A stretch of DNA of 64,000 nucleotides from Trigonopsis variabilis. Lineage: Eukaryota; Ascomycota; Trigonopsidomycetes; Trigonopsidales; Trigonopsidaceae. Positions 1 through 64,000 of this stretch are shown in pieces. The stretch covers positions 662,501-726,500 of the forward strand of contig PPXM03000005.1 of NCBI GenBank assembly GCA_003707065.3, written 5' to 3'. Made by a program: the position numbers and the translations under genes. The first letter of the stretch is position 1. Each line of letters begins with the position of its first letter. Under the pieces are notes generated by a model. It saw nothing but the letters and a program-made list of their open reading frames with translations. It made no database searches and was not told the DNA's origin.

Positions 1-2138
1 GGCACAAAGGCCGAGCTCATCATTCCTGGAACCATACTAGATCCTGAACCAGAACCCGCACCTGAGCCCAATGGGTTGAAAGCAGGATAAGCTTGGGCCG
101 TTGGCGTACCCAGCAGAGAGCCACTCGTGTCTCCGGGAGGATGGTTGGCATAGCTGTTCATAAAGTAAAGATAACTCTTGTACATCTTGTCATCGTTCGA
201 GCTGTAGTAGTCATCTCGTAGCCCGCTTGGATCCTTGCGCGCTTGCTGGGTCTGTTGGGGTTTTCCAAAGTCAAAGACAGCAAACGTACAGACATAGCCG
301 ATGCCATCGACATGAAGACTGAATTCTCGGAAGAAATCGATGATGCGATCGCTGCATTTAGGAAGCGAGAAACAGAGAATAAAAGGAGTCAAGACAACAC
401 CAATAATCTCTCGAAAGATGAGTTTGATCCGGAGGTCATAGTACTGGCAGAACTCAGCTCGAACGGTTTCAGAATGTAGCCTGCCTTTCCAGTGATCAGG
501 CATATAATGCGTGAATTCAGCTAGATATTTCATGCTAGCTTCCGGGTCGAACACCAGAGTTTCCTCCGGAATCATGCTGCGACTAACGGCCAGGATTGTG
601 CCAAAGACTCCTATATAAAAGATTGCTGTTCGGTCCCTGGTGATCTCGAATCCCAAAAACTTCTCTGGGCCAATCAGGGAAGCCAACGTCAAGACAGCAG
701 CAAAGGAGCCGGCAATAAAAGAGACTAGACGGAGAACATGAACTGTCTTCTCTTTGGGAAACTGGTTAACGTAGATAGAAGCCGGCTCGTGGCTGAGAAA
801 CAGTCGTCGTTGAAAGAGATGGTAGAGCTCATTGAACTCGCGAAACTTCCACTCTGCTTCGAGAGTGTATGATCTCATACCAAGGACACTTGGATTCTTA
901 TGGTATTCATTGAAATAACGGAAGAACGTATGGATGGCCATATAGAACAGCAGGAACGGAGCAAAGAATATGTTCATGATTCCGACAAAGATGAATCGTC
1001 GGCGCAGGCTGTCGGATAAGATTCTCCTGTGAGACTCTTTCAGGAACATTGGATGCAGCTGGCCTTGGGAATTGAACACAAAGTCCATAATACACAGTCG
1101 AAGGTTCCATTCAATGACTCTTGTGAGCCAGCTTGAGTCGGATAACCAGGGAATCGACCAAGTGCCGACTTTGGGCACCTTCAGGTCCAAGATTTCTTTA
1201 TTAAACAAAGCGATGAAGTAGTTCTCTTTTCGCATGATCCGGTTGGCAATGTCATGCGCGTCCATGCGCTGTTTCGCTCGTGCCCCTATATAATGTCGCC
1301 GAGTATTAGTGGCCGTGATTGGGTTTTCGTCTCTCAGCGTCATGATACGCTGGACCACGTCCTGCCATGATATTGTTTGCAAATCGTCCTCTGGGATTTC
1401 CAGCAGATGAACATAGAAATTCCGCAGATCCAATAGCCGCTGGATGTCCAAGATGTACTGCACCAGCTTGATGATCCAGAACAACGAGAAGATCCAGACC
1501 AGGAAACTTGTCACCCCATTCGCTTTGGCCATACACTGGTCGACCACGATGTCACTCAACCGCTTACTTTGTTCGATCTTGCGATACTCCACGCAGTTGG
1601 TCAGAAACGTAGTAAACCCGACCATAAAAGCCAGGGTAGCCAAGTTTACCATTCGACTCAGTAAAATGCAATAAAACCCACTGTCCAGGAAATACTCATA
1701 CACATCGTGAAGGAAGTTGTCCAGATTCTCAACGTTGGTCCACTTCCATAATGCCTTTTCTCTTGGATTCATCATACTATGACGAAATCCCATTCCTTCG
1801 CCCTTGTTTCTATTCGCGTTCGAAGACCTAGACGAGGTTAGTCAAACACAGATCTCAACCATGAACACCTAGGGCTCATTCTCAAAGGCCTTTAGGCAAA
1901 AATTCAGGGAAACTTACTTTGATTGAATGCGCTTGGGTCGATCTTCAAACATTATTGACTCGGGAACTTCATTATTCTCATCTGGTGGCACATCGCTCCT
2001 CTCTGCTTGATCGTTCCTGTCAAGCTCCTCCCCGATTCCACTTAAATCCCGCGGATTAGATTCAACATCCTGATCCAATGCTTCATAAATTGAACCTTGC
2101 CCAAAGACGCGCGAAACCAGTTGCCGGCTGGCGAACAT
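1..2138 (-). CDS. ATG9: Autophagy protein ATG9, C-terminus cut by the left window edge
   Basis: ATG9 is the multi-spanning lipid scramblase of Golgi-derived autophagy vesicles; it moves lipid during phagophore growth. Exon 1 is 1918-2138, starting at a clean ATG and encoding a charged, disordered N-terminus. A 90-nt intron (1828-1917, GTAAGT donor) follows, and exon 2 runs from 1827 past position 1. Exon 2 begins the conserved core with a run close to ALWKWTNVENLDNF. It also carries the family motifs W-S-I-P-W, LTRVIEWNLRLCIMDFV, and EWKFREFNELYHLFQRRL, and several hydrophobic spans. After the core comes a low-complexity tail (NPLGSGAGSGSGSS). The stop codon lies outside the window. It is divergent from COG6 across 471 bp. 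The family call is very secure; the first intron is my own splice model. Confidence 0.93.
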
Positions 2139-2609
2139 GGCCGTTGGGAGTTGGTGAACTGGGAGTTTGTGATGTGATGGGGGAAGTAGCGTGTCGTGCT
2201 GAGCCAGACTCTTTAAGAGCGAGCGCCCTTGCTAGCAGCAGAAAGGCAGACCGTGCCAGCACCCCAGCATCCCAAAATGCACAAAAGAGAAAGAGCAATG
2301 ATGAAGCTTGACTGAAATACTTTGATGAGAAGATCGTTGATATAAATAAATCCCTGATTCGATCTCTTACGAGAGAAGACGCGGTTTACGGTGGCCGTAT
2401 AGTTGTAATCATCCTGCACTGTTTTATTCCACGCCAGGCTATTGTTTTGCCGCAATATTTCGCAGCAGATACCGTCTACTAAGCCAAACGTTTTCACTCG
2501 AGGCACGCTCTACCTGTTGTGTAGCAGAGGCCGTGCTGATAGCCAGTGACACTCAACCTCACGATCGACCTCACGTTCCCTTGGCTGTCTCGATTGGGTC
2601 ATCCCAATC
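2139..2609. other. Divergent ATG9-COG6 intergenic promoter region
   Basis: These 471 bp separate two divergent membrane-traffic genes. I see no recognisable gene. A 97-codon open frame on the minus strand (2213-2506) has no family resemblance and is probably chance. No strong TATA element stands out. Confidence 0.6.
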
Positions 2610-4759
2610 ATGTCGTACGATATCATTCCTGAAACAGAGGATGATACTCCTAAACCTCCTACTCTCCTCCCCCCCAGTCGTTCGAATATCTTTGCCCAAC
2701 GGCTCTCTTCAGTTTTGTCGACTTCCTACGCTGATCCAGGCTTACGAGATGCGCTGATTGCTTTGGGGCGGGATATGGAAGCCAATGACGATTCGTTTCG
2801 GAGAACGTTTCGGTCTAAAGCTCAAGGGCAAGTCATTGAATCTAATAAAGCACTGCTGGATGAGTTTGCCGATCTTGCAGAGGTAAGAATTGCTTTTGAT
2901 TGTTTACGTGCTTACTTTAGTCTATTCGCTCGGTTGGTCAGACATTGGAGAGTCTGACGAGTACTGTTTCTTATCTCCATCAGCAATGTCATCCTAGAAT
3001 TCGAGCTGTGCAGCCGTTGTTGAAGGAATCTCAAGAGTTACTAGATCAACAGAGGCTGATTAACGTGAAAAAGAACTTGGTGGACTCTTATCAAAAGAGC
3101 TTTACTCTTTCGCCTCGAGAGATCGATGTTTTGACGACGCACTCGGAAACTCTGGACGATGAGTTCTTTACAGCCATTGCTCGAGCGAAAACCATGTATA
3201 AGAATACTCAGGCGTTGCTTATTAGCGAGGATCAAGAGACAGGGCTTGAAATCATGAAACGAATAGCCAAGGTGTTGGAGTCAGCGTACGATAAGGTCTA
3301 CCGCTATACTCAGGCCCAGCTGGAGCAGTTGGATCCGGAAACAATCCAATTCAGACTGCCCCTACGTCGTGCGCTCTCCCTTCTGACCGATAAACCCATG
3401 ATTTTTCATTCTGTCCTTGACTTCTTTAGCAATCTCCGTCAGAAGGCCTTGGCAGATGATTTCTTGGACACCATGATGGTAGGAAAAGACTCAAAGCCAA
3501 TCGAACTCTACGCTTACGACCCGTCCCGCTACATAGGTGATATGATGGCTTGGCTTCACTCGGCAGCGGTCAGTGAACGAGAAATCCACGAATCTCTCTT
3601 CAGCGCTGACGGAGGCCAGGTTTCTCAGGGCTTAGCGGAAGCCTATGCACAAGGACCGTGGCTGAATGCCAGCACGGGAGAGCTCAACATCGAGACGGTA
3701 ATCAATAACCTGGTCGATCGTAACTTGCAAGGCGTGATCAAACCGATCCGATCAAGAGTCGATCAAACGATTGTCAGCCAGACGGACTTTTCTGTGTGCT
3801 TTTCGTTATTTATTCTATTCAGATTCTACCATTTCACCTTGTCAAAGGTCTACCGAGTCAGGGATGACTCGAGCAACGACAAGCTTTATGCAATCCTCGA
3901 CCTTCTTGACAAGCTCGCCGATTTTGCTCTGGAACGGTTCTACCAGACTGTTGATGATTTTATTAATGATATCAAAGAAACCCCTCTCCCTGATAGTCTG
4001 TCTGATCTCCAACCGCCCGATATCTACACTGGAGCGCTCTCCCAGGTGAAGGTTCTCTTGGAGGCCTACGACGCCTCACTAGTCCCGCCCGCAAGGCGTC
4101 AGGACGAATTCGCACCTATTCTACATCGTATCCTAGGGCCGCTACTGCAGATGAGTGAGCAGCTTTGGGCTCCCAGCCTGGGCCCGTCGATGTTGGATCC
4201 CGTCTCATTTGACGAGGAGTTCGAGGTTGCAAATGCACGCAAGCGAGCTATTTTTGAGATCAACTGTCTGGAAACGGCACGCGGGTTATTGGTCATGTAC
4301 CCTTTCACGCGGCCTAAAGTTGAGTACTGCGTGCAACAGGTGAATCGCCGGGTTGATTGGCTCGTCAGTCTTGCGTTTGAGCAAATGATCCGCGAGTCTA
4401 GCTTGATTGTGTTGTTGAATTCACTAGATGCGCCTGACGGCCTTGATCTACAGACGTTGGGCGACGACGCAGTGCTGGATCGGGTATCGACGTCGCTGAG
4501 TGAGGTCCTACCGTCGTTGGTCCTCGAGATGGGTCTAGTACTGAACCGCCTCGTATCTCCCCGCATAGCCAAGCGAGTCGCGAGTCGAGCCAATAGCCAA
4601 TTTCTGGACGAGTACGACCGGATTGCCTCTGCGGGCGAGGATCATGTGAGGGACTGGAGGGACAACTTTGCACGCATGCGCAGCGACCTGGTGGTCCTGC
4701 TGGATATGGGGTCTACGGGATCGAGCAGTGAAGAAGAGCAAGAGATAGATGATGAATAG
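2610..4759 (+). CDS. COG6: Conserved oligomeric Golgi complex subunit 6
   Basis: COG6 belongs to lobe B of the COG tether, which holds retrograde intra-Golgi vesicles before SNARE-driven fusion. Exon 1 is 2610-2882 (91 codons), the intron is 2883-2941 (59 nt), and exon 2 is 2942-4759, giving 696 residues, a usual length for the family. The N-terminus holds the coiled-coil region with SNKALLDEFADLAE just before the splice. This is followed by the typical RLINVKKNLVDSYQKSFTLSPREIDVLT segment (split here in my reading into its two conserved halves), and then a long alpha-helical body. The acidic C-terminus ends in a run of Glu/Asp. A hydrophobic stretch near residue 370 (SVCFSLFILFRFYHF) reads through without an intron. 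Codon use and spacing match the neighbours. It converges on the GRF zinc-finger gene. Confidence 0.9.
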
Positions 4760-5236
4760 TAATGGCACCTTTCAATGACCTTTTGCTCGCATGAACCCCG
4801 CGGAGTGAGACATTTTCCTAGATACCCAAACTGATGTAACGCAGCTGCGGCAGCAATGTCTTCAGGAGAGCAGGCCACAACTATACACCGGATTTCCCGG
4901 TTAGGAATAGTGCTGGAATGATGACGCCAATATGGAATAGTTCTAGATCAATCCGCCTAAGTAGATAGCAAGTCAGCAAGCAAGAGCACGATTAAATTGA
5001 GAATGTATAAGACAGTACGAGACCATAGTAGATCAGGAAGCTCCTAAATTGATGCCAGAGAGTCGAGATGCGAGGATGGGATAATTAGAACCAACGAGCA
5101 GGACAAGACTTGTGGCTCTTTGAATGGCGGGCGACACAAAAGCTTCTTCTTAGCCGCAGATGAGAGTAGTTCACATGATAAGGGAGTGATGAGCCAATTA
5201 GCATGGGAGAATGGGTGACAAACGCGGAACCCCGAG
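4760..5236. other. Convergent 3' intergenic region
   Basis: These 477 bp lie between the stop codons of COG6 and the GRF zinc-finger gene and should hold both 3' untranslated regions. No coding signal or structured RNA was recognised. Confidence 0.6.
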
Positions 5237-5814
5237 TTAGACTAATTCGTCAGGAGGGCGTGGTTCGTCTTTAAGTGCAGCTAGTTCATGTTGCAAGTCT
5301 GCAATCTGTTTTTGCTGGTAGCGAACCAATTCGGTCAGCTTGCGACCGTGCTCAAAAGCAAGCCGAAGCTGGATCTGCAGACTGTCAAAAGTGGCGTTGA
5401 TTTCATTATCATTGAACCAGTCTTCGATCCCGCTCTCTTCACTAATCGGCTCTTCTTCTCGTTGTCGTTTGGGCGGCCGGTGAGGACTGGTAGTGGGTGA
5501 GAGCACCAGTTGAGGAATGTTATCATCTTTAGACAGCGACTTGGATGGAGAAGTATTTTTGGGTGGAGAGTTCAAGTTGATGGCAACGATATTGTCTCCC
5601 GGTTCAGCCCATTTAAAGAACTTGCACTTATCTTCATTCAGTAAGCGTGACGCGTTCGCATTCCAAAACCTACTCAGGTAACATTTGAAGAAATGGCGGC
5701 CGTTGTTCCTGCCTGGTTTCTTGACCTGCAGGCAGACGGCAGGATTCTATGGGTCAACCTGGACAAACTCATGACGAGACTACTTACATTACAATTGCAG
5801 AGGACTGTAGTCAT
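5237..5814 (-). CDS. Small stand-alone GRF-type zinc-finger protein with C-terminal coiled coil
   Basis: The gene appears only after splicing. Exon 1 (5788-5814) encodes nine residues, MTTVLCNCN. A 41-nt intron (5747-5787, GTAAGT donor) follows, then exon 2 is 5237-5746, giving 178 residues. The first 45 residues form a GRF zinc finger: a CNC pair, then VKKPGRNNGRHFFKC, then CKFFKW. This domain binds single-stranded DNA or RNA and occurs in topoisomerase III, APE2, NEIL3 and TTF2, normally as an accessory domain. Here nothing enzymatic is attached. The middle is Ser/Pro-rich and disordered with a basic PPKRQR patch, and the last 50 residues form a heptad-like helix (FDSLQIQLRLAFEHGRKL). A nuclear nucleic-acid-binding adaptor that dimerises is a reasonable inference; the function is unknown. 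Confidence 0.82.
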
Positions 5815-5913
5815 CTTAGACGAACGCGTCTAGGAATAGAAAGAGGGTCGACTTTGGGAGATACGCGACGAGTGCCAGTAACGGAAGTGGGTCCCAAGAA
5901 CGTGTCTGGAAGG

Positions 5914-5921
5914 GCACGTGA
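5914..5921. promoter_or_regulatory. CACGTGAC E-box (Cbf1-type site)
   Basis: A GCACGTGAC element lies 100 bp upstream of the GRF gene start and about 360 bp upstream of the SYGG-repeat gene. CACGTGAC is the core recognised by Cbf1-like bHLH factors in fungi. Assignment to a factor is inference. Confidence 0.35.
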
Positions 5922-6236
5922 CATGGCTCAGACAAGTTGAAAAAAAAGCAGCTAGTCGGCTTTAGTAATGTGCAATTACAAGTAAATATTGCAAGCTGGT
6001 GGAAGCTGAGACCTGTGGCACCTTGATCTAATGATCTGATGAAACCACCACACCAATGATGCAATCGGATGTCATCCGGGTTTGAGTGACATAGACGTCA
6101 CTTCAAGCTGATCTCAAACATCTGGGGAAGGGACACGCCGCAACTGCTTACATCATACACTTTTCTGGATGGGTTTAGTCTCAATGGGGACGAGGCTTTC
6201 GGGCGTCAATTGTGAAAGATTCGATCGAAAGACAGC

Positions 6237-6244
6237 TATAAATA
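6237..6244 (+). promoter_or_regulatory. TATA box of the SYGG-repeat gene
   Basis: TATAAATA lies only 42 bp before the start codon at 6279. The 5' untranslated leader must therefore be very short. Strong TATA elements in fungi tend to mark inducible genes. Confidence 0.6.
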
Positions 6245-6278
6245 AGCCTGGACTCCCCCCTCTCGCCAGTATTACAAG

Positions 6279-7047
6279 ATGGGATTCGGGTGAGTGAACA
6301 GCTAGCTGGGCAATTGCGGCTAACCTATGCAGAGAAAAGCTTTTACACAAGATCGGTGATGCCGTGAACAACCAGGGCGGATCCAACAACAACAATAACT
6401 CGTCCTACGGTGGAAATAACGATAACTCGTACGGAGGCAACAATAACAACTCGTCCTACGGCGGTAGCGGCGACAACTCGTACGGAGGAGGAAAGGGCTC
6501 TTCTTATGGAGGAAACAATGACAGCTCCTATGGCGGAAACAACGACTCTTCCTACGGAGGCAACAATGACAGCTCTTTCGGCGGAAACAACAACAGCTCG
6601 TATGGAGGCGGTGACAATTCGTACGGCGGTGGCCGAAATGACTCGTCCTTCGGAAGCAGCGACAACTCCTACGGTGGAAACAACAACTCGTCTTCTTATG
6701 GAGGCAACAATGACAACTCCTACGGCGGAAACAACTCGTCGTCCTTTGGAGGCAACAATGACAACTCCTACGGTGGAAACAACTCGTCTTCCTATGGAGG
6801 TAACAACGACAACTCCTATGGCAGTGGTCGAAATGACAACTCCTATGGAAGCGGTAACGACAACTCCTACGGAGGAAACAATGACAACTCCTATGGAGGC
6901 AGCAACGATGACTCTTACGGTAGCAGCGGCCGTGGTGGCCGTGGAGGCGACAGCTCGTTTGGCGGCGGTCGCGGCGGTGACTCTTATGGAGGAGGCCGTG
7001 GTGGAAACGACAACTACGGAGGAGGCAACCAAGGCGGCAATTGGTAG
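6279..7047 (+). CDS. Prion-like SYGG-repeat protein with N-terminal amphipathic helix and C-terminal RGG motifs
   Basis: Exon 1 (6279-6289) encodes MGF plus two bases. A 43-nt intron (6290-6332, GTGAGT donor, CTAAC branch site) follows, then exon 2 is 6333-7047, giving 241 residues. After a short helix (GEKLLHKIGDAVNNQGG) the whole protein is about 25 degenerate units of the form [S/N/D]S[Y/F]GG followed by N, D, S or G. The aromatic residues recur every 7-10 positions. Charge is almost only Asp until the last 40 residues, where GRGGRGGD, GRGGD and GRGGN make an RGG-type tail. The order of SYGG array then RGG box resembles the low-complexity domains of FUS/TAF15-type proteins, but there is no RNA-binding fold. 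I do not recognise an orthologue. Condensate formation or a stress role is inference from composition and the strong TATA box. Confidence 0.8.
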
Positions 7048-7113
7048 ATTGATTAACTGATTTAAATGTCACTGTTGACAGTGATTTTCTTGTCCCTCGC
7101 TGCATGACGTAAT

Positions 7114-8213
7114 TCATTCAAAACTAGTAGGATCGGCCGTGGCTGGCTCGAAATGCCGGATAAACTGCTCATAGACAGTAAACGATAAGAAGCCGCCAAT
7201 AATTCCATGGCCAAAGCGCCAGCCTGCTCCCGTCCATAACGTTCTAAATCCTTCCCGACTCATAATTTCGTATGCGCATCGAAGACTGTTTCCGTATCGT
7301 TTTCGCGCGTAGGTGCTCTGCATCCGTGTCTTGATGGTGTCGATGGGCTGAGTTAGACCCACGACCAGGGCAGTCGACAGGGCCGCTATACCAAAGTTAT
7401 AGCCGAGCTTGATGAAATGACTCGACTGCTCGTCCACATTAAACAGTTGCTTCAGTAACGTATAACTCGGTAGTCTAATCGACGTTGAAAATGTGCTTCG
7501 GATGATGGTGGGGAAAAACCCTTGGACAAAGCCTAATGGCCCGTTTCTATTATAAACACCTCTGATTCCATTCAGAAACCCGTCGTACTGGAACCGAAAC
7601 TTATTTTGGTTGACTTTCTCTGCCTGCTTCTCAATTAATTGGATCTTGATCACTTCAAACGGCACAACAACACTCGACTCTGCAAGTCCCGTCAGAAAGC
7701 CCGCTATAAGAGTCTGAGATGCACTAAGTTCTTTACTGGGCCCTGATAGTGAGTGCGTCATATAATCGAATAACGAAAATCGCACAAACGTCTTGACCAA
7801 CGACCCAGTCAGCGCAACTGATGCACCCGTATAAGTAGTGAAAAGGTTAAGTTCCGGTCGTACATACTTTGGGATCTTTGGCCTTATCGCCCCTTGTCGT
7901 TTCTTGCCTGGACCCACGTCTAATGCAGGCTCTTTTCCTTTGTCTGGCACCTGGGCCTGGACTCGAGGATCGTACCGTAAAAACAGCTGACTGCGGACTT
8001 TATAATATTCAAATGGGTCTAATAAGAAGAAATGTAAGCTAGATTCTCTTTTTAATACCACTCTTGTACTCACATGTAGCTTGCACCTCGATCACTCCAG
8101 CAGTCAATGCCCCATAAAGACTGGTCCTGTACGACGTCTAAAGACCAAGTTAGACTCTTGTTCACCAAATAAGCCACCGATTCCAACGTTGCTAAGCTCC
8201 GATCCAAAGTCAT
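7114..8213 (-). CDS. Mitochondrial tricarboxylate (citrate) carrier family protein
   Basis: This is a six-helix solute carrier of the mitochondrial inner membrane, closest in pattern to the citrate carrier CTP1. The spliced model is exon 1 8178-8213, exon 2 8074-8137 and exon 3 7114-8018, with introns of 40 and 55 nt, giving 334 residues. The three carrier signatures are all present: YPFEYYKVR (its first Tyr codon is split by the second intron), PFEVIKIQLIEK and QPIDTIKTRMQ. The segment between repeats one and two (VRFSLFDYM) and the end of repeat three (GAGWRFGHG) also match the citrate-carrier pattern. A polar insertion of about 35 residues follows the first signature. The start is the weak point, because intron 1 uses a GTGGCT donor; the open frame continues upstream to 8381. 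It is divergent from ATG44. Confidence 0.82.
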
Positions 8214-8322
8214 AGCCAGCTGAAACTGGCCGCTTCCTTCGCTCTTGCCGGCTTGCTCACTCACCTCGTCTGTCATCAAGTCACCATCAAGTGTATCACC
8301 TCCCAACCTTGTCAAGCTAAAA

Positions 8323-8685
8323 ATGGTCGGTCTCAGTCTTGTGATACTTGCGCCTAACTTTAGATCGGAAAGCTGATACACTACTCTGTTGATCTTATTT
8401 TGATTTCTACTGTTCTCGCTGGCGTTAAACGGTCTTCCGGTCTTACGTATGATCTCCTCTTGCCCGTCCCTAACTTTGTCTAGTCTGCGGTCTCAGATCT
8501 CCGACAATGGCGATGTCAACCTGTACGTCGGTCGATACCTTCATCTGGGTGAGTGGCTCTTTGACTATGTCACTGCTGTCCTCGCGTCTTCCCCCTACTT
8601 TGTTTCCGACGATCCTGACGATGCCGACTACCAGCAAGTCTCTCCCCCGTCCCGCGCCGCCAAACCTTCTTCCGGGTCGAAATAA
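8323..8685 (+). CDS. ATG44: Mitofissin ATG44 (DUF1748 family)
   Basis: Mitofissin is a small intermembrane-space protein that drives mitochondrial fission during mitophagy in yeasts. The gene shows up only after splicing. Exon 1 is the ATG alone (8323-8325), intron 1 is 8326-8363 (38 nt, CTAAC branch, TAG end), exon 2 is 8364-8446, intron 2 is 8447-8483 (37 nt), and exon 3 is 8484-8685, giving 95 residues. The product reads M-IGKLIHYSVDLILIST, then VLAGVKRSSGL, then YLHLGEWLFDYV and SSPYF, which are the conserved landmarks of the DUF1748 family in order. The C-terminal tail is variable and acidic. The single-codon first exon with a GTCGGT donor is unusual, yet the phases agree and the family starts at this point. 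It lies between the citrate carrier and DHH1. Confidence 0.8.
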
Positions 8686-9139
8686 TGATTGTTCCATGGT
8701 GTCTGTATTAGTTTATGTCAGCTACGCTCAAAATTGGGAAAGTCAACGTATTCTCTATCCACACCATCCTTGAGCTCTGCCCTGCTTGCCTCCCGACGTC
8801 GACTTTCCACTTTTTTATGATTTTTTTCGTTTTCAATGTTTGCAAGTTTTCCCGTCACCTTTCCATCACGCCATGGATCACCAGCGCTCGCTTGATAGGT
8901 CCAGCACATGAGGTCGTTTAAGCATCTGCTCCACGGAGCGTGTATCCGCTTCCCACACCATAACTCCTCGCTTTCAAGCCTAGTTGACCTTCAAGGCCCT
9001 CTCCAATGCAAAATTATCATCTAGTTCCTCCTCGCACCGCTACCACGGTAGACATACAAACATCAATCCCCTCGCTCTGTCTTCGAAATAACCCAAGTGG
9101 ACTTTAAATTGTAGACCACTCGCCACTAGACACTCATCT
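8686..9139. other. Convergent 3' region between ATG44 and DHH1
   Basis: These 454 bp are T- and C-rich on the plus strand, separate two convergent genes and should hold both 3' ends. No gene was recognised. Confidence 0.55.
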
Positions 9140-10823
9140 TTACTGCGGCTGCGCTTGTCTTTGTTGTCTTTGTTGCCCCTGAGCCCCGTTGTTTGCATGG
9201 CCTTGTCCATAAGACCGGCGGCCGTTGCCTCGATAGTTCTGCCGACGCTGGGGACGCTCACTTGGTTGAGATTGGGCGATTTCGGCAAGTTGAGGCCGGG
9301 GAATATTTTCAGGATTATCGTAGACGTAAAGGGATTTGTCGATAGTGGGAGGAATAGGAAGGATTTCGACTCCCAATTCTTGTTCAATCTTGTAGATGTT
9401 GAAACGATCCTCCCAGCAGACGAGGTTGATGGCCAAACCAAGATGACCAAACCGCCCGGAACGACCAATTCGATGGAGATAGGTTTCCGCGTTCTTGGGG
9501 AAGTCGAAATTTATAACCACATTGACTGCTTGGATATCGATACCACGGGTCAAGAGATCGGAACAGACCAGGTTTCGGCAAGCTCCACTTCGAAAGTCAT
9601 GGAATACGCGATTTCGGTCCTTCTGGGGCATTTTGGCATGGCTATAGAAACAGGAGTAACCCAACTCGGTGATCTTCTTGGCCAAGAGTTCAACCCGGCT
9701 GGTAGAGTTACAGAAGATGATCGATTGGTTGATCTGGAGTTTGGAGAAAAGAGTGTTGAGACAATGAACCTTTTCAGTCTCTTCCACAAAAGCATAATAC
9801 TGTGTGATACCACGGAGAGTTAACTCGTCCATGAGATTGATTTCGTAGGGTTTGTTGAGATGTTTATCCATAAAACTTTTGACGGCCAAGGGGAAAGTGG
9901 CACTGAATAGCATGATCTGTCGGTCTTTAGGGAAATAAGCCAGTAACTGTTCAACAATAGGGGTGAATTCGGGACTTAGGAGTTTATCAGCTTCATCCAT
10001 AATGAAGGTAGGACACTGGCTGAAATCGGCAACTTCTTTTCCGGCCAAGTCCAGCACTCGTCCTGGGGTACCGACAATGATATGGACAGAGTCTCTCAAT
10101 CGTAAAATATCATCCTTCAATGTCGTGCCTCCAGTAGATACCATCACATTGACCCCCATATGTTTGCCTAATGTCTTGCAAACTTGAGCGGTCTGCAGAG
10201 CCAGCTCTCGAGTGGGAACCAGAATCAAGGCCTGGATATGATTCAACTTTGGGTTCACCTTTTCCAGCGCGGGGATAACAAACGCCGCCGTCTTGCCAGT
10301 TCCATTCTTGGCTCGCGCCAAGATATCTCGTCCCGTCAATGCAATAGGAATTGACTCCTCCTGGATTGGCGATGGCTTCTCAAAACCAGCTTCAAAAATC
10401 CCCATCAATAATTCTCGTTTCAATAGATACTCCTCAAAATCGGTTCCTTTGGTGGCCGTGACATCCTGATATTAGCTCCACTGTTGCATGATCCAAGATT
10501 CTCCCACTAAAGATAATATTTTTGGCTTTTGTATTCTTCCTTTGTCTCTTCATATCGATATACATATCTTCCAAAGCATTCCCCCATTTCCCCTATACCA
10601 ACTTTCTTTATCAAAAATCGTACTCCTGGCTAGGCACTCCTATTATTTTTCCATCTCGATCCAGGAGAGAACTATCCTCAAATACTCACTTTAGTTTGCA
10701 CTCGTCCATCCTTAGTAGGAAGGTTAAGCTCCTTCTTCCATGATCCATCCCTGCAAAATCAGTAAAATCGCCCCTGCCTTATACTTACACTCCAGAAGGA
10801 ATTGAATTCGCAACGGATGCCAT
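9140..10823 (-). CDS. DHH1: DEAD-box RNA helicase DHH1/DDX6
   Basis: DHH1 represses translation and activates decapping in P-bodies. Exon 1 is 10789-10823, intron 1 is 10751-10788 (38 nt), exon 2 is 10690-10750, intron 2 is 10466-10689 (224 nt), and exon 3 is 9140-10465, giving 473 residues. The first exons supply the conserved lead-in ([24 protein letters not shown]). Exon 3 holds every helicase motif: PSPIQEE (Q motif), AKNGTGKT (Walker A), [19 protein letters not shown], and [10 protein letters not shown]. The C-terminus is Gln/Asn/Arg/Gly-rich ([16 protein letters not shown]), a low-complexity tail suited to granule assembly. Intron 2 is five times the local intron length. The gene converges on ATG44 and lies downstream of SMC6 on the same strand. 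Confidence 0.95.
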
Positions 10824-11130
10824 AATGTGTTTATCCTTAGACTCTGCTAATCTCGCTAAATCGCTCTGGTTGGTATACTAAAGGCAAACTTTGCTTAGAC
10901 TCATGACAACCATTGTGGTTACCCGGTCGGCACACCTGAGACATCGCTTTGTGTCGCAGACATTCCATTGCTTCAGGGCAGGGAATTCAAATATATAAAG
11001 ACTTTGCGAAGCTTCTTTATCTGTCTGAGGTATTCTGAAAGACCTGGTGTCATCTCTTCCCTGTATCAAGTCGAGACCCTGCCGTTGTAGTAGTACATCT
11101 TCATATTCGACCGTTCTTTGCTATTATACA
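10824..11130. other. Intergenic region upstream of DHH1, downstream of SMC6
   Basis: These 307 bp hold the SMC6 3' end and the DHH1 promoter. No gene or structured RNA was recognised. Confidence 0.55.
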
Positions 11131-14100
11131 TCAGTCATCATTTTTCTCAATCTCTAGCACCCTAATATCATTCCCAAGATTCATCATTCCCACATTTAAT
11201 GGTGTAATAAACAGAGTTTGCGCCTTGTCTCCTGTCTTTGCCGCCTCTATAAGAAGCTGGATGCCGATTTTGCGGTTCACAGCGTCCATATATACATCAA
11301 ACTCGTCCACTCCTCGTATAGCAGTCATCATACCACTCCAGATAGCCCCCAGCAGCGATGCCTGCACAAACGATTTCTCTCCACCAGAGAAAGACTTGGC
11401 TGTGCGCTGCGCTTGATTGGTCTCCTCTGATTGGACCTGGAGATCCAAGAGCTGCTGCTTATGATTGAAAGCGATCGTTCCTGATAATCCTCTCTTGCTA
11501 AGAGAGTAGGAGAAGCGGAACGTGGCACTTCGACATGCTTTTCTCTTCATGACATTGAATTTCACACTTCTGGTGACCGCCACTTCATTCAGGAGATTCA
11601 CGAGGTACTCCAAATCCGCCAAGTGGTTTTGATCGGTGGCTAGAGCTTCTCGCTGCTCGTTGTACTCTCTTAGAATATCATGCAGCGACATTCCCACGTT
11701 TTCTTCGAAAGCCTCGTATTCATTTTTCCACCGTTTCATCTGGTCAAGCAGCTCTGTCTTTACAATCCCTTCAACGTTTCGAGGAGTTGGGTCTTTAGCC
11801 AAGGCTTGCTCGGTAGCGCGAGCAACGGACTGCTGCAATTCCTCGATCGATTGTTTGCAAGACTCAATCAGTGCATTCGAATGGCGAATTTGCTCATTAA
11901 TCTCGTCAACCAGGTCTTTGTCTTTCTCTAGAGATGACTCATGTTGTTCTAGTGAATCCACGGCCTGCTCTTGGCGCGTCTCAGCTTCCTGCAAGCGCTC
12001 ACTGATTTGGGCTTTCTGGCGCCGGCGCTCGCTCACCGTTGCGTTCATCTCGCTCTTCTTCTCGATCAAGTCCACGTATTGGTTATTGTACACATCAAGG
12101 GCCTCCTCGGCTTTCTTGAGGTTTTGTCTAAAGAAACTAACTGCAGTCGATTTTGTATCAGCCGTATCAGTCTTATACTTTGGATCCCTTAAATCGATCT
12201 CTTCGCTGGTTATTTCCTTGGCTAAGTGCTGCAATTCGTGCTCTAGCTTGCCCAGCCGGTCTATCATTTGAGCCCTTTCCCGATTCATAGTAACGAATTT
12301 CTCCTTGAGCAGGGTATAGTCATTCTCATCTTCAAGAAGCCGTCGCTTCAAAGTAGTGATCTGTCCTTGTATTGGAGCTCGCATACGGGGAGGCAACTGA
12401 CGGCCTTCAACAGGAGACGTCTTCATCACTCCTCCTCGCCCACCGACTGAAAATCCATCGCCAGGTCGATGAGGATCAAGTGCAAAACTCACACTAACGT
12501 TTCGAGGCTGAGACATCATGACGTTGTCGGCGTCTTCTCGCTTCTCAATCAGCAACATCTGCTCGATAGACAGCAAGTCAATTAGAGAATATTTCACGTA
12601 ATCGTCGAGAAAATTCAAAGCCGTCAGAATCGTCTGAAGCGATTTATCAGGCAGATATTGCCGATAGTCAAATCTTTGATCTTTACGCATTACTATCGGC
12701 GTTACGATCCCAAGCCGATCCATAATGGCATATAGCTGATCTCGATCTTGGTGAGTCGAAATTAAAAAGGCCTCCATATTTTTGCCTATTATCTTCTCAA
12801 TGATAGGACCCCATTTCTCATCCTTGAGCTCAATATACTGACCGAGCGGCCCAACGGGCGTCTTGATCCATTTCGACCTTTTGATTGCTTCAATCAGTTG
12901 TGGCATTCTTTTAGGAAACCCAGCCATCCTGTTATTCTGCGACTTTTCCAGACTGGACAGATTTGACTTTATGATTTGGATTCTCTGCCTCTTGTTCTCC
13001 TGAGATTGGCTGAGCTCCTCAACTGACTTGGTGAGCTCTTGATCTTGGCGTTTATACTCAAGTAGTAGCATTTCTTTTTGATGCATCATCTGTTTCTTTG
13101 TTTCGACATCGGCCTTAAGGTGTTCGAATTCCTGCTCGAGCTGTCGTCTCTCGCTCTCGACATCGGACTCAAGAGCTGCTTCTAGTTTTTTCTTATACTC
13201 GTTTAATCTTTCCTGCTCTCGGCGCACATTGCTGGCAAGGTCATGTTCATCGCGAGCAAGCTTAGTAATAAAGGTAGACAATTCTTGAATTTCCTTACTT
13301 ATCTCATCTTTCTGCGCTTGGACTCGTTCCACCTCTTCTTTGGTATCATCTATAATTTTCAAGAGCTGTTCCTTTCTGTCTTCCTTGTCATCTTGTGCGA
13401 CCCCAATTTCTTGGATCTTTTCCAAGTGAGCTTCGACCTCTCCCTCCAAACGTGCCAGTTCTTGCTCTTTTAACGCAAGCTGATCCTTTCGCTCCTTAAT
13501 CACTGTCCAATATAATAATATCTGTGCCTCGCTGATTTTCTTGAGCGTCTCTAAATGATTCTGAGATTGCTCATATCGAGCTTGAGCCTTTCTGACATCT
13601 TCTTGTAAAACTAACAATCGACGGCTGTTATCAGATAATATTCGCCCCGCGCGATCATTTTCTATTTTCAGTTCGTCGATATTCCGTTTAAGGGCGGATA
13701 TTCCGGTGCCTTCCATAAACATCTGATACAGCCCTGCAGGCGTCGATTCAGCAAGGAAGGTTCGAGCAAGGTCTTGGGATAAGATGGTCATTGGATTATC
13801 CAGCTGAATGTTGAATGTCATCAAGATAAGATCCAACTCTGATCGCCTCTTGCTGATTACTTTATCCGGATCTTTCGAACCTTTCAAAATGTATCCGTTC
13901 TGGCCATCCTGTTTGATCCACCGGGTCACTCTAATCTCGTCGCCATAAATATTCGGCTTGAAAGCCAGCGATCCCGAGTTTGCAAATGTAATAGTCACTC
14001 GAGCTTCTCTAGTTCCGCTTTTGATCAGATCCGTTAGCTTTGGTGCTCGATTCGTTATCGACGCTTTTGATCCCAAGGCTATCATTAACCCTGTCAAAAT

Positions 14101-14468
14101 GGCACTCTTTCCTGCCCCATTACGACCCCAAATGAAGTTGATCCGTGGGCCTAAGTTGATAGTAATGTTCCCGTGACACATGAAGTTGACCAGTCTGATA
14201 CTTAAAATTGAACCCGGGTTATATTCTCCATTATCCTCATATTCTTCCTCCTCTTCTTGTTCATCACCATTTGCCGCTTGAGTAGCTAGGTTAGGCTGAT
14301 AGGTAGCATCCCAATCCTCTGAACCCGTAACTGACGATGACCCAAAGTCAGATAAGCTCGATCGCCTACGCTTCAGTGACTCGTCCGTATGCTTAAATTA
14401 GTATGATCCTTTGCACGCAGACTTACTTCCGAGTCTTCGCCAGACTCGCTAGCCGCCCTTTTGGCCAT
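11131..14468 (-). CDS. SMC6: SMC6 subunit of the SMC5/6 complex
   Basis: SMC6 is the ATPase partner of SMC5 in the DNA-repair and recombination complex. Exon 1 is 14427-14468 (14 codons, MAKRAASESGEDSE), followed by a 35-nt intron (14392-14426) and exon 2 at 11131-14391, giving 1100 residues, the normal length. An acidic N-terminal tail precedes SIRLVNFMCHGN and the Walker A box GRNGAGKS near residue 103. The QDLARTFL stretch typical of SMC6 follows, then a long coiled coil. The hinge lies around residues 480-700, followed by the return coil. The ABC signature SGGEKSF and the Walker B region VDEFDVYMD are near residue 1015 onward. A long antisense open frame at 11636-12271 is a by-product of coiled-coil codon bias. 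Confidence 0.95.
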
Positions 14469-14724
14469 GAGGAAGCGACTTGAAGACGCGTATAATTATT
14501 TATTTGGTAGGATGATACGACGTAGCGCTTTTCGATGCTCGACGACCAGTCGCGACGACGTGAAACGACAAGCTCGCGACGGATCTGAAAGCGGTCGTTC
14601 TATTTCTCTAGCACTTCTGTTCGATTCTTGTTCTACGCTATGCTGCGACCTCATATATCATTTAGTTACAAGCCTCTCAGATCGAGGATAGCGTGAGGCA
14701 AGTTTTTTGGAGAAGCTGCTCTAC

Positions 14725-16556
14725 TCAAGCGTGATTTTTCTCGATTTCATCAAGCGCACTCTTAAATGTCTGGATAAGCTCTGGTGGATCTTCCAACCCT
14801 ATCGAGATGCGTACCAGATTCCGATCGACGCCATATGACTCAACCCAGTCAAGCTCAACATAGTGGGCTAAGATAGCATAAGGACACCTATGATTAGAAA
14901 AGAAAGACTTGCGACTTACAATAACGTGAAATTCGTTCCTAGACTTGGTCCTTTAGCTGCTCGAATGGAATCAAAGAAGATCTGGGCATGTTCTGGGTTG
15001 TGGAAGACCACCGATAAGAGTCCTCCATAGCCTCCATGTTTGACTTTGACAGCGTCGTAATAGACTCGAGATGGCACGTATTTAGGATAGAAAAGGTCCT
15101 TGATCAAGGGAGATTTTAAAAACAGCTGACAGATAGCTTCAGTGTTTTGGTTGATTCGATGACTTCGGTCAATGAAATCACGGCTATTGCGCTCCAAAAA
15201 GATAGCATCCTCGGCGAAAAGGTTGTCCTCATAGTCTTTGACCATAAAAGTCTTGAGACGGTCATAAAACTTGCCTTGAGGATTGAGAACGAGACTGCCT
15301 CCCATCACATTGCTGTCGCCACTAAAGACTTTGGTCAAGCTGGTGACAACGATATCAGCAAAAGGCAGGACACAAACATTAGAGATGTTTCCAACGGTGT
15401 CATCGACCACGATGAGGAAACCATAACGATCTGCCAAAGCCCGCAGGGACTTCAAATCAGGAGTCTTTAGTAAAGGATTAGTAGGAAATTCACAGAATAA
15501 TGCCAGTAATTGTTCACCACCTGCTAATGCTGATGATAGCTTTTCCAAGTCGTCTTCATCGCCAAATCCAAAGAAATGAGCACCCGGGCCAAACTTCTCG
15601 AGAATCTTCAGCGTATCAGTATACGGAAAACCAAAACAGGCTGATTTTTTCTCTCCACCGACGCCCAAGCAGTACCGATGAGCATTAAAAATAGCGCTCA
15701 TGCCAGTTGGGAAGAAGTAGACATCGTTTTCGGTTATCGTCAAAGCTTGAGGGAATAACTCATCGCAGTTTTCTTGAGATGCTTTGGCTATTCGCCTTGT
15801 CATTGCAATCTTGGCAGCACTGGCAAAGCTCACGTCCAGATTTCTTCCAAACCGTTCATCCATGTAAGCGTTTATCTCCTCCTCCTCTCGTTCATTTATT
15901 GACTCGCGCGCTAGTTTAGAATAGTGTCGAGTTTTCTTTGGCAGTTTGATCTCTTGTTCGTCCTCGGCCGCCATTTTTGAAGGGAACAACACTTGTAAGG
16001 CATATTCTGCAAGTCGACTGCTGACTATATCGCCTGAATGCTGCCAATACTGCTTGGCGTAAGTAAACTCTGATTCCGGGAACAACACCAAGCCTAAACT
16101 GAAGGCAACTCGATGACTGCCGACCGATGAACTGTAGGGACTAGAACATTCAATGACTCGAACATGGGGCTTCGGGACAGTCTCAGTCCGCGCTTCCATG
16201 AATTTTCGACATTGATAGGCAACTTTTAACGATGGAAAGACAAATGCTTTTTCTCGAGGTTCTCCGAACCGTTCCAGTAACAAGTCGGCCAGCTGAAAAA
16301 TTAGTGTCACGACAAATCTCCCAAGCAAACCTTTTGAATATAAGGATGGATAAAGAATCTGCAAGATTAGATTCACGAATTGGCTTAAAAGACCTTACCT
16401 AGGGTATCCAACCTTCATCTTACTAGTGACCCATTCTTGTCCTTCTTCATATCCGACGGTGGCTTTCCAGCTAGGTAAAGTCACACTGACGGCATGGACC
16501 TCTGTAGCAGGAATAGGACATCCAACTTCAGTGGGCGGATCATGAATAGATACCAT
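14725..16556 (-). CDS. STR2: Cystathionine gamma-synthase, STR2/met-7 type
   Basis: This PLP enzyme joins O-acetylhomoserine (or a related donor) and cysteine to cystathionine, moving sulfur from cysteine toward methionine. The four exons are 16399-16556, 16331-16358 (28 nt only), 14920-16292 and 14725-14887, with introns of 40, 38 and 32 nt, giving 573 residues. The fungal-specific N-terminal extension begins [12 protein letters not shown] and runs through [10 protein letters not shown] and VGYPRFFIHP. The PLP-binding core has [13 protein letters not shown], the VVDDTVGN aspartate region, and the Schiff-base lysine in [16 protein letters not shown], about residue 380. The C-terminus closes with [11 protein letters not shown], the usual end of this fold. 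Intron 3, at 32 nt, is the shortest I accept in the window. It is divergent from POM152. Confidence 0.92.
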
Positions 16557-17250
16557 GATGTCGTGGTCGATAAGAGTTCAAGTATCGCTCGCTGTTTCTA
16601 GGTTGGTGCCAAGTCGAGACACTCGTAGTGCCTACTAACTTTTACAATGACTCATAATTCTTATTGGGCACATGCGCAGCGGACTCTCAAAACACTACTA
16701 ACGTATGGAACAAGTACATCTTGGATGCCAATCTAGATCAATCGTTGTCTTCTTTTTGCTATAGCTAGTCATGCTGGTCATATACCCCCGCGTTCCCAGA
16801 GAACGTTGTGGGTGAAAAAAAATACATAGAATGTATTTTATGTTACCCTTTTAAGGCTATCTATGTACATTGACATCTTAAGCCGACCTTTCTCAAGTGG
16901 AAGCAAAGTTCTGTAAGATACGGCAGCTACAACTCCACAATAGACCTACTCCTCGAAGGACATACTCAAAATTATAATGCTCAATCGGTTGTATATTGTA
17001 CTTTCGCTCTGTATTCACTCGCGTTCTGGTATCTCCAGCTTTGTCTCGCTTACACTCAGTTCAACTCGGCTTGGCTCTGTATGACTAGGCTCAGCGCAGG
17101 AATATCTCGCTAGATACTTGTACAACCCAAGTTTATCGGTTACTTCTCGAAACTGACCGTGACCATCAATCGTAAACTCTTCTGCGCTTCCCTGGGTGTA
17201 CTCCATCGAACCGTTACATATTGTTTATTTGACTTGACTTCTCGTCATCG
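16557..17250. other. Divergent STR2-POM152 intergenic region
   Basis: These 694 bp have no recognised gene. The stretch around 16826-16840 holds a short perfect inverted repeat, ATACAT and ATGTAT separated by three bases. A GTTCCCAGAGAAC near 16792 weakly resembles a heat-shock element. Neither is strong enough to name. Confidence 0.5.
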
Positions 17251-20200
17251 ATGGCGGACAAGACACCGTCGAAAGAACGGCTGAAAGCGAAAAGCCATGA
17301 GGTACACACAATGTTAATACCGGACTCGATAGCTGATGCAGCTACTCAGCGGTTGTATCTTATCAGTTTCTTTATTCTTCTCCAAGCATGGAAATTATGG
17401 GATTTAATCCTTTTACACCGAGAAAGTTCTACAGAAAGTGAACTCTCTTTTGCCTTCAAGTACTTATTTTTGGATGGACTTTATCTCTGGGTAAGTTGCC
17501 AAAGCCAGGAGGGATCGCTGACTTTTAGTTTCTACCAGTGCTTAGGGTCCCATGGTTGACCTTCCGAACATCTGTGACAGCGGTTCAAATTGCAATTTGC
17601 TCCGCTTTTACACTATTTATATCCTCCAGATCGGCTGCGGTGTTATGGCCTGTGGTGTGCTCTCTGATCTGGCGGGTGCTTTTCTCTCAAGGAGAATTGG
17701 ATATTTTGGAAGAGAAAGCTCGCGGAAAATACACTGGCTCCCACATTGGGGGACGTCACATTGTCCATATTTTGCCAGAAAGTACGGCCACGCTCAATCC
17801 ATTTGGTCAAACGTTTTGTCTGTCTTACGATCAACCAATGGCCTTTCTTCCTGTTCGGTTCAATACGACAGAACCGAGTTTTATTCAGTTGGCCCGTTAT
17901 TCTTTTGATGACATGTCAATATCTTTTACCAACTTCACCGTGAAAGATATACAGAAATACGAAATCGCAGAGGAATCAGGGTCAGATCATCGGGTTGTTT
18001 ACGTTGATTTGGGAATTTCCGAGCCCGGATTGTACCGTCTTAAACGAGTCCTCGACAATTTTAATGCTCAAGTTAAGCTGGATCCGGTCGATGTGCTCAT
18101 TGCGCACTGCCCCAGCGCGTATATTGAAGGCGAGGATTACGGTGCTGAGAAATGTGCAGGAGACATGGCGCATGCAAAGTTAATAGTCCATGGAGTACCT
18201 CCTGTTCAGGTCAGATACAAGAGATCAATCAAGGGATTCGCCGACTCGTTCTCGGCTCAATCAGTCAAACCAGAGCAGTTTGAGTCTCCTTTGATAGCTG
18301 GCCCTCCTCCTCGTAAGGGTCTTATACTTAAGCCGGACGATACAAGTCTCAAGTGGGCGCTGCCTCAAATCGTGTCTAGTGACTTGATGTCATCCCTACA
18401 CATGACTGGAATTTGGCTCTATCAGATCGAAGAAGTGCAAGATGGTCTCGGAAACCTAGTCAATTATACCGAGTTAATCAACCATGGACATAAAACACAC
18501 TCTGAATTGGAAGACCTCAACTATTATTTTGATGTTTATAGACACCCCAAGGGCCGTTTTCTAAACTGCGATACTGACTCGCCTGTTCGAATAGCCCAAG
18601 GTCAATCAGCTCATCTAGAGGTTGAATTTCCTGATTCACTCGGCGATGGACCGTTCCATGCGCTTATAGAATTCATTCCCGATGGCGAAGAAAAGTCTGA
18701 GCTCAGTAAATACACCTTTTACAGCCAAACGGGACAGTTCGTTGTCCATAAGGCCGGAATGTATCGTCTCAAAGAGTTATCTGGAAGTCACTGTCCTGGC
18801 ACGATCATCGAACCTTCGTCTTGCATAGTTGTCATACCAATGAAGCCGACACTAAACGTGACTTTTGAATCAATCGAGGATAAGTGTGCTGGATCAATTG
18901 GTATCACAGCCGACTTGTCTTTAACGGGCACTCCACCCTTTATGATTCATTATCGCGAACGACGGAAGTATGCTATAATCGAGCGGCGAATGACGGTATC
19001 TAGGACACGGCATCAGGTTCATTTCAAGCCTAAGGAGGTCGGAACTTATCAGTATGAATTCTTTAGTCTGGACGACTCCCTCTACCATGGAATACCGCTT
19101 GACTCGTCCACTCTCAGGGCCCAGCAGACCATCAAAGTCCTCGCCAGTGCCGTTTATGTTGAACCAAAGCCGCATCGAAAATGCTGTCTCTCTGATAGTG
19201 TCAGTTTTGACGTTCGTCTCCACGGAGAAGGGCCTTTCACTCTGATATATGAAATCACCAAAGATAAAAAGAGAAATGAATATAAAGTTCCGGATATCGA
19301 GGGCCCTATATACACCATAGATACGGGGCCGTTGAAGAGAGCAGGCGTTTATACGATTTCTTTGGTCTACGTAGAAGACGTCAATGGCTGTCGATCGACC
19401 CTGGATGTTGACGACGCTATCGTGGAGGTACGCCATATGCGACCTCATGCCTCTTTTCTGCCTATCGATGGCACTATGACTCTAGAGACCCTCATGGATG
19501 AACAAGTTCTATTAGGCCTTTCTGTGACCGGAGAGAAACCATTCCAGATCAGTTATCAACACAAAGACGTGAATGGAGAGACCCACGAGTATAATGCATC
19601 GTTCAGTAATGAGAAAGATGCTAGTATTAAAGTGTCGCAACCAGGCGAATATAAGCTTCTCCAGGTGCAGGATATGTATTGTTCGGGAGAGATCAAGGAA
19701 TCTGACAGAGGCTTTGAAATCAAATGGCTTCCTTTACCCAACGTAACTTTGGTTGAATCCCCCTTCATGGTGTTTAAGGTGAATCCAGGATTTTTTTTTC
19801 GTCAGCCTATTTGCCAGGGAGACGAAGATTCGCTCGAGATCTCACTTACAGGGGTCCCTCCTTTTCAGGTCGAATATCTTCGACGGGAGGAGGTAGGGAA
19901 GAGACTCTCTGAAGAGAGATTGTCCTTACAGGCACTGACTGGGACAGCAAGAGTGAGAATGAAGAGTGCGTCACCTGGAAGGTATGTCTATGAGTTTGAC
20001 ACAGTGGCAGATTCCGTCTACCCGTTGAGTAAAGTGAATTCCTTAGAGCAGCGGGGTAAAGTGAAGGTCGAACAAGCAGTCCTCCCGCTTCCAGATGTCA
20101 AGTTTAACGATCCAGGACAGCTATATAGGACTTGTAACGTTGCAGGCTCAGAGGACATTGCGATCATGATGGAATTTGACGGCAAACCTCCTTTTGCGGT

Positions 20201-20936
20201 AACGTTGGACGTTCGACACGATGTCACGGGATTGAGTGAAAAAGTTCATCTATCTAACATTTATGACGAAGTTTATGATATTGGGCCCAGTCTCTATCGA
20301 AATCTGCCGCTAGGTCGGCACCTCGTGACTATTGACAAGGTATCGGACACAAGAGGATGCTTAAGAGAGATTCGTCCTGGATTTGAACGAGTGATTATCT
20401 ATGTCTTTGGCGCCCCGTCGATCACCCCCGTTCAGCCTAAAAGTGATTATTGCGTTGGAGAAAAGGTGTCGTTTGCGTTGACCGGAGTGGCTCCGTTCCG
20501 GGTTGAATACGACTTCAATGGAAAGAAGCAGAAGGCTACTAGTGGCCCTGCATTCACCAGAGTTGCTTCTGTGCCAGGCAACTTCTCTATAACTCAACTA
20601 TCGGACGCTGGCAGTAGTTGCAAGTTGTCGTTGAACCAAAGCGACCTAAACCTTGTCATCCATGATCTTCCCTCAGTCATCATAGACCATGGAGACAGTC
20701 TGATTTCAGATATCCATGAAGGAGACCAAGCAGAAATAGTGTTCAACCTGATTGGTACACCTCCCTTCACCTTCACCTATACCCGAAGCGAGAAGATCGG
20801 AGGCGTTGTCAAGGTTGTGGAGACTCATACTGTCAGAGACGTTTACGAGCATCAGCATAGCATTTTCACATCTCTGGAGGGTATTTATGAGGCGGTGTCG
20901 ATTGAAGACAAATACTGTCAGGCACGCATACAATAA
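17251..20936 (+). CDS. POM152: Transmembrane ring nucleoporin POM152
   Basis: POM152 anchors the nuclear pore in the pore membrane; its lumenal part is a chain of immunoglobulin-like repeats. Exon 1 is 17251-17490 (80 codons), the intron is 17491-17528 (38 nt), and exon 2 is 17529-20936, giving 1215 residues. The N-terminus carries the family pattern IPDSIADAATQRLYLISFFILLQAWKLWDL, here read as two adjacent halves, with the splice in front of FLPVLRVPWLTF. About three hydrophobic helices come first. After them the sequence shows repeated blocks of the type G-x-P-P-F-x-x-x-Y (GTPPFMIHY, GEGPFTLIY, GEKPFQISY, GVPPFQVEY, GKPPFAVTL, GVAPFRVEY, GTPPFTFTY), spaced about 90-110 residues, which are the lumenal Ig-like domains. 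The downstream gene is RPS20. Confidence 0.93.
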
Positions 20937-21048
20937 TTACAATGTATTTTTAGCTAAAACATGATTGAAACCATGGGCGGGAGCCGTTGCTAGGGGCGGT
21001 CACGCTCACCAGGACGGATGTGTGAGGGTTAGCCAAAAGAAGTCTGTC

Positions 21049-21056
21049 CACGTGAC
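21049..21056. promoter_or_regulatory. CACGTGAC E-box upstream of RPS20
   Basis: A CACGTGAC core lies 59-66 bp before the RPS20 start codon, the only clear palindromic factor site in this short promoter. Binding by a Cbf1-like factor is inference. Confidence 0.35.
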
Positions 21057-21114
21057 ACTCGTCACACTCTCTAGGAGGATTCGACGCACACCCACCTCTT
21101 CTCCAACCACAATC

Positions 21115-21507
21115 ATGAGTCTCAAGGACGATAAGGCCGGAATCGAGAAGGAAATCCACAAGATCCGCGTTACCATGACATCTCGCAATGTCAAGGAAAT
21201 CGAGAAGGTCTCCAGCGACTTTGTTTTGGCTGCCAAGAGCCGTGCTTTACCTGTCCGAGGACCCGTTCGTCTCCCCACCAAGAACTTGCGAATCAGCACA
21301 CGTAAGACCCCCAATGGTGAAGGTTCCAAGACCTGGGATGCTTATGAGATGCGCATCCACAAACGTTTGGTTGACATCCGCTGCGACGGTGATATGATTA
21401 GGCAAATTACAAACATCAGCGGAATTGATCCTTCGGTCGAGGTATGTCATTCTCTTTTATTTTACAAGGTTACTAATAATTAGGTTGAAATCACCGTTGC
21501 AAAGTAA
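21115..21507 (+). CDS. RPS20: 40S ribosomal protein S20 (uS10)
   Basis: uS10 sits in the head of the small ribosomal subunit. Exon 1 is 21115-21441 (109 codons), the intron is 21442-21483 (42 nt, GTATGT donor, TACTAAT branch site), and exon 2 is 21484-21507, only seven codons and the stop, encoding VEITVAK. The protein has 116 residues, as expected. The core [29 protein letters not shown], and [15 protein letters not shown] stretches are conserved. The very late intron is unusual for a ribosomal protein gene, where introns tend to sit near the start. The gene is 178 bp downstream of POM152. Confidence 0.96.
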
Positions 21508-21941
21508 TTGTATGTTAGGAAAGGCATTTTGAGGAGAGCTTTGTAACTGAAAAATGATTCATGTCTCTGGAAAAACTACTGTAGGCTAGGCTGGTCCCCT
21601 TACGAATAACAAGGCACACAAGTGTGAACACTGAATCTACGACATTGACGCTATGCAGATGGCTCAATGATGTTGAATAACGGTGATGTCGAGAGGGAGA
21701 AAACAAGGTCCGATTTTCTTCCTAGAAGATCCTTTCTAGGTATGTAGCCACCTCCATGTCTGACTACATCTCCATATAATTACCACGCGTCGTTTTTTTG
21801 TAATCAACTTTTTTCTTAAGTGAAACTGCTAGGAATCGATCAGTATGCTGTTCTTAGTGTAACGACGTCGCGCCGAGTAAGCTGTTACCAAGAATTCCAC
21901 TAATTCTTTTCAAGTCTCTTCAAAACGACGGTGAGATTGGC
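21508..21941. other. Intergenic RPS20-MTF2 region
   Basis: These 434 bp hold the RPS20 3' end and the promoter of the MTF2-like gene. No gene was recognised. Confidence 0.5.
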
Positions 21942-23285
21942 ATGAGGTTAGTTGTTAGGGCTCCAAAGGTTCGATATTTTCACTCGGTCTGCTGCAGATG
22001 TCAGAAAAGTGACGACTGGTCCTATTTACTGGATATCCCGGCCAAGCCCGCTAAAAGTGCTGGGAAAAGAGATGGCTTATTTTCAGTGCTGAGTGAGGAG
22101 GATCAGAATGGAGGAGTACTGTCAAATATAAAAGGAGGTGACAAATCCGATCCGATATCACCGTTTCGAGGGCTAAAGAATATTGATGATGCTCAGACCC
22201 AAGAGGAAGTCCGAGTGTTTGGAGGAATCTTCCATGAGATTTTAGGTTCAGCAAATGCAGTCAGAGATAAAGGTAAAAGATACCGCAAAGACTATCTGCA
22301 ACCCGATCTCAAGGCGATTTTTTCATCCAGCGAAAGTGACGACATGATGGGTCGGTCCAGTGGAGACGAAACAATGATGATGTTGGGAAAAAGCCTTGAA
22401 GAATTGAAGAAATACCCATCAGGACTGAGGAAATCGATTTTAGAGTCAATAGCATCTAAGCAGGACCGGATGAAATCGCACAAGACCCGGACAGATGAAA
22501 TGGACAAAGAGTTGGATGCGTTCAAATATGAACTAGGTCAATGCCAATCTGACAAGGATGTAATCGACTACGTCTATTCTCGAGTCTTTCCCTTATTTGA
22601 TGAGAAAGACCAAGTTCACGCTCAAGCTGGAAAGATACCCGATCAGGCTCAAATTAATAAACCCAAGACAAATGATGAAGCCAATGGGTTGGCAGAGGCA
22701 TTGGAAAATATGGAGTTGGAGGAAAATGCAGTCTTGAGTGAGTTTGAAGGTTTCGATGATTTGATTGAGAATAAGGAGACCCCGAAAGCGCCAGAAATAG
22801 TGAGCCAGGACAATTACGATCAAGTTCTTTTATATGCAATCAGGCTTCTTGCTTGGAATTTTGAGTCTCCTTCGTCTGCAGTGGCTCTGTTTGAGCTTGC
22901 AAAGAGGAAGTCAATACAGTCGTACTTGACCGGTTGTACGACCAGTGTCTACAATGAGCTATTAAAGATCCGATGGGAGCTCTATGGTGATCTGCCTGCT
23001 GTCAAAGTTCTGTTGGATGAAATGGAGGTTAATGGGATCTCGTTTGACAAAGAAACCCATACTTTTCTTGACGACACTATTGGCCGGATCCATCGAATGT
23101 TGAGCAGGAATTGGCGACTGGCTCATACCACTGGAGGACAAGCGGGACTTGATTATTCTCTCGAAGGGCAGTATCCGTGGAGCGTGGTCGATAGATTGGC
23201 CCTACGCCAAGTTGAGGAGCATGTCAAAAAGGCTGATGAAGCCAATGCTCGATCAATAGGAAAAATGTATCATTTGGGAGTTTGA
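21942..23285 (+). CDS. MTF2/NAM1-like mitochondrial RNA-processing protein
   Basis: The 447-residue single-exon product begins with a basic, serine-containing presequence typical of mitochondrial import (MRLVVRAPKVRYFHSVCCRCQK). The C-terminal half has the Mtf2-like domain layout: ELGQCQSDKDVIDYVYSRVFPLF, then VLLYAIRLLAWNFESPSSAVALFELAK (two conserved halves), then a YNELLKIRWELYGDLPAVKVLLDEM segment with PPR-like helices. In yeast, Mtf2/Nam1 couples mitochondrial transcription to translation by binding RNA polymerase and transcripts. The middle is charged and disordered. The family assignment rests on the pattern of the C-terminal domain; sequence divergence is high, so I give no gene symbol. 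It converges on NDUFS8. Confidence 0.72.
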   Translation: MRLVVRAPKVRYFHSVCCRCQKSDDWSYLLDIPAKPAKSAGKRDGLFSVLSEEDQNGGVLSNIKGGDKSDPISPFRGLKNIDDAQTQEEVRVFGGIFHEILGSANAVRDKGKRYRKDYLQPDLKAIFSSSESDDMMGRSSGDETMMMLGKSLEELKKYPSGLRKSILESIASKQDRMKSHKTRTDEMDKELDAFKYELGQCQSDKDVIDYVYSRVFPLFDEKDQVHAQAGKIPDQAQINKPKTNDEANGLAEALENMELEENAVLSEFEGFDDLIENKETPKAPEIVSQDNYDQVLLYAIRLLAWNFESPSSAVALFELAKRKSIQSYLTGCTTSVYNELLKIRWELYGDLPAVKVLLDEMEVNGISFDKETHTFLDDTIGRIHRMLSRNWRLAHTTGGQAGLDYSLEGQYPWSVVDRLALRQVEEHVKKADEANARSIGKMYHLGV

Positions 23286-23571
23286 GTGGATTAACATGCA
23301 CAAGTGTCTTTTACACTGGTCATCGAGTGGTGATTTGTAAATAAAGGGCTCGCCCCATGGTATTGCAATTTTCATGCTTTCACAGGCAACAACGCGGATA
23401 ATAGATTTGGAATGGAGATGAAGTCATTTGTAGCTCTGTGGCTCCTTCATTTGCTTGAGCTACTCATGTGTAGAGATTGACGAATTCTGATTGGTGCGGT
23501 GTGAGGACTAAGTCCGCGGAGATACAACAACAAGAAGAAATACAAGTGAAAACCATGCACAATCATATTAT

Positions 23572-24228
23572 TTAACGATAAGGAGCATCCGCATCCAGAC
23601 AATATTGTAGTTCTTGTTCCCATTTATCACCATTTGCCAATAACTTTTCTTTATTGTAGAGAAGCTCTTCTCGGTGTTCGGCCGCGTATTCGACATTAGG
23701 GGTTTCAACAATAGCGTCCACTGGACACGATTCTTGACAAAGCCCGCAGTAGATACATTTGGTCATGTCGATATCGTACTTTGTCGTCCGTCGACTGCCG
23801 TCGACTCGTTCCTCAGCATCAATAGTGATGGCTTGAGCAGGGCAGATGGCCTCGCAAAGTTTACATGCAATGCAGCGTTCTTCTCCGCTGGGATAGCGGC
23901 GGAGAGCATGCTCACCTCGGAACCGAGGAGAAATGGGACCTTTTTCGAACGGGAAGTAGATGGTGTAAGGGCTCTTGAAATACTGCTCCAAACAGACGTA
24001 CATGCCTCTGAACATTTCGGTCAACAAGAACAATCGACCTGCTTTATCGAGAGCGCTTTCTTTGGACTGATCCCAGGTGAGATCAATAGGGAGACGAAAA
24101 CCTTTAGGACGGGTAGCAGGGGAGGAAAGGAGGCGAGGGGTAGTAGATAAAGATCTCAACTGCCATGACATGGCATTCCTAAGAGCCGGGTTTCTTCCAA
24201 CCGTCCGTAAGACCATTTGAGAGTTCAT
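23572..24228 (-). CDS. NDUFS8: Complex I subunit NDUFS8 (TYKY, 23 kDa) with two [4Fe-4S] clusters
   Basis: This peripheral-arm subunit carries clusters N6a and N6b on the electron path from NADH to ubiquinone. The single exon gives 218 residues. A mitochondrial presequence of about 35 residues (arginine- and serine-rich, ending near STTPRLLSS) precedes the mature protein. Two ferredoxin motifs of the form CxxCxxCxxxCP are intact: [12 protein letters not shown] at 119-130 and [12 protein letters not shown] at 158-169. The region between the presequence and the clusters ([20 protein letters not shown]-like) is conserved as well. Its start faces the start of ACP1, another complex I subunit, across 141 bp. 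Confidence 0.97.
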
Positions 24229-24369
24229 CCTGGTCGAGGCTTCAAGTTACGTTGGCCGTAAGCAATTGGTCGGCTATGATTGGTCTTGCCAGCCGTTGAC
24301 ATGACAACGGCAGACACCTTGATTGGTCAATACTTTTTGCCATCCTGACTCTTTATCCATCTCGAGACC
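24229..24369. promoter_or_regulatory. Bidirectional promoter shared by NDUFS8 and ACP1
   Basis: Only 141 bp separate the start codons of two divergent complex I genes. The segment contains two close ATTGGT/TTGGTC-type boxes (inverted CCAAT, near 24266-24286 and 24322-24327), candidate sites for the HAP/NF-Y complex that activates respiratory genes in fungi. The CCAAT reading is direct from sequence; the regulatory role is inference. Confidence 0.5.
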
Positions 24370-24873
24370 ATGTTTGGACAATCTTTACGACTTGTTGCTC
24401 GTCAATTCACCGCTCGTCGTCTCCTGGCTGCTCCCAGAGTCGCCCGTCTTTCTTCGGTGGCTTTGAATGGCTCGCGGATGTTGACCCCTCAGTTGCCCCG
24501 ATCCATCCGCTTCTACTCGTCTGGCTCGTCATTATCCAAGGATGAGGTGGAAACCAGAATTCTCGATGTTTTGAAATCGTTCGATAAAGTGAGTAGTTTT
24601 TGTTTGACTGGTCAAGGCTAACGCTCGTCTAGCTTTCGGACTCAAATCTTTCCAAACTTACTCCTACTGCCAATTTTTCTGCCGACCTTGGTCTTGACTC
24701 GCTCGATATCGTCGAAGTCTTAATGGCCATTGAAGAAGAATTCAGTATTGAGATCCCTGAGTAAGTGATTGCTTTTATTGGCTCTACTAACGTTCCCTAG
24801 CAAGGAAGCTGATGAAATCCGGTCAGTCAATCAAGCCATTGACTACATTTTGGCTCAACCTGATGCTGTCTAA
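24370..24873 (+). CDS. ACP1: Mitochondrial acyl carrier protein (NDUFAB1)
   Basis: ACP1 carries acyl chains on a phosphopantetheine arm for mitochondrial fatty acid and lipoate synthesis. It is also a bound subunit of complex I and of LYR-protein assemblies. The exons are 24370-24588, 24633-24760 and 24801-24873, with introns of 44 and 40 nt, giving 139 residues. About 55 residues of presequence (Arg-rich) come first. The phosphopantetheine site is the Ser in [20 protein letters not shown], right after the TANFSA lead-in, and is intact. The C-terminal helix ends [11 protein letters not shown]. Its partner proteins include NDUFB9, an LYR protein also in this window, and lipoate made through ACP1 is used by KGD2 at 49.4 kb. 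Confidence 0.96.
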
Positions 24874-25836
24874 AGATCTTGGTGTACATATTAGCACTTG
24901 ATTGTGATGTTTATTTGGGGTAGCTGCACTTGGTCTCGGCGAACGTTGGTTATTTATTCTATTCCACTGATTTGCCTATTCGAACTATCATGATGGACGG
25001 CCATGATCAAACACACGGTGAATCACGATTAGAACCACTCTGTCGAGACCCATATTGTCATCACTGCTTTACTATTCACCACTTGCCTACCACCATCAGT
25101 TCACCGACTAGACGCCTTGTCTATAATACGCTCCTCTTTGGTACCCCAACTACTCTTATATCCCATCAATGCTCTCTTTAAAACCGATTCTACTCATATT
25201 CACCCATCCAAGCGACCTCTAACGTCGACCAACCCTATCAAGATCCTCTCTACTCTCCTCATATCTATACTGTCCCACAATGCGAAATATCTCTCGTAAG
25301 TAAAACATGCAAACTGTCCTAGCGGAACGAAGTATCACAGCCTCACCAAGGTCATTCCTGATCTCGCGACTCAGCCTACCTCTACGCTCTCCATCAGGAC
25401 CTCCATTCAACATAAAATTCTTCAGAAACGCTTTCCAAATCATCCATCGAGGCCAACGTTGATCTACTTTATCCTTTGTCTTGGATCTGCTGAGGAACCC
25501 CCTTGGTTGCCGTTGTCCTAGTATCTTCACGCACATCACCCTCGGTTTCTCTCTCCAGGCAAGCGACCGTTTCCTTACCACTTGGTCATTATCGATAAAC
25601 CGGTTCGGAGGGTTGATTTTCTTGGATCTTGGGTCTTTGTCTTTTATTCTTGCCGCTTAGTTTAATCTCTTGGGCCAAGAGTTTTGCGGTTTCTTTAAGC
25701 CCAGCTCCCGCCGGTGTTTCACAAGGAGGAATCTACAGTCTTCATCTAGCAGAAGACAGATTGCTGTCGAATAGAGGATAGCTTAATACGTTGGGAATCT
25801 AGCTTTCTCGACCGATTGATATAAAACAAAGGCTTA
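24874..25836. other. Long ACP1-VPS74 intergenic region with a weak minus-strand coding signal
   Basis: These 963 bp contain no gene I can name. On the minus strand, a stretch at about 25593-25728 follows an intron-like acceptor (GACTGTAG) and stays open for about 44 codons with protein-like composition (ETPAGAGLKETAKLLAQEIK, then Lys/Arg-rich). It could be a last exon, but I could not find convincing upstream exons. An adjacent 120-codon frame (25219-25581) is Arg-rich and doubtful. The rest is pyrimidine-rich on the plus strand. Confidence 0.45.
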
Positions 25837-26889
25837 ATGTCATCCGGACTCCAGCGTCGAAGGAGGAATGTGTCTGAGCCGGCGACGGACCAAGGAAGGT
25901 CGTCGTCGGAAGGTCGAGGTCAGAATGGAGCATATATAGAATCAGAAACCGGTCATCGGATAGCTTATGATCCTCGAGACATTGAGCAGCGGACGACTGT
26001 TGCCAAACAACCGTTGTTGACGCTGATGGAACAAGTGCTGCTCTTGGGTCTTAAAGATCAACAGGGCTATCTGAGTTTCTGGAATGACTCGATCTCTTAT
26101 GCTTTACGAGGATGTATCTTGATGGAGTTGGCGTTTCGAAAACGGATTGGGATTGTCAAGGATGCCGGGAGACGCAAGTTGGCGCTTGCCGATCGCCCCA
26201 TTGAATGTGTGGATGATAAACTGACAGGTGAAGTGCTACTGGATGAAACATTGAAGATGATCAAGACTGGCGAGCAGATGAGCGTTGCTACTTGGATCGA
26301 CCTGCTCAGCGGAGAGACGTGGAACCTTATGAAGATTGGCTTCCAGCTCAAACAAGTCCGCGAGCGCCTGGCTAAAGGCCTGGTCGACAAAGGCATCCTC
26401 CGCACCGAGAAGCGCAACTTCCTCCTCTTCGACATGGCCACTCATCCCGTCGTCGACACATCGGCCAAAGACGAAATCAAAAATACCGTCTTGGCCGTCC
26501 TCACCGCCCGCACAGTGTCCCTGCCTGCATCAAAGTACTCTCCCGAGGGCATGTCCTTCCGCTATCTTCGCGCAGTCTGCTTGGTCTGTGCCGCTTACGC
26601 CGCCAACGTGCTAGAGAATGTCCTCATCACCGCTCTAGGGCCTTTCTCGTCCGATAGTGCCTTCAATAAAGTCGACGAACTCCTCAACCAGTATTCCCAG
26701 TGGCCCTTTGCTTCGTCCGCCGCTGCTGCTGCTGCAACGGCTGCTGTCGGCGGCCAGTACACCCCGATCGCAACCAACCTCAGCCAGGAAATCCAGGCCG
26801 AGGTTGAAAACAACCCCGACATGGAGTCACAAGTCGAAGTCATTGCTGCCGTCCTTAATGTCTTCACGCGACTCGACTCGTTACTGTAG
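25837..26889 (+). CDS. VPS74: Golgi PI4P-binding protein VPS74 (GOLPH3 family)
   Basis: VPS74 binds phosphatidylinositol 4-phosphate and COPI and keeps glycosyltransferases in the Golgi. The single exon gives 350 residues. The N-terminus has an arginine cluster (LQRRRRN), which in this family contacts COPI and membrane, followed by a disordered stretch. The GPP34 domain runs from about residue 62 to the end: LTLMEQVLLLGLKDQQGYLSFW, then the SYALRGCILMELAFRKRI helix, then DRPIECVDDKLTGEVLLDETL and LSGETWNLMKIGFQLKQVRERL (each quoted in short pieces of the family pattern). A run of alanines near residue 293 is a local low-complexity insertion. It converges on UBP2. Confidence 0.95.
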   Translation: MSSGLQRRRRNVSEPATDQGRSSSEGRGQNGAYIESETGHRIAYDPRDIEQRTTVAKQPLLTLMEQVLLLGLKDQQGYLSFWNDSISYALRGCILMELAFRKRIGIVKDAGRRKLALADRPIECVDDKLTGEVLLDETLKMIKTGEQMSVATWIDLLSGETWNLMKIGFQLKQVRERLAKGLVDKGILRTEKRNFLLFDMATHPVVDTSAKDEIKNTVLAVLTARTVSLPASKYSPEGMSFRYLRAVCLVCAAYAANVLENVLITALGPFSSDSAFNKVDELLNQYSQWPFASSAAAAAATAAVGGQYTPIATNLSQEIQAEVENNPDMESQVEVIAAVLNVFTRLDSLL

Positions 26890-27035
26890 TTATCTTGTAG
26901 ATGTTTGCATTAAGACCCCGTCGTGGCAGAACTTCACTCGTGTGAACTCCTCTAGGCTCGTAGAAAGTCAGTGTCCGACTGACTGCTAAAGACATCTGGT
27001 AAATATGTCAAAATGACATCGAAGATCTTGTCTAA

Positions 27036-30000
27036 CTATACATTTCCCTCTCCTTCGTCCATCTTGGTATCTCCATCTTGACCTGCTTGTTCACATTCCA
27101 CCAAGACCTCGTTCTCTTCAAGCTTCCGACACACCGCCTCGGTCAACTCTTCGACCTCGTCCTCCTTGACGTAGGTCAACATGTACGGCGTAGCCGTGTT
27201 GTCCTTATCGAAGTTGAACACCTCGTCAGCTTGCGCCTTGGTCACATATTGGTCATTATATTTGCGCCAAATGCCCTCGTTGAAGTCAAAAATGTAGATC
27301 CAGTAATGGCCATATGTCGCTTCACCCCGGTGAATAAAGACACTGTGAAGTCGATAGCCGTGCTTACGGATCCCTTGGAATTCATGCTTGATCGATCTCT
27401 CCAGCTCTCTGATCTCTGTTTCCAAAACCTCCACCTCCTCTGATAACTTGCGCGCATACTTCTCAAGCCCTTCGATCAACGACTCTTCCACGTCAACCTC
27501 TCCATCTTGCTCTCCTATGATCATCAGCCATTCCTTTGCGTCGTCAAACGTGGCAGCTAACGTAGCCGACGCATCCGACGTCGATAGCTGCTTTAATCTC
27601 TGCTGCTTTTCTTTTTTCTCTAGCCGCCATTTCCATAACTTCTCTCGTTTCTGCCGAATGCCTTCATCGTCGGTCTCCAAGTAAGGATCTAGGTATACAG
27701 TCTCGTGAAATATAATGGGCTGAATGTTTTTAAACACCTGTCCAGTGGCACGGTCGAACTGGACTCGCTGGATCTGGATCTGTAGAACAGGAGGCAGAGT
27801 CGACACGGTCACAAACCGCCTGGCTTCACCCCCATCAATGGTTACCGTGTCTGGATCAAAGTATGCGTCCAGAGCATCATAAATATCCCGTGGCTCCTTG
27901 TCAACATCAATGATCAAGTGGGTAAACCGCTCTTCCTTGTATCTCTGAGAATTAGCCGCCCCTCCAACGTCCAACGTCTGGAGCGTCCTTCCATAGAAAA
28001 TCCTCTTCACTTCGTCAATCTGCTCTCCTTCTTTATCTATCCGTTCAGGTTTCAAAGCGGCCTCCACCTGAAAAAGGACATTTCCAATACACTCCGTCAC
28101 GTCCTGCTGATTCGACGTCCATGCTTCTGCTTGGGAGACCAGAAATTTCCTTATATCGCTCTGGCTTTCTTGATCGTTCAAGTTCTCTCGAGCTGCGAGC
28201 TCCTCTTGAGGATTAACCAAGGCTAAGTAGACCAGTACTCGTTCTGGTTCAACATCCCGTTGGCTGGTATAGACCATTTGGCGGAATAGTTTAGCCAGAT
28301 GTTCGCAGAAATCTTGGCCTCTTTCGATTTCCCAGGAAGAAATAGCTCTCGCGCCTACTCTCTTTTCTCCAAAGTGGTCAGGGTCTTCTTTCCGGTCGCA
28401 CGAAGGATAGTCAAGAATCAGGTTTCTGAAAGGCTTGACAGCAAAATAAAATTGCAGCAGAGAGTTCAGATAACATGTGTTGCCAATATTCTGCAGTCCC
28501 ACGGGCCATTTGAGCGTTTCTTTTCGACTGGCCACATATTCGGAAGACCCTGTGGAGAGAAAATTCTTGAGCATTCCGCTATCACGGTCCCATGCAACAG
28601 TTTTTAATGCTGCTCGCAACCTTAAAGTCTCCTGGGGGGAATCCCCAGCTCGGATTTGGAAGATCATCAGAATATTATCGTCATCCATGGTTGGAGCCAC
28701 TCCTAGAGTGGCACACGCTTCAGCGACGTCCATCGTTATTGGAGGCCAGACTTCAGTTTCGACAAAGTTGAGCAGCAGGGATGAATTGCGAGCTATCGCT
28801 ATGAGGGTGAGAGCACGTTTATGTAGTTCGACTTCTTGAGGGTTATACCCAAGCAAGACGTCATAAAGAGATATCAGAGAATCATCATCACTGGTTGGAG
28901 CACCAGATAAAACTTGATAGCAAGCCTCCAAATTAGTAGGATCGAGGGATAGAAAAGTAGACAACATCGAGCTCTCACGCTGACGGGCAATGACGTCGAG
29001 AGCACGTTTCAGTTCAGACTCTGGTACCATATTTAATAGGCGGTCGTTAAATCTCGACAGAAGCTCGTTATCCGAAAGATCTGAGGCATCAGGGCCAAAT
29101 ACTTCATAGGCTGAGTCTATCTCTTGACTGGCCAGCACACCAAGAGACTGTAGTTCAGCAACTTTATACAGGAGACTTTCGCTCTGACGATCTTGTGCGA
29201 TATTAGCCAAAGCTTGAAGTAAAAGAGGGCCAAGAGGAGGAGCTAACTTGGATTGTTTTTCAAAAGCGGTAACTAATAATCCATCTGAGAAGTCACAACG
29301 AACACCAAGAATAACGTAGTTCCAAAACAGGTCCGACTTGGGATCAATGCCGGAAGAAACATGGATTTTTGGGTAATTAGCCGCCTGAGCGAGGGTCAAT
29401 AATTTGTGATCAAGAGAAATCAAATTCAACGGCTCATTCTGTAATAAAGGATTGCCATAAGGAGCGTCAGAACGGAGCAGGAGGAGAAGTTCGGAGGCGC
29501 CCCATTCAAACAGTCGACGATTTTCAAGTTGAGTTAGATCAGGAGGGTAATAGACCTGCTCTTTCTCATCGAAGACGAAGTTGAAATGATCTAAAATGCT
29601 AGAAGATAAACGAATATTCAAAGAAGCTGAGTTTTTTCGGATATATCGTTGAGGTGCATCTGAGGGAAGAGTCAATGGTCCAATCAACAGTCGATAGAAC
29701 GCTTGCATACATTCACCTGGAGTTTGAGGAGGCATTGTAGGACCGAGATGACTAAACGTTTTATATCGCTGGCGAACGCTTTCCACAGAAAACTCATCCA
29801 ACAATGACGACGTTATCAGTGGAGGGAAGTAAGCGATTTCAACCGATAAAGAGGACTCTGGATCCTTAAAATTAAAATACTGGTCATTCTCTGAAGAAAT
29901 CAGTTGGAAAAAAGACAGGTTCAAAGGAGAACAAGGGATGACCAACTCTTTATTAGATGGCCCTTGCCAACTTATCCGAACTCTGACATGCCATCTAGAA

Positions 30001-30299
30001 TTGAGACAAATTCCTTCAACTATATAACAACATGTATCAGGAGGACTTTCGGGAAACCCATACTCATCGCTTAATCCATAGTAATAATCTCGGTCCCCAC
30101 TAGGCCGCGGCGTAGAGCCGTCTAAAGGTCTACAGAAGATGTAGTCTGCTTTAAACCAGTCTTGCGTTATATCATTAATCACCTCTGTCTGCTTCAACGA
30201 CGGCGGGTTCTTTCTCGCCAGCAACCCATAGCCATGAGGTATATAGTGGACGATATCTTCAGCCAACCGAGGAAAGGATCGTCCTGAACTCGCGCTCAT
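27036..30299 (-). CDS. UBP2: Ubiquitin-specific protease UBP2
   Basis: UBP2 is a large cysteine deubiquitinase; in yeast it works with Rsp5 and trims Lys63-linked chains. The single exon gives 1087 residues. The long N-terminal half has the UBP2-type repeats, including the segment SEDPxx-like loops of the form 'Y-x-V-L-x-G-A-P-T-x-D-D-D' repeated at least three times (YQVLSGAPTSDDDSL, ATLGVAPTMDDDNIL, YEVFGPDASDLSDNELL). The catalytic Cys box is LQNIGNTCYLNSLLQFYF near residue 605. The His box EATYGHYWIYIFDF is near residue 1000 and is followed by WRKYNDQYVT. A coiled coil precedes the His box. The C-terminus is acidic. BSD2, an Rsp5 adaptor, lies 10 kb away, so two parts of that ubiquitin pathway are in the window. 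Confidence 0.92.
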   Translation of the reverse strand: MSASSGRSFPRLAEDIVHYIPHGYGLLARKNPPSLKQTEVINDITQDWFKADYIFCRPLDGSTPRPSGDRDYYYGLSDEYGFPESPPDTCCYIVEGICLNSRWHVRVRISWQGPSNKELVIPCSPLNLSFFQLISSENDQYFNFKDPESSLSVEIAYFPPLITSSLLDEFSVESVRQRYKTFSHLGPTMPPQTPGECMQAFYRLLIGPLTLPSDAPQRYIRKNSASLNIRLSSSILDHFNFVFDEKEQVYYPPDLTQLENRRLFEWGASELLLLLRSDAPYGNPLLQNEPLNLISLDHKLLTLAQAANYPKIHVSSGIDPKSDLFWNYVILGVRCDFSDGLLVTAFEKQSKLAPPLGPLLLQALANIAQDRQSESLLYKVAELQSLGVLASQEIDSAYEVFGPDASDLSDNELLSRFNDRLLNMVPESELKRALDVIARQRESSMLSTFLSLDPTNLEACYQVLSGAPTSDDDSLISLYDVLLGYNPQEVELHKRALTLIAIARNSSLLLNFVETEVWPPITMDVAEACATLGVAPTMDDDNILMIFQIRAGDSPQETLRLRAALKTVAWDRDSGMLKNFLSTGSSEYVASRKETLKWPVGLQNIGNTCYLNSLLQFYFAVKPFRNLILDYPSCDRKEDPDHFGEKRVGARAISSWEIERGQDFCEHLAKLFRQMVYTSQRDVEPERVLVYLALVNPQEELAARENLNDQESQSDIRKFLVSQAEAWTSNQQDVTECIGNVLFQVEAALKPERIDKEGEQIDEVKRIFYGRTLQTLDVGGAANSQRYKEERFTHLIIDVDKEPRDIYDALDAYFDPDTVTIDGGEARRFVTVSTLPPVLQIQIQRVQFDRATGQVFKNIQPIIFHETVYLDPYLETDDEGIRQKREKLWKWRLEKKEKQQRLKQLSTSDASATLAATFDDAKEWLMIIGEQDGEVDVEESLIEGLEKYARKLSEEVEVLETEIRELERSIKHEFQGIRKHGYRLHSVFIHRGEATYGHYWIYIFDFNEGIWRKYNDQYVTKAQADEVFNFDKDNTATPYMLTYVKEDEVEELTEAVCRKLEENEVLVECEQAGQDGDTKMDEGEGNV

Positions 30300-30882
30300 A
30301 ACTTATCTGTACTTCTTGCTTATAAGATAGTTACTCGAGGCTCTGCTATCTTCAGTCCTCTTCTTTTGGTTTCTCTGCCTTGGGTGAGCTGTTCAAGCTG
30401 TGCCGTCTAGTGAGCGCTACTCCCCGCGCGTCCCCCATCGTCATCGACCTTGAGCCAAGATCAGGGCCGGAAGAAGGGGCTCCGAACAATATATATAACA
30501 CAGTTCAGGTCTCCTCAATTGAAGATTTACCTGGTCATGTAATTCTTTGACTCAGTTTAACTCTACGCAAGGGAAGTACTACATTGAAGCTACCCTGAGC
30601 ATCACCAGGGCCTTTGTGTCTCTCGCGAGATGCCTCCCAGTTGTTGCCGTAACAGTACAAGCACGAGAGTAAAGGGTCGATAAGATCCATCTGTAATTGA
30701 GCGCTTGTCTTGCAGAGCAACCTGTTGGACAGGAAGCAAAAAGCAAGGGGGCCCATACTGGACCGCGGTAGCAACGGTGACCCGGTAGAGAGAGTGGTTG
30801 GGAGAAGGGCCTTAGCAACGGCGTACCCAGCCAATAAGGCATCGTCAATTTTCCTCTTAGCAAACGCTCGCTCACTTGGATC
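30300..30882. other. UBP2-NDUFA11 intergenic region of unusual composition
   Basis: These 583 bp separate two divergent genes. The half next to NDUFA11 (about 30535-30880) is richer in G and C than other gaps here. It stays open in three frames: minus 30535-30894, minus 30579-30884 and plus 30710-30949. None of the predicted peptides resembles a protein family I know. It may be foreign or organellar DNA, or simply a stop-poor promoter. Confidence 0.4.
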
Positions 30883-31846
30883 ATGGCGGAGCACGAGGTT
30901 AAGCTACCAGAACCTTACATTCATAAGCAAGCTCCTTATGAACCTATAGATACGATTTCCGAGACTGTCAAATATACCGGGGCGTCTCTTGCGATTGCTG
31001 CTGCCTATGCTTCGCTCTTCCATTCATGGCGACCTCAAACTTCAGGCCCAATGGGCGTCTTCAAGACTCAGGGAAAGCTTTTCTTTTACGTTCCTGCTGT
31101 TAGTGCTACTTATGTGTTTGTTAGCAACTCCTTGGCCAATCTAAGAGAGAAAAATGACGCTTGGAATGATGCTTGGGGTTCCGCTCTTGCTGGTGCCTTT
31201 CTTGGTTTTAAAAGTAAGTGATCTTTTTTACCGATCAATCCTGCCATTGGTGGTTGTAGGATGCATTATTTATAGTGCTCTTGATCTCTTTTTGCTCGTG
31301 ATATAGATGACAAGCCAGCCTTTGGAGGTTGGTAGGCTGTCTATCCGCATTTTCTATACTCTTTATAGCTTCTTATGTTTTTGTTTGATCCACTTTTTTA
31401 TCTCTTTATGATCTTCTTGGCCCACTCGTGTGAGTCTTGGGCTAGGCTTAGATATAGTCTTTAAGGCTCGTGATAGGATCTAGTTTCTGATATATGGTCA
31501 TTATATACATCATGGTATAGACTAAAACGATGTCTTTGAGGGCCTGTCTGCAGCTGCGACAATTTCAAGGAAGATTGACGGGATCGATCTCTTGTTCATC
31601 TGCTAACGTTTAGCTCGAACCCTTCATGGAGTTCTTGGATATGGTTTGGCCTTAGGAGTTGCAGGTGGTTTTGTCAGCTGGCTTGGTAAAGATCCTCGTG
31701 GCTTCGAATCAGATAGCTTGGAATATCAACCCGATAGCACAGATACGAACTACTCAAAATCCTCCTTCTGGCAAGTCACTTATCGCCAACCCTTGTCTCA
31801 GGTCGTTTCGGATCTTGGTGAAGGGCGAGGAATTCTTCGTCCATAG
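30883..31846 (+). CDS. NDUFA11: Complex I membrane-arm subunit NDUFA11 (Tim17-like fold)
   Basis: NDUFA11 is a four-helix accessory subunit that stabilises the membrane arm and contacts complex III in supercomplexes. Exon 1 is 30883-31213, the intron is 31214-31613 (400 nt), and exon 2 is 31614-31846, giving 187 residues. Exon 1 encodes an N-terminal tail, two hydrophobic segments and the conserved ANLREKNDAWNDAWGSALAG motif. Exon 2 continues with TRTLHGVLGYGLALGVAGG and ends in the family's QPLSQVVSDLGEGRGILRP-type tail. The intron is ten times the local norm and contains a second possible acceptor at 31306; using it would give a short alternative end NDKPAFGGW. The next gene starts only 32 bp after the stop. 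Confidence 0.88.
31307..31335 (+). other. Candidate alternative terminal exon of NDUFA11
   Basis: Within the 400-nt intron, splicing of exon 1 to an acceptor at GTGATATAG (31306) gives a phase-correct nine-codon ending, NDKPAFGGW, and a stop at 31333-31335. A first 93-nt intron would be removed, or a 46-nt plus a 32-nt intron around a small exon. The product would lack the last two helices of NDUFA11. Existence depends on transcripts; sequence alone cannot settle it. Confidence 0.3.
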
Positions 31847-31878
31847 TCGTTGTAACTTATCAATATACACCTCTTGTC

Positions 31879-33164
31879 ATGTCCAGCCATGACCGTAGCT
31901 CATCTTTCTATGCCGAATTCTTGGCTGACCGCTCCAGTAAGCTGAGGATTTCCCTCTGATTTCTTGTCTAGGTGCTAACCGGCAGAAATAGATCAGGCCT
32001 TGCTCGATCTCCAGACCGCTGACCCCACTGCCAGGGAAGCCCTCATTAATCAGACATTGAAGGCTCTGTCCGATCTGGCAGCTAAAGTCAGGTCTCATCC
32101 GGATCTTCCAGCAAGAGATCAGGCTCTATATGCTCAAGTATGGAGGAATCAGTCGCTGTCGAGCTAATCTTTAGACCCTCCGCCAGCTCTCATCTTCTCT
32201 CGATAGCCACCGTCACCTTGAGACGTCTTTCAGATTTTCTAGCCGGAAGATTGTGCCAAATAACGCTTGTGAACGAGTCCCAGAAACTTCATCGAACGTC
32301 CAGGAGCAGTATGACTCGGTGAAAACGGCTGAACCTGCTCCCGATCAACAGATCTCAGATATCAGCGGAGAGGAACCTTTCATGGCCAATGCTACGCCTA
32401 CTTTTACATTATCTTCCTCAAGTGGCTCAAATATTAGCCTACGAAGCCACTACTCTCCCCCTGCTGGACCAAGCTTGGCGCCGGTATCTCCAAGGCTCGC
32501 CATATCTCCTCTAGAGCCGACCGCCTTACTTTGCTCTCATCCAGCTACAGATACAAATGCACCGCTGTCTAACCACCTACTAGAAATTCCCTCAGTTGGT
32601 TCGACAGAGTTCTTGATTGAACGTCGTGACCATGATTCTCTCAATATTGGACCCATAGATCAACCAATTTCTGGAATGTCTATAAAAGAACTTGATTCAT
32701 GCGCGGTTGTCGTTTCATCTGCATCCCCGGTGCCCCGAGTCTCGGTCGAGGGGGTGACCAACTCGATTATATGGCTGCAATTGACGGTGTCTGGGCCAAT
32801 TATATTACGAAAAGTAGAAAACACCATAGTGATCGGGGCGTGCCATCAGTTACGGCTGGATCACTCTCATGGGGTCTCGCTAGCTGCAGGGGTCAGTTCA
32901 GATCGAGTGTTAATGGAACATAGTTTTGCAATCAAAATCTCTACGATCCAACAGATCCTTAACCATACTCCAGGGCTCTCGATCAGATCGTTCTATGGGG
33001 ATACCATTGACTGGAAAGAAGTGGACGATTTCACGAGCCCAGTCGGCTGCAGCGACAACTGGCGACGGTTTAACGATCACGAATGCAGCATTCTTGGTCA
33101 GATGATGCTTAGGGGTAAAATTGAACAACAGGATATCCCGAAGATGCTTGAAAATTTTCATTAA
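31879..33164 (+). CDS. Tubulin-folding cofactor C (TBCC)
   Basis: Cofactor C is the GTPase activator for beta-tubulin in the folding supercomplex. Exon 1 is 31879-31936, intron 31937-31985 (49 nt), exon 2 31986-32137, intron 32138-32174 (37 nt), exon 3 32175-33164, giving 399 residues. The N-terminus has the spectrin-like helical domain (SSFYAEFLADRSKIDQALLDL, then LYAQTLRQLSSSLDSHRHLE, then FRFSSRK; each a separate block). A long Ser/Pro-rich linker follows. The C-terminal beta-helix shows GPIILRKVENTIVIGACHQ followed by LRLDHSHGV and VLMEHSFAIK. The QLRL segment holds the catalytic arginine finger expected in active TBCC. The start lies 32 bp after the NDUFA11 stop, so its promoter must overlap that gene. 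Confidence 0.87.
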
Positions 33165-33285
33165 AATATTTTACATTGGGTGGGTCGATTCATATTGCAT
33201 GGCTTAGAGGTTCCTAAAATAGAGGTTGCGTTTTTCTGTTACTTCTCGTAGCTCAAATAAATGCGCGCAGCTGTGCTTTTATAGA

Positions 33286-34908
33286 TCATGCTTCGGTTGA
33301 TTCGTTCTGTTCCTCGTTTTGTTCCACTTTTCTTTTGGGTCCCGGTTTCTTCGGTCTCGAGGGCGATCCTGGATCTTTGGCTTCCTTAGCCGCCTCTTTG
33401 GCAGACTCTCTGGCCTTATGTGGAGAAGAGTCCTTGGTTTCCTTTGCAACTTTGGCCTTGCCCCGGCCTCCACTGCCTTTTTTGCGGCCTCGCTTAGACT
33501 CTTTGGCTCCACCAGAGCCAACCGGGTCTGCAACCAGCGGCCCGGAATAGACAAAGAAACCGTCGCTAGTCGCAACCGCAGCTTCCTCCCATGCCAATTC
33601 CGAGTCATCTATAAATGGGTCATTCAGATCATATGTACCTTTCCCTCGCTTCCTGCGCTCAACCGGGCGCCTCTTTTCTTCCTTTTCCTTGTCTTCCTCG
33701 TCATTCTCAGTTGCTGATTCTCCTTCGTCTTCATCCAGCGGCCCTCCTGTCCGGTCAGGGTGTAGCTTGTCGTAGCCATATTTCTCTGTGGCCATGCGGT
33801 CCAGATTCACCAATACGTTATTCCGGTCCTGCAACGGAACGTGGAGGCATATAGTGGGAGAGGAAGGTCCTGGCGCTTTGGTTTGAGGGAAAAGAAGGGG
33901 TTTATTTACCGGCTTGAGGGGTTTGGGTTGTCGTACTGCCTTCTCTTCGCCTTCTTTAGTCCCATTAAGTTTCCGACTCGATTCTTCGCTCGTTTCTTTA
34001 TCCTTTGACGTACACGTTTTCTTAGTGTCATCTTCGGGTACTATTGCTTCTGAGCCATCCGTGTTCAACTGAGATTTGGATGGTTTGTCAGATGTTTGTG
34101 GTTGTGGTTCCTTTTCCGAAGGCTTTTCCGTTCGCTTGCTTCTTGTCTTAGACAGCTTCCGCTTCATTGAAAGTCCGCCGGTCTCAGTTTCGGCAACTAG
34201 ATCTGCAGGCGGCTCCACAGCGACTTCCATCGCAGGTTCCTTTTCAAGCTCTTCTGAAGGTTTTAGGGCCACTTCGAGTGATTCTGGTACAAGCTCTTCA
34301 GAAGGTTTGGAGGCCACTTCGAGTGATTCTGGTACAAGCTCTTCGCTAGGCTTCAATGTCACATCAAGTGACTCTGGCACAAGTTGCTCGCTGGACTTGA
34401 GGGCGACATCGAGTGACTCTGGCACAAGTTGCTCACTGGACTTGAGGGCGACATCGAGTGACTCTGGCACAAGTTGCTCACTGGATTTAAGGGCGACATC
34501 GAGTGACTCTGGCACAAGTTCCCCTGATGGCTCGGAAACCACATCTAAAGACTCGGGAACAAGATCCTCAGACCCTTTTGAAGCCACTTCCATCGGAGGT
34601 TCAGTGATAAGCTGCTCTGAAGACCTGTGAGCAATCTCCATGGCTGGAGCTGGAACCAATTCTTCTGGAGGCTCGACTGTTAGCGATTCGGTTGGCTTCT
34701 GAGCAATTTCCAAGCACGGCTCAGTTACAATTTCCATTGGAGGTTCAGCCACCAGCTCTTTTGGCGGTTCCAGCGCAACATCCATGGGAGGCTCAGCAAC
34801 GATCTCCATTGGTGGTTCTGGCACAAGCTGTTCCGATTCTTCTGGGTTCTTTTCTATTATCGCCTCTATATCCGCCTTACCCGAACGTGCTTGCTTTGTC
34901 TCAGACAT
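33286..34908 (-). CDS. HPC2: HIRA complex subunit HPC2/ubinuclein with N-terminal repeats
   Basis: HPC2 is the ubinuclein-type subunit of the HIR histone H3-H4 chaperone, which deposits histones outside S phase and represses histone genes. The single exon from the ATG at 34908 gives 540 residues; an upstream frame to 35007 has no better start. The Hpc2-related domain near residue 420 is clear: TYDLNDPFIDDSELAWEE followed by DGFFVYSGPL. It precedes a basic, AT-rich-binding-like tail (KRGRKKGSGGRG). The N-terminal 240 residues are acidic repeats. An earlier type reads EPPMEIVA/EPPKELVA, and seven 15-residue units follow of the form SLDVALKSSEQLVPE. The repeats are a 45-bp minisatellite at DNA level. 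The H2A/H2B pair at 43 kb is a likely regulatory target (inference). Confidence 0.88.
   Translation of the reverse strand: MSETKQARSGKADIEAIIEKNPEESEQLVPEPPMEIVAEPPMDVALEPPKELVAEPPMEIVTEPCLEIAQKPTESLTVEPPEELVPAPAMEIAHRSSEQLITEPPMEVASKGSEDLVPESLDVVSEPSGELVPESLDVALKSSEQLVPESLDVALKSSEQLVPESLDVALKSSEQLVPESLDVTLKPSEELVPESLEVASKPSEELVPESLEVALKPSEELEKEPAMEVAVEPPADLVAETETGGLSMKRKLSKTRSKRTEKPSEKEPQPQTSDKPSKSQLNTDGSEAIVPEDDTKKTCTSKDKETSEESSRKLNGTKEGEEKAVRQPKPLKPVNKPLLFPQTKAPGPSSPTICLHVPLQDRNNVLVNLDRMATEKYGYDKLHPDRTGGPLDEDEGESATENDEEDKEKEEKRRPVERRKRGKGTYDLNDPFIDDSELAWEEAAVATSDGFFVYSGPLVADPVGSGGAKESKRGRKKGSGGRGKAKVAKETKDSSPHKARESAKEAAKEAKDPGSPSRPKKPGPKRKVEQNEEQNESTEA
34236..34550. repeat. 45-bp coding minisatellite in HPC2, about seven units
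   Basis: The unit, read on the plus strand, starts GAGTGACTCTGGCACAAGTT and repeats every 45 bp, encoding a 15-residue unit on the minus strand. Three central copies are nearly identical, which suggests recent slippage or unequal crossover. Flanking copies have diverged. Confidence 0.85.
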
Positions 34909-35155
34909 TGCTGTGATACATGGACAAAGTATAGTTTCTACTGGGACACGAGACGACCAACTGCCACCGCGCCAACCCATGGTGACCCTCCGCCCAAACG
35001 GTACCACGTAGATCTAGCTTCATATTCTATCACTGTTGTGCCTACAAATCTACTTTGGTTTCTTACTTCAGCAGCGAGTCAAGCCAGAGAGGCTAGAGTT
35101 TTCTTGCCTGGCAACACCATCTTGAAGCAACGGACCAGAACTGCGACAAACCGTC

Positions 35156-35541
35156 ATGGCATCTCGAACGAAGATATACGAGAAAATCATCCTCGAATTG
35201 GAACGATGGCCGAAAGACCACCTTCGACCGCATGCGAATTTCTCTCAAAAGGTCTCCGACCGCTTTGTTAAAGAACTCAAGTCAGGAAAGTTGAGTCTAT
35301 CAATAGACGAGGCTCGTGAGCAGCTCAACAGCCTCGAGAGGATCCTTGACAATAAAATCATTAAGCAGGTGAGTTTGTTTCCAGGAACATTTATAGCTAA
35401 TCCCAGTTACCTACAAGTGAGCGTGTCTACCACCCTTCCGACAAACCCAATTACTACAATGCTATACGGCAAGAGTTGGATCCTAATTTCAAGATGAATC
35501 CGGTGGTCGCATTCTTTAAGCGGCATTTTCGATGGGAGTGA
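35156..35541 (+). CDS. UQCC2/Cbp6-like complex III assembly factor
   Basis: Exon 1 is 35156-35368 (71 codons), the intron is 35369-35406 (38 nt) and exon 2 is 35407-35541, giving 115 residues. The sequence starts MASRTKIYEKIILELERWPKD and LRPHANFSQKVSDRF, the pattern of UQCC2/Cbp6 proteins (short N-terminus, E-W-P-x-D, then a helical body). It continues with a LERILDNKIIKQLP helix and VYHPSDKPNYYNAIRQEL. Cbp6, with Cbp3, binds newly made cytochrome b at the mitochondrial ribosome tunnel. Size and layout fit, but similarity is judged by eye and the family is poorly conserved. It is divergent from HPC2 over 247 bp. Confidence 0.55.
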
Positions 35542-35686
35542 TTATGATTTCTTATTGTACATATATATAGTGTCATACCTTGTCCATTTTCTCAAGCAGC
35601 TTGTTTGCAAGGTCGGTTCCTTTGTGCTCTCACTGCAGATGTAGTAATGCTATGATTGCGAGTTGGTAGAGACTCCCAAGTTGCCG

Positions 35687-36802
35687 CTAAATTGCTTCCT
35701 TGATTTTCACTCGTCCACCACCTTGCTTCCACAACCATAGTGCCTCTATGGCATAGGTGCGTACCGCAAGATGACGTGTTTTCTTTTCATCGGCCGAGTC
35801 CTGGATTATAGGGAGGATTCCAAGCGATTCAAACATATCCCAGACCGACTGGCCAATCTCAGGACCATAGTCGTTTACGTTGCGGCCCACTCTATACAGC
35901 ATCCTTCCCAGCGTCCGTATGGCCAGACAGCGCTGGCCAGGAACAACAGACCGGCAGAGATGAGCCAGTTCGGGAACAGTGTAGCCTGCAGCTGATGGCG
36001 CATCGGCATGATGATGCAGACCCACGTTCGTAGGGAGAGTTCTTGAGGTTCTAGGAGGAATTACTTCGCCGTAGAATCCAAACCGAATCTCAGTCGGATC
36101 AAGAGAGTCTGCGTCGACGGGATAGGCCAGCTTATCTTCTTTGTCGGTCACGGGCTGCATCCAAGCCATCTTGGCTGGGTCATTGGGGAGATCAGGAAAG
36201 TATTTCTCTTTCAAAAGCTCAAAAAATTGGGGGTCATTAGGGTCAATATCTCCAGCCGGGAGATGAGGAAAATGTACAGTGTTGGTGTTTGCATTCTCTT
36301 GGTCCAGATCCACTTTCACCTCGGGAGCCCTTAACGGTGTGCCTTGGCGAGATATTCCGTCTCGAACAGGCTCAGTTACCTGGACGGTCTCTAAATGCTC
36401 CCGTTTATCGGTCGCTTTCGCCGTGGGCTCCTCTATTGCCTGGGGCTTCTGCTCTGCTTGAAGAGCACCTGATCTCTCACGCACCCCCAAAGCTTCCGAT
36501 ACATTCTCATCGTTCAAATGCGCCTTTGCAAGTATCTTTCTCAGTGATTCGATATCTTTGGACTGTAGCAACTCCAACCTTTCTCTTTCTAGCTCTTCAG
36601 GATCAAGTTGTGCCAGTCGCTGAAGATTCTCTTGATGGATCTTGTCCCTTTCAGAGACAGATGGTGGCGCTCGAGGAGACTGCTTAGTTGCATCTCGTCT
36701 AATACGAGTTCTCCATGCAGAAGCACGGCGAGTAGGCTGCGGTTCAGGCGGCTTTGGAGGCTCCTTCACCGGCCGCTCTTTGATCTCACCGAGTAGGTCC
36801 AT
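35687..36802 (-). CDS. RBA50: RNA polymerase II-associated protein RPAP1/RBA50
   Basis: RPAP1-type proteins assist assembly and nuclear import of RNA polymerase II. The single exon from the ATG at 36802 gives 371 residues, close to the short fungal form rather than the 1400-residue animal form. The RPAP1 N-terminal motif is IHQENLQRLAQLDPEELERE followed by LLQSKDIESLRKILAK. The C-terminal domain begins RFGFYGEVIPP and has NVGLHHHADAPSAAGYTVPEL, then SVVPGQRCLAIRTLGRML (two blocks). A 16-codon in-frame extension upstream has no homologous look, so I prefer the later Met. Confidence 0.88.
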   Translation of the reverse strand: MDLLGEIKERPVKEPPKPPEPQPTRRASAWRTRIRRDATKQSPRAPPSVSERDKIHQENLQRLAQLDPEELERERLELLQSKDIESLRKILAKAHLNDENVSEALGVRERSGALQAEQKPQAIEEPTAKATDKREHLETVQVTEPVRDGISRQGTPLRAPEVKVDLDQENANTNTVHFPHLPAGDIDPNDPQFFELLKEKYFPDLPNDPAKMAWMQPVTDKEDKLAYPVDADSLDPTEIRFGFYGEVIPPRTSRTLPTNVGLHHHADAPSAAGYTVPELAHLCRSVVPGQRCLAIRTLGRMLYRVGRNVNDYGPEIGQSVWDMFESLGILPIIQDSADEKKTRHLAVRTYAIEALWLWKQGGGRVKIKEAI

Positions 36803-37826
36803 GGTTGGGAGTTTTGGTGACAGGTGCCCAAGACTAAATCGCAAGTACAACCACGACTAAGGCTTCCAGCGGTAATTGACAAGTAGCGTTAAATACTGTA
36901 ATTAGTATGAATACGGAACGGATCGTTTCCTGTTAATGGTCTAACCTTGATTACATGTCTCTGTTCATATGACAGGATCGTGCCATGGCTCTATTAGCGT
37001 CGTCGAAGGAGACGGATGATTCGCTATGATAGTCAGCTCAGACCAGTCAAAAACTGCAAAAGCGTAGAGTACAAAGAAATCAGACGTATCGTAGGTTGTC
37101 CTAATTTGGAAATCACATATAAGTGGTCTTAGGCTTATCTGGTCGACGAGGTGGCTCTACGGAGGAAATACATGATTTGGAGGACCGCCTGGATCAAGAA
37201 AACTCCAGCGTCGCTTACGAACTCGACGCTGGGTTGCCTCAGTAGGACCTTCCGTCTCCTGTCGCTGAAATCAAAGGTGTGACTGATCCAACGTCGACAT
37301 TAGGCAAGTTACCCCAGATAATGGGACTCTTATCATTATAAGAATGTTCTTCCCTGGTGTCTTCTAGGACTTTTGGCTTAGTTGATTGTCACTGTGATTC
37401 TATTCGCTGCCATCCAAGCCATTCTAGCAATATCAAGCATTTCCCATTCGCCAGCCCAGATATGCTCCATTATCCATGATTCCTAAGCAGATTCCCAAAA
37501 GGGTCACGTGGCACACAAAGCCCACTCTTTATTGGCAAAGAGTTGTCCCTTACGATTGGTTTCATAGTATGATGATGCATGAAAATCGTCGCATTCAGGA
37601 GAATGTAAAACGTCAAGCCGTAGCATGGTCCAGTTACAGCACAAAGGCTTTATAGCTCCAAATCGTTGCGTGGGCATGCGGCGATCACGACTTACCCTGC
37701 TGGATTTGTCTTGTTATTGGTTGCTTGGCGGCGTTGCGCCCCTAGAGCAGCCGAGCTCAGGACGCTTTGGTGGTGACGAATACGGGAACTACTTGTCACC
37801 AAACACACACCCTTCTTCGGCGGCAC
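36803..37826. other. RBA50-BSD2 intergenic region with a broken coding-like stretch
   Basis: These 1024 bp hold no gene I can name. At about 37146-37420 one plus-strand frame has protein-like composition (TEEIHDLEDRLDQENSSVAY) but contains a stop and lacks plausible splice sites. A GTCACGTGGC element lies at 37503-37512, about 315 bp upstream of BSD2. Confidence 0.4.
37503..37512. promoter_or_regulatory. GTCACGTGGC E-box upstream of the BSD2-like gene
   Basis: This is a canonical palindromic CACGTG core with the GTC flank preferred by Cbf1-like factors. Target and factor are inference. Confidence 0.3.
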
Positions 37827-38811
37827 ATGTCGCGGTACGAGCCGGTAGGTTAGCTAGAAGATTGGTTCTAACGTCTTAAAGATTCCCGCTTCTGAGCATC
37901 ATGACGAGCACGAGGATGAATCCCAGCCTAGTCGTGAAGAGTCTCACCTGAGTGCGCAAGAAGCTCTACTAGAAGATTCCTTTGCTGGTCCCGATGACGA
38001 TTCGGACGACTCACGAGGGCACCCTTCTGTGCTCTTTGATGTCTCTGATGATAGAACAATCGTTGACGAGCCAAGCACCTCTCAGGAGCAGCCGAGCAGT
38101 CGAGCGCCTCGGTTTGGTCTGCTGACTGCGTTGGCCAACAAACTCAGCGTTCGCCGAGCGCAGGTCAAGTCCCATAGAAATGCTCGTAATCCTTCTACTG
38201 TGGATGCCGTTTTCGCCAATACGGTCGCCGATGCCGATCCTGATGATAAGCCGGCGGAGGAGACTTTGCCATCATACGAAGAAGCAGCAGCTGACGCAAC
38301 GCCTCCCTACTGGGACACTGTTATCACTGCTCCTGGGCTGGCGTACGACGAGATTTATATCGATGGCTTACCTGTCGGCAACATCTTCAACTTCCTCTGG
38401 AATATGCTCATTTCGATTTCCTTTCAGTACGTTGGTTTCCTCCTCACCTATCTTCTTCATACTACCTATGCTGCTAAGAATGGAGCCCAGGCTGGCCTTG
38501 GCATCACTCTCATCCAATACTCGTTCCTCTACCGCTCCGAAGATTCCTCAGATGATGTCCAAGGCAGTCTGCCATCAGATTCAAACGGTTACGATGTCGA
38601 AGGCTCCGATGGGTATACTACTGGAACCATTTTCACCAACGTCGACTGGGTCGCTTACGTCATGATGGCCGTAGGGTGGTTCCTGGTGGTCCGGTCGGTT
38701 GCAAACTATCTCCGGGCCAGGAGACTGGTTACGCTAGCCATGGAGACGCCCGCGGTGGTTGAGACTGAAGCTGAGGCCGCTCAATCTCCTCAGGGAGCAG
38801 AGAATGTTTAG
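37827..38811 (+). CDS. BSD2/NDFIP-like membrane adaptor of the Rsp5 ubiquitin ligase
   Basis: Exon 1 is 37827-37844 (MSRYEP), the intron is 37845-37881 (37 nt, TTCTAAC branch), and exon 2 is 37882-38811, giving 315 residues. After an acidic, disordered N-terminus come two PY-type motifs, LPSYEEA and TPPYWDT, which would bind WW domains of the ligase. The signature TAPGLAYDEIYIDGLPVGN follows. Then there are three hydrophobic segments: FNFLWNMLISISFQYVGFLL, then AQAGLGITLIQYSFL, then VAYVMMAVGWFLVVRSV. The layout matches the DUF2370 family, which sorts proteins such as metal transporters to the vacuole. The 6-codon first exon explains why the start is easy to miss. Confidence 0.84.
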
Positions 38812-39046
38812 GAATAATGTTGTTTTCTTTTTTAGGAGGCATGGCGTGGGTCCTTGTGATGGATACATAGTTTTATTGATCAGAGATTGTCTAATGACAT
38901 GCACTTTGCTACGTAACATACTTTGTAGTTAATCCGAGTAAATAGTTGTACAGAAACCGGTCTCTTGAGCAGAGACAAAGATGATGAAATGTTGAGAATT
39001 AGATAGTTTTCTGGGAAATCATGCACAAAAAAGATGGCCTGTGAGC

Positions 39047-40017
39047 CTATAGAGCCGACATTGTGTTATCGTGCTCGATTCCAGGAATCACAGTACTGAT
39101 GAATTTGAGAAAGACGACAAGGTATTGATCCACGCGGATGATATCTCCATCATCCGCCTCCACCTCTTCCCATTCATCGGCAATGGCCATTCTTGCCACA
39201 CCATCGGCCACTGAATCCAGAGCTGACCCTGATGATGGTTGAGGCTCACCAGATTTGCTCTGGGCCAGGCGTTTGGCTCTCGACTCGGCGAGCTCGAGCA
39301 TCACTTTCATGACGTTTGCATGGCGGCACGGATGGATGGACACCACGGTGAGATTTTCTGCAAAGGGGGCCTGTTCGATTGTAGCCGTTTTATCTTTGTA
39401 TTCTGGTACTATATCATCAAACATTTGAGCTGGCGTCAACGGAGACCCGTCTTCGTCGAATCCTGAAAGGTACATCTTGGGCACTCGATAAGATGTCGAA
39501 TAGGCAATATAGAGATTGTATGTACGGCTAGGTCGACGGATAGAGACGTCCTGATCGTCGTCGTCGCTTTCCAGCTCAGAGTCGATATCGGCCACTTCGG
39601 CTGGCTCCTTCGCCATTTGCTGGTTTTGCTGGTTCTCTGCTACCCCTGTAGTTGTCCATCCTTCTCCTCCGTCGTCTGGAATTGTAGAATCAAACCCCAA
39701 CAGCTCCTCCAATGCAGGATCAGGAGCAGCATTGACTCGAGCATACGAAGGCACGTGTCTGGTGACAAGCACCTGCTTATCAGGAGGCAAGAAGTCTCTC
39801 TGCTTAGATTTAGGAACCGCCAGCCTGTTCTAGTTAGCTTCCTTCGCTTGTCGCGAGTGACTCACCATGACCATGACGGGAATTTATAGGCCAGATAATC
39901 TCCTGCCAGGACAAATTCTTCTGGTGTGATCTCTCCTGTTTCCCTATATGTCGATTTATGGCTTATAGGAGTTAGATATTCTCTCCACGAGGACCACGTC
40001 GATTGTAGGCGAAGCAT
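39047..40017 (-). CDS. ATG3: Autophagy E2-like conjugating enzyme ATG3
   Basis: ATG3 receives ATG8 from ATG7 and transfers it to phosphatidylethanolamine. Exon 1 is 39866-40017, the intron is 39825-39865 (41 nt) and exon 2 is 39047-39824, giving 309 residues. The N-terminus, [17 protein letters not shown], is the amphipathic membrane-curvature-sensing helix of the family. It is followed by [18 protein letters not shown] and the WSW/LP-DKQ region. The flexible acidic loop is in place. The catalytic Cys is in [11 protein letters not shown], and the fold continues with [20 protein letters not shown] before it. Another ATG lies 55 bp upstream (40072) in a different frame and overlaps this start. 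Confidence 0.96.
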
Positions 40018-40826
40018 AACTGGTGGGAGTTTGGCGTTGGGACTTTGTAGTTGCCACGCCTTTGTCTGCCATTATGGTATCTTGATCTTACACGTCAACT
40101 TCTACCGGGGCGTCTAGTCTTTACTCACGCAATCTCTTATCGATCCTTGTGGTCTCGTGTTTCTAACGGGATTGTCTTGGGATAATTTTACTCTTGTTGG
40201 TACAGACGCCTTGTCTCGTGTTTTACTCTTGCCATCTCGTTGGTGTGCGGGTCGTATACCCGTAGATGTAGGCACATCGAATTGTGAGTTTTGTCTTATT
40301 AGTCACAGGTTCATCGTAGTTCTGACTTTGTGGAACCCAATCATGTTTTGGTTGTGCCCTGTGTGATTTATTTGCTATAATTTGAGACATGATTACCAAC
40401 CCCGGTCCCAGGCAATCATCCAACAGTCAACCATCCACCAAAGAGGTCATTCCTTATGTGAAAAGGTTCTAAGTCAACATAATAACAAAAATGGAAATCA
40501 CTGCCTAAAAGTTGCTCACAAGTTTCAAGCACGCTTACACACTTGGGCTACAATAGAAGCAACTTCCAATCGAGTATACTCCCATCTATAGTCTCAGTAT
40601 AAACAAGGCCGATAATTGAAACATATGACGCAGTAACAATAAATAATAAATTAATCACAAGGAACCAGTTACTATCCATGGTCACGAGTCGTATGCCACA
40701 TTAGCGTATATCTCACTCGCCCGTGTTGGGAGCGTGCTGCCGTCGTCGACCTAGGTGCCTTTTCCGTTGTCATCGATCGCATCTCTCTGCCAGAGTCACC
40801 AATCTCGCCGGCTTTTGTGATAATCA
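40018..40826. other. Divergent ATG3-LRO1 intergenic region
   Basis: These 809 bp contain only short, unconvincing frames. The part next to ATG3 holds an out-of-frame upstream ATG at 40072. No RNA gene was recognised. Confidence 0.5.
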
Positions 40827-42786
40827 ATGGCCCCAAGGAGGAGGAAAGCCAAGAAAAGCGACGAAGATGAAACAAAGAAAGGGCCAGTAAAGGTGGAACC
40901 GGCGAAGGAAGGCGGGGAGCAGCATGAGCCAGAGGACCAGCATCATCACGCAAAGAAAAGACACCACAAGCACAGGAAGCACTGGAGACAGTCCAAGAGG
41001 GTATTTTTCAGTAAGTGATAGCCAGATAAATGGGTACTAATTATCAGCTCTGGGGGCTTTAATAGGACTGTTCCTGGCGTACTACGTGGTCAATACACCG
41101 GATCTTAGCTTGTCTGCCATACAAGAAGCATTGACGAGTCTAGACCTCGATAGTTTAGCCGAGACACTAGATGACTTCCGAGGAAAGTTACCAGTGGGTA
41201 TCATTAAAGAAGCCAACGATATCTCGAGAAAAGATAAGGATTTGGTTAGAACTGGGGCGTTTGAAGTAGGCCATGCACTTCAGAGACAAGGGTTAACTGC
41301 TGATTTCCCCGTCATTATGGTTCCCGGTGTCATCTCTACCGGGCTGGAATCATGGTCAGCCGATATCTCCGCCAACTGCTCGGGAGAGCCGTACTTTAGG
41401 AAACGTCTCTGGGGTGGCTGGCACATGATCCGTACGATGCTTCTAGACAAGGCATGCTGGCTTCAGAGGATTATGCTAGATCCCAAAACCGGCCTCGATC
41501 CCCCCAACTCAAGGGTAAGAGCTGCGATTGGATTTGAGGCTGCAGACTATTTCATGTGGGGTTATTGGATCTGGTCAAAGATCGTGGAAAATCTAAGTGT
41601 GTTGTCGTACGAGCCAAATAACATGCTGTCTGCGTCCTACGACTGGCGGCTGGCTTACAGTGACATGGAGTATCGAGATGAATATTTCTCGTCACTCAAG
41701 GAGTGGATCGAACGAAAGAAACGGACGAAGGGTAAAAAGTCAGTCGTCGCTGGTCACTCGATGGGCTCACAAGTTGTTTTCTGGTTCCTTCAGTGGGCAG
41801 AAGCCGAAGGGCATGGTAACGGAGGACCAAACTGGGTCAATGACCACATTGAGGCATTTATAGACATAAGCGGCTGCCTACTTGGCACTCCCAAGGCCAT
41901 CGTGGCCCTGTTATCTGGCGAAATGAGAGATACAGTGGACTTGAACGCTCTGGCTGTCTATGGACTTGAAAAGTTCTTCAGTAGGGCCGAGCGGGCATTG
42001 ATGCTCCGGTCTTTCCCTGGAATCACATCCATGCTTCCCAAGGGAGGTGACCGCATCTGGGGAGACTTGAACGGCGCTCCCGATGACCAGGCCAACCAGA
42101 ATGTCACCTTTGGTAGATTCATCAAGTTTTCCAATGAGATTTCGACGCTGTCAGCGCACGATCTCACCATGGACGAGAGTATCCAGTTTCTATTGGAACA
42201 GACTCCTGACTGGTTTGTCAATAAGACCTTGGCCCATAACTCGTGGGGGGTAGCACGCACAAAGAAAGAGCTTGAAAATAATCGCAAGGACCCAAGGAAA
42301 TGGATAAATCCGCTGGAGGTCCCACTTCCAAATGCGCCCGATCTAAAAATCTTCTCTTTCTACGGTGTTGGAAAACCTACTGAAAGGTCTTATACCTACC
42401 AGGAAGAAGTCGATAAGAACTTGGTCCACTTGAATGTCACCATCGACCAGGGTGCTCCCAACCCAGTGGGCATGGCCGAAGGCGACGGGACAATTAGCCT
42501 AATTACTCATTCAGTCGTTCACATGTGGAGAGACAAGCGATTCAAGGCCTTGAACCCAGCGGGCTGCAACGTGACAGTCGTTGAAATGCTTCATGAGCCC
42601 GACCGTTTTGATCCTCGAGGCGGCCCTCGTACTGCGGAACACGTGGATATCCTTGGTCGTTACGAACTAAACGAGCTTATTCTCAGAGTGGCGGCTGGAA
42701 AAGCGGGATCTATCCAAGACAGAGTGATCTCTAATATTTCTACCTACATTGAACGGATGGATTTGGATGGGTTCTTGGGAACATAG
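40827..42786 (+). CDS. LRO1: Phospholipid:diacylglycerol acyltransferase
   Basis: PDAT makes triacylglycerol by moving an acyl chain from a phospholipid to diacylglycerol in the ER and nuclear membrane. Exon 1 is 40827-41010, the intron is 41011-41047 (37 nt, TACTAAT branch) and exon 2 is 41048-42786, giving 640 residues. A His/Lys-rich cytosolic tail is followed by one membrane helix (TLGALIGLFLAYYVV), placing the catalytic part in the lumen. The LCAT-type core has VPGVISTGLESW (oxyanion region), GHSMGSQVV with the nucleophile Ser near residue 299, the salt-bridge DWRLAY region, and the C-terminal Asp/His region (GDGTISLITHS and EHVDILGRYE). All expected catalytic blocks are intact. Confidence 0.96.
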
Positions 42787-43091
42787 AGCTATTGTGACTA
42801 TATTCATTTATTAATCAGCGCAGACAATTGCCAGACACGTATAGATATGAGTGGCAAGTAGAGGCAATCTACATGCGACGACAGGTGACAGTGGTGGACG
42901 TGCCGATCAATGGACACCAGAACGGCTGGGCAACTTGATTGGACCTATACATTTGTTTACAGCTTACAGACAGAAGGAATAAATACCAACAAAACAATCT
43001 TAACGTAATATACAATACGGTCTAGCCAATAGACGACTAAGATCTAGACCAACCCATACATTAAACCCAATCAATTGACCCCGTTCCATGT
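42787..43091. other. Convergent 3' region between LRO1 and H2B
   Basis: These 305 bp are AT-rich and hold two 3' ends. No gene was recognised. I did not find a metazoan-type histone stem-loop after H2B, as expected for a fungus with polyadenylated histone mRNA. Confidence 0.5.
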
Positions 43092-43561
43092 TTACTCTTC
43101 TTCAGCAGCAGAGTACTTGGTGACAGCCTTAGTACCCTCAGTGTTGGCATGACCAGCCAACTCACCGGGAAGAGTCAAACGGACGGCAGTTTGGATTTCA
43201 CGAGAAGAGATGGTAGACTTCTTGTTGTAGGCAGCGAGTTTAGAAGCTTCAGTGGCAATTCGCTCAAAGATATCTTGGACGAAAGAGTTCATGATGGACA
43301 TGGCCTTAGAAGAGATACCAGTATCGGGGTGGACTTGTCGAAGAACTAAAGCGGTTAGCATATACTTGTATCGAGTCGCGTTTAGACGCGTCAATCAACC
43401 TTACCTTTTCGAATATAGATGGAGTAAGTCTTATGACGGGACTTGGAGCGCTTCTTCTTCTCTCCAGTGGAGGTAGTCTTCTTGGAGGCTTCCTTCTTTT
43501 CGGGAGCTTTTCCGGCGGGGGCCTTGCCGGCAGGCTTCTTCTCAGCGACTTTAGGTGCCAT
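43092..43561 (-). CDS. HTB1: Histone H2B
   Basis: Exon 1 is 43405-43561, the intron is 43346-43404 (59 nt) and exon 2 is 43092-43345, giving 136 residues. The N-terminal tail is Lys/Ala/Pro-rich with a repeated PAGKAP. The histone fold is canonical: [70 protein letters not shown], then the helix with [11 protein letters not shown], which contains the ubiquitylated Lys. Only [15 protein letters not shown] is slightly altered. It is divergent from H2A over 305 bp. Compared with its H2A partner this protein is very conservative. Confidence 0.97.
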
Positions 43562-43866
43562 TTTATTAGTCAATTAAAAGTGATGGAAATATCTGAATTA
43601 GATCCGGGAGAAAACCTTCACACTGGAAAAAGACCAAAAGAAAAGTCCAAAGGTGGCGACGGACAAGGGTATTTATACTTTGGATGGCAACCGACAATCA
43701 GCATCACATGGGTAAATCTGAGACCAACTTACTGGATGGGGTGCTGATGCGGCGCGCAGAGCGAAATCTATATAAGGTCAACCCTCCCCCCGCCACTTGT
43801 TTCTGTTTGTGTTTTTGCAACCAGCAACCGCGTCAAGTTCAAAACAAACTACCTTTTTAATAAAAA
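43562..43866. promoter_or_regulatory. Shared divergent promoter of the H2B and H2A genes
   Basis: The 305-bp segment has a TATA element for each side: TATAAATA on the minus strand at 43670-43677 for H2B, and TATATAAG at 43769-43776 for H2A. GCGAAA, a motif often found in fungal histone promoters, occurs just before the H2A TATA box (43761-43766). Coordinated S-phase expression, with HPC2/HIR repression, is what this layout usually means. Confidence 0.65.
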
Positions 43867-44271
43867 ATGTCTGGAGGAAAATCTGGTGGCAAAGCTGCTT
43901 CTGGCGTCAAACGCTCTCAATCCCGTTCCGCTAAGGCCGGTCTCGTCTTCCCTGTCGGTTACATTCACAAGCGTCTCCGCAATGGAAACTATGCCCAGCG
44001 TATTGGTGCCGGTGCTCCCGTTTACCTTGCTTCAGTCCTTGAGTACCTTGTTGCTGAAATTCTTGAATTGGCTGGAAACGCCGCCCGTGACAACGGTAAG
44101 GCCCGTATCATCCCCCGTTATCTCCAATTGGCTGTCCGCAGTGATGAAGAGTTGAACAAGCTTCTTGGTGATGTCACCATCGCCCAAGGTGGTGTCATTC
44201 CCTATGTCCATGACTCCCTCAAGCCTAAGAAGTCTGGTAAGAAATCTAAGGTTGCCAGCCAGGAGATCTAG
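43867..44271 (+). CDS. HTA1: Histone H2A with an unusually diverged core and SQEI tail
   Basis: The single exon gives 134 residues. The fold is plainly H2[48 protein letters not shown], with acidic-patch residues retained. It ends in SQEI, the SQE-hydrophobic motif phosphorylated at DNA breaks. Several near-invariant positions differ. FPVGRIH is FPVGYIH, so the loop-proximal Arg is Tyr. HRLLRKGN is [15 protein letters not shown] is [12 protein letters not shown] is LLGDV, and the docking domain GGVLPNIN is [11 protein letters not shown], which looks partly H2A.Z-like (GGVIPHIHKSL). Pairing with H2B argues that it is the replication-type H2A. A GC-biased shadow frame exists but is not coding. 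Confidence 0.93.
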
Positions 44272-44927
44272 ATTACGTTACTTGCTTGATGGTTGGGTTT
44301 TCTTTGGGTGATTTGACGGTTGTTATCCGCTGGCATTCCTGCCTGCTATGTACATTAGTGAATTCCTTATGTTGATCTCTTTCGTATTTACTTTTGACCT
44401 TGTAGCCCGTATGTTTGTGTTTATTCGCGCATTCTTCTGTTCAAACATCTCTACTGCACTGGGTCCTTGGTTGTTCTATGGCTACTGGCACTTGTTTTTC
44501 TGTGTCCAGTCTATACGCGTCCTCATCTACTTGCACACTCGTTTCGAGCGCATGCTGCTAGTCCCGTAGATTGTATTCACAGTATTAAATTATCACTTTT
44601 TTACTTTTTGAAGCTTGATAATCTATTTATTTTAGCTCCAATTGATCGTTATAATAATTTTCTTCTTTCATCTTGATCCATTTCGCGTTTTTTCCTGCTT
44701 GTTGTTAAGTGCCTTGACATTCGTCCAAATCTTCAAATTAATTTATACCACGACAAGCGAAGCAAAATATAAGAGGAAATTTCAACCCGTATATACAACG
44801 AACAGAAAGAATGCAAAACTCATTGCTTATACGCTTTATATATACAACTTATGCTACGACAGCCCATAAGACAAAGCATATTATACACCAAAAACCCTTA
44901 ATATACACTAGAATACAATTATAAGAA
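44272..44927. other. Convergent 3' region between H2A and the AT-hook gene
   Basis: These 656 bp are AT-rich. The last 250 bp are strongly A/T with no coding signal. No structured RNA was recognised. Confidence 0.5.
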
Positions 44928-47900
44928 TCACCGGCTCAGTCGCCGCCTGCCAGATGATTTGGTTGGAGTTGAAGAGGAAGTAGAAGCGACCCACCACTCC
45001 GACGGGGCTTTTCTTTCCCGCCGCCCAGATCGGGGAGGAGAAAACAGGGCGCCAGAGAAAGAAGGCCTTAGGCGAACCAGGTCACGCAAGCAACGCGGAC
45101 TCCTCTTCGGCTTAGTATCATCATGGCTCAGTTCTACCTTTTCGTCGTAAGGGTCAGCTTTCGACTCTGAGAGACGGTCCGAACCTTGTTCTTGAGAGAT
45201 CGATGTGTGATCAGTCATTGCACTCTCCTTACCGCCTCTACGCTGTCTCTTCCGCAAAGGCTCCTCTGTGCCTGTTCCATTAACGTGATTTCGTTTCAAA
45301 GGGCCATCTTGTCCAACAGGAGGGTGAACAAGATCGGTATTCACTTTTCTGGGGCCAGGAGGTCTCCCTGATCGCTGCATCTGTAAAGGCTCAACAGAAC
45401 CAACACTATCAGCCTGATCTCGCTCGACAAGGCTACCCAATGCAACAGGAGAAATTCCATCCTTGTCGAGAGGTTGTTTTGACTTAGGCTTTCTTCCACG
45501 TTTCTTTGGCAAGGATTCCTCCAATTCAGTAGGAACATGTGTTCCATTAAGCTTCACTTTATCGGGGTTGGGCGGTCTTCCACGCCGTTTCTTCAGAGGT
45601 TTTGCAGGATCAGAAACATATGCTTGATCCTGCGCGACAGACATATCAGCTCCAACAGCCATGACACATCTATCCTTCTTCATTTTATCCGGATTGGGCG
45701 GTCTTCCACGCCGTTTCTTCAAAGGCTTCACGGGATCAGAAACATCTGCTTGATCCTGCGCGACAGACATATCAGCTCCAACGGCCATGACACATCTATC
45801 CTTCTTCATTTTATCAGGGTTGGGCGGTCTTCCACGCCTTTTCTTCAAAGGCTTCACGGGATCAGAAACATCTACTTGACCCTGCGCGACAGAGATATCA
45901 GCTCCAACAGCCATGAAAGATCTATCGTTCTTCATTCTATCAGAGTTGGACGGTCTTCCACGCCGTTTCTTCAAAGGCTCCATAGGATTAGAAACATATG
46001 CTTGATCCTGCGCGACAGAGATATCAGCTCCAACAGCCACGACAGCTCTATCGTTCTTCATTTTATCAGAATTGGGCGGTCTTCCACGCCGTTTCTTCAA
46101 AGGCTTCACGGGATTAGAAACATCTACTTGATCCTGCTCACCAGAGATATCAGCTCCAACGGCCATGACATATCTATCCTTCTTCATTTTATCGGGGTTG
46201 GGCGGTCTTCCACGCCGTTTCTTCAAAGGCTTCACGGGGTCAGAAACATTAACTTGATCATGCGCGACAGAGGAATCAGCCCCAGTAGGGATCACAAGCG
46301 TATCAGTCTTTGTTTTATCCTGGTTGGGTCGCCTTCTAGAGTGTTTCTTCGGCAAAGGTTTCACCAGGTTAGAATCATCTGTTCGCGTGACATACGCATC
46401 GGCCCCAACAGCTAAGTCTCTTCCACTAGTCTTCGTTCTATTCGGGTTCGCCGGTCTTTTAGGTCGTTTATCCGGTAAAGGCCCATCTGCAACTATACTG
46501 CCCGGCTGATGCTGCTTGATAGTGGGACTTTCTCCAACAGGAAAACGAATACCATCGTCGAAAACAGGTCTTGATAGCCCTGGATGACCGAAACGAGCCA
46601 CAGAGGGTCTTTCCCCTGCCAGACCACCCACAAAAGCAGACTTTCCACGTACAAAACTCGATGGGAGAGGAAAAGGATCATCGTCATCGTCAGTGTCAAG
46701 ATTTATCGGGCTCTCTGAAGTGACTTCACACTCTACCTCGGATTCAGCAATGTCGTCCGTATCCAACAGCTCAGAGGTCTTGGACACCGAAACTAGAAGA
46801 GGATGAGCGGGCTCATTGTCCCCCATGACACCATAAGTGGTTTCAGGAGGAATAGTTGATCTGGAAGAAGACGAAAGTGACAGGAGAGCCTTTTTGGCAG
46901 CCTCACGTGACTGAGAGGATGATTTGGATCCAATTTCATGAGTAGGGTTGCCTAAAGGCCGCTTAAGAGCGCCTTTTTCGAAATTCCGAGGTGCTGATTG
47001 TATCGTGTCACCAGAATTTTTTCTGGAATAAGAAGGACGGCTTGATTCTACAGTAGAGAGAGACTCATCGGAAGGCTCGTCTAGTTCAAGGAAGTCAAAA
47101 ATGCCAGGGGGAGGAAGTTCCGCATCATCAGTCTCTAGGATATCGACAAAACCGGGTTGGGCAGCGGTCACTGGCTCCTTGACGTTAGACTTTGAAGTGC
47201 CTTCGGACCTCGGTGAGGGAGGCTTGAAGTGGTCAACATCATCGGGAGCAACCTGGAAAACAAAGGCTAAGTCTTGATCAGACTCATTGTCGTTGGCATT
47301 GGGAGGGATAGGTAGACCACTTTTAGAGGCGCTTTTCCGATAACGACGACGAGTCTGGGGCATCTTCAGAGATTGCGTGGGCTGATTTTTTTTTGAAGAT
47401 CCGGGTTTTTGCCTTTCTGACGGAGCATCTTTCTTCGTAATACCTGCATAACTGGTCGGGATGGACCCGTCAGAGCGAGATTGCGAGGTATTAGAGGGAG
47501 CAACCCAATTCTGAGAGATATCGTGTGACTTAGACAAGAAATCCGTAGCATAGACGATAGAAGGATGAGAAGGATCTTGGTCCTGTTTCGCATAACTAAT
47601 ATTAAGACCACCAGAAGCACTGGAAGCATACAGGGAGTTGTTTGTTATCCTATGCATAGAAGAAGGAACACCAAGAGGGGGTGTTAAAGTTGGCAGAGCA
47701 GATTCGGTAGACGCACTCCTTGTGCTAACACCAAAGCTCAAATTAGGATTAAGAGGAGACTGAGTATGTGGATCATGGTGAGACTGAGAAAGCGGGCTTG
47801 AGCTGACTGACGCTTGTGATGGTGACTTTATCGTAGAGAAAACATGTCGAAGAGACTATTAAATGTCAGAAAATTAAATAAAGGTAAACATACCACGGGC

Positions 47901-48221
47901 ACAGGGCTCTGGCTGATGAGACGAAGCGCTGGAGAGAAGGGAAGGGAAGGATCATGCTTCAAGGAGTCAGAACAAACAGGAATAGAAAACACTCACAAAT
48001 GCATCAGCATAGAAATCGGTAGGAGTATGAGAATTAGTAGCAAGACTGTGTTTACGCGTCTGGGGTGATGGGGCTGCTTCGCGGCTGTTAGACGAAGTCT
48101 TGCGGGCAACACCACGCGAACCCAAGGAAGCTGGGCTTTCTGAGGTCTCAAGGAAGTGAGGATGCGGTGATCTGAGGGCAGGATCTCGAGCGAAGAGGTC
48201 CTCAGTCGAGAGTAGGCGCAT
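44928..48221 (-). CDS. Large AT-hook protein with a tandem-repeat DNA-binding array
   Basis: The main exon is 44928-47855. Upstream I place a 15-nt exon (47894-47908) and a first visible exon (47997-48221), with introns of 38 and 88 nt, giving about 1055 residues; the true start may lie in yet another exon, since the frame stays open to a TCTTCCAG acceptor at about 48262. The C-terminal half carries at least six copies of PLKKRRGRPPNPDKMKK, a minor-groove AT-hook, in 42-residue units, plus further hooks (KKRGRKPKSK, SGRPPGPRK). The rest is Ser/Pro/acidic and disordered. No enzymatic fold is visible. A chromatin role at AT-rich DNA is inferred from the hooks. I cannot name an orthologue. The 5' end is uncertain. 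Confidence 0.72.
45550..46240. repeat. 126-bp coding tandem repeat in the AT-hook gene
   Basis: The plus-strand motif GGCGGTCTTCCACGCCGTTT recurs at roughly 126-bp steps, about six times between 45570 and 46230, in phase with a 42-residue protein unit. The two copies nearest 45600-45850 are almost identical over their full length, and others differ by scattered changes. This points to recent unequal exchange at one end of the array. Confidence 0.85.
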
Positions 48222-48765
48222 CAACTCTCGAGATGGCGGTGAAACAAGGGAGACAGGATGCTGGAAGAGCGCGAGAAGGAAGAGTACAGAAAGGGTTCAA
48301 CATTAGTGATGAGAAATAGCAAGGAAGACAGTCTACGTATAATTGTGGATCTAGAAAGCAGGATGACCCTGGACATGGGTTGGAGGTGTGCTGGAGGCGG
48401 CTATATTAATCACCCGAGCCTGGAAAACAGGAAATACATATACTTCAGATAGATAATGAGCAGAAGCAGCGAAAGAAATGTAATAGGAGATCGAGAAAAT
48501 GGATAGAGAGCAAAGGGTATGACAAAGAGACCAGAATGGGCTACAGTTGAGGTCTTAAAAGCCGAGAATCCTGTCAACAGTCTAGAGCAAACCTCTAGTC
48601 ACCAATCAGACCAAATAATAGATAAACTAGAAAATAAATGGCAGTCAATTCCCAAGGAATCAATGCAAGAAAATGAGCAAAGGCCACATAGAGGATCGAA
48701 CTCGGTGGAGGCATACGGATAAATCACATGCACGAATTTATATGATATACACCAGAAAGAGAACA
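48222..48765. other. Region between the AT-hook gene and NDUFB9
   Basis: These 544 bp lie between two minus-strand genes and should contain the AT-hook promoter and perhaps a missing first exon (an acceptor-like TCTTCCAG sits at about 48262). A GTTCGATC near 48690 looks like a tRNA T-loop, but its stem does not pair. Confidence 0.45.
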
Positions 48766-49089
48766 CTAATAGTTGCCGGGAACAGGATCTTCCAAGGGAG
48801 GATGAAGGTTTCGTTCATGCTTAGTACCACCAGGTCGGCAAGGAGGAATATAAGGATCTGGATGTTTCCAATAAGCAAGCTGTTTTTCCGTAGCAGAGAT
48901 TATATCGTTTAATTGTTGGAGGTCGGTCAAATTCTTGTTTGCATCAAACTGTCGACGGATGGCACAAGCTTGGATTCTCCAAATTGACCGGTTCACACAC
49001 CAATTCAGGGAATTTCTTAAAGCAAATCGATATAATGCAGACACATGGGTCTTAGTAGCTTCAGTAAACGGTTTATACATGATAGACAT
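48766..49089 (-). CDS. NDUFB9: Complex I LYR-motif subunit NDUFB9 (B22)
   Basis: NDUFB9 is an LYR protein of the membrane arm and is held there by a bound mitochondrial acyl carrier protein. The single exon from the ATG at 49089 gives 107 residues; an upstream frame to 49131 lacks an ATG. The motif ALYRFALRNSLNW has the L-Y-R triad and the following Phe. Next comes the helix NRSIWRIQACAIRRQFDANK. The family's C-terminal signature is HPDPYIPPCRPGGTKHERN, followed by LHPPLEDP. ACP1, whose product binds LYR proteins, is encoded 24 kb upstream in this window. Confidence 0.92.
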   Translation of the reverse strand: MSIMYKPFTEATKTHVSALYRFALRNSLNWCVNRSIWRIQACAIRRQFDANKNLTDLQQLNDIISATEKQLAYWKHPDPYIPPCRPGGTKHERNLHPPLEDPVPGNY

Positions 49090-49400
49090 CCTGCCTAGTT
49101 CCGTCGTGGTCGGTCGCACGGTAACCACCAATGGGAGGTCGTTGAATTACCTAGACTACAAAGTGACCTGGACTTAGAGCCTAATCGGGTATGCGCGGAG
49201 GATTTCGGCATCTTTCCTACCAACAATCTAACTTATCCTTTTTTGGTCGAGTTTTTCCACAGGTAAGTACAATACAAAGATCCCAATCTATCCATTCAAT
49301 TATATTTTTTGCTACTTCTACCCTCAATTTGTTTCCTTAAACCGCTAATAGTGGGCTTCTTGCTTGAATCGTCGGAGCCCTGATGCTAACCCAGTGAAGA
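49090..49400. promoter_or_regulatory. Divergent promoter between NDUFB9 and KGD2
   Basis: The 311 bp between start codons separate a complex I gene and a TCA-cycle gene. ACCAAT at 49128-49133 is a candidate HAP/NF-Y site. Coordinated control by respiratory regulators is inference. Confidence 0.4.
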
Positions 49401-51061
49401 ATGTTCGCCTCTGCAGCTCGTCGTGGCGTCGTCTCGCGATCTTGCAAATTGTCTTCGACAATTTCTCGTCGCTTATTATCTCAATCCGCTACGTCTACTT
49501 TCATCCGATCCTCAAGGTAGGTAGACTGTGCCCGGTCGTCTTGAGCATATTGGCCCCACCTTGTTCGTCTCCGTCATCTGTTGTATTTTTTTAATTTTTC
49601 CATTTTACTCTGCTTCTAAGATCTGCCATTGCATGGATGATATTCAATTGTTCTATTCCTCGAGCGCATAATCGATTGTTAACTATCTGACGTCTTATTG
49701 GGCAACCCCGGCTCTCGCGTCACAACCGACTGAAACCTGTTCACGACTAACATCCTAGGCCGTTTGTTCCTTCTGCCTCTGCTCCTTTATCCCAATTCTC
49801 GCAAGCTAGAACCTATGGTAAGCATAACGCTACCAAAATGCGAATTACTAATCACCAGCGGTTGAAACTGTCAATGTTCCTCAAATGGCTGAATCCATCT
49901 CAGAGGGTACCTTGAAGACTTGGCTTAAGAGTGAGTACCATACCCTGCGCTGCGGCTTGTACACAGAGAAAACTAACTATTATTTTAGAGGTCGGAGACT
50001 ATGTTGAAGCTGATGAGGAAGTTGCTTCAATTGAGACTGACAAGATTGATGTCGCTGTCAACTCTCCTGCTGCCGGTGTCATCACTGAACAACTCGCTAA
50101 GGAAGATGACAACGTTTCTGTTGACCAGCCTTTGTTCAAATTAGATACTAGTGCTCCCAAACCTGCCGGCGGTGCCAAAAAGGAAGAAGCTCCCAAGGAG
50201 GAGGCTCCCAAGGAAGAGCCCAAGAAGGAGGAGCCCAAGAAAGAAGCTGCTGCTCCTCCTCCCCCTAAGGAAGAGCCCAAGAAGGCCGCTCCTCCCCCTC
50301 CTAAAGAAGAGAAGAAGGCTGCTCCCACTTCAGCTGCTCCTGTCCAAGCGTTCAGCCGCGAAGAGCACCGCATCAAGATGAACCGAATGCGATTGCGTAT
50401 TGCCGAACGTCTTAAGCAATCTCAAAACACTGCTGCCTCCCTCACCACTTTCAACGAATGTGATATGTCCAGCTTAATGGAATGGCGAAAGCTGTACAAA
50501 GACGAGATCATCAAGACTCACGGAGTCAAGATTGGGTTCATGGGTGCCTTCACCAAAGCTTGCATTCTTGCTATGCGGGATATTCCTGCCGTCAACGGTT
50601 CCATCGAAGGCCCCGACGGTGGAGATACCATCGTTTTCCGTGACTATGTCGACGTCAGCGTGGCTGTCTCTACTCCCAAGGGCCTTGTCACCCCCGTCGT
50701 TCGCAACGCCGAGTCATTAGATGTCATTGGCATTGAAAAGGCCATCCACAACTTGGGTGTTAAGGCTCGTGATGGTAAGCTCACCATGGAGGATCTTGCT
50801 GGAGGAACCTTCACCATCTCCAACGGAGGTGTCTTTGGCTCTCTCATGGGTACTCCTATCATCAACCTTCCCCAAACTGCCGTCTTGGGCATGCATGGAA
50901 TCAAGGAGCGAGCTGTCGTCGTGAACGGACAAGTTGTCTCCCGCCCAATGATGTACCTTGCTCTTACCTACGATCACCGATTACTCGATGGTCGAGAAGC
51001 CGTGACTTTCCTCAAGAACGTCAAGGAATACATCGAGGACCCTCGCAAGATGCTCCTCTAA
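49401..51061 (+). CDS. KGD2: Dihydrolipoyl succinyltransferase, E2 of 2-oxoglutarate dehydrogenase
   Basis: KGD2 forms the core of the 2-oxoglutarate dehydrogenase complex and passes succinyl groups from its lipoyl arm to CoA. The exons are 49401-49516, 49759-49817, 49859-49930 and 49989-51061, with introns of 242, 41 and 58 nt, giving 439 residues. A Ser/Arg-rich presequ­ence comes first. The lipoyl domain has [12 protein letters not shown] and the modified Lys in ETDKID near residue 100. A Lys/Glu/Pro/Ala linker ([12 protein letters not shown]) replaces the E1/E3-binding domain, as is normal for KGD2. The catalytic domain ends with [13 protein letters not shown] near residue 410. The first intron is exceptionally long for the region. 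Confidence 0.97.
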
Positions 51062-51258
51062 ATGCTTTGGCAATACTCAACGATAGGCATGAATTATGTA
51101 CGTAGCATCATTACACCCCCAGTTTTTGTCCCTTATGGTGCGAGCTTCGCGTGTGACCCTGTGATGGACCTGAGGCGTAACAAGATTGCAGGTGACAACG
51201 CTGTTCAGTCTCACACCTTCGATCGGTGACGCGACACCAAGAAGAAAAACGCGTATTT

Positions 51259-52083
51259 ATGGGACATGCGGGGATGCAGAGGACGATTTACGTTGGAGGA
51301 TTGCATTCAGATACAACAGTTGATGAGATAAGGGCAATTTTTGAAGTGGTCGGGCCAGTATCAGACGTGAAGTTGGTGTCGCATGCGAGCAATGGGTCAA
51401 GTTACGGTTTTGTTGAATTTGACGATCCTGAAGTAGCAGAAACTGCGATAAACACGCTAAATGGACATCATATTCGCGGGAATGAAATGAAGTTAGGATG
51501 GGCTTCTGGTGAACGGCATGGATTGTTTGTAGGAGACTTGTCCAACGATGTGAGCGATTCCTTACTGAGAGAGGCGTTTGGAAAATACTCATCATTAGCT
51601 GAAGCAAAGGTTATGCGGGACAGTCGGACGGGGAGGACGCGAGGATATGGTTTTGTGTCGTTTCGAGATCGAGAGGAAGCAGAGCAAGCACTACAGGAGA
51701 TGAACGGGTACAAGATAGGAAGCAGGCCTATAAGGCTCAACTGGGGAGCGAAAGGACTAGGTAAAGGAGGAATTGGCACTCCGCAAAGTTACGAGGCTAT
51801 CGCTCAAGGCGCTCCTGAATGGCAGACGACAGTTTATGTGGGAAATCTTAGTCCTGCAATCACAGAGCAAGATCTAGCGCAGTTATTTGCCAATTTTGGA
51901 TATATTCTGGCCATTCAGTTGCAAGAAAAGTTTGCATTTGTGACTTTAGGCACGCATCAAGGTGCAGCTATGGCCATTTCTCACTTGCATGGGTATGTCT
52001 ATGGGGGACGGCCATTGCGCTGTGGCTGGGGAAAGTTCCCTATGGTTGAAGCAGGTTCCCTTGGCGGGACAACTTACGAGTGA
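51259..52083 (+). CDS. PUB1/TIA-1-like RNA-binding protein with three RRMs
   Basis: The single exon from the ATG at 51259 gives 274 residues; the open frame starts earlier without an ATG, so an upstream exon is possible. RRM1 (about 8-80) has TIYVGGL and GFVEFDD. RRM2 (about 86-163) has GLFVGDLS and RGYGFVSFRDREEAE. RRM3 (about 190-262) has TVYVGNLSPAITEQDL and the degenerate but recognisable FAFVTLGTHQGAAMA, closing with LRCGWGK. This order, and the GDLS and WGK landmarks, fit PUB1/TIA-1/TIAR proteins, which bind U-rich RNA and join stress granules. The Gln-rich tail of yeast Pub1 is missing. NAM8-type proteins are an alternative. Confidence 0.82.
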   Translation: MGHAGMQRTIYVGGLHSDTTVDEIRAIFEVVGPVSDVKLVSHASNGSSYGFVEFDDPEVAETAINTLNGHHIRGNEMKLGWASGERHGLFVGDLSNDVSDSLLREAFGKYSSLAEAKVMRDSRTGRTRGYGFVSFRDREEAEQALQEMNGYKIGSRPIRLNWGAKGLGKGGIGTPQSYEAIAQGAPEWQTTVYVGNLSPAITEQDLAQLFANFGYILAIQLQEKFAFVTLGTHQGAAMAISHLHGYVYGGRPLRCGWGKFPMVEAGSLGGTTYE

Positions 52084-52242
52084 GAGACTTAGCATGAGCA
52101 GCTCGAACAAAAATCGTCTCTAGGGTGAAGCTGGGCCAAGACCAAACGACCGGTGCGAATCAAAACGACGCTGATCCGACAATGCAAGCTGTGTTCTGTC
52201 ATATCTGCCTTCACTATTATTCAATTGAGTAATGTACAGCCG

Positions 52243-52868
52243 TCATAAGCCCAATTCCTTTTCTAGATTAGCCACTATGTCCTCTTCTTGAATGTCATCA
52301 TTTTGAGCCGATTCGCCGTCGGATTCGTCCTCTATTGGAAGAACATCATATGCGTTTTTCATCTTAAATTCTTTTCTAATTTGTTTAACTGAACTTGTCG
52401 ATTTAGCTTTAATAGGGTCTATATCACCGTCTGGCGCTCGACGATGGCCTATATCATTTTGAACTACACCGTCGTCATCCTTCCTTCGATCATTTATGAT
52501 TTGACCTTTTCTAAGACTATCGTCAACTTTGGATTCTAACCTGTCTGAAAACAACTTTGCTTTTAGACTGGCATCCATTTTCCGTTTCTTTGATCGATAT
52601 GAGTCATGACGCTTCTTTCCTATCGTAGATACTCCACTCTGTCCTCTAACCGCCAGAGCGGCAAGCTTCGCATTGACCTTGGCTTTGTTTGGTATCAAGT
52701 CACCGCTATGATCAGATGTAGTCAAGCTCGGATTGCTATCAAACGCGACATCTGCTTGCCTTCGAGCAGCGCGTGATCGTTGGCTGACCTTTTCTAATGG
52801 TCAGAGACTATTCTAGAAGGATCCGGTCGATGATCCATGGCGTATAGTTGCCACTTACTTTTCACCAT
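52243..52868 (-). CDS. Alb1-like ribosome-biogenesis candidate
   Basis: Exon 1 is only 10 nt (52859-52868, MVK plus one base). A 65-nt intron (52794-52858, GTAAGT donor) follows, and exon 2 is 52243-52793, giving 186 residues. The N-terminus reads MVKKKVSQRSRAARRQADVAF. The basic SRAARR block, an internal GVSTIGKKRH segment and a Lys/Arg-rich helix resemble Alb1-type 60S shuttling factors, though the match is by eye. The C-terminus is acidic (IQEEDIVANLEKELGL). A nucleolar protein is likely. Slx9-like factors are an alternative. It shares a 170-bp divergent promoter with the membrane-anchored protease gene. Confidence 0.6.
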
Positions 52869-53038
52869 TGCTTTTCCAAGTCTGCATGTAACGGTGAAGA
52901 AAAAAATCCATTGTCCCAACTGCACAAACGTCACTAAATATACGGCTTTATGGCATAAAGCCGTGACAGTTTGGTATCGCCGTTGTCTTACGTGGCCTCG
53001 GCTTACGAATGCATCCTTACTGCAAAAGGCTATGTGGC

Positions 53039-54865
53039 ATGGATTGGCCTAATTTTCTCTACAACCCTGAACTTCTTCCTTTTCTTTTACTACTAACTTG
53101 TATTATTGGCGCCTTTTATTTTGTTTCTCCTTTTATGACTCCAACGGCCTCTGAGTCCTATACGCTCGTAGGAGGCTTACGCAACCCTGCTAATGATTGC
53201 TTTGCCAACTCTGTCATTCAGGTAGGATTTCTGAAATATTGGTGATTGCCACTAACGTTTAATCAGGCTATATCTTCCCTAGATCCTCTAGTGGACTTTT
53301 TAAATATTCGACTTGAACAGCACCGGCAAGAAAATAGCCCTCCCAAGGCTTTATCTTTGACAGAAACACTGGGATTATGCCACTCCAGTCAAGATACCAC
53401 TGATCTGCTAGGAAATATTGTCCACGAAATCAATTCTGGATCGACTTCATCATGCTCCCAAATCATCAATAAGGTCTTTGGACATTCAGGCGTATGTTCC
53501 TGGTTTGGAAGAGGCCAACAAGACGCTCAAGAGTTTTTCCAACGTCTCACTGACATGTTGGATCAAGAGTCAGCTCCGTCTAGTAAAGATTCTAACCAGC
53601 CATCAGAAGAGACTTCAGAAGTGGGACGATCAGGTGACGAAGACGACTCATCTTCGGCAATCGATACAAATAATTCAGATAAAGTTGATAAAAATGATAA
53701 AAAGTTTCCTTTTAGGGGATCAATGGCTGTCAAACTGGTCTGTCAAACTTGTGGCTCTTCCGACGGTTTTCGAGAAGTTCCTTACGTTGGTCTATCTCTT
53801 CCTTTACCTTCTAGACTCTCATGCTCCATACAGGACTGCTTATCTGCTTACACGGCTGATGAAGAGGTCTCAGGAGTTGAGTGTCAACGATGCTCATTAC
53901 TCACCGCTAAGGACCAGCTAAGTCGCCTTATCGAGTCCCGCAAGTGCGTCGAAGATCTGCGGCCTATTTTGGTTCGCCGATTAAGTGATACTCAAGCTGC
54001 TCTAGATTCAAAAATTTCTGATGAAATCTATCGCAAGTTGAAGCCTCCTAGGCGGATCACCCGGACAAAACGCAAAATAACAATGCTCTCCGCCCCTCCT
54101 CAAGTTTTGGCTCTTCATCTCTCCCGATCAGATTTTGATATACACCTTGGTGAGGCCATCAAAAACCATGCCCACGTCAATTACCCTTTAGTGCTCGATC
54201 TCGCTCCTTACTCTGTTAGCAAGGATGGAAAGGACCAATCCTCTGGAACGTCCAGCGAACCAACTCTATATAGACTAAAGAGTGTTATCATTCACTACGG
54301 GACCCACTCTTATGGACATTATACATGCTATCGATATGCTCAAGACAAATGGTGGTACATCTCCGATTCCAATGTTCATGAAGTCACCGAAGATGAGGCA
54401 TTACGGGCTGAAAGTGTGTTTATGTTGTTTTACGAAAGAGTTTCTAAAGATGAGAATTTCCTCGCCGAGAAATCCATCAACTCGATGACTAGCGGCATCC
54501 CCAATCCCAGTGGCTCTTGCGTTGCTAGCTACGCCACTACTGGGGATGAGAACCACGAGTCACAGACCCGGTATGACGCTCTTTTGGAACAGCTCTCTTC
54601 GGGAGACGCGGAAGATTCACTAAGAGCTCCCATAAAGGTTGAAGCTGAATCTTCTTGCCCTGACGCCGAGTCGTCCGACACGCCTACTGAGGCGTCTTCT
54701 ACGACTTGCGAAGAGAACACCCAAGTTCCATCAAAAGGCGATTGTCACTCGTCTACGGTTAATCTGACAACCGGATATACCCGGGAGGACTTTGAAGGTT
54801 CCGAAGAAAAGCGTTCGTTTGATCTCTCTACAGCGTCACAGGTAGGCTTAGTGACTGCTCATTGA
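53039..54865 (+). CDS. Membrane-anchored ubiquitin-specific protease (UBP16/USP30-like)
   Basis: Exon 1 is 53039-53221, the intron is 53222-53266 (45 nt) and exon 2 is 53267-54865, giving 593 residues; an in-frame ATG at 53009 is an alternative start. A hydrophobic helix (LLPFLLLLTCIIGAFYFV) near the N-terminus would anchor the enzyme with its catalytic domain in the cytosol, as in mitochondrial UBP16 or USP30. The Cys box is LRNPANDCFANSVIQ, where NDC replaces the usual NTC. QQDAQEFFQRL, the zinc-finger pair CQTCGS and CQRCS, and the His box HSYGHYTCYRY near residue 409 are intact. The C-terminus is an acidic, disordered tail. Location at mitochondria is inference. Confidence 0.87.
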
Positions 54866-54976
54866 GGTCATGGGTGTGTATGATAAAAATGGAGGGTTAA
54901 ACAGATGGAACGAGCACAGTGAGGTGCATTTGATGAAGAAAATTCAACTTGGATCTCAATCTCATAAATATTTAGC

Positions 54977-55525
54977 ATGTACCACATATTGCGTAGTCAT
55001 CGCGACGGGCGTCTGCATGTCGTGTTTCACGTGTTGAGATTGTCACTAGCGTCGTTGGGAGGAGAGCGAGATGACACGCAAACGATCCCTCCCATGCGAC
55101 AAAGCTCCAAAGTCGACTGGAGTTTTCAAAATGACCAGTACAGGAACCAACGTGAAGGAGACGATGATATGGATCTGTCGATGTTGACATGGGGACTAAT
55201 GATTTTGGGAGGAACATGGTTCTTTTTCGTGTGGGGTATTGCCAGTATCTTTGGTCTGTGGAAGTGGGCATGGAGGCCAATGGAAGAACCGCTTCAAGAG
55301 CTGACGAATACGACAGTTCTACATCCATGGGTTGAACAAGGCGATTTTCCTGTGGAATCATACTACCCATCTCTGATCTGTTTAGTCATTGGAGTCATGG
55401 TATGGGTGTGGTGTGTGTTTTCATGGCTCGGTATGAAATTCTTTAGATGTGCTCGAGGTGTCTCTGCGAATGCTAGAAAGAGACCGGGGTATCGATACGA
55501 GATGAGAGATCTTACAAGGATATGA
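54977..55525 (+). CDS. PIG-Y/ERI1-like subunit of GPI-GlcNAc transferase
   Basis: The frame has 182 codons; the first ATG (54977) may lie in the leader and the in-frame ATG at 55094 (144 residues) is equally plausible. Two hydrophobic helices are clear: LTWGLMILGGTWFFFVWGIA and YPSLICLVIGVMVWVWCVFS. The second ends in the family's WLGMKFFR signature. The conserved SIFGLWKWAW follows the first helix. PIG-Y is the small subunit that supports the first step of GPI-anchor synthesis at the ER. PIG-C, another subunit of the same enzyme, lies 5 kb away and PIG-F 2 kb away. Confidence 0.75.
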   Translation: MYHILRSHRDGRLHVVFHVLRLSLASLGGERDDTQTIPPMRQSSKVDWSFQNDQYRNQREGDDDMDLSMLTWGLMILGGTWFFFVWGIASIFGLWKWAWRPMEEPLQELTNTTVLHPWVEQGDFPVESYYPSLICLVIGVMVWVWCVFSWLGMKFFRCARGVSANARKRPGYRYEMRDLTRI

Positions 55526-55678
55526 GGCTGCATGCTAGGTCTAGCAGAGGATGAGTGTACGATACCCAGTTAAAGTCGGGAGAAGCATATTGCGGTATGG
55601 GAGCGTTATAGACCATAAGGATTGGTGAATGATCTACATGATTACTCTGTACATGATATCATTTCCATAAGTAGACAT

Positions 55679-56549
55679 TCAAGACATTGGATGATCTTGA
55701 GTTTGACGTTGGTGACGCACAAAGTCATCGATGATTGACGGCCAGGCGCCTTCCTCATCATACGATTGGAGTTGGGGATCGGCGTTGGCAACTTTTGCAA
55801 ATTCCAGCAGCATGTTCCACGTGTCCTTTGGAATACTCTTGTCATAGTTTTCTTTCAGATAGGAGATCCAGTCGTCTCTGAGGACGAACAACCTTGGATC
55901 GGATGAATCGCCTGTTGGAGTCAGTAATAACTGCCAATAATCGAGAGCCGAGTCTAAGGGTAGGGAGCGTTGTCCAGAAGGTTTGATGAAGCCAAAAGTA
56001 AAGCGATAAACGTTTGTGAAAAAGTCTTGTTCATTATTCATTTTCCATCGTAACTGGTCAATATATTTCTTCATGTCTTGCATATTCTCAACTCCGTTCT
56101 CTAACCAGCCTTTAATAAACGATTTCTGTTCAAATCGACCCACGCTCGGGGCATCCAAAATATACGCTATAGCCAGCACCACTGGATCCTCGAGTGATAA
56201 CTCCAATGACGTGATATATTTGATCGTTCCATCTATACCTATTTCTCCACTATCCGCATCTAAAGAGGAGGTTAGCCTGGAAACGAGTATCGCTCCTACC
56301 TTTGAATTCGTCAAAGAGCGCCTTTAGAGCGTCAGTTTTCGGTTTTGAACCTGATTTTCCATTTAGTCTCAGGGTCCCACCGTAATATCCATCCAGCGCT
56401 AACTCAAGGTTCCAATTCACCTGGCGCAATAACTGAACGGCTTGTTTTGGAGCTAAATCTGTCACGGCCACCAGATTATTGATAGAATTCTTTTGACTCG
56501 AACTATAGGAGCTCTATTTATCAGAACCATTACTCCTAGAACATACCAT
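55679..56549 (-). CDS. DCN1: Cullin neddylation co-E3 DCN1
   Basis: DCN1 helps UBC12 place NEDD8 on cullins. The proposed exons are 56547-56549 (ATG only), 56300-56489 and 55679-56259, with introns of 57 and 40 nt, giving 257 residues in consistent phase. The UBA domain is SINNLVAVTDLAPKQAVQLL with the continuation VNWNLELALDGYYGG. The PONY domain carries DGTIKYITSLELSLEDPVVL, EQKSFIKGW, NVYRFTFGFIKPSGQRSLPL, then ALDYWQLLL and WISYLKE. The single-codon first exon is the weak part: it uses a good GTATGT donor and an AAAAG acceptor. The frame also continues upstream through SSSQK, which is the usual family start, so another first exon remains possible. Confidence 0.82.
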
Positions 56550-57051
56550 TAGAGTCACTCAGCTGTTGCGGCCGTTCTCTTTGCACAAGACCAGCGCGCC
56601 TGATGACAGTGTTCCTTACTGTTACATCGATGCTAGCAGCTCGCGGGTCCTCCAGCGGCTCGCTCTTAGTTCTCTACGACCTTCGAAATAGAATATGTGG
56701 ATCTCTTATATATGGAATGAAGCTCTCATAGAGCATGCTAAGGCAGGTCTACACGGGCTGTGTTAAGAATGGCGTAGAGAGGACAGGTCCAATGTAACCT
56801 GCCGTTTTATCTCACCATGATGATTTCTATGGCCTATGTTATCTAGCTTGCTACCCTGTAGTATCCAGACGAGACTTAGTAGAGATTCATTGACTTTGAA
56901 CCACTTTAGCTCTGTTTGTTTGCGTCGTGCGCCTGACTGAACCCGATTTGTGTAGCCAGAGTCAAACACCGTCGCAGAAAACGGTGACAACACGACTTGC
57001 TGACTGACCGCCGGTGACCTTCCAACCCTTGTCAACGAGGTTCCGATCACA
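56550..57051. other. Divergent DCN1-PIG-F intergenic region
   Basis: These 502 bp have no recognised gene. A 145-codon minus frame (56763-57200) overlaps the PIG-F start and has no family resemblance. Confidence 0.5.
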
Positions 57052-57810
57052 ATGTCGCATGCCGTCCGATTGTGGGAAATCGTGGGGTTCCATGCGTTTT
57101 GTATAATTTTATTAATCATCCTGGGCTGGCCATTCTTATTATCCAATCCTACCGACGCCTTGATCAAGGCCATCCCTTTGTCATGCCTTGTACAATTCAT
57201 TGCCTTACGGCTCTGCAGCGGAGCCTATTCACTCCAGACCCATCACCATGTGACTAAATCAAAGGCGCAATCGGTTGGAGGTAGTCGGATCAGCCGAAAA
57301 CCTCGGTCTGAACCAAAAGATCAATGTCCGTCAGTCCCGTCATCTTCAATCATCTTGGCGATCATCCTGTCTCTCGCACTTTCACCGGCTACTTTCATCG
57401 CCATTCTTTTGTTTGGTGCCTCTGTTTTCGATTCCGTTCTTTCGACCTGGCTGGCCGCTGTCCACATCAACCTCTTGGCGGTAGTCCCCTTGGTTAGTGT
57501 CTACGGCCTTGACGGCAGCTCATGGGTAGAAATAATTGGAATGGCATGGAAACCTTTGCTGGGAAAGGGCTCCTTTGGTGGTCAATCCGATCCCCAGAAC
57601 TTTCTCAGCCATCTTTACTTTGCCGCGTTGGGCGCTTGTCTAGGCTCCTGGCTGGGAGCTATCCCTATTCCGCTGGATTGGGATCGCCCTTGGCAGCAAT
57701 GGCCAATAACAATTGTGGTTGGAGCCTATGCAGGCTATACCCTTGGTCTATTTACGGGCGCTGCCTATGTTGGATCCCAGCTTGGCCGGCGGCGAACGAA
57801 AACAAAATAA
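57052..57810 (+). CDS. GPI11: GPI ethanolamine-phosphate transferase partner PIG-F/GPI11
   Basis: PIG-F is the membrane partner of GPI7 and GPI13 enzymes that add ethanolamine phosphate to the GPI core in the ER. The single exon gives 252 residues with about six hydrophobic helices. The family signature near the end is intact: GSWLGAIPIPLDWDRPWQQW, followed by PITIVVGAYAGYTLG. A short basic, Ser-rich loop separates helices two and three, a variable place in the family. It converges on MHR1. Confidence 0.94.
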   Translation: MSHAVRLWEIVGFHAFCIILLIILGWPFLLSNPTDALIKAIPLSCLVQFIALRLCSGAYSLQTHHHVTKSKAQSVGGSRISRKPRSEPKDQCPSVPSSSIILAIILSLALSPATFIAILLFGASVFDSVLSTWLAAVHINLLAVVPLVSVYGLDGSSWVEIIGMAWKPLLGKGSFGGQSDPQNFLSHLYFAALGACLGSWLGAIPIPLDWDRPWQQWPITIVVGAYAGYTLGLFTGAAYVGSQLGRRRTKTK

Positions 57811-58069
57811 CCTCATGGACAGGACACGGATTTTATACCTCCGCCTGATAGGCACATTCCCAAAATTGGGGAGATAATAATTCTCCTTTACGGACCTCAA
57901 CGTCAGAAAAGAACATTAGATGTAAAGTAGTTGAACATGCATTTTTGATATCAGTCTTATTGGCTCATGGAAGCTACGCAACAGTCTCGCTGATCGTGTG
58001 CCTATCGATCGTTGTCAAATTATTTACATTGTCTATGTTCAAGACTTGCCAACCAGAAGGCCAGTCTGA

Positions 58070-58921
58070 TTAGTATACAGCGTCCGGCCTCTCTGATTCA
58101 GCATAAAAGTCTAAAGCATCAATCTCCTTCCTGCTGGCTCTGAGGACCCAGTCATCGTAGCAAGCCTTCTCAAGTATCTTCAAGGCATCTTGACGTTTGA
58201 CAAGAGGGTCGGGGAGGATCCGATGATGCACTTTAGTGGGCCACTTAGCTATTGGTCCTGGTATCCAATCGTTTTCCCAGAACAATAACGCCTCGGATTC
58301 CTGGAAACTGATCTCATCTCCAGGAGCATACTTGGTTAAGTTAATATGGGGGAAGATCTCTGAAGTCAATTCGACATTAGACAAAGTGTCCAAAGTAGAC
58401 AGAGTGCTTTTGCCTTGGAAATGTAGCAAGCTTTTAATCGACGTTAAAATGTCAGAGACGGCTTCAAAAGTATAGTCGGGGCGGTATTGACCTTCATACC
58501 AGGTCTTGCCATCTCTTAACTGCCGCCATCCATGCGTCTCATCTTTATGAGTCCGATAGAACTCTGCCCTCCCGAGTTTCAGTCGAATCAAGGCATCCAT
58601 AAGTGATAAAGAAGCCTCATATGACGGTAGATAGATCCCCACCATGGGTTGCCATAAATCTCGACGGCCAACCCGAGGCAAGCGATCTTGTTTATTTGGT
58701 CTTGGAAATTGCCATGCAACTAACTCGGGAAATAGGTTTCTCGATTGCGAATAGATGACTTGAGCAGAAAATCGATTCCGGAACGCCCAAATCATGGGAG
58801 GAAGCTTCCGCGACCTTACCCATCGCCCACTTCTCAAAGGAGTTCCTTGAGGGTAATTTCGATAATCAATCTGACCGGCTTTGGTCGTCCACACGGTAGC
58901 ACGCTTCCAAGCGGTCGACAT
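58070..58921 (-). CDS. MHR1: Mitochondrial ribosomal protein mL67/MHR1
   Basis: MHR1 is a subunit of the fungal mitochondrial large ribosomal subunit and, in yeast, also catalyses homologous pairing of mitochondrial DNA. The single exon gives 283 residues. The matching blocks are IWAFRNRFSAQVIYSQ, QFPRPNKQDRLPRVGRRDLW (RPN...R...R.DLW pattern) and KTWYEGQYRPDYTFEAVSDI, in the family order. Spacing between them is normal. The C-terminal third, DDWVLRASRKEIDAL, has the final helix. The sequence is more diverged toward the ends. Confidence 0.85.
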   Translation of the reverse strand: MSTAWKRATVWTTKAGQIDYRNYPQGTPLRSGRWVRSRKLPPMIWAFRNRFSAQVIYSQSRNLFPELVAWQFPRPNKQDRLPRVGRRDLWQPMVGIYLPSYEASLSLMDALIRLKLGRAEFYRTHKDETHGWRQLRDGKTWYEGQYRPDYTFEAVSDILTSIKSLLHFQGKSTLSTLDTLSNVELTSEIFPHINLTKYAPGDEISFQESEALLFWENDWIPGPIAKWPTKVHHRILPDPLVKRQDALKILEKACYDDWVLRASRKEIDALDFYAESERPDAVY

Positions 58922-59187
58922 TGAAAATTATTATCCCGGTGAGCCTGGCAACGACTGCGACGAGATGTAGCAGATATACGACGAGCACCTAGAATCACAA
59001 AAATCAGCACCGACAATGAAGGTCTACAAATCAAACTCCTTAATTGTCACCACTAAATAAATAATCGGCTATATTGAAATTATGTACATAAGGGTGTGAT
59101 TTTCATAACGAACTCGGACGACCAAAGAGGAAAGGTCAGGAAATGTTACGCCGATCTAACGTAGAATAAGGCAATAGACAATAGGAT

Positions 59188-60147
59188 CTAATTCAGAGAG
59201 GAGGTTCTTATTATAGGTCTAGCAGGATCCCAGGGCCCTTCGATTTCGTTTTTATACTTTTGAAGCCCAATAAGTAAAATTGGAGCGACAATTTGGATTC
59301 CAAACGCACTGAGAAGCCAGAGTGCAGTCGCCCATAGTCGGCCAATTAAGAAAGTCGATAAAGTGGCGCAGATGAAGACGCTAAGGTAGAGAGAGAAGTA
59401 GGCCAGCCGAGAATACGAGCGGACCCAGCCGCTGAAGACAGGCAGTAGACCAAATAGTTGGATCGATACTAAAAGAAAGTAGAAGACCGCCAAAGTGGAT
59501 GATAATCGACTTGCCAGGACAACGGCTGAACAAACGGCCAAATTAGTAGAAAGAGCAGGAGGAACGCTAGATGATTAGCGGCGTTAGATGCAATAGGACA
59601 ACATACCTAGGGCCGAATTGGAACGAATAATCATGAAATAAAACGTTGAGGATCAATAGCCACGATGAGATTGTCCAGATAGAATCTGATGACATACTTT
59701 GACTAAGAGACTTGATCACAGGCGACAATGCCAATAGAACGGAAACAATTCTGAATCCAGATTTCAAGGATGACACTAAAGGTCAATAAAATGTCAAATG
59801 ACCACACACTAACATTGAGGCCCAACTTTAATGGCATGAACAGACCAGATGTAATATCCAATCATACTTAAGCTCGTCGCCATTAATGCAAACCACCAGG
59901 CATGCCATCCGCGATGATAAACAGTGACAAAAACTGCCACGAAAATCAAAACCGTGCCGATATGAGCCACAATGGTAGACGAATGGGAAGCCAAGGCAAC
60001 AAAGGAATACCGTTCCACGTTTTGATTTCTTCTCAATTGGGAAAGAAATGATTTATCGACATAGTTGTCTGGATATGGCTGACGGACCCATAACAATTTC
60101 CTCCACGGCTTCTTTCGCGCCGACCGCCGTCGAGGCGAGTCGGGCAT
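59188..60147 (-). CDS. GPI2: PIG-C/GPI2 subunit of GPI-GlcNAc transferase
   Basis: PIG-C is a multi-spanning subunit of the enzyme that starts GPI-anchor synthesis. Exon 1 is 59814-60147, intron 59776-59813 (38 nt), exon 2 59607-59775, intron 59567-59606 (40 nt), exon 3 59188-59566, giving 293 residues from the ATG at 60147. The N-terminus has PWRKLLWVRQPYPDNYVDKS and FLSQLRRNQNV, the most conserved part of the family. About eight hydrophobic helices follow; STNLAVCSAVVLASRLSS is the typical LNAA-x-LASRL block. Upstream Met codons in frame exist to 60231 but are less likely. Confidence 0.92.
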
Positions 60148-60629
60148 GGATTTAGAAAGGGTGTGTCGTGCGGGTAAGATGCACTGTAGAATTGGCCTTA
60201 CTAGTAGTAGCAAGGGACGCTGCAGCAACATCGTCGATGACCCACCTCACTCGACTCAAGTAGGCCAGCTGTGAAATACCCGATCTGATCTTGGTATAGC
60301 CCTTATTTGTAGGGCTAAAATATAACCTGAAACTTCTCGCGTACGCCGCTTTTGCTCTCTTTCATGACCGAGATTAAAGAGAAAAATGTAGTGGGCTCAG
60401 CTTTCACTTACTTATGTTAATTCTTTTCCATTGCTCCTGTTTGATACTGTTTTATTTTAAAGATCATATTTACGCTTAGGCACGTCTTTGTCATATAACG
60501 AATATTTTGGGATCTTCACATAGTGTATTGGTTTCTTGGCTATAAATGCTTTTCAGTTAGGATTGAACCAAAGTGATCTCAATTCTAACTGCTATTTACC
60601 TTCCGATCTGAATTGATTCTTTTTAGTTT
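60148..60629. other. Gene-poor AT-rich stretch upstream of PIG-C
   Basis: These 482 bp are AT-rich with no coding signal beyond the possible 5' leader of PIG-C. Nothing was recognised. Confidence 0.5.
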
Positions 60630-60980
60630 TCATGGCAGGAAAGAAAAGAAGTCATTGGATAATTTCAAAAGGGCAAGGTCATCTTCTTCATCCGAGTCAT
60701 AATCAGAGGGAATGGATTCGTTTACTCCGCTCTGAGCTAAAAAATAGTTCCTCAGAGGAGAAGGCTTTTTTCCTGGCCGTATACCTAACTGTGTGGGTAT
60801 TTCCTTCACAGGGACCGCTGAGTATAGCCAATAGAATGCAGTGATACTATATCCAATGCCATTAGCTGGCTTGATTTCTTTACCTGGCCGTGTTCTTTGA
60901 TATTTATTGTTAGCGCACTTTGTATCTCTTTTTTCTCGTCGTGCAAATAGATAAGTGTCTCGTTTAGACTCGATTGCCAT
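60630..60980 (-). CDS. Unrecognised small protein gene with a TATA promoter
   Basis: The single exon gives 116 residues. The N-terminal 40 residues are strongly basic (ESKRDTYLFARREKRDTK). A short hydrophobic patch (ITAFYWLYSAV) lies in the middle. The C-terminus is acidic, ending SDYDSDEEDDLALLKLSNDFF. I know no family with this layout. Support for a real gene is the balanced composition, the clean ATG, and a TATATAAAG box about 45 bp upstream. Against it are the absence of homology I recognise and its position in a gene-poor stretch. It might also be a fragment of a longer, decayed gene. Confidence 0.4.
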   Translation of the reverse strand: MAIESKRDTYLFARREKRDTKCANNKYQRTRPGKEIKPANGIGYSITAFYWLYSAVPVKEIPTQLGIRPGKKPSPLRNYFLAQSGVNESIPSDYDSDEEDDLALLKLSNDFFSFLP

Positions 60981-61893
60981 TGAATTATATCAATAATGGC
61001 TTTTCACAATTTCATTATAGCAGTCTTTATATATCCTCAAATCAAGGCGGTTGACGCTTCTACGAGGCGAAGAGCGTGTCGCTGCGCTCCGCCTGCCCGT
61101 CTCATACCTTTGAAGTCCTACAGGCTCTGCCTTTTGGCCCTTCAATTTGATTTATGTCGATCCTAATGCTAGTCTATTCTTAAATGACACCATTTCGATG
61201 AGATAATTCCTCAGAAAAACGCTACGTCAATGGAGTTGACTGCAGCGAGTGGAGCAATGATGTTCGATAAATTTATCATGGGCTGCAATTCATGAACCTC
61301 TTTTTCACTATCGTGGTTAGCCTTGGCTAAGAATTCCCGCTTCCAGGCATGATTACAAATTTGACTACTGGCTAGTTATTTTGGAGGGCTCTTTTCTGTG
61401 TATTTCTGCAATCTCTATACCAAATCTACTCTGGGGCTGTCACTGGACCATAACACATACCTCGTTTCGAATGGGTACTGCTTTATTGATATCAATGTGT
61501 ATTTCGTGGTAGATTCTTACCATGAAACCAACTGTGTTTCTGCTTGCGCTATGTTGCACTCGCTCGAGATATCTCTGAAGCCATGCAGCGTGGAATGACA
61601 ATGGTAGTCTTGTACCTGGAGCAGGGACAATGGAGGCCAATCTGTGTTTATTAAGGAGAGCGACTTCATTTTTAACGAGTCTTTTGTCCCCTACTGAATT
61701 AATCGGTTTGAACGGGTAAAATTATGAGCAGAAAAGGGGAACTTCTTCATTATATTTAATTAAAATTACAGAGCAAGGAGCCCAGAAACAGTATGAATTC
61801 CGTGCGATTTCGGAATGTTTGGGACCAGAATCCATAAAGATAATAAAGTGAGCCGATGAGAAATGTGAGATTATCGAACATAACAATTCAAAA
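60981..61893. other. Gene-poor region upstream of the SUN-family gene
   Basis: These 913 bp hold no recognised gene. A TATATAAAG (minus, 61025-61034) serves the small gene just described. A short GC-rich island at about 61065-61110 interrupts the AT-rich sequence. The last 130 bp before the SUN gene are very AT-rich, possibly its promoter. Confidence 0.45.
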
Positions 61894-62760
61894 ATGATTC
61901 CTATATTTAGCTTAGCGCTGTTGAGTTTGAGTTCTGCTGCGCCAAATCTCAACAGCTCGCTCACTCACCGCGGCCTGTCTATATACGAAGATGGCTCTCT
62001 ACCGTGTTCTTCTTTTCCCGATAATTATGATCATGTTCTTCGCATTGATCGTAAAGGGCTTCATGGCTGGAGCAGTCTTCAACGGAATGACGGGGGTGTC
62101 TATGCTGGTACGACCGACTGTGTAGATGGCACTTTTTGCTCTTATGCTTGTTCTGACGATTATTTCAAATCACAGTGGCCTACGCAGCCGGACAATGGAG
62201 TTTCTGTGGGTGGACTCTTATGCAAAGATGGCAGGCTATGGCTGACGCGACCAGAAGAGCCTCGATTATGCATTCCGGGAACCGGCAAAGTGCATGTTCG
62301 GAACGAACTGGCCGATAAGGTTTCGTTCTGTCGAACTGATTACCCGGGAAGCGAGGATATGGTCATACCCTTAGTTGTAGCTGGAGGAGCCGAGAAGACC
62401 CTGGGAGTCGTTGAGTCTGAGACGTACTACCGGTGGAAAAATAGCCTCAAGACATCGGCGCAGTACTATGTCAACAATAAAGGCTCTGATGAGAACCAGT
62501 GCATCTGGGGAGAGCCCAATCATGGCTATGGAAATTGGGCTCCAGTCGTGGTTGGTGCTGGTACTGACGACGATCACACGGTCGTGTCGATTGCGTTGAA
62601 TGAATTAAATGGAGCTCCACCTGATTACAACATGAGGATAGAAGGCAAAGGAGTGGGTGATTGCGTGTTTGAGAACGGTGCGTTCAAACAAACAAGTGGA
62701 GGGGATAATATGTGCATGTTTACGTTCACCGAGGGGTATGCCACTATTGTGATTTATTAG
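61894..62760 (+). CDS. SUN-family secreted cell-wall protein (SUN4/UTH1-like)
   Basis: SUN proteins are secreted wall proteins needed for septation and wall remodelling; glucanase activity has been reported for some. The single exon gives 288 residues. A signal peptide is clear (MIPIFSLALLSLSSAA). The domain then shows the ordered Cys-rich signature: FCSYACSDDYFKSQWP, SVGGLLCKDGRLWLTRP, LCIPG, VSFCRTDYPGSEDMVIPL, TSAQYYVNNKG, QCIWG, and GNWAPVVVGAG. The N-terminal low-complexity Ser/Thr region common in yeast SUN proteins is absent, so this is a short form. It precedes MAF1 on the same strand. Confidence 0.92.
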   Translation: MIPIFSLALLSLSSAAPNLNSSLTHRGLSIYEDGSLPCSSFPDNYDHVLRIDRKGLHGWSSLQRNDGGVYAGTTDCVDGTFCSYACSDDYFKSQWPTQPDNGVSVGGLLCKDGRLWLTRPEEPRLCIPGTGKVHVRNELADKVSFCRTDYPGSEDMVIPLVVAGGAEKTLGVVESETYYRWKNSLKTSAQYYVNNKGSDENQCIWGEPNHGYGNWAPVVVGAGTDDDHTVVSIALNELNGAPPDYNMRIEGKGVGDCVFENGAFKQTSGGDNMCMFTFTEGYATIVIY

Positions 62761-63089
62761 CTGTATATATCTTTGATGCTTATCCCGTGAAACAGCGTAT
62801 ACACAACCAGCTACGAAGATGAGAGCTGCAATGTAAAGTGAAGATCCATTTAAAATTCATATATTGGAACAATTGATGCCAGCACGATAGAAGATATTTT
62901 TTTTCAGTGGTACTGCATGCTTCGGATGCTGGTAGGCGGTGAAGATGGGAATCAGCTTTCTTCCCAAAGAGATGGCTGGTTGTCCCAATGATGAGCGTTG
63001 TCAAGACCCATGTGGATTCTGCCCATCTCCATCGCCTCGAGCCCAAGTGGGACTGATTAACGCGTTTGAATAGCCGGAGGATACTCCAA
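62761..63089. other. Intergenic SUN-MAF1 region
   Basis: These 329 bp hold the SUN gene 3' end and the MAF1 promoter. No gene was recognised. Confidence 0.5.
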
Positions 63090-64000
63090 ATGAAGGTATT
63101 TAGGAGATTCATAGGCGTGAAGGGTTGGTTAACGATAGTTTGTCGAGACGCAAGATCTTGATCAGATCAATTCGGCACTCGAGTTCGATACGCCTGATTG
63201 TCATGTGGTTGGAGGCTGTGATCTCTACACGACCAAGGTGAGTGACTTGACGCGCTCCATCAGAGAGGAAGCTGTACTATTGATCTATTTATGTTTGTAT
63301 ATTATTCCGGCAATGGAGGAGATCGTTGCTTTGGTGGTCGCGACTGGTGATGAGGGAAGGAGTGGGGTTCCAACACTAATCTTTATAGGCATCTGGCTCC
63401 GATAAGAAGTTATATCGGTCTATCGATCGGCAATTAAATTCACAATACCAAGAGCCATCGTTATCGCCACCGCTGGGTAGCTCATTATCGTCATCAGTTG
63501 GTGGTACGAGCATCTATGGCAGCGTGACGGGCGGGGGGTCGACTCTACTACCCATTGAAACCAACCTGCAAGGATTGAGCACCAGTGTTGGGCGATTGAG
63601 TACAAGTACAACCGGAATAGTGGATGATCTGTCATCATCGTTGGGATCATCGCCTTTTGGGCCATTGGACCAAGTCTCTTCCAGACGAGTGTTTGCCCAT
63701 CTGATCAGCGTGCTGAATAGCAGTCACCCTGACCACGATTTCTCATCGCTGCGGCCGCAAGACTTCAAGCGGGAACGAAACGTCAACCAGGTGATTAATG
63801 CCTTCAATAATACTTTCTTTGGCCTTGGTATGCCGGTCCCACCAAAGCTATGGTCGATCATTGATGGTCATATCGATCTTAAGGATTGTATTGCGTACTC
63901 ATATTCTCCTCTTTCCTCTCCAGTCGATCAAGTAGAGCCGGGCACTATCTGGTCTAATATGTGGTTTTTCTTCAATAAGCGCCGGAAAAGAGTCGCCTAC
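63090..64000 (+). CDS. MAF1: RNA polymerase III repressor MAF1, cut by the right window edge
   Basis: MAF1 binds and represses RNA polymerase III when nutrients are short. Exon 1 is just six bases (63090-63095, MK), intron 1 is 63096-63138 (43 nt, GTTAAC branch), exon 2 is 63139-63237 (FVETQDLDQINSALEF and TPDCHVVGGCDLYTTK), intron 2 is 63238-63388 (151 nt), and exon 3 runs from 63389 beyond the window. The joined N-terminus, MKFVETQDLDQINSALEF, matches the family start exactly in form. Exon 3 begins ASGSDKKLYRSIDRQL, then has a Ser/Gly-rich loop where TOR/PKA sites lie in other fungi. The conserved core follows: SVLNSSHPDHDFSSLRPQDF, NAFNNTFFGLGMP, LKDCIAYSY, then WSNMWFFFNKRRKR. Confidence 0.94.

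Follow-up and report, generated by a model that had tools for sequence, protein, structure and literature searches.

A probable Ddr48-family stress protein with an acidic SYGG-repeat array and an RGG tail in Trigonopsis variabilis

The fungal proteins Ddr48 and Cprp are described in PMC10512284 by the repeats that they carry. Repeats of eight residues, given as 'NNXDSYGS or similar', make up most of Ddr48, and the repeat unit of Cprp is (N/D)(N/D)(N/D)SYGS. Both are disordered and prion-like by PLAAC. The family to which they belong is rich in N, S, D and G, has a low negative GRAVY and, unlike FUS, has SYG as its dominant [G/S]Y[G/S] motif. The tallies of SYG/SYS/GYS/GYG in Table 1 of that paper are 39/0/0/0 for S. 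cerevisiae, 19/0/0/0 for C. albicans and 7/3/2/9 for FUS; SYS or GYG turns up once or twice in some other tabulated fungi, and 13 GYG are listed for Allomyces. The FUS-like grammar of the Ddr48/Cprp family has already been published (PMC10512284, PMC8783092).

Responses of Ddr48 proteins have been described for heat, osmotic, oxidative and DNA-damaging stress and for antifungals (PMC10512284), and the loss of Ddr48 in Histoplasma lowers the survival of oxidants and antifungals (PMC8617954). Overexpression of DDR48 or cprp brings yeast growth down to 37% or 44% of the wild type, respectively, Cprp-GFP is found at septa and at the periphery, and Ddr48 has also been reported from the wall (PMC10512284). 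In C. albicans it has been placed in P-bodies and G-bodies (PMC8617954, citing Jin et al.), and one review states that it is RNA-binding according to high-throughput screens (PMC8783092). Reports on its deletion phenotypes and function conflict (PMC10512284, PMC8783092). Another source groups Ddr48 with Hsp12 and with the hydrophilins Gre1 and Sip18 as stress proteins of high disorder (PMC8923507); the rule given for hydrophilins is a Gly content above 6% and a hydrophilicity index above 1.0 (PMC11277543).

Here, we analysed a window of 64,000 nucleotides of the T. variabilis genome (contig PPXM03000005.1, positions 662,501 to 726,500), which includes a gene for an SYGG-repeat protein (Table 1). 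The unspliced frame from the ATG at 6279 hits a stop after four codons. A scan of open frames and splice pairs (GT within the first 40 bases and AG within the first 140, with a separation of 25 bp or more) listed ten donor/acceptor pairs. One of them restores a protein of 241 residues, with its stop codon at 7045-7047; the other long product, of 231 aa, came from a single pair and runs in another frame. The intron has a GTGAGT donor, a CTAAC and a CAG acceptor. The pattern GTGAGT..CTAAC..YAG occurs 5 times in the window where first-order Markov sequences predict 0.57 (at most 4 in any of 100), and this over-representation supports the splice model and its predicted intron. An antisense ORF of 265 aa (6320-7117) crosses the array and is longer than the gene; we regard it as a side effect of the SYGG repeat.

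Table 1. Features of the SYGG-repeat gene, in positions of the window.
Feature	Position	Strand	Basis or details
TATA box TATAAATA	6237..6244	+	starts 42 bp upstream of the ATG
Exon 1	6279..6289	+	ATG GGA TTC GG; the intron splits codon 4
Predicted intron, 43 bp, GTGAGT...GCTAACCTATGCAG	6290..6332	+	splice-pair scan, intron-pattern count
Exon 2 including the stop; DDR48-like SYGG-repeat protein, 241 aa in total	6333..7047	+	frame, genome search, periodicity, pN/pS
Exon-2 share of the N-terminal segment, probably amphipathic, EKLLHKIGDAVNNQGG, residues 5-20	6334..6381	+	
SYGG repeat array with a period of 8 residues (residues 21-200; net charge -13)	6382..6921	+	
Gly-rich C-terminal tail, residues 201-241, four RGG (one di-RGG), terminal Trp, net charge +1	6922..7044	+	

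A Pfam scan of fifteen ORFs of the window, made for orientation, placed COG6 and a mitochondrial carrier among the neighbours, with POM152 and a SUN-family gene further along. The gene content would suit an ascomycete yeast. DHH1, the P-body helicase, lies at 9140-10471 on the minus strand (best solved match S. cerevisiae Dhh1) and seems to lie two genes downstream of the DDR48-like gene. Ddr48 itself has been reported in P-bodies (PMC8617954), and we consider the proximity of the two genes to be probably a coincidence. Two other ORFs on the minus strand carry tandem repeats. One, of 975 aa (44928-47855), has about six tandem units of 42 residues (126 bp × 5.8), most of them with an AT-hook core like KKRRGRPPNPDKMK; it has no Pfam match at 0.001, and the stretch RRERKAPSEWW near its end presumably resembles a CENP-C-type motif. 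The other (33286-35013) has a HUN/HPC2-ubinuclein domain (Pfam E 1.4e-7) and 45-bp tandem repeats at 34245-34570.

The SYGG-repeat protein was originally predicted to consist almost entirely of about 25 degenerate [S/N]S[Y/F]GG units, and this description holds, with 25 [Y/F]G units at a period of eight residues. After residue 20 there are 25 aromatic residues (21 Tyr and 4 Phe), and each of them is followed by Gly. The residue at -1 is Ser in 24 of the 25, and Gly occupies +2 in 21, while Asp is at -3 in 16 and at -2 in 3. Motif counts are 24 for S[YF]G, 19 for the strict [SN]S[YF]GG, 10 for DNSYG and 4 for RGG; the tetrad SYGG is found 17 times and SYGS 3 times. The spacing between successive aromatics is exactly eight residues in 15 of the 24 gaps, and when the protein is compared with itself identity is 0.51 at lag 8 and falls to about 0.1 at lags 3-6 and 11-14. 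At the DNA level, TRF reports periods of 24, 48 and 96 bp over the array.

The array is maintained at the protein level in the proposed frame. Among the 15 units of exactly eight residues, pS is 0.74 and pN is 0.19, and the resulting pN/pS of 0.26 is the lowest of the six frames. The other five range from 0.35 to 1.97, the next lowest (0.35) being one antisense frame. Over the eight aligned codons, diversity averages 0.27 at codon position 1, 0.27 at position 2 and 0.53 at position 3. These values describe constraint among related repeat copies and hence make no formal test.

We then compared these features with the published description of Ddr48 and Cprp. Like S. cerevisiae Ddr48 (P18899) and Cprp, the protein has SYG-core repeats with an eight-residue period, is rich in N, S, D and G (80.9% together) with a strongly negative GRAVY (-1.56), and is predicted to be disordered. 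Its [G/S]Y[G/S] tally is SYG 20, SYS 0, GYS 0 and GYG 0, so that SYG is the sole motif of this kind. Differences exist. SYGG prevails here over SYGS, Asp mostly stands one residue earlier, and the gene has a C-terminal di-RGG tail, a terminal Trp and an intron within codon 4; these may be features of the lineage or may be common among Ddr48 proteins. The exact NNXDSYGS does not occur in the protein, whereas (N/D)(N/D)(N/D)SYG occurs 8 times, followed by Ser in 3 cases and by Gly in 5: the unit resembles the published ones and is not identical to them.

A query built from the published Ddr48 unit, (NNNDSYGS)8, was searched against the genome. The search scores the best candidates, here four of four, and gave three matches at E<=10 (5.7e-6, 8.5e-6 and 0.005), all of them in this ORF. 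An array of NNNDSYGS scored 641 on the protein, which ranks it 8th among 420 cyclically distinct permutations of its letters (median 403); when residues 21-241 were shuffled, the same array scored 327 on average (sd 20, maximum 380 in 300). The seven permutations that outscore it, led by DNSYGSNN, do so because Asp is shifted by one residue. Searches of the 11.35 Mb genome (15 contigs) for a second copy of the gene found none at E<=10, in an exon-by-exon, six-frame procedure that scores the best candidates and could miss a diverged copy. Judged from these searches, this is the sole detectable DDR48-like gene in the genome. The original prediction recognised no named orthologue, and this part of it is not supported: the features agree with those of the fungal Ddr48/Cprp proteins, and the published unit finds only this ORF. 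The match to the published description makes it very probable that the gene is this species' member of the Ddr48 family, with a role in stress. The likeness of the repeats can also arise by convergence.

The protein has nothing above the cut-off in Pfam (DUF3432 is sub-threshold, E 0.098) or in NCBIfam, and a search of PDB sequences gave no match up to E 1, nor up to E 10 for residues 21-241. A text search of the literature found no paper with both strings SSYGG and DNSYG. Three further identities were considered and rejected. The N-terminal GFGEK, which we take to be reminiscent of the start of Hsp12, raised the possibility of an Hsp12/Hsp9 protein (PF04119); the protein has no Hsp12 Pfam match, and the genome has a separate Hsp12 gene, whose own frame reads DFGDK where the SYGG-repeat protein has GFGEK. 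The DPR dehydrin-like proteins of Aspergillus and Alternaria have a DPR signature that, in the partial description consulted, contains proline, and the SYGG-repeat protein has no Pro. Finally, Ddr48 has been labelled in print as the DEAD-box helicase PTZ00110 (PMC10512284, PMC8617954). The 241 residues contain no Walker A, GK[ST] or DExD motif and have no DEAD match in Pfam. The label on Ddr48 is probably a low-complexity match, an argument that is direct for the SYGG-repeat protein only.

The TATA box near the start codon, from which inducible expression had been suggested, is present, 42 bp before it. Inducible expression is consistent with it, but a TATA box alone shows nothing of the kind. 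The 1 kb upstream of the gene, which extends into the divergent neighbour gene, has one TATAAA, where the window averages 0.19 per kb, and one STRE core, where it averages 0.72 per kb; it also has one ACGTCA, one TTAGTAA and one CACGTG. Heat-shock elements (0.81 per kb across the window), TGACTC and AGGGAT are absent from it. TATA, TTAGTAA-type and CACGTG sites are above the average of the window by one site each, and no enrichment of stress elements was found among the eight motif classes in this 1 kb. The divergent gene (5237-5814, minus strand) contains a stretch like a GRF zinc finger, which narrowly misses the Pfam cut-off (E 4.5e-5). This gene probably starts near 5814, with its first exon placed by eye, and would then have a promoter of about 465 bp in common with the DDR48-like gene. 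Codon use of the SYGG-repeat gene is nearer to that of the genome's GAPDH (0.009 per codon) than in all nine other window ORFs compared (-0.20 to -0.42), as expected of a well-expressed gene, in a measure that rests on few amino acids and on one GAPDH frame as its sole reference. The Asp codon preference of the gene is not shared with GAPDH.

The two ends of the protein differ from the array. The original prediction placed a short amphipathic helix at the start. An amphipathic start is plausible, since the hydrophobic moment of GEKLLHKIGDAVNN is 0.63, a value reached by a fraction of 0.0004 of 5000 shuffles for what is the best of several segments. In a single-sequence AlphaFold2 model that carries no secondary-structure assignment, the first block of ten residues has a pLDDT of 57. 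The same model of 237 aa has a mean pLDDT of 33.9 and a pTM of 0.12, with 222 of the 237 residues below 50, in a setting where single-sequence input alone often yields poor models; the protein is thus predicted to be disordered, with no predicted fold. At the other end, the expected RGG-type tail is there, and is short. An RGG box is made of two or three RGG (di- or tri-RGG) that lie 0-4 residues apart. The four RGG near the C-terminus, at residues 204, 207, 217 and 226, are separated by gaps of 0, 7 and 6, and make one di-RGG and no tri-RGG. The net charge of the whole protein is -12 (pI 4.05). Since the repeat is acidic and the tail is not, any RNA contact would be expected to rest on the tail.

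These features suggest how a Ddr48-family protein of this kind may work. It is most likely cytosolic, and would accumulate in stress or stationary phase if the gene is inducible. Weak self-association may come from the SYG tyrosines, placed at regular intervals along an acidic, strongly hydrated chain rich in Gly and Asn, while the short amphipathic start could attach the protein to the surfaces of membranes or partners. Aided by the RGG tail, it would enter RNA granules and there tune fluidity and RNA storage. It might also act as a hydrophilin-like protectant, overlapping the hydrophilins in action. We regard the chances of this granule mechanism as about even. A stronger version, in which Ddr48 is here a minimal two-part condensate protein, with an acidic SYGG sticker array and its own RNA-binding RGG tail, seems to us rather unlikely. 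If true, one fold-free protein would both scaffold stress granules or P-bodies and recruit RNA to them.

The protein may instead be a hydrophilin-type desiccation or osmotic protectant, derived from Ddr48 or not, which would serve as a hydrated disordered filler or shield with no role in RNA granules. With the hydrophilicity index taken as minus the mean Kyte-Doolittle value, the protein reaches 1.56, together with 29.9% Gly, and both values lie above the thresholds of the hydrophilin rule (PMC11277543). Its predicted disorder, the grouping of Ddr48 with Gre1, Sip18 and Hsp12 (PMC8923507) and the acidic repeats, which do not favour RNA binding, point in the same direction. Against this, 21 Tyr and 4 Phe at near-fixed spacing exceed the needs of a filler, and the protectant job could be done by the Hsp12 family gene of this genome. 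Moreover, the main text of a review of yeast desiccation and hydrophilins has no mention of Ddr48 (PMC11277543). The composition rule is common to Gre1, Sip18, Stf2 and the SYGG-repeat protein, but hydrophilins are a class by composition and not by descent, and the aromatic eight-residue array sets our protein apart from them. We consider this reading less likely than not.

The likeness to FUS had been noted from the start, as aromatic stickers with Ser/Asn/Gly spacers followed by RGG, and this grammar is right with two corrections: the repeats are acidic, and SYG is the only motif of its class. The protein shares with FUS, TAF15 and EWSR1 the Tyr stickers, the small polar spacers and the RGG triplets, but its spacers are acidic Asn/Asp where those of FUS are Gln, and it has one short di-RGG and no RRM or zinc finger. 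It also lacks the mixture of SYG, SYS, GYS and GYG found in FUS (PMC10512284). That no RNA-binding fold is attached, as predicted, agrees with the lack of Pfam and PDB matches and of RNP1-like or helicase motifs in the 241 residues. A FUS-like RNA-condensing protein with no descent from Ddr48, in which the Tyr stickers would drive condensation and the RGG tail would hold RNA, would account for the regular aromatics, the Ser/Gly/Asn spacers, the four RGG and the absence of the exact Ddr48 unit. Yet the acidic, SYG-only repeats, the short tail with a net charge of +1, the lack of any PDB match up to E 10 for residues 21-241 and the lack of a Pfam RNA-binding domain make such an independent origin very improbable.

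A structural protein of the cell wall or septum, made of Gly/Tyr repeats, would agree with the report of Ddr48 in the wall and with Cprp-GFP at septa and periphery (PMC10512284). We judge it very improbable, as the 241 residues lack Cys, Pro and Thr, have no hydrophobic anchor at the C-terminus and show no stretch like a signal peptide (the longest run of A/V/I/L/M/F/W/C is 2 residues). An accidental open frame in a non-coding low-complexity tandem array, to which the several frames open across the array (one antisense for 265 aa) might point, is hardly credible against the pN/pS of 0.26, the splice-restored start, the TATA box and a codon use nearer to GAPDH than that of the other window ORFs.

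On our preferred reading, that of a Ddr48-family member, the gene is no longer the orphan that it was claimed to be: it fits a stress protein that is widely conserved in fungi and whose molecular function is still in dispute. With its SYGG array and RGG tail, it would offer a natural variant for asking whether Ddr48 works through condensates or protects in the manner of a hydrophilin.
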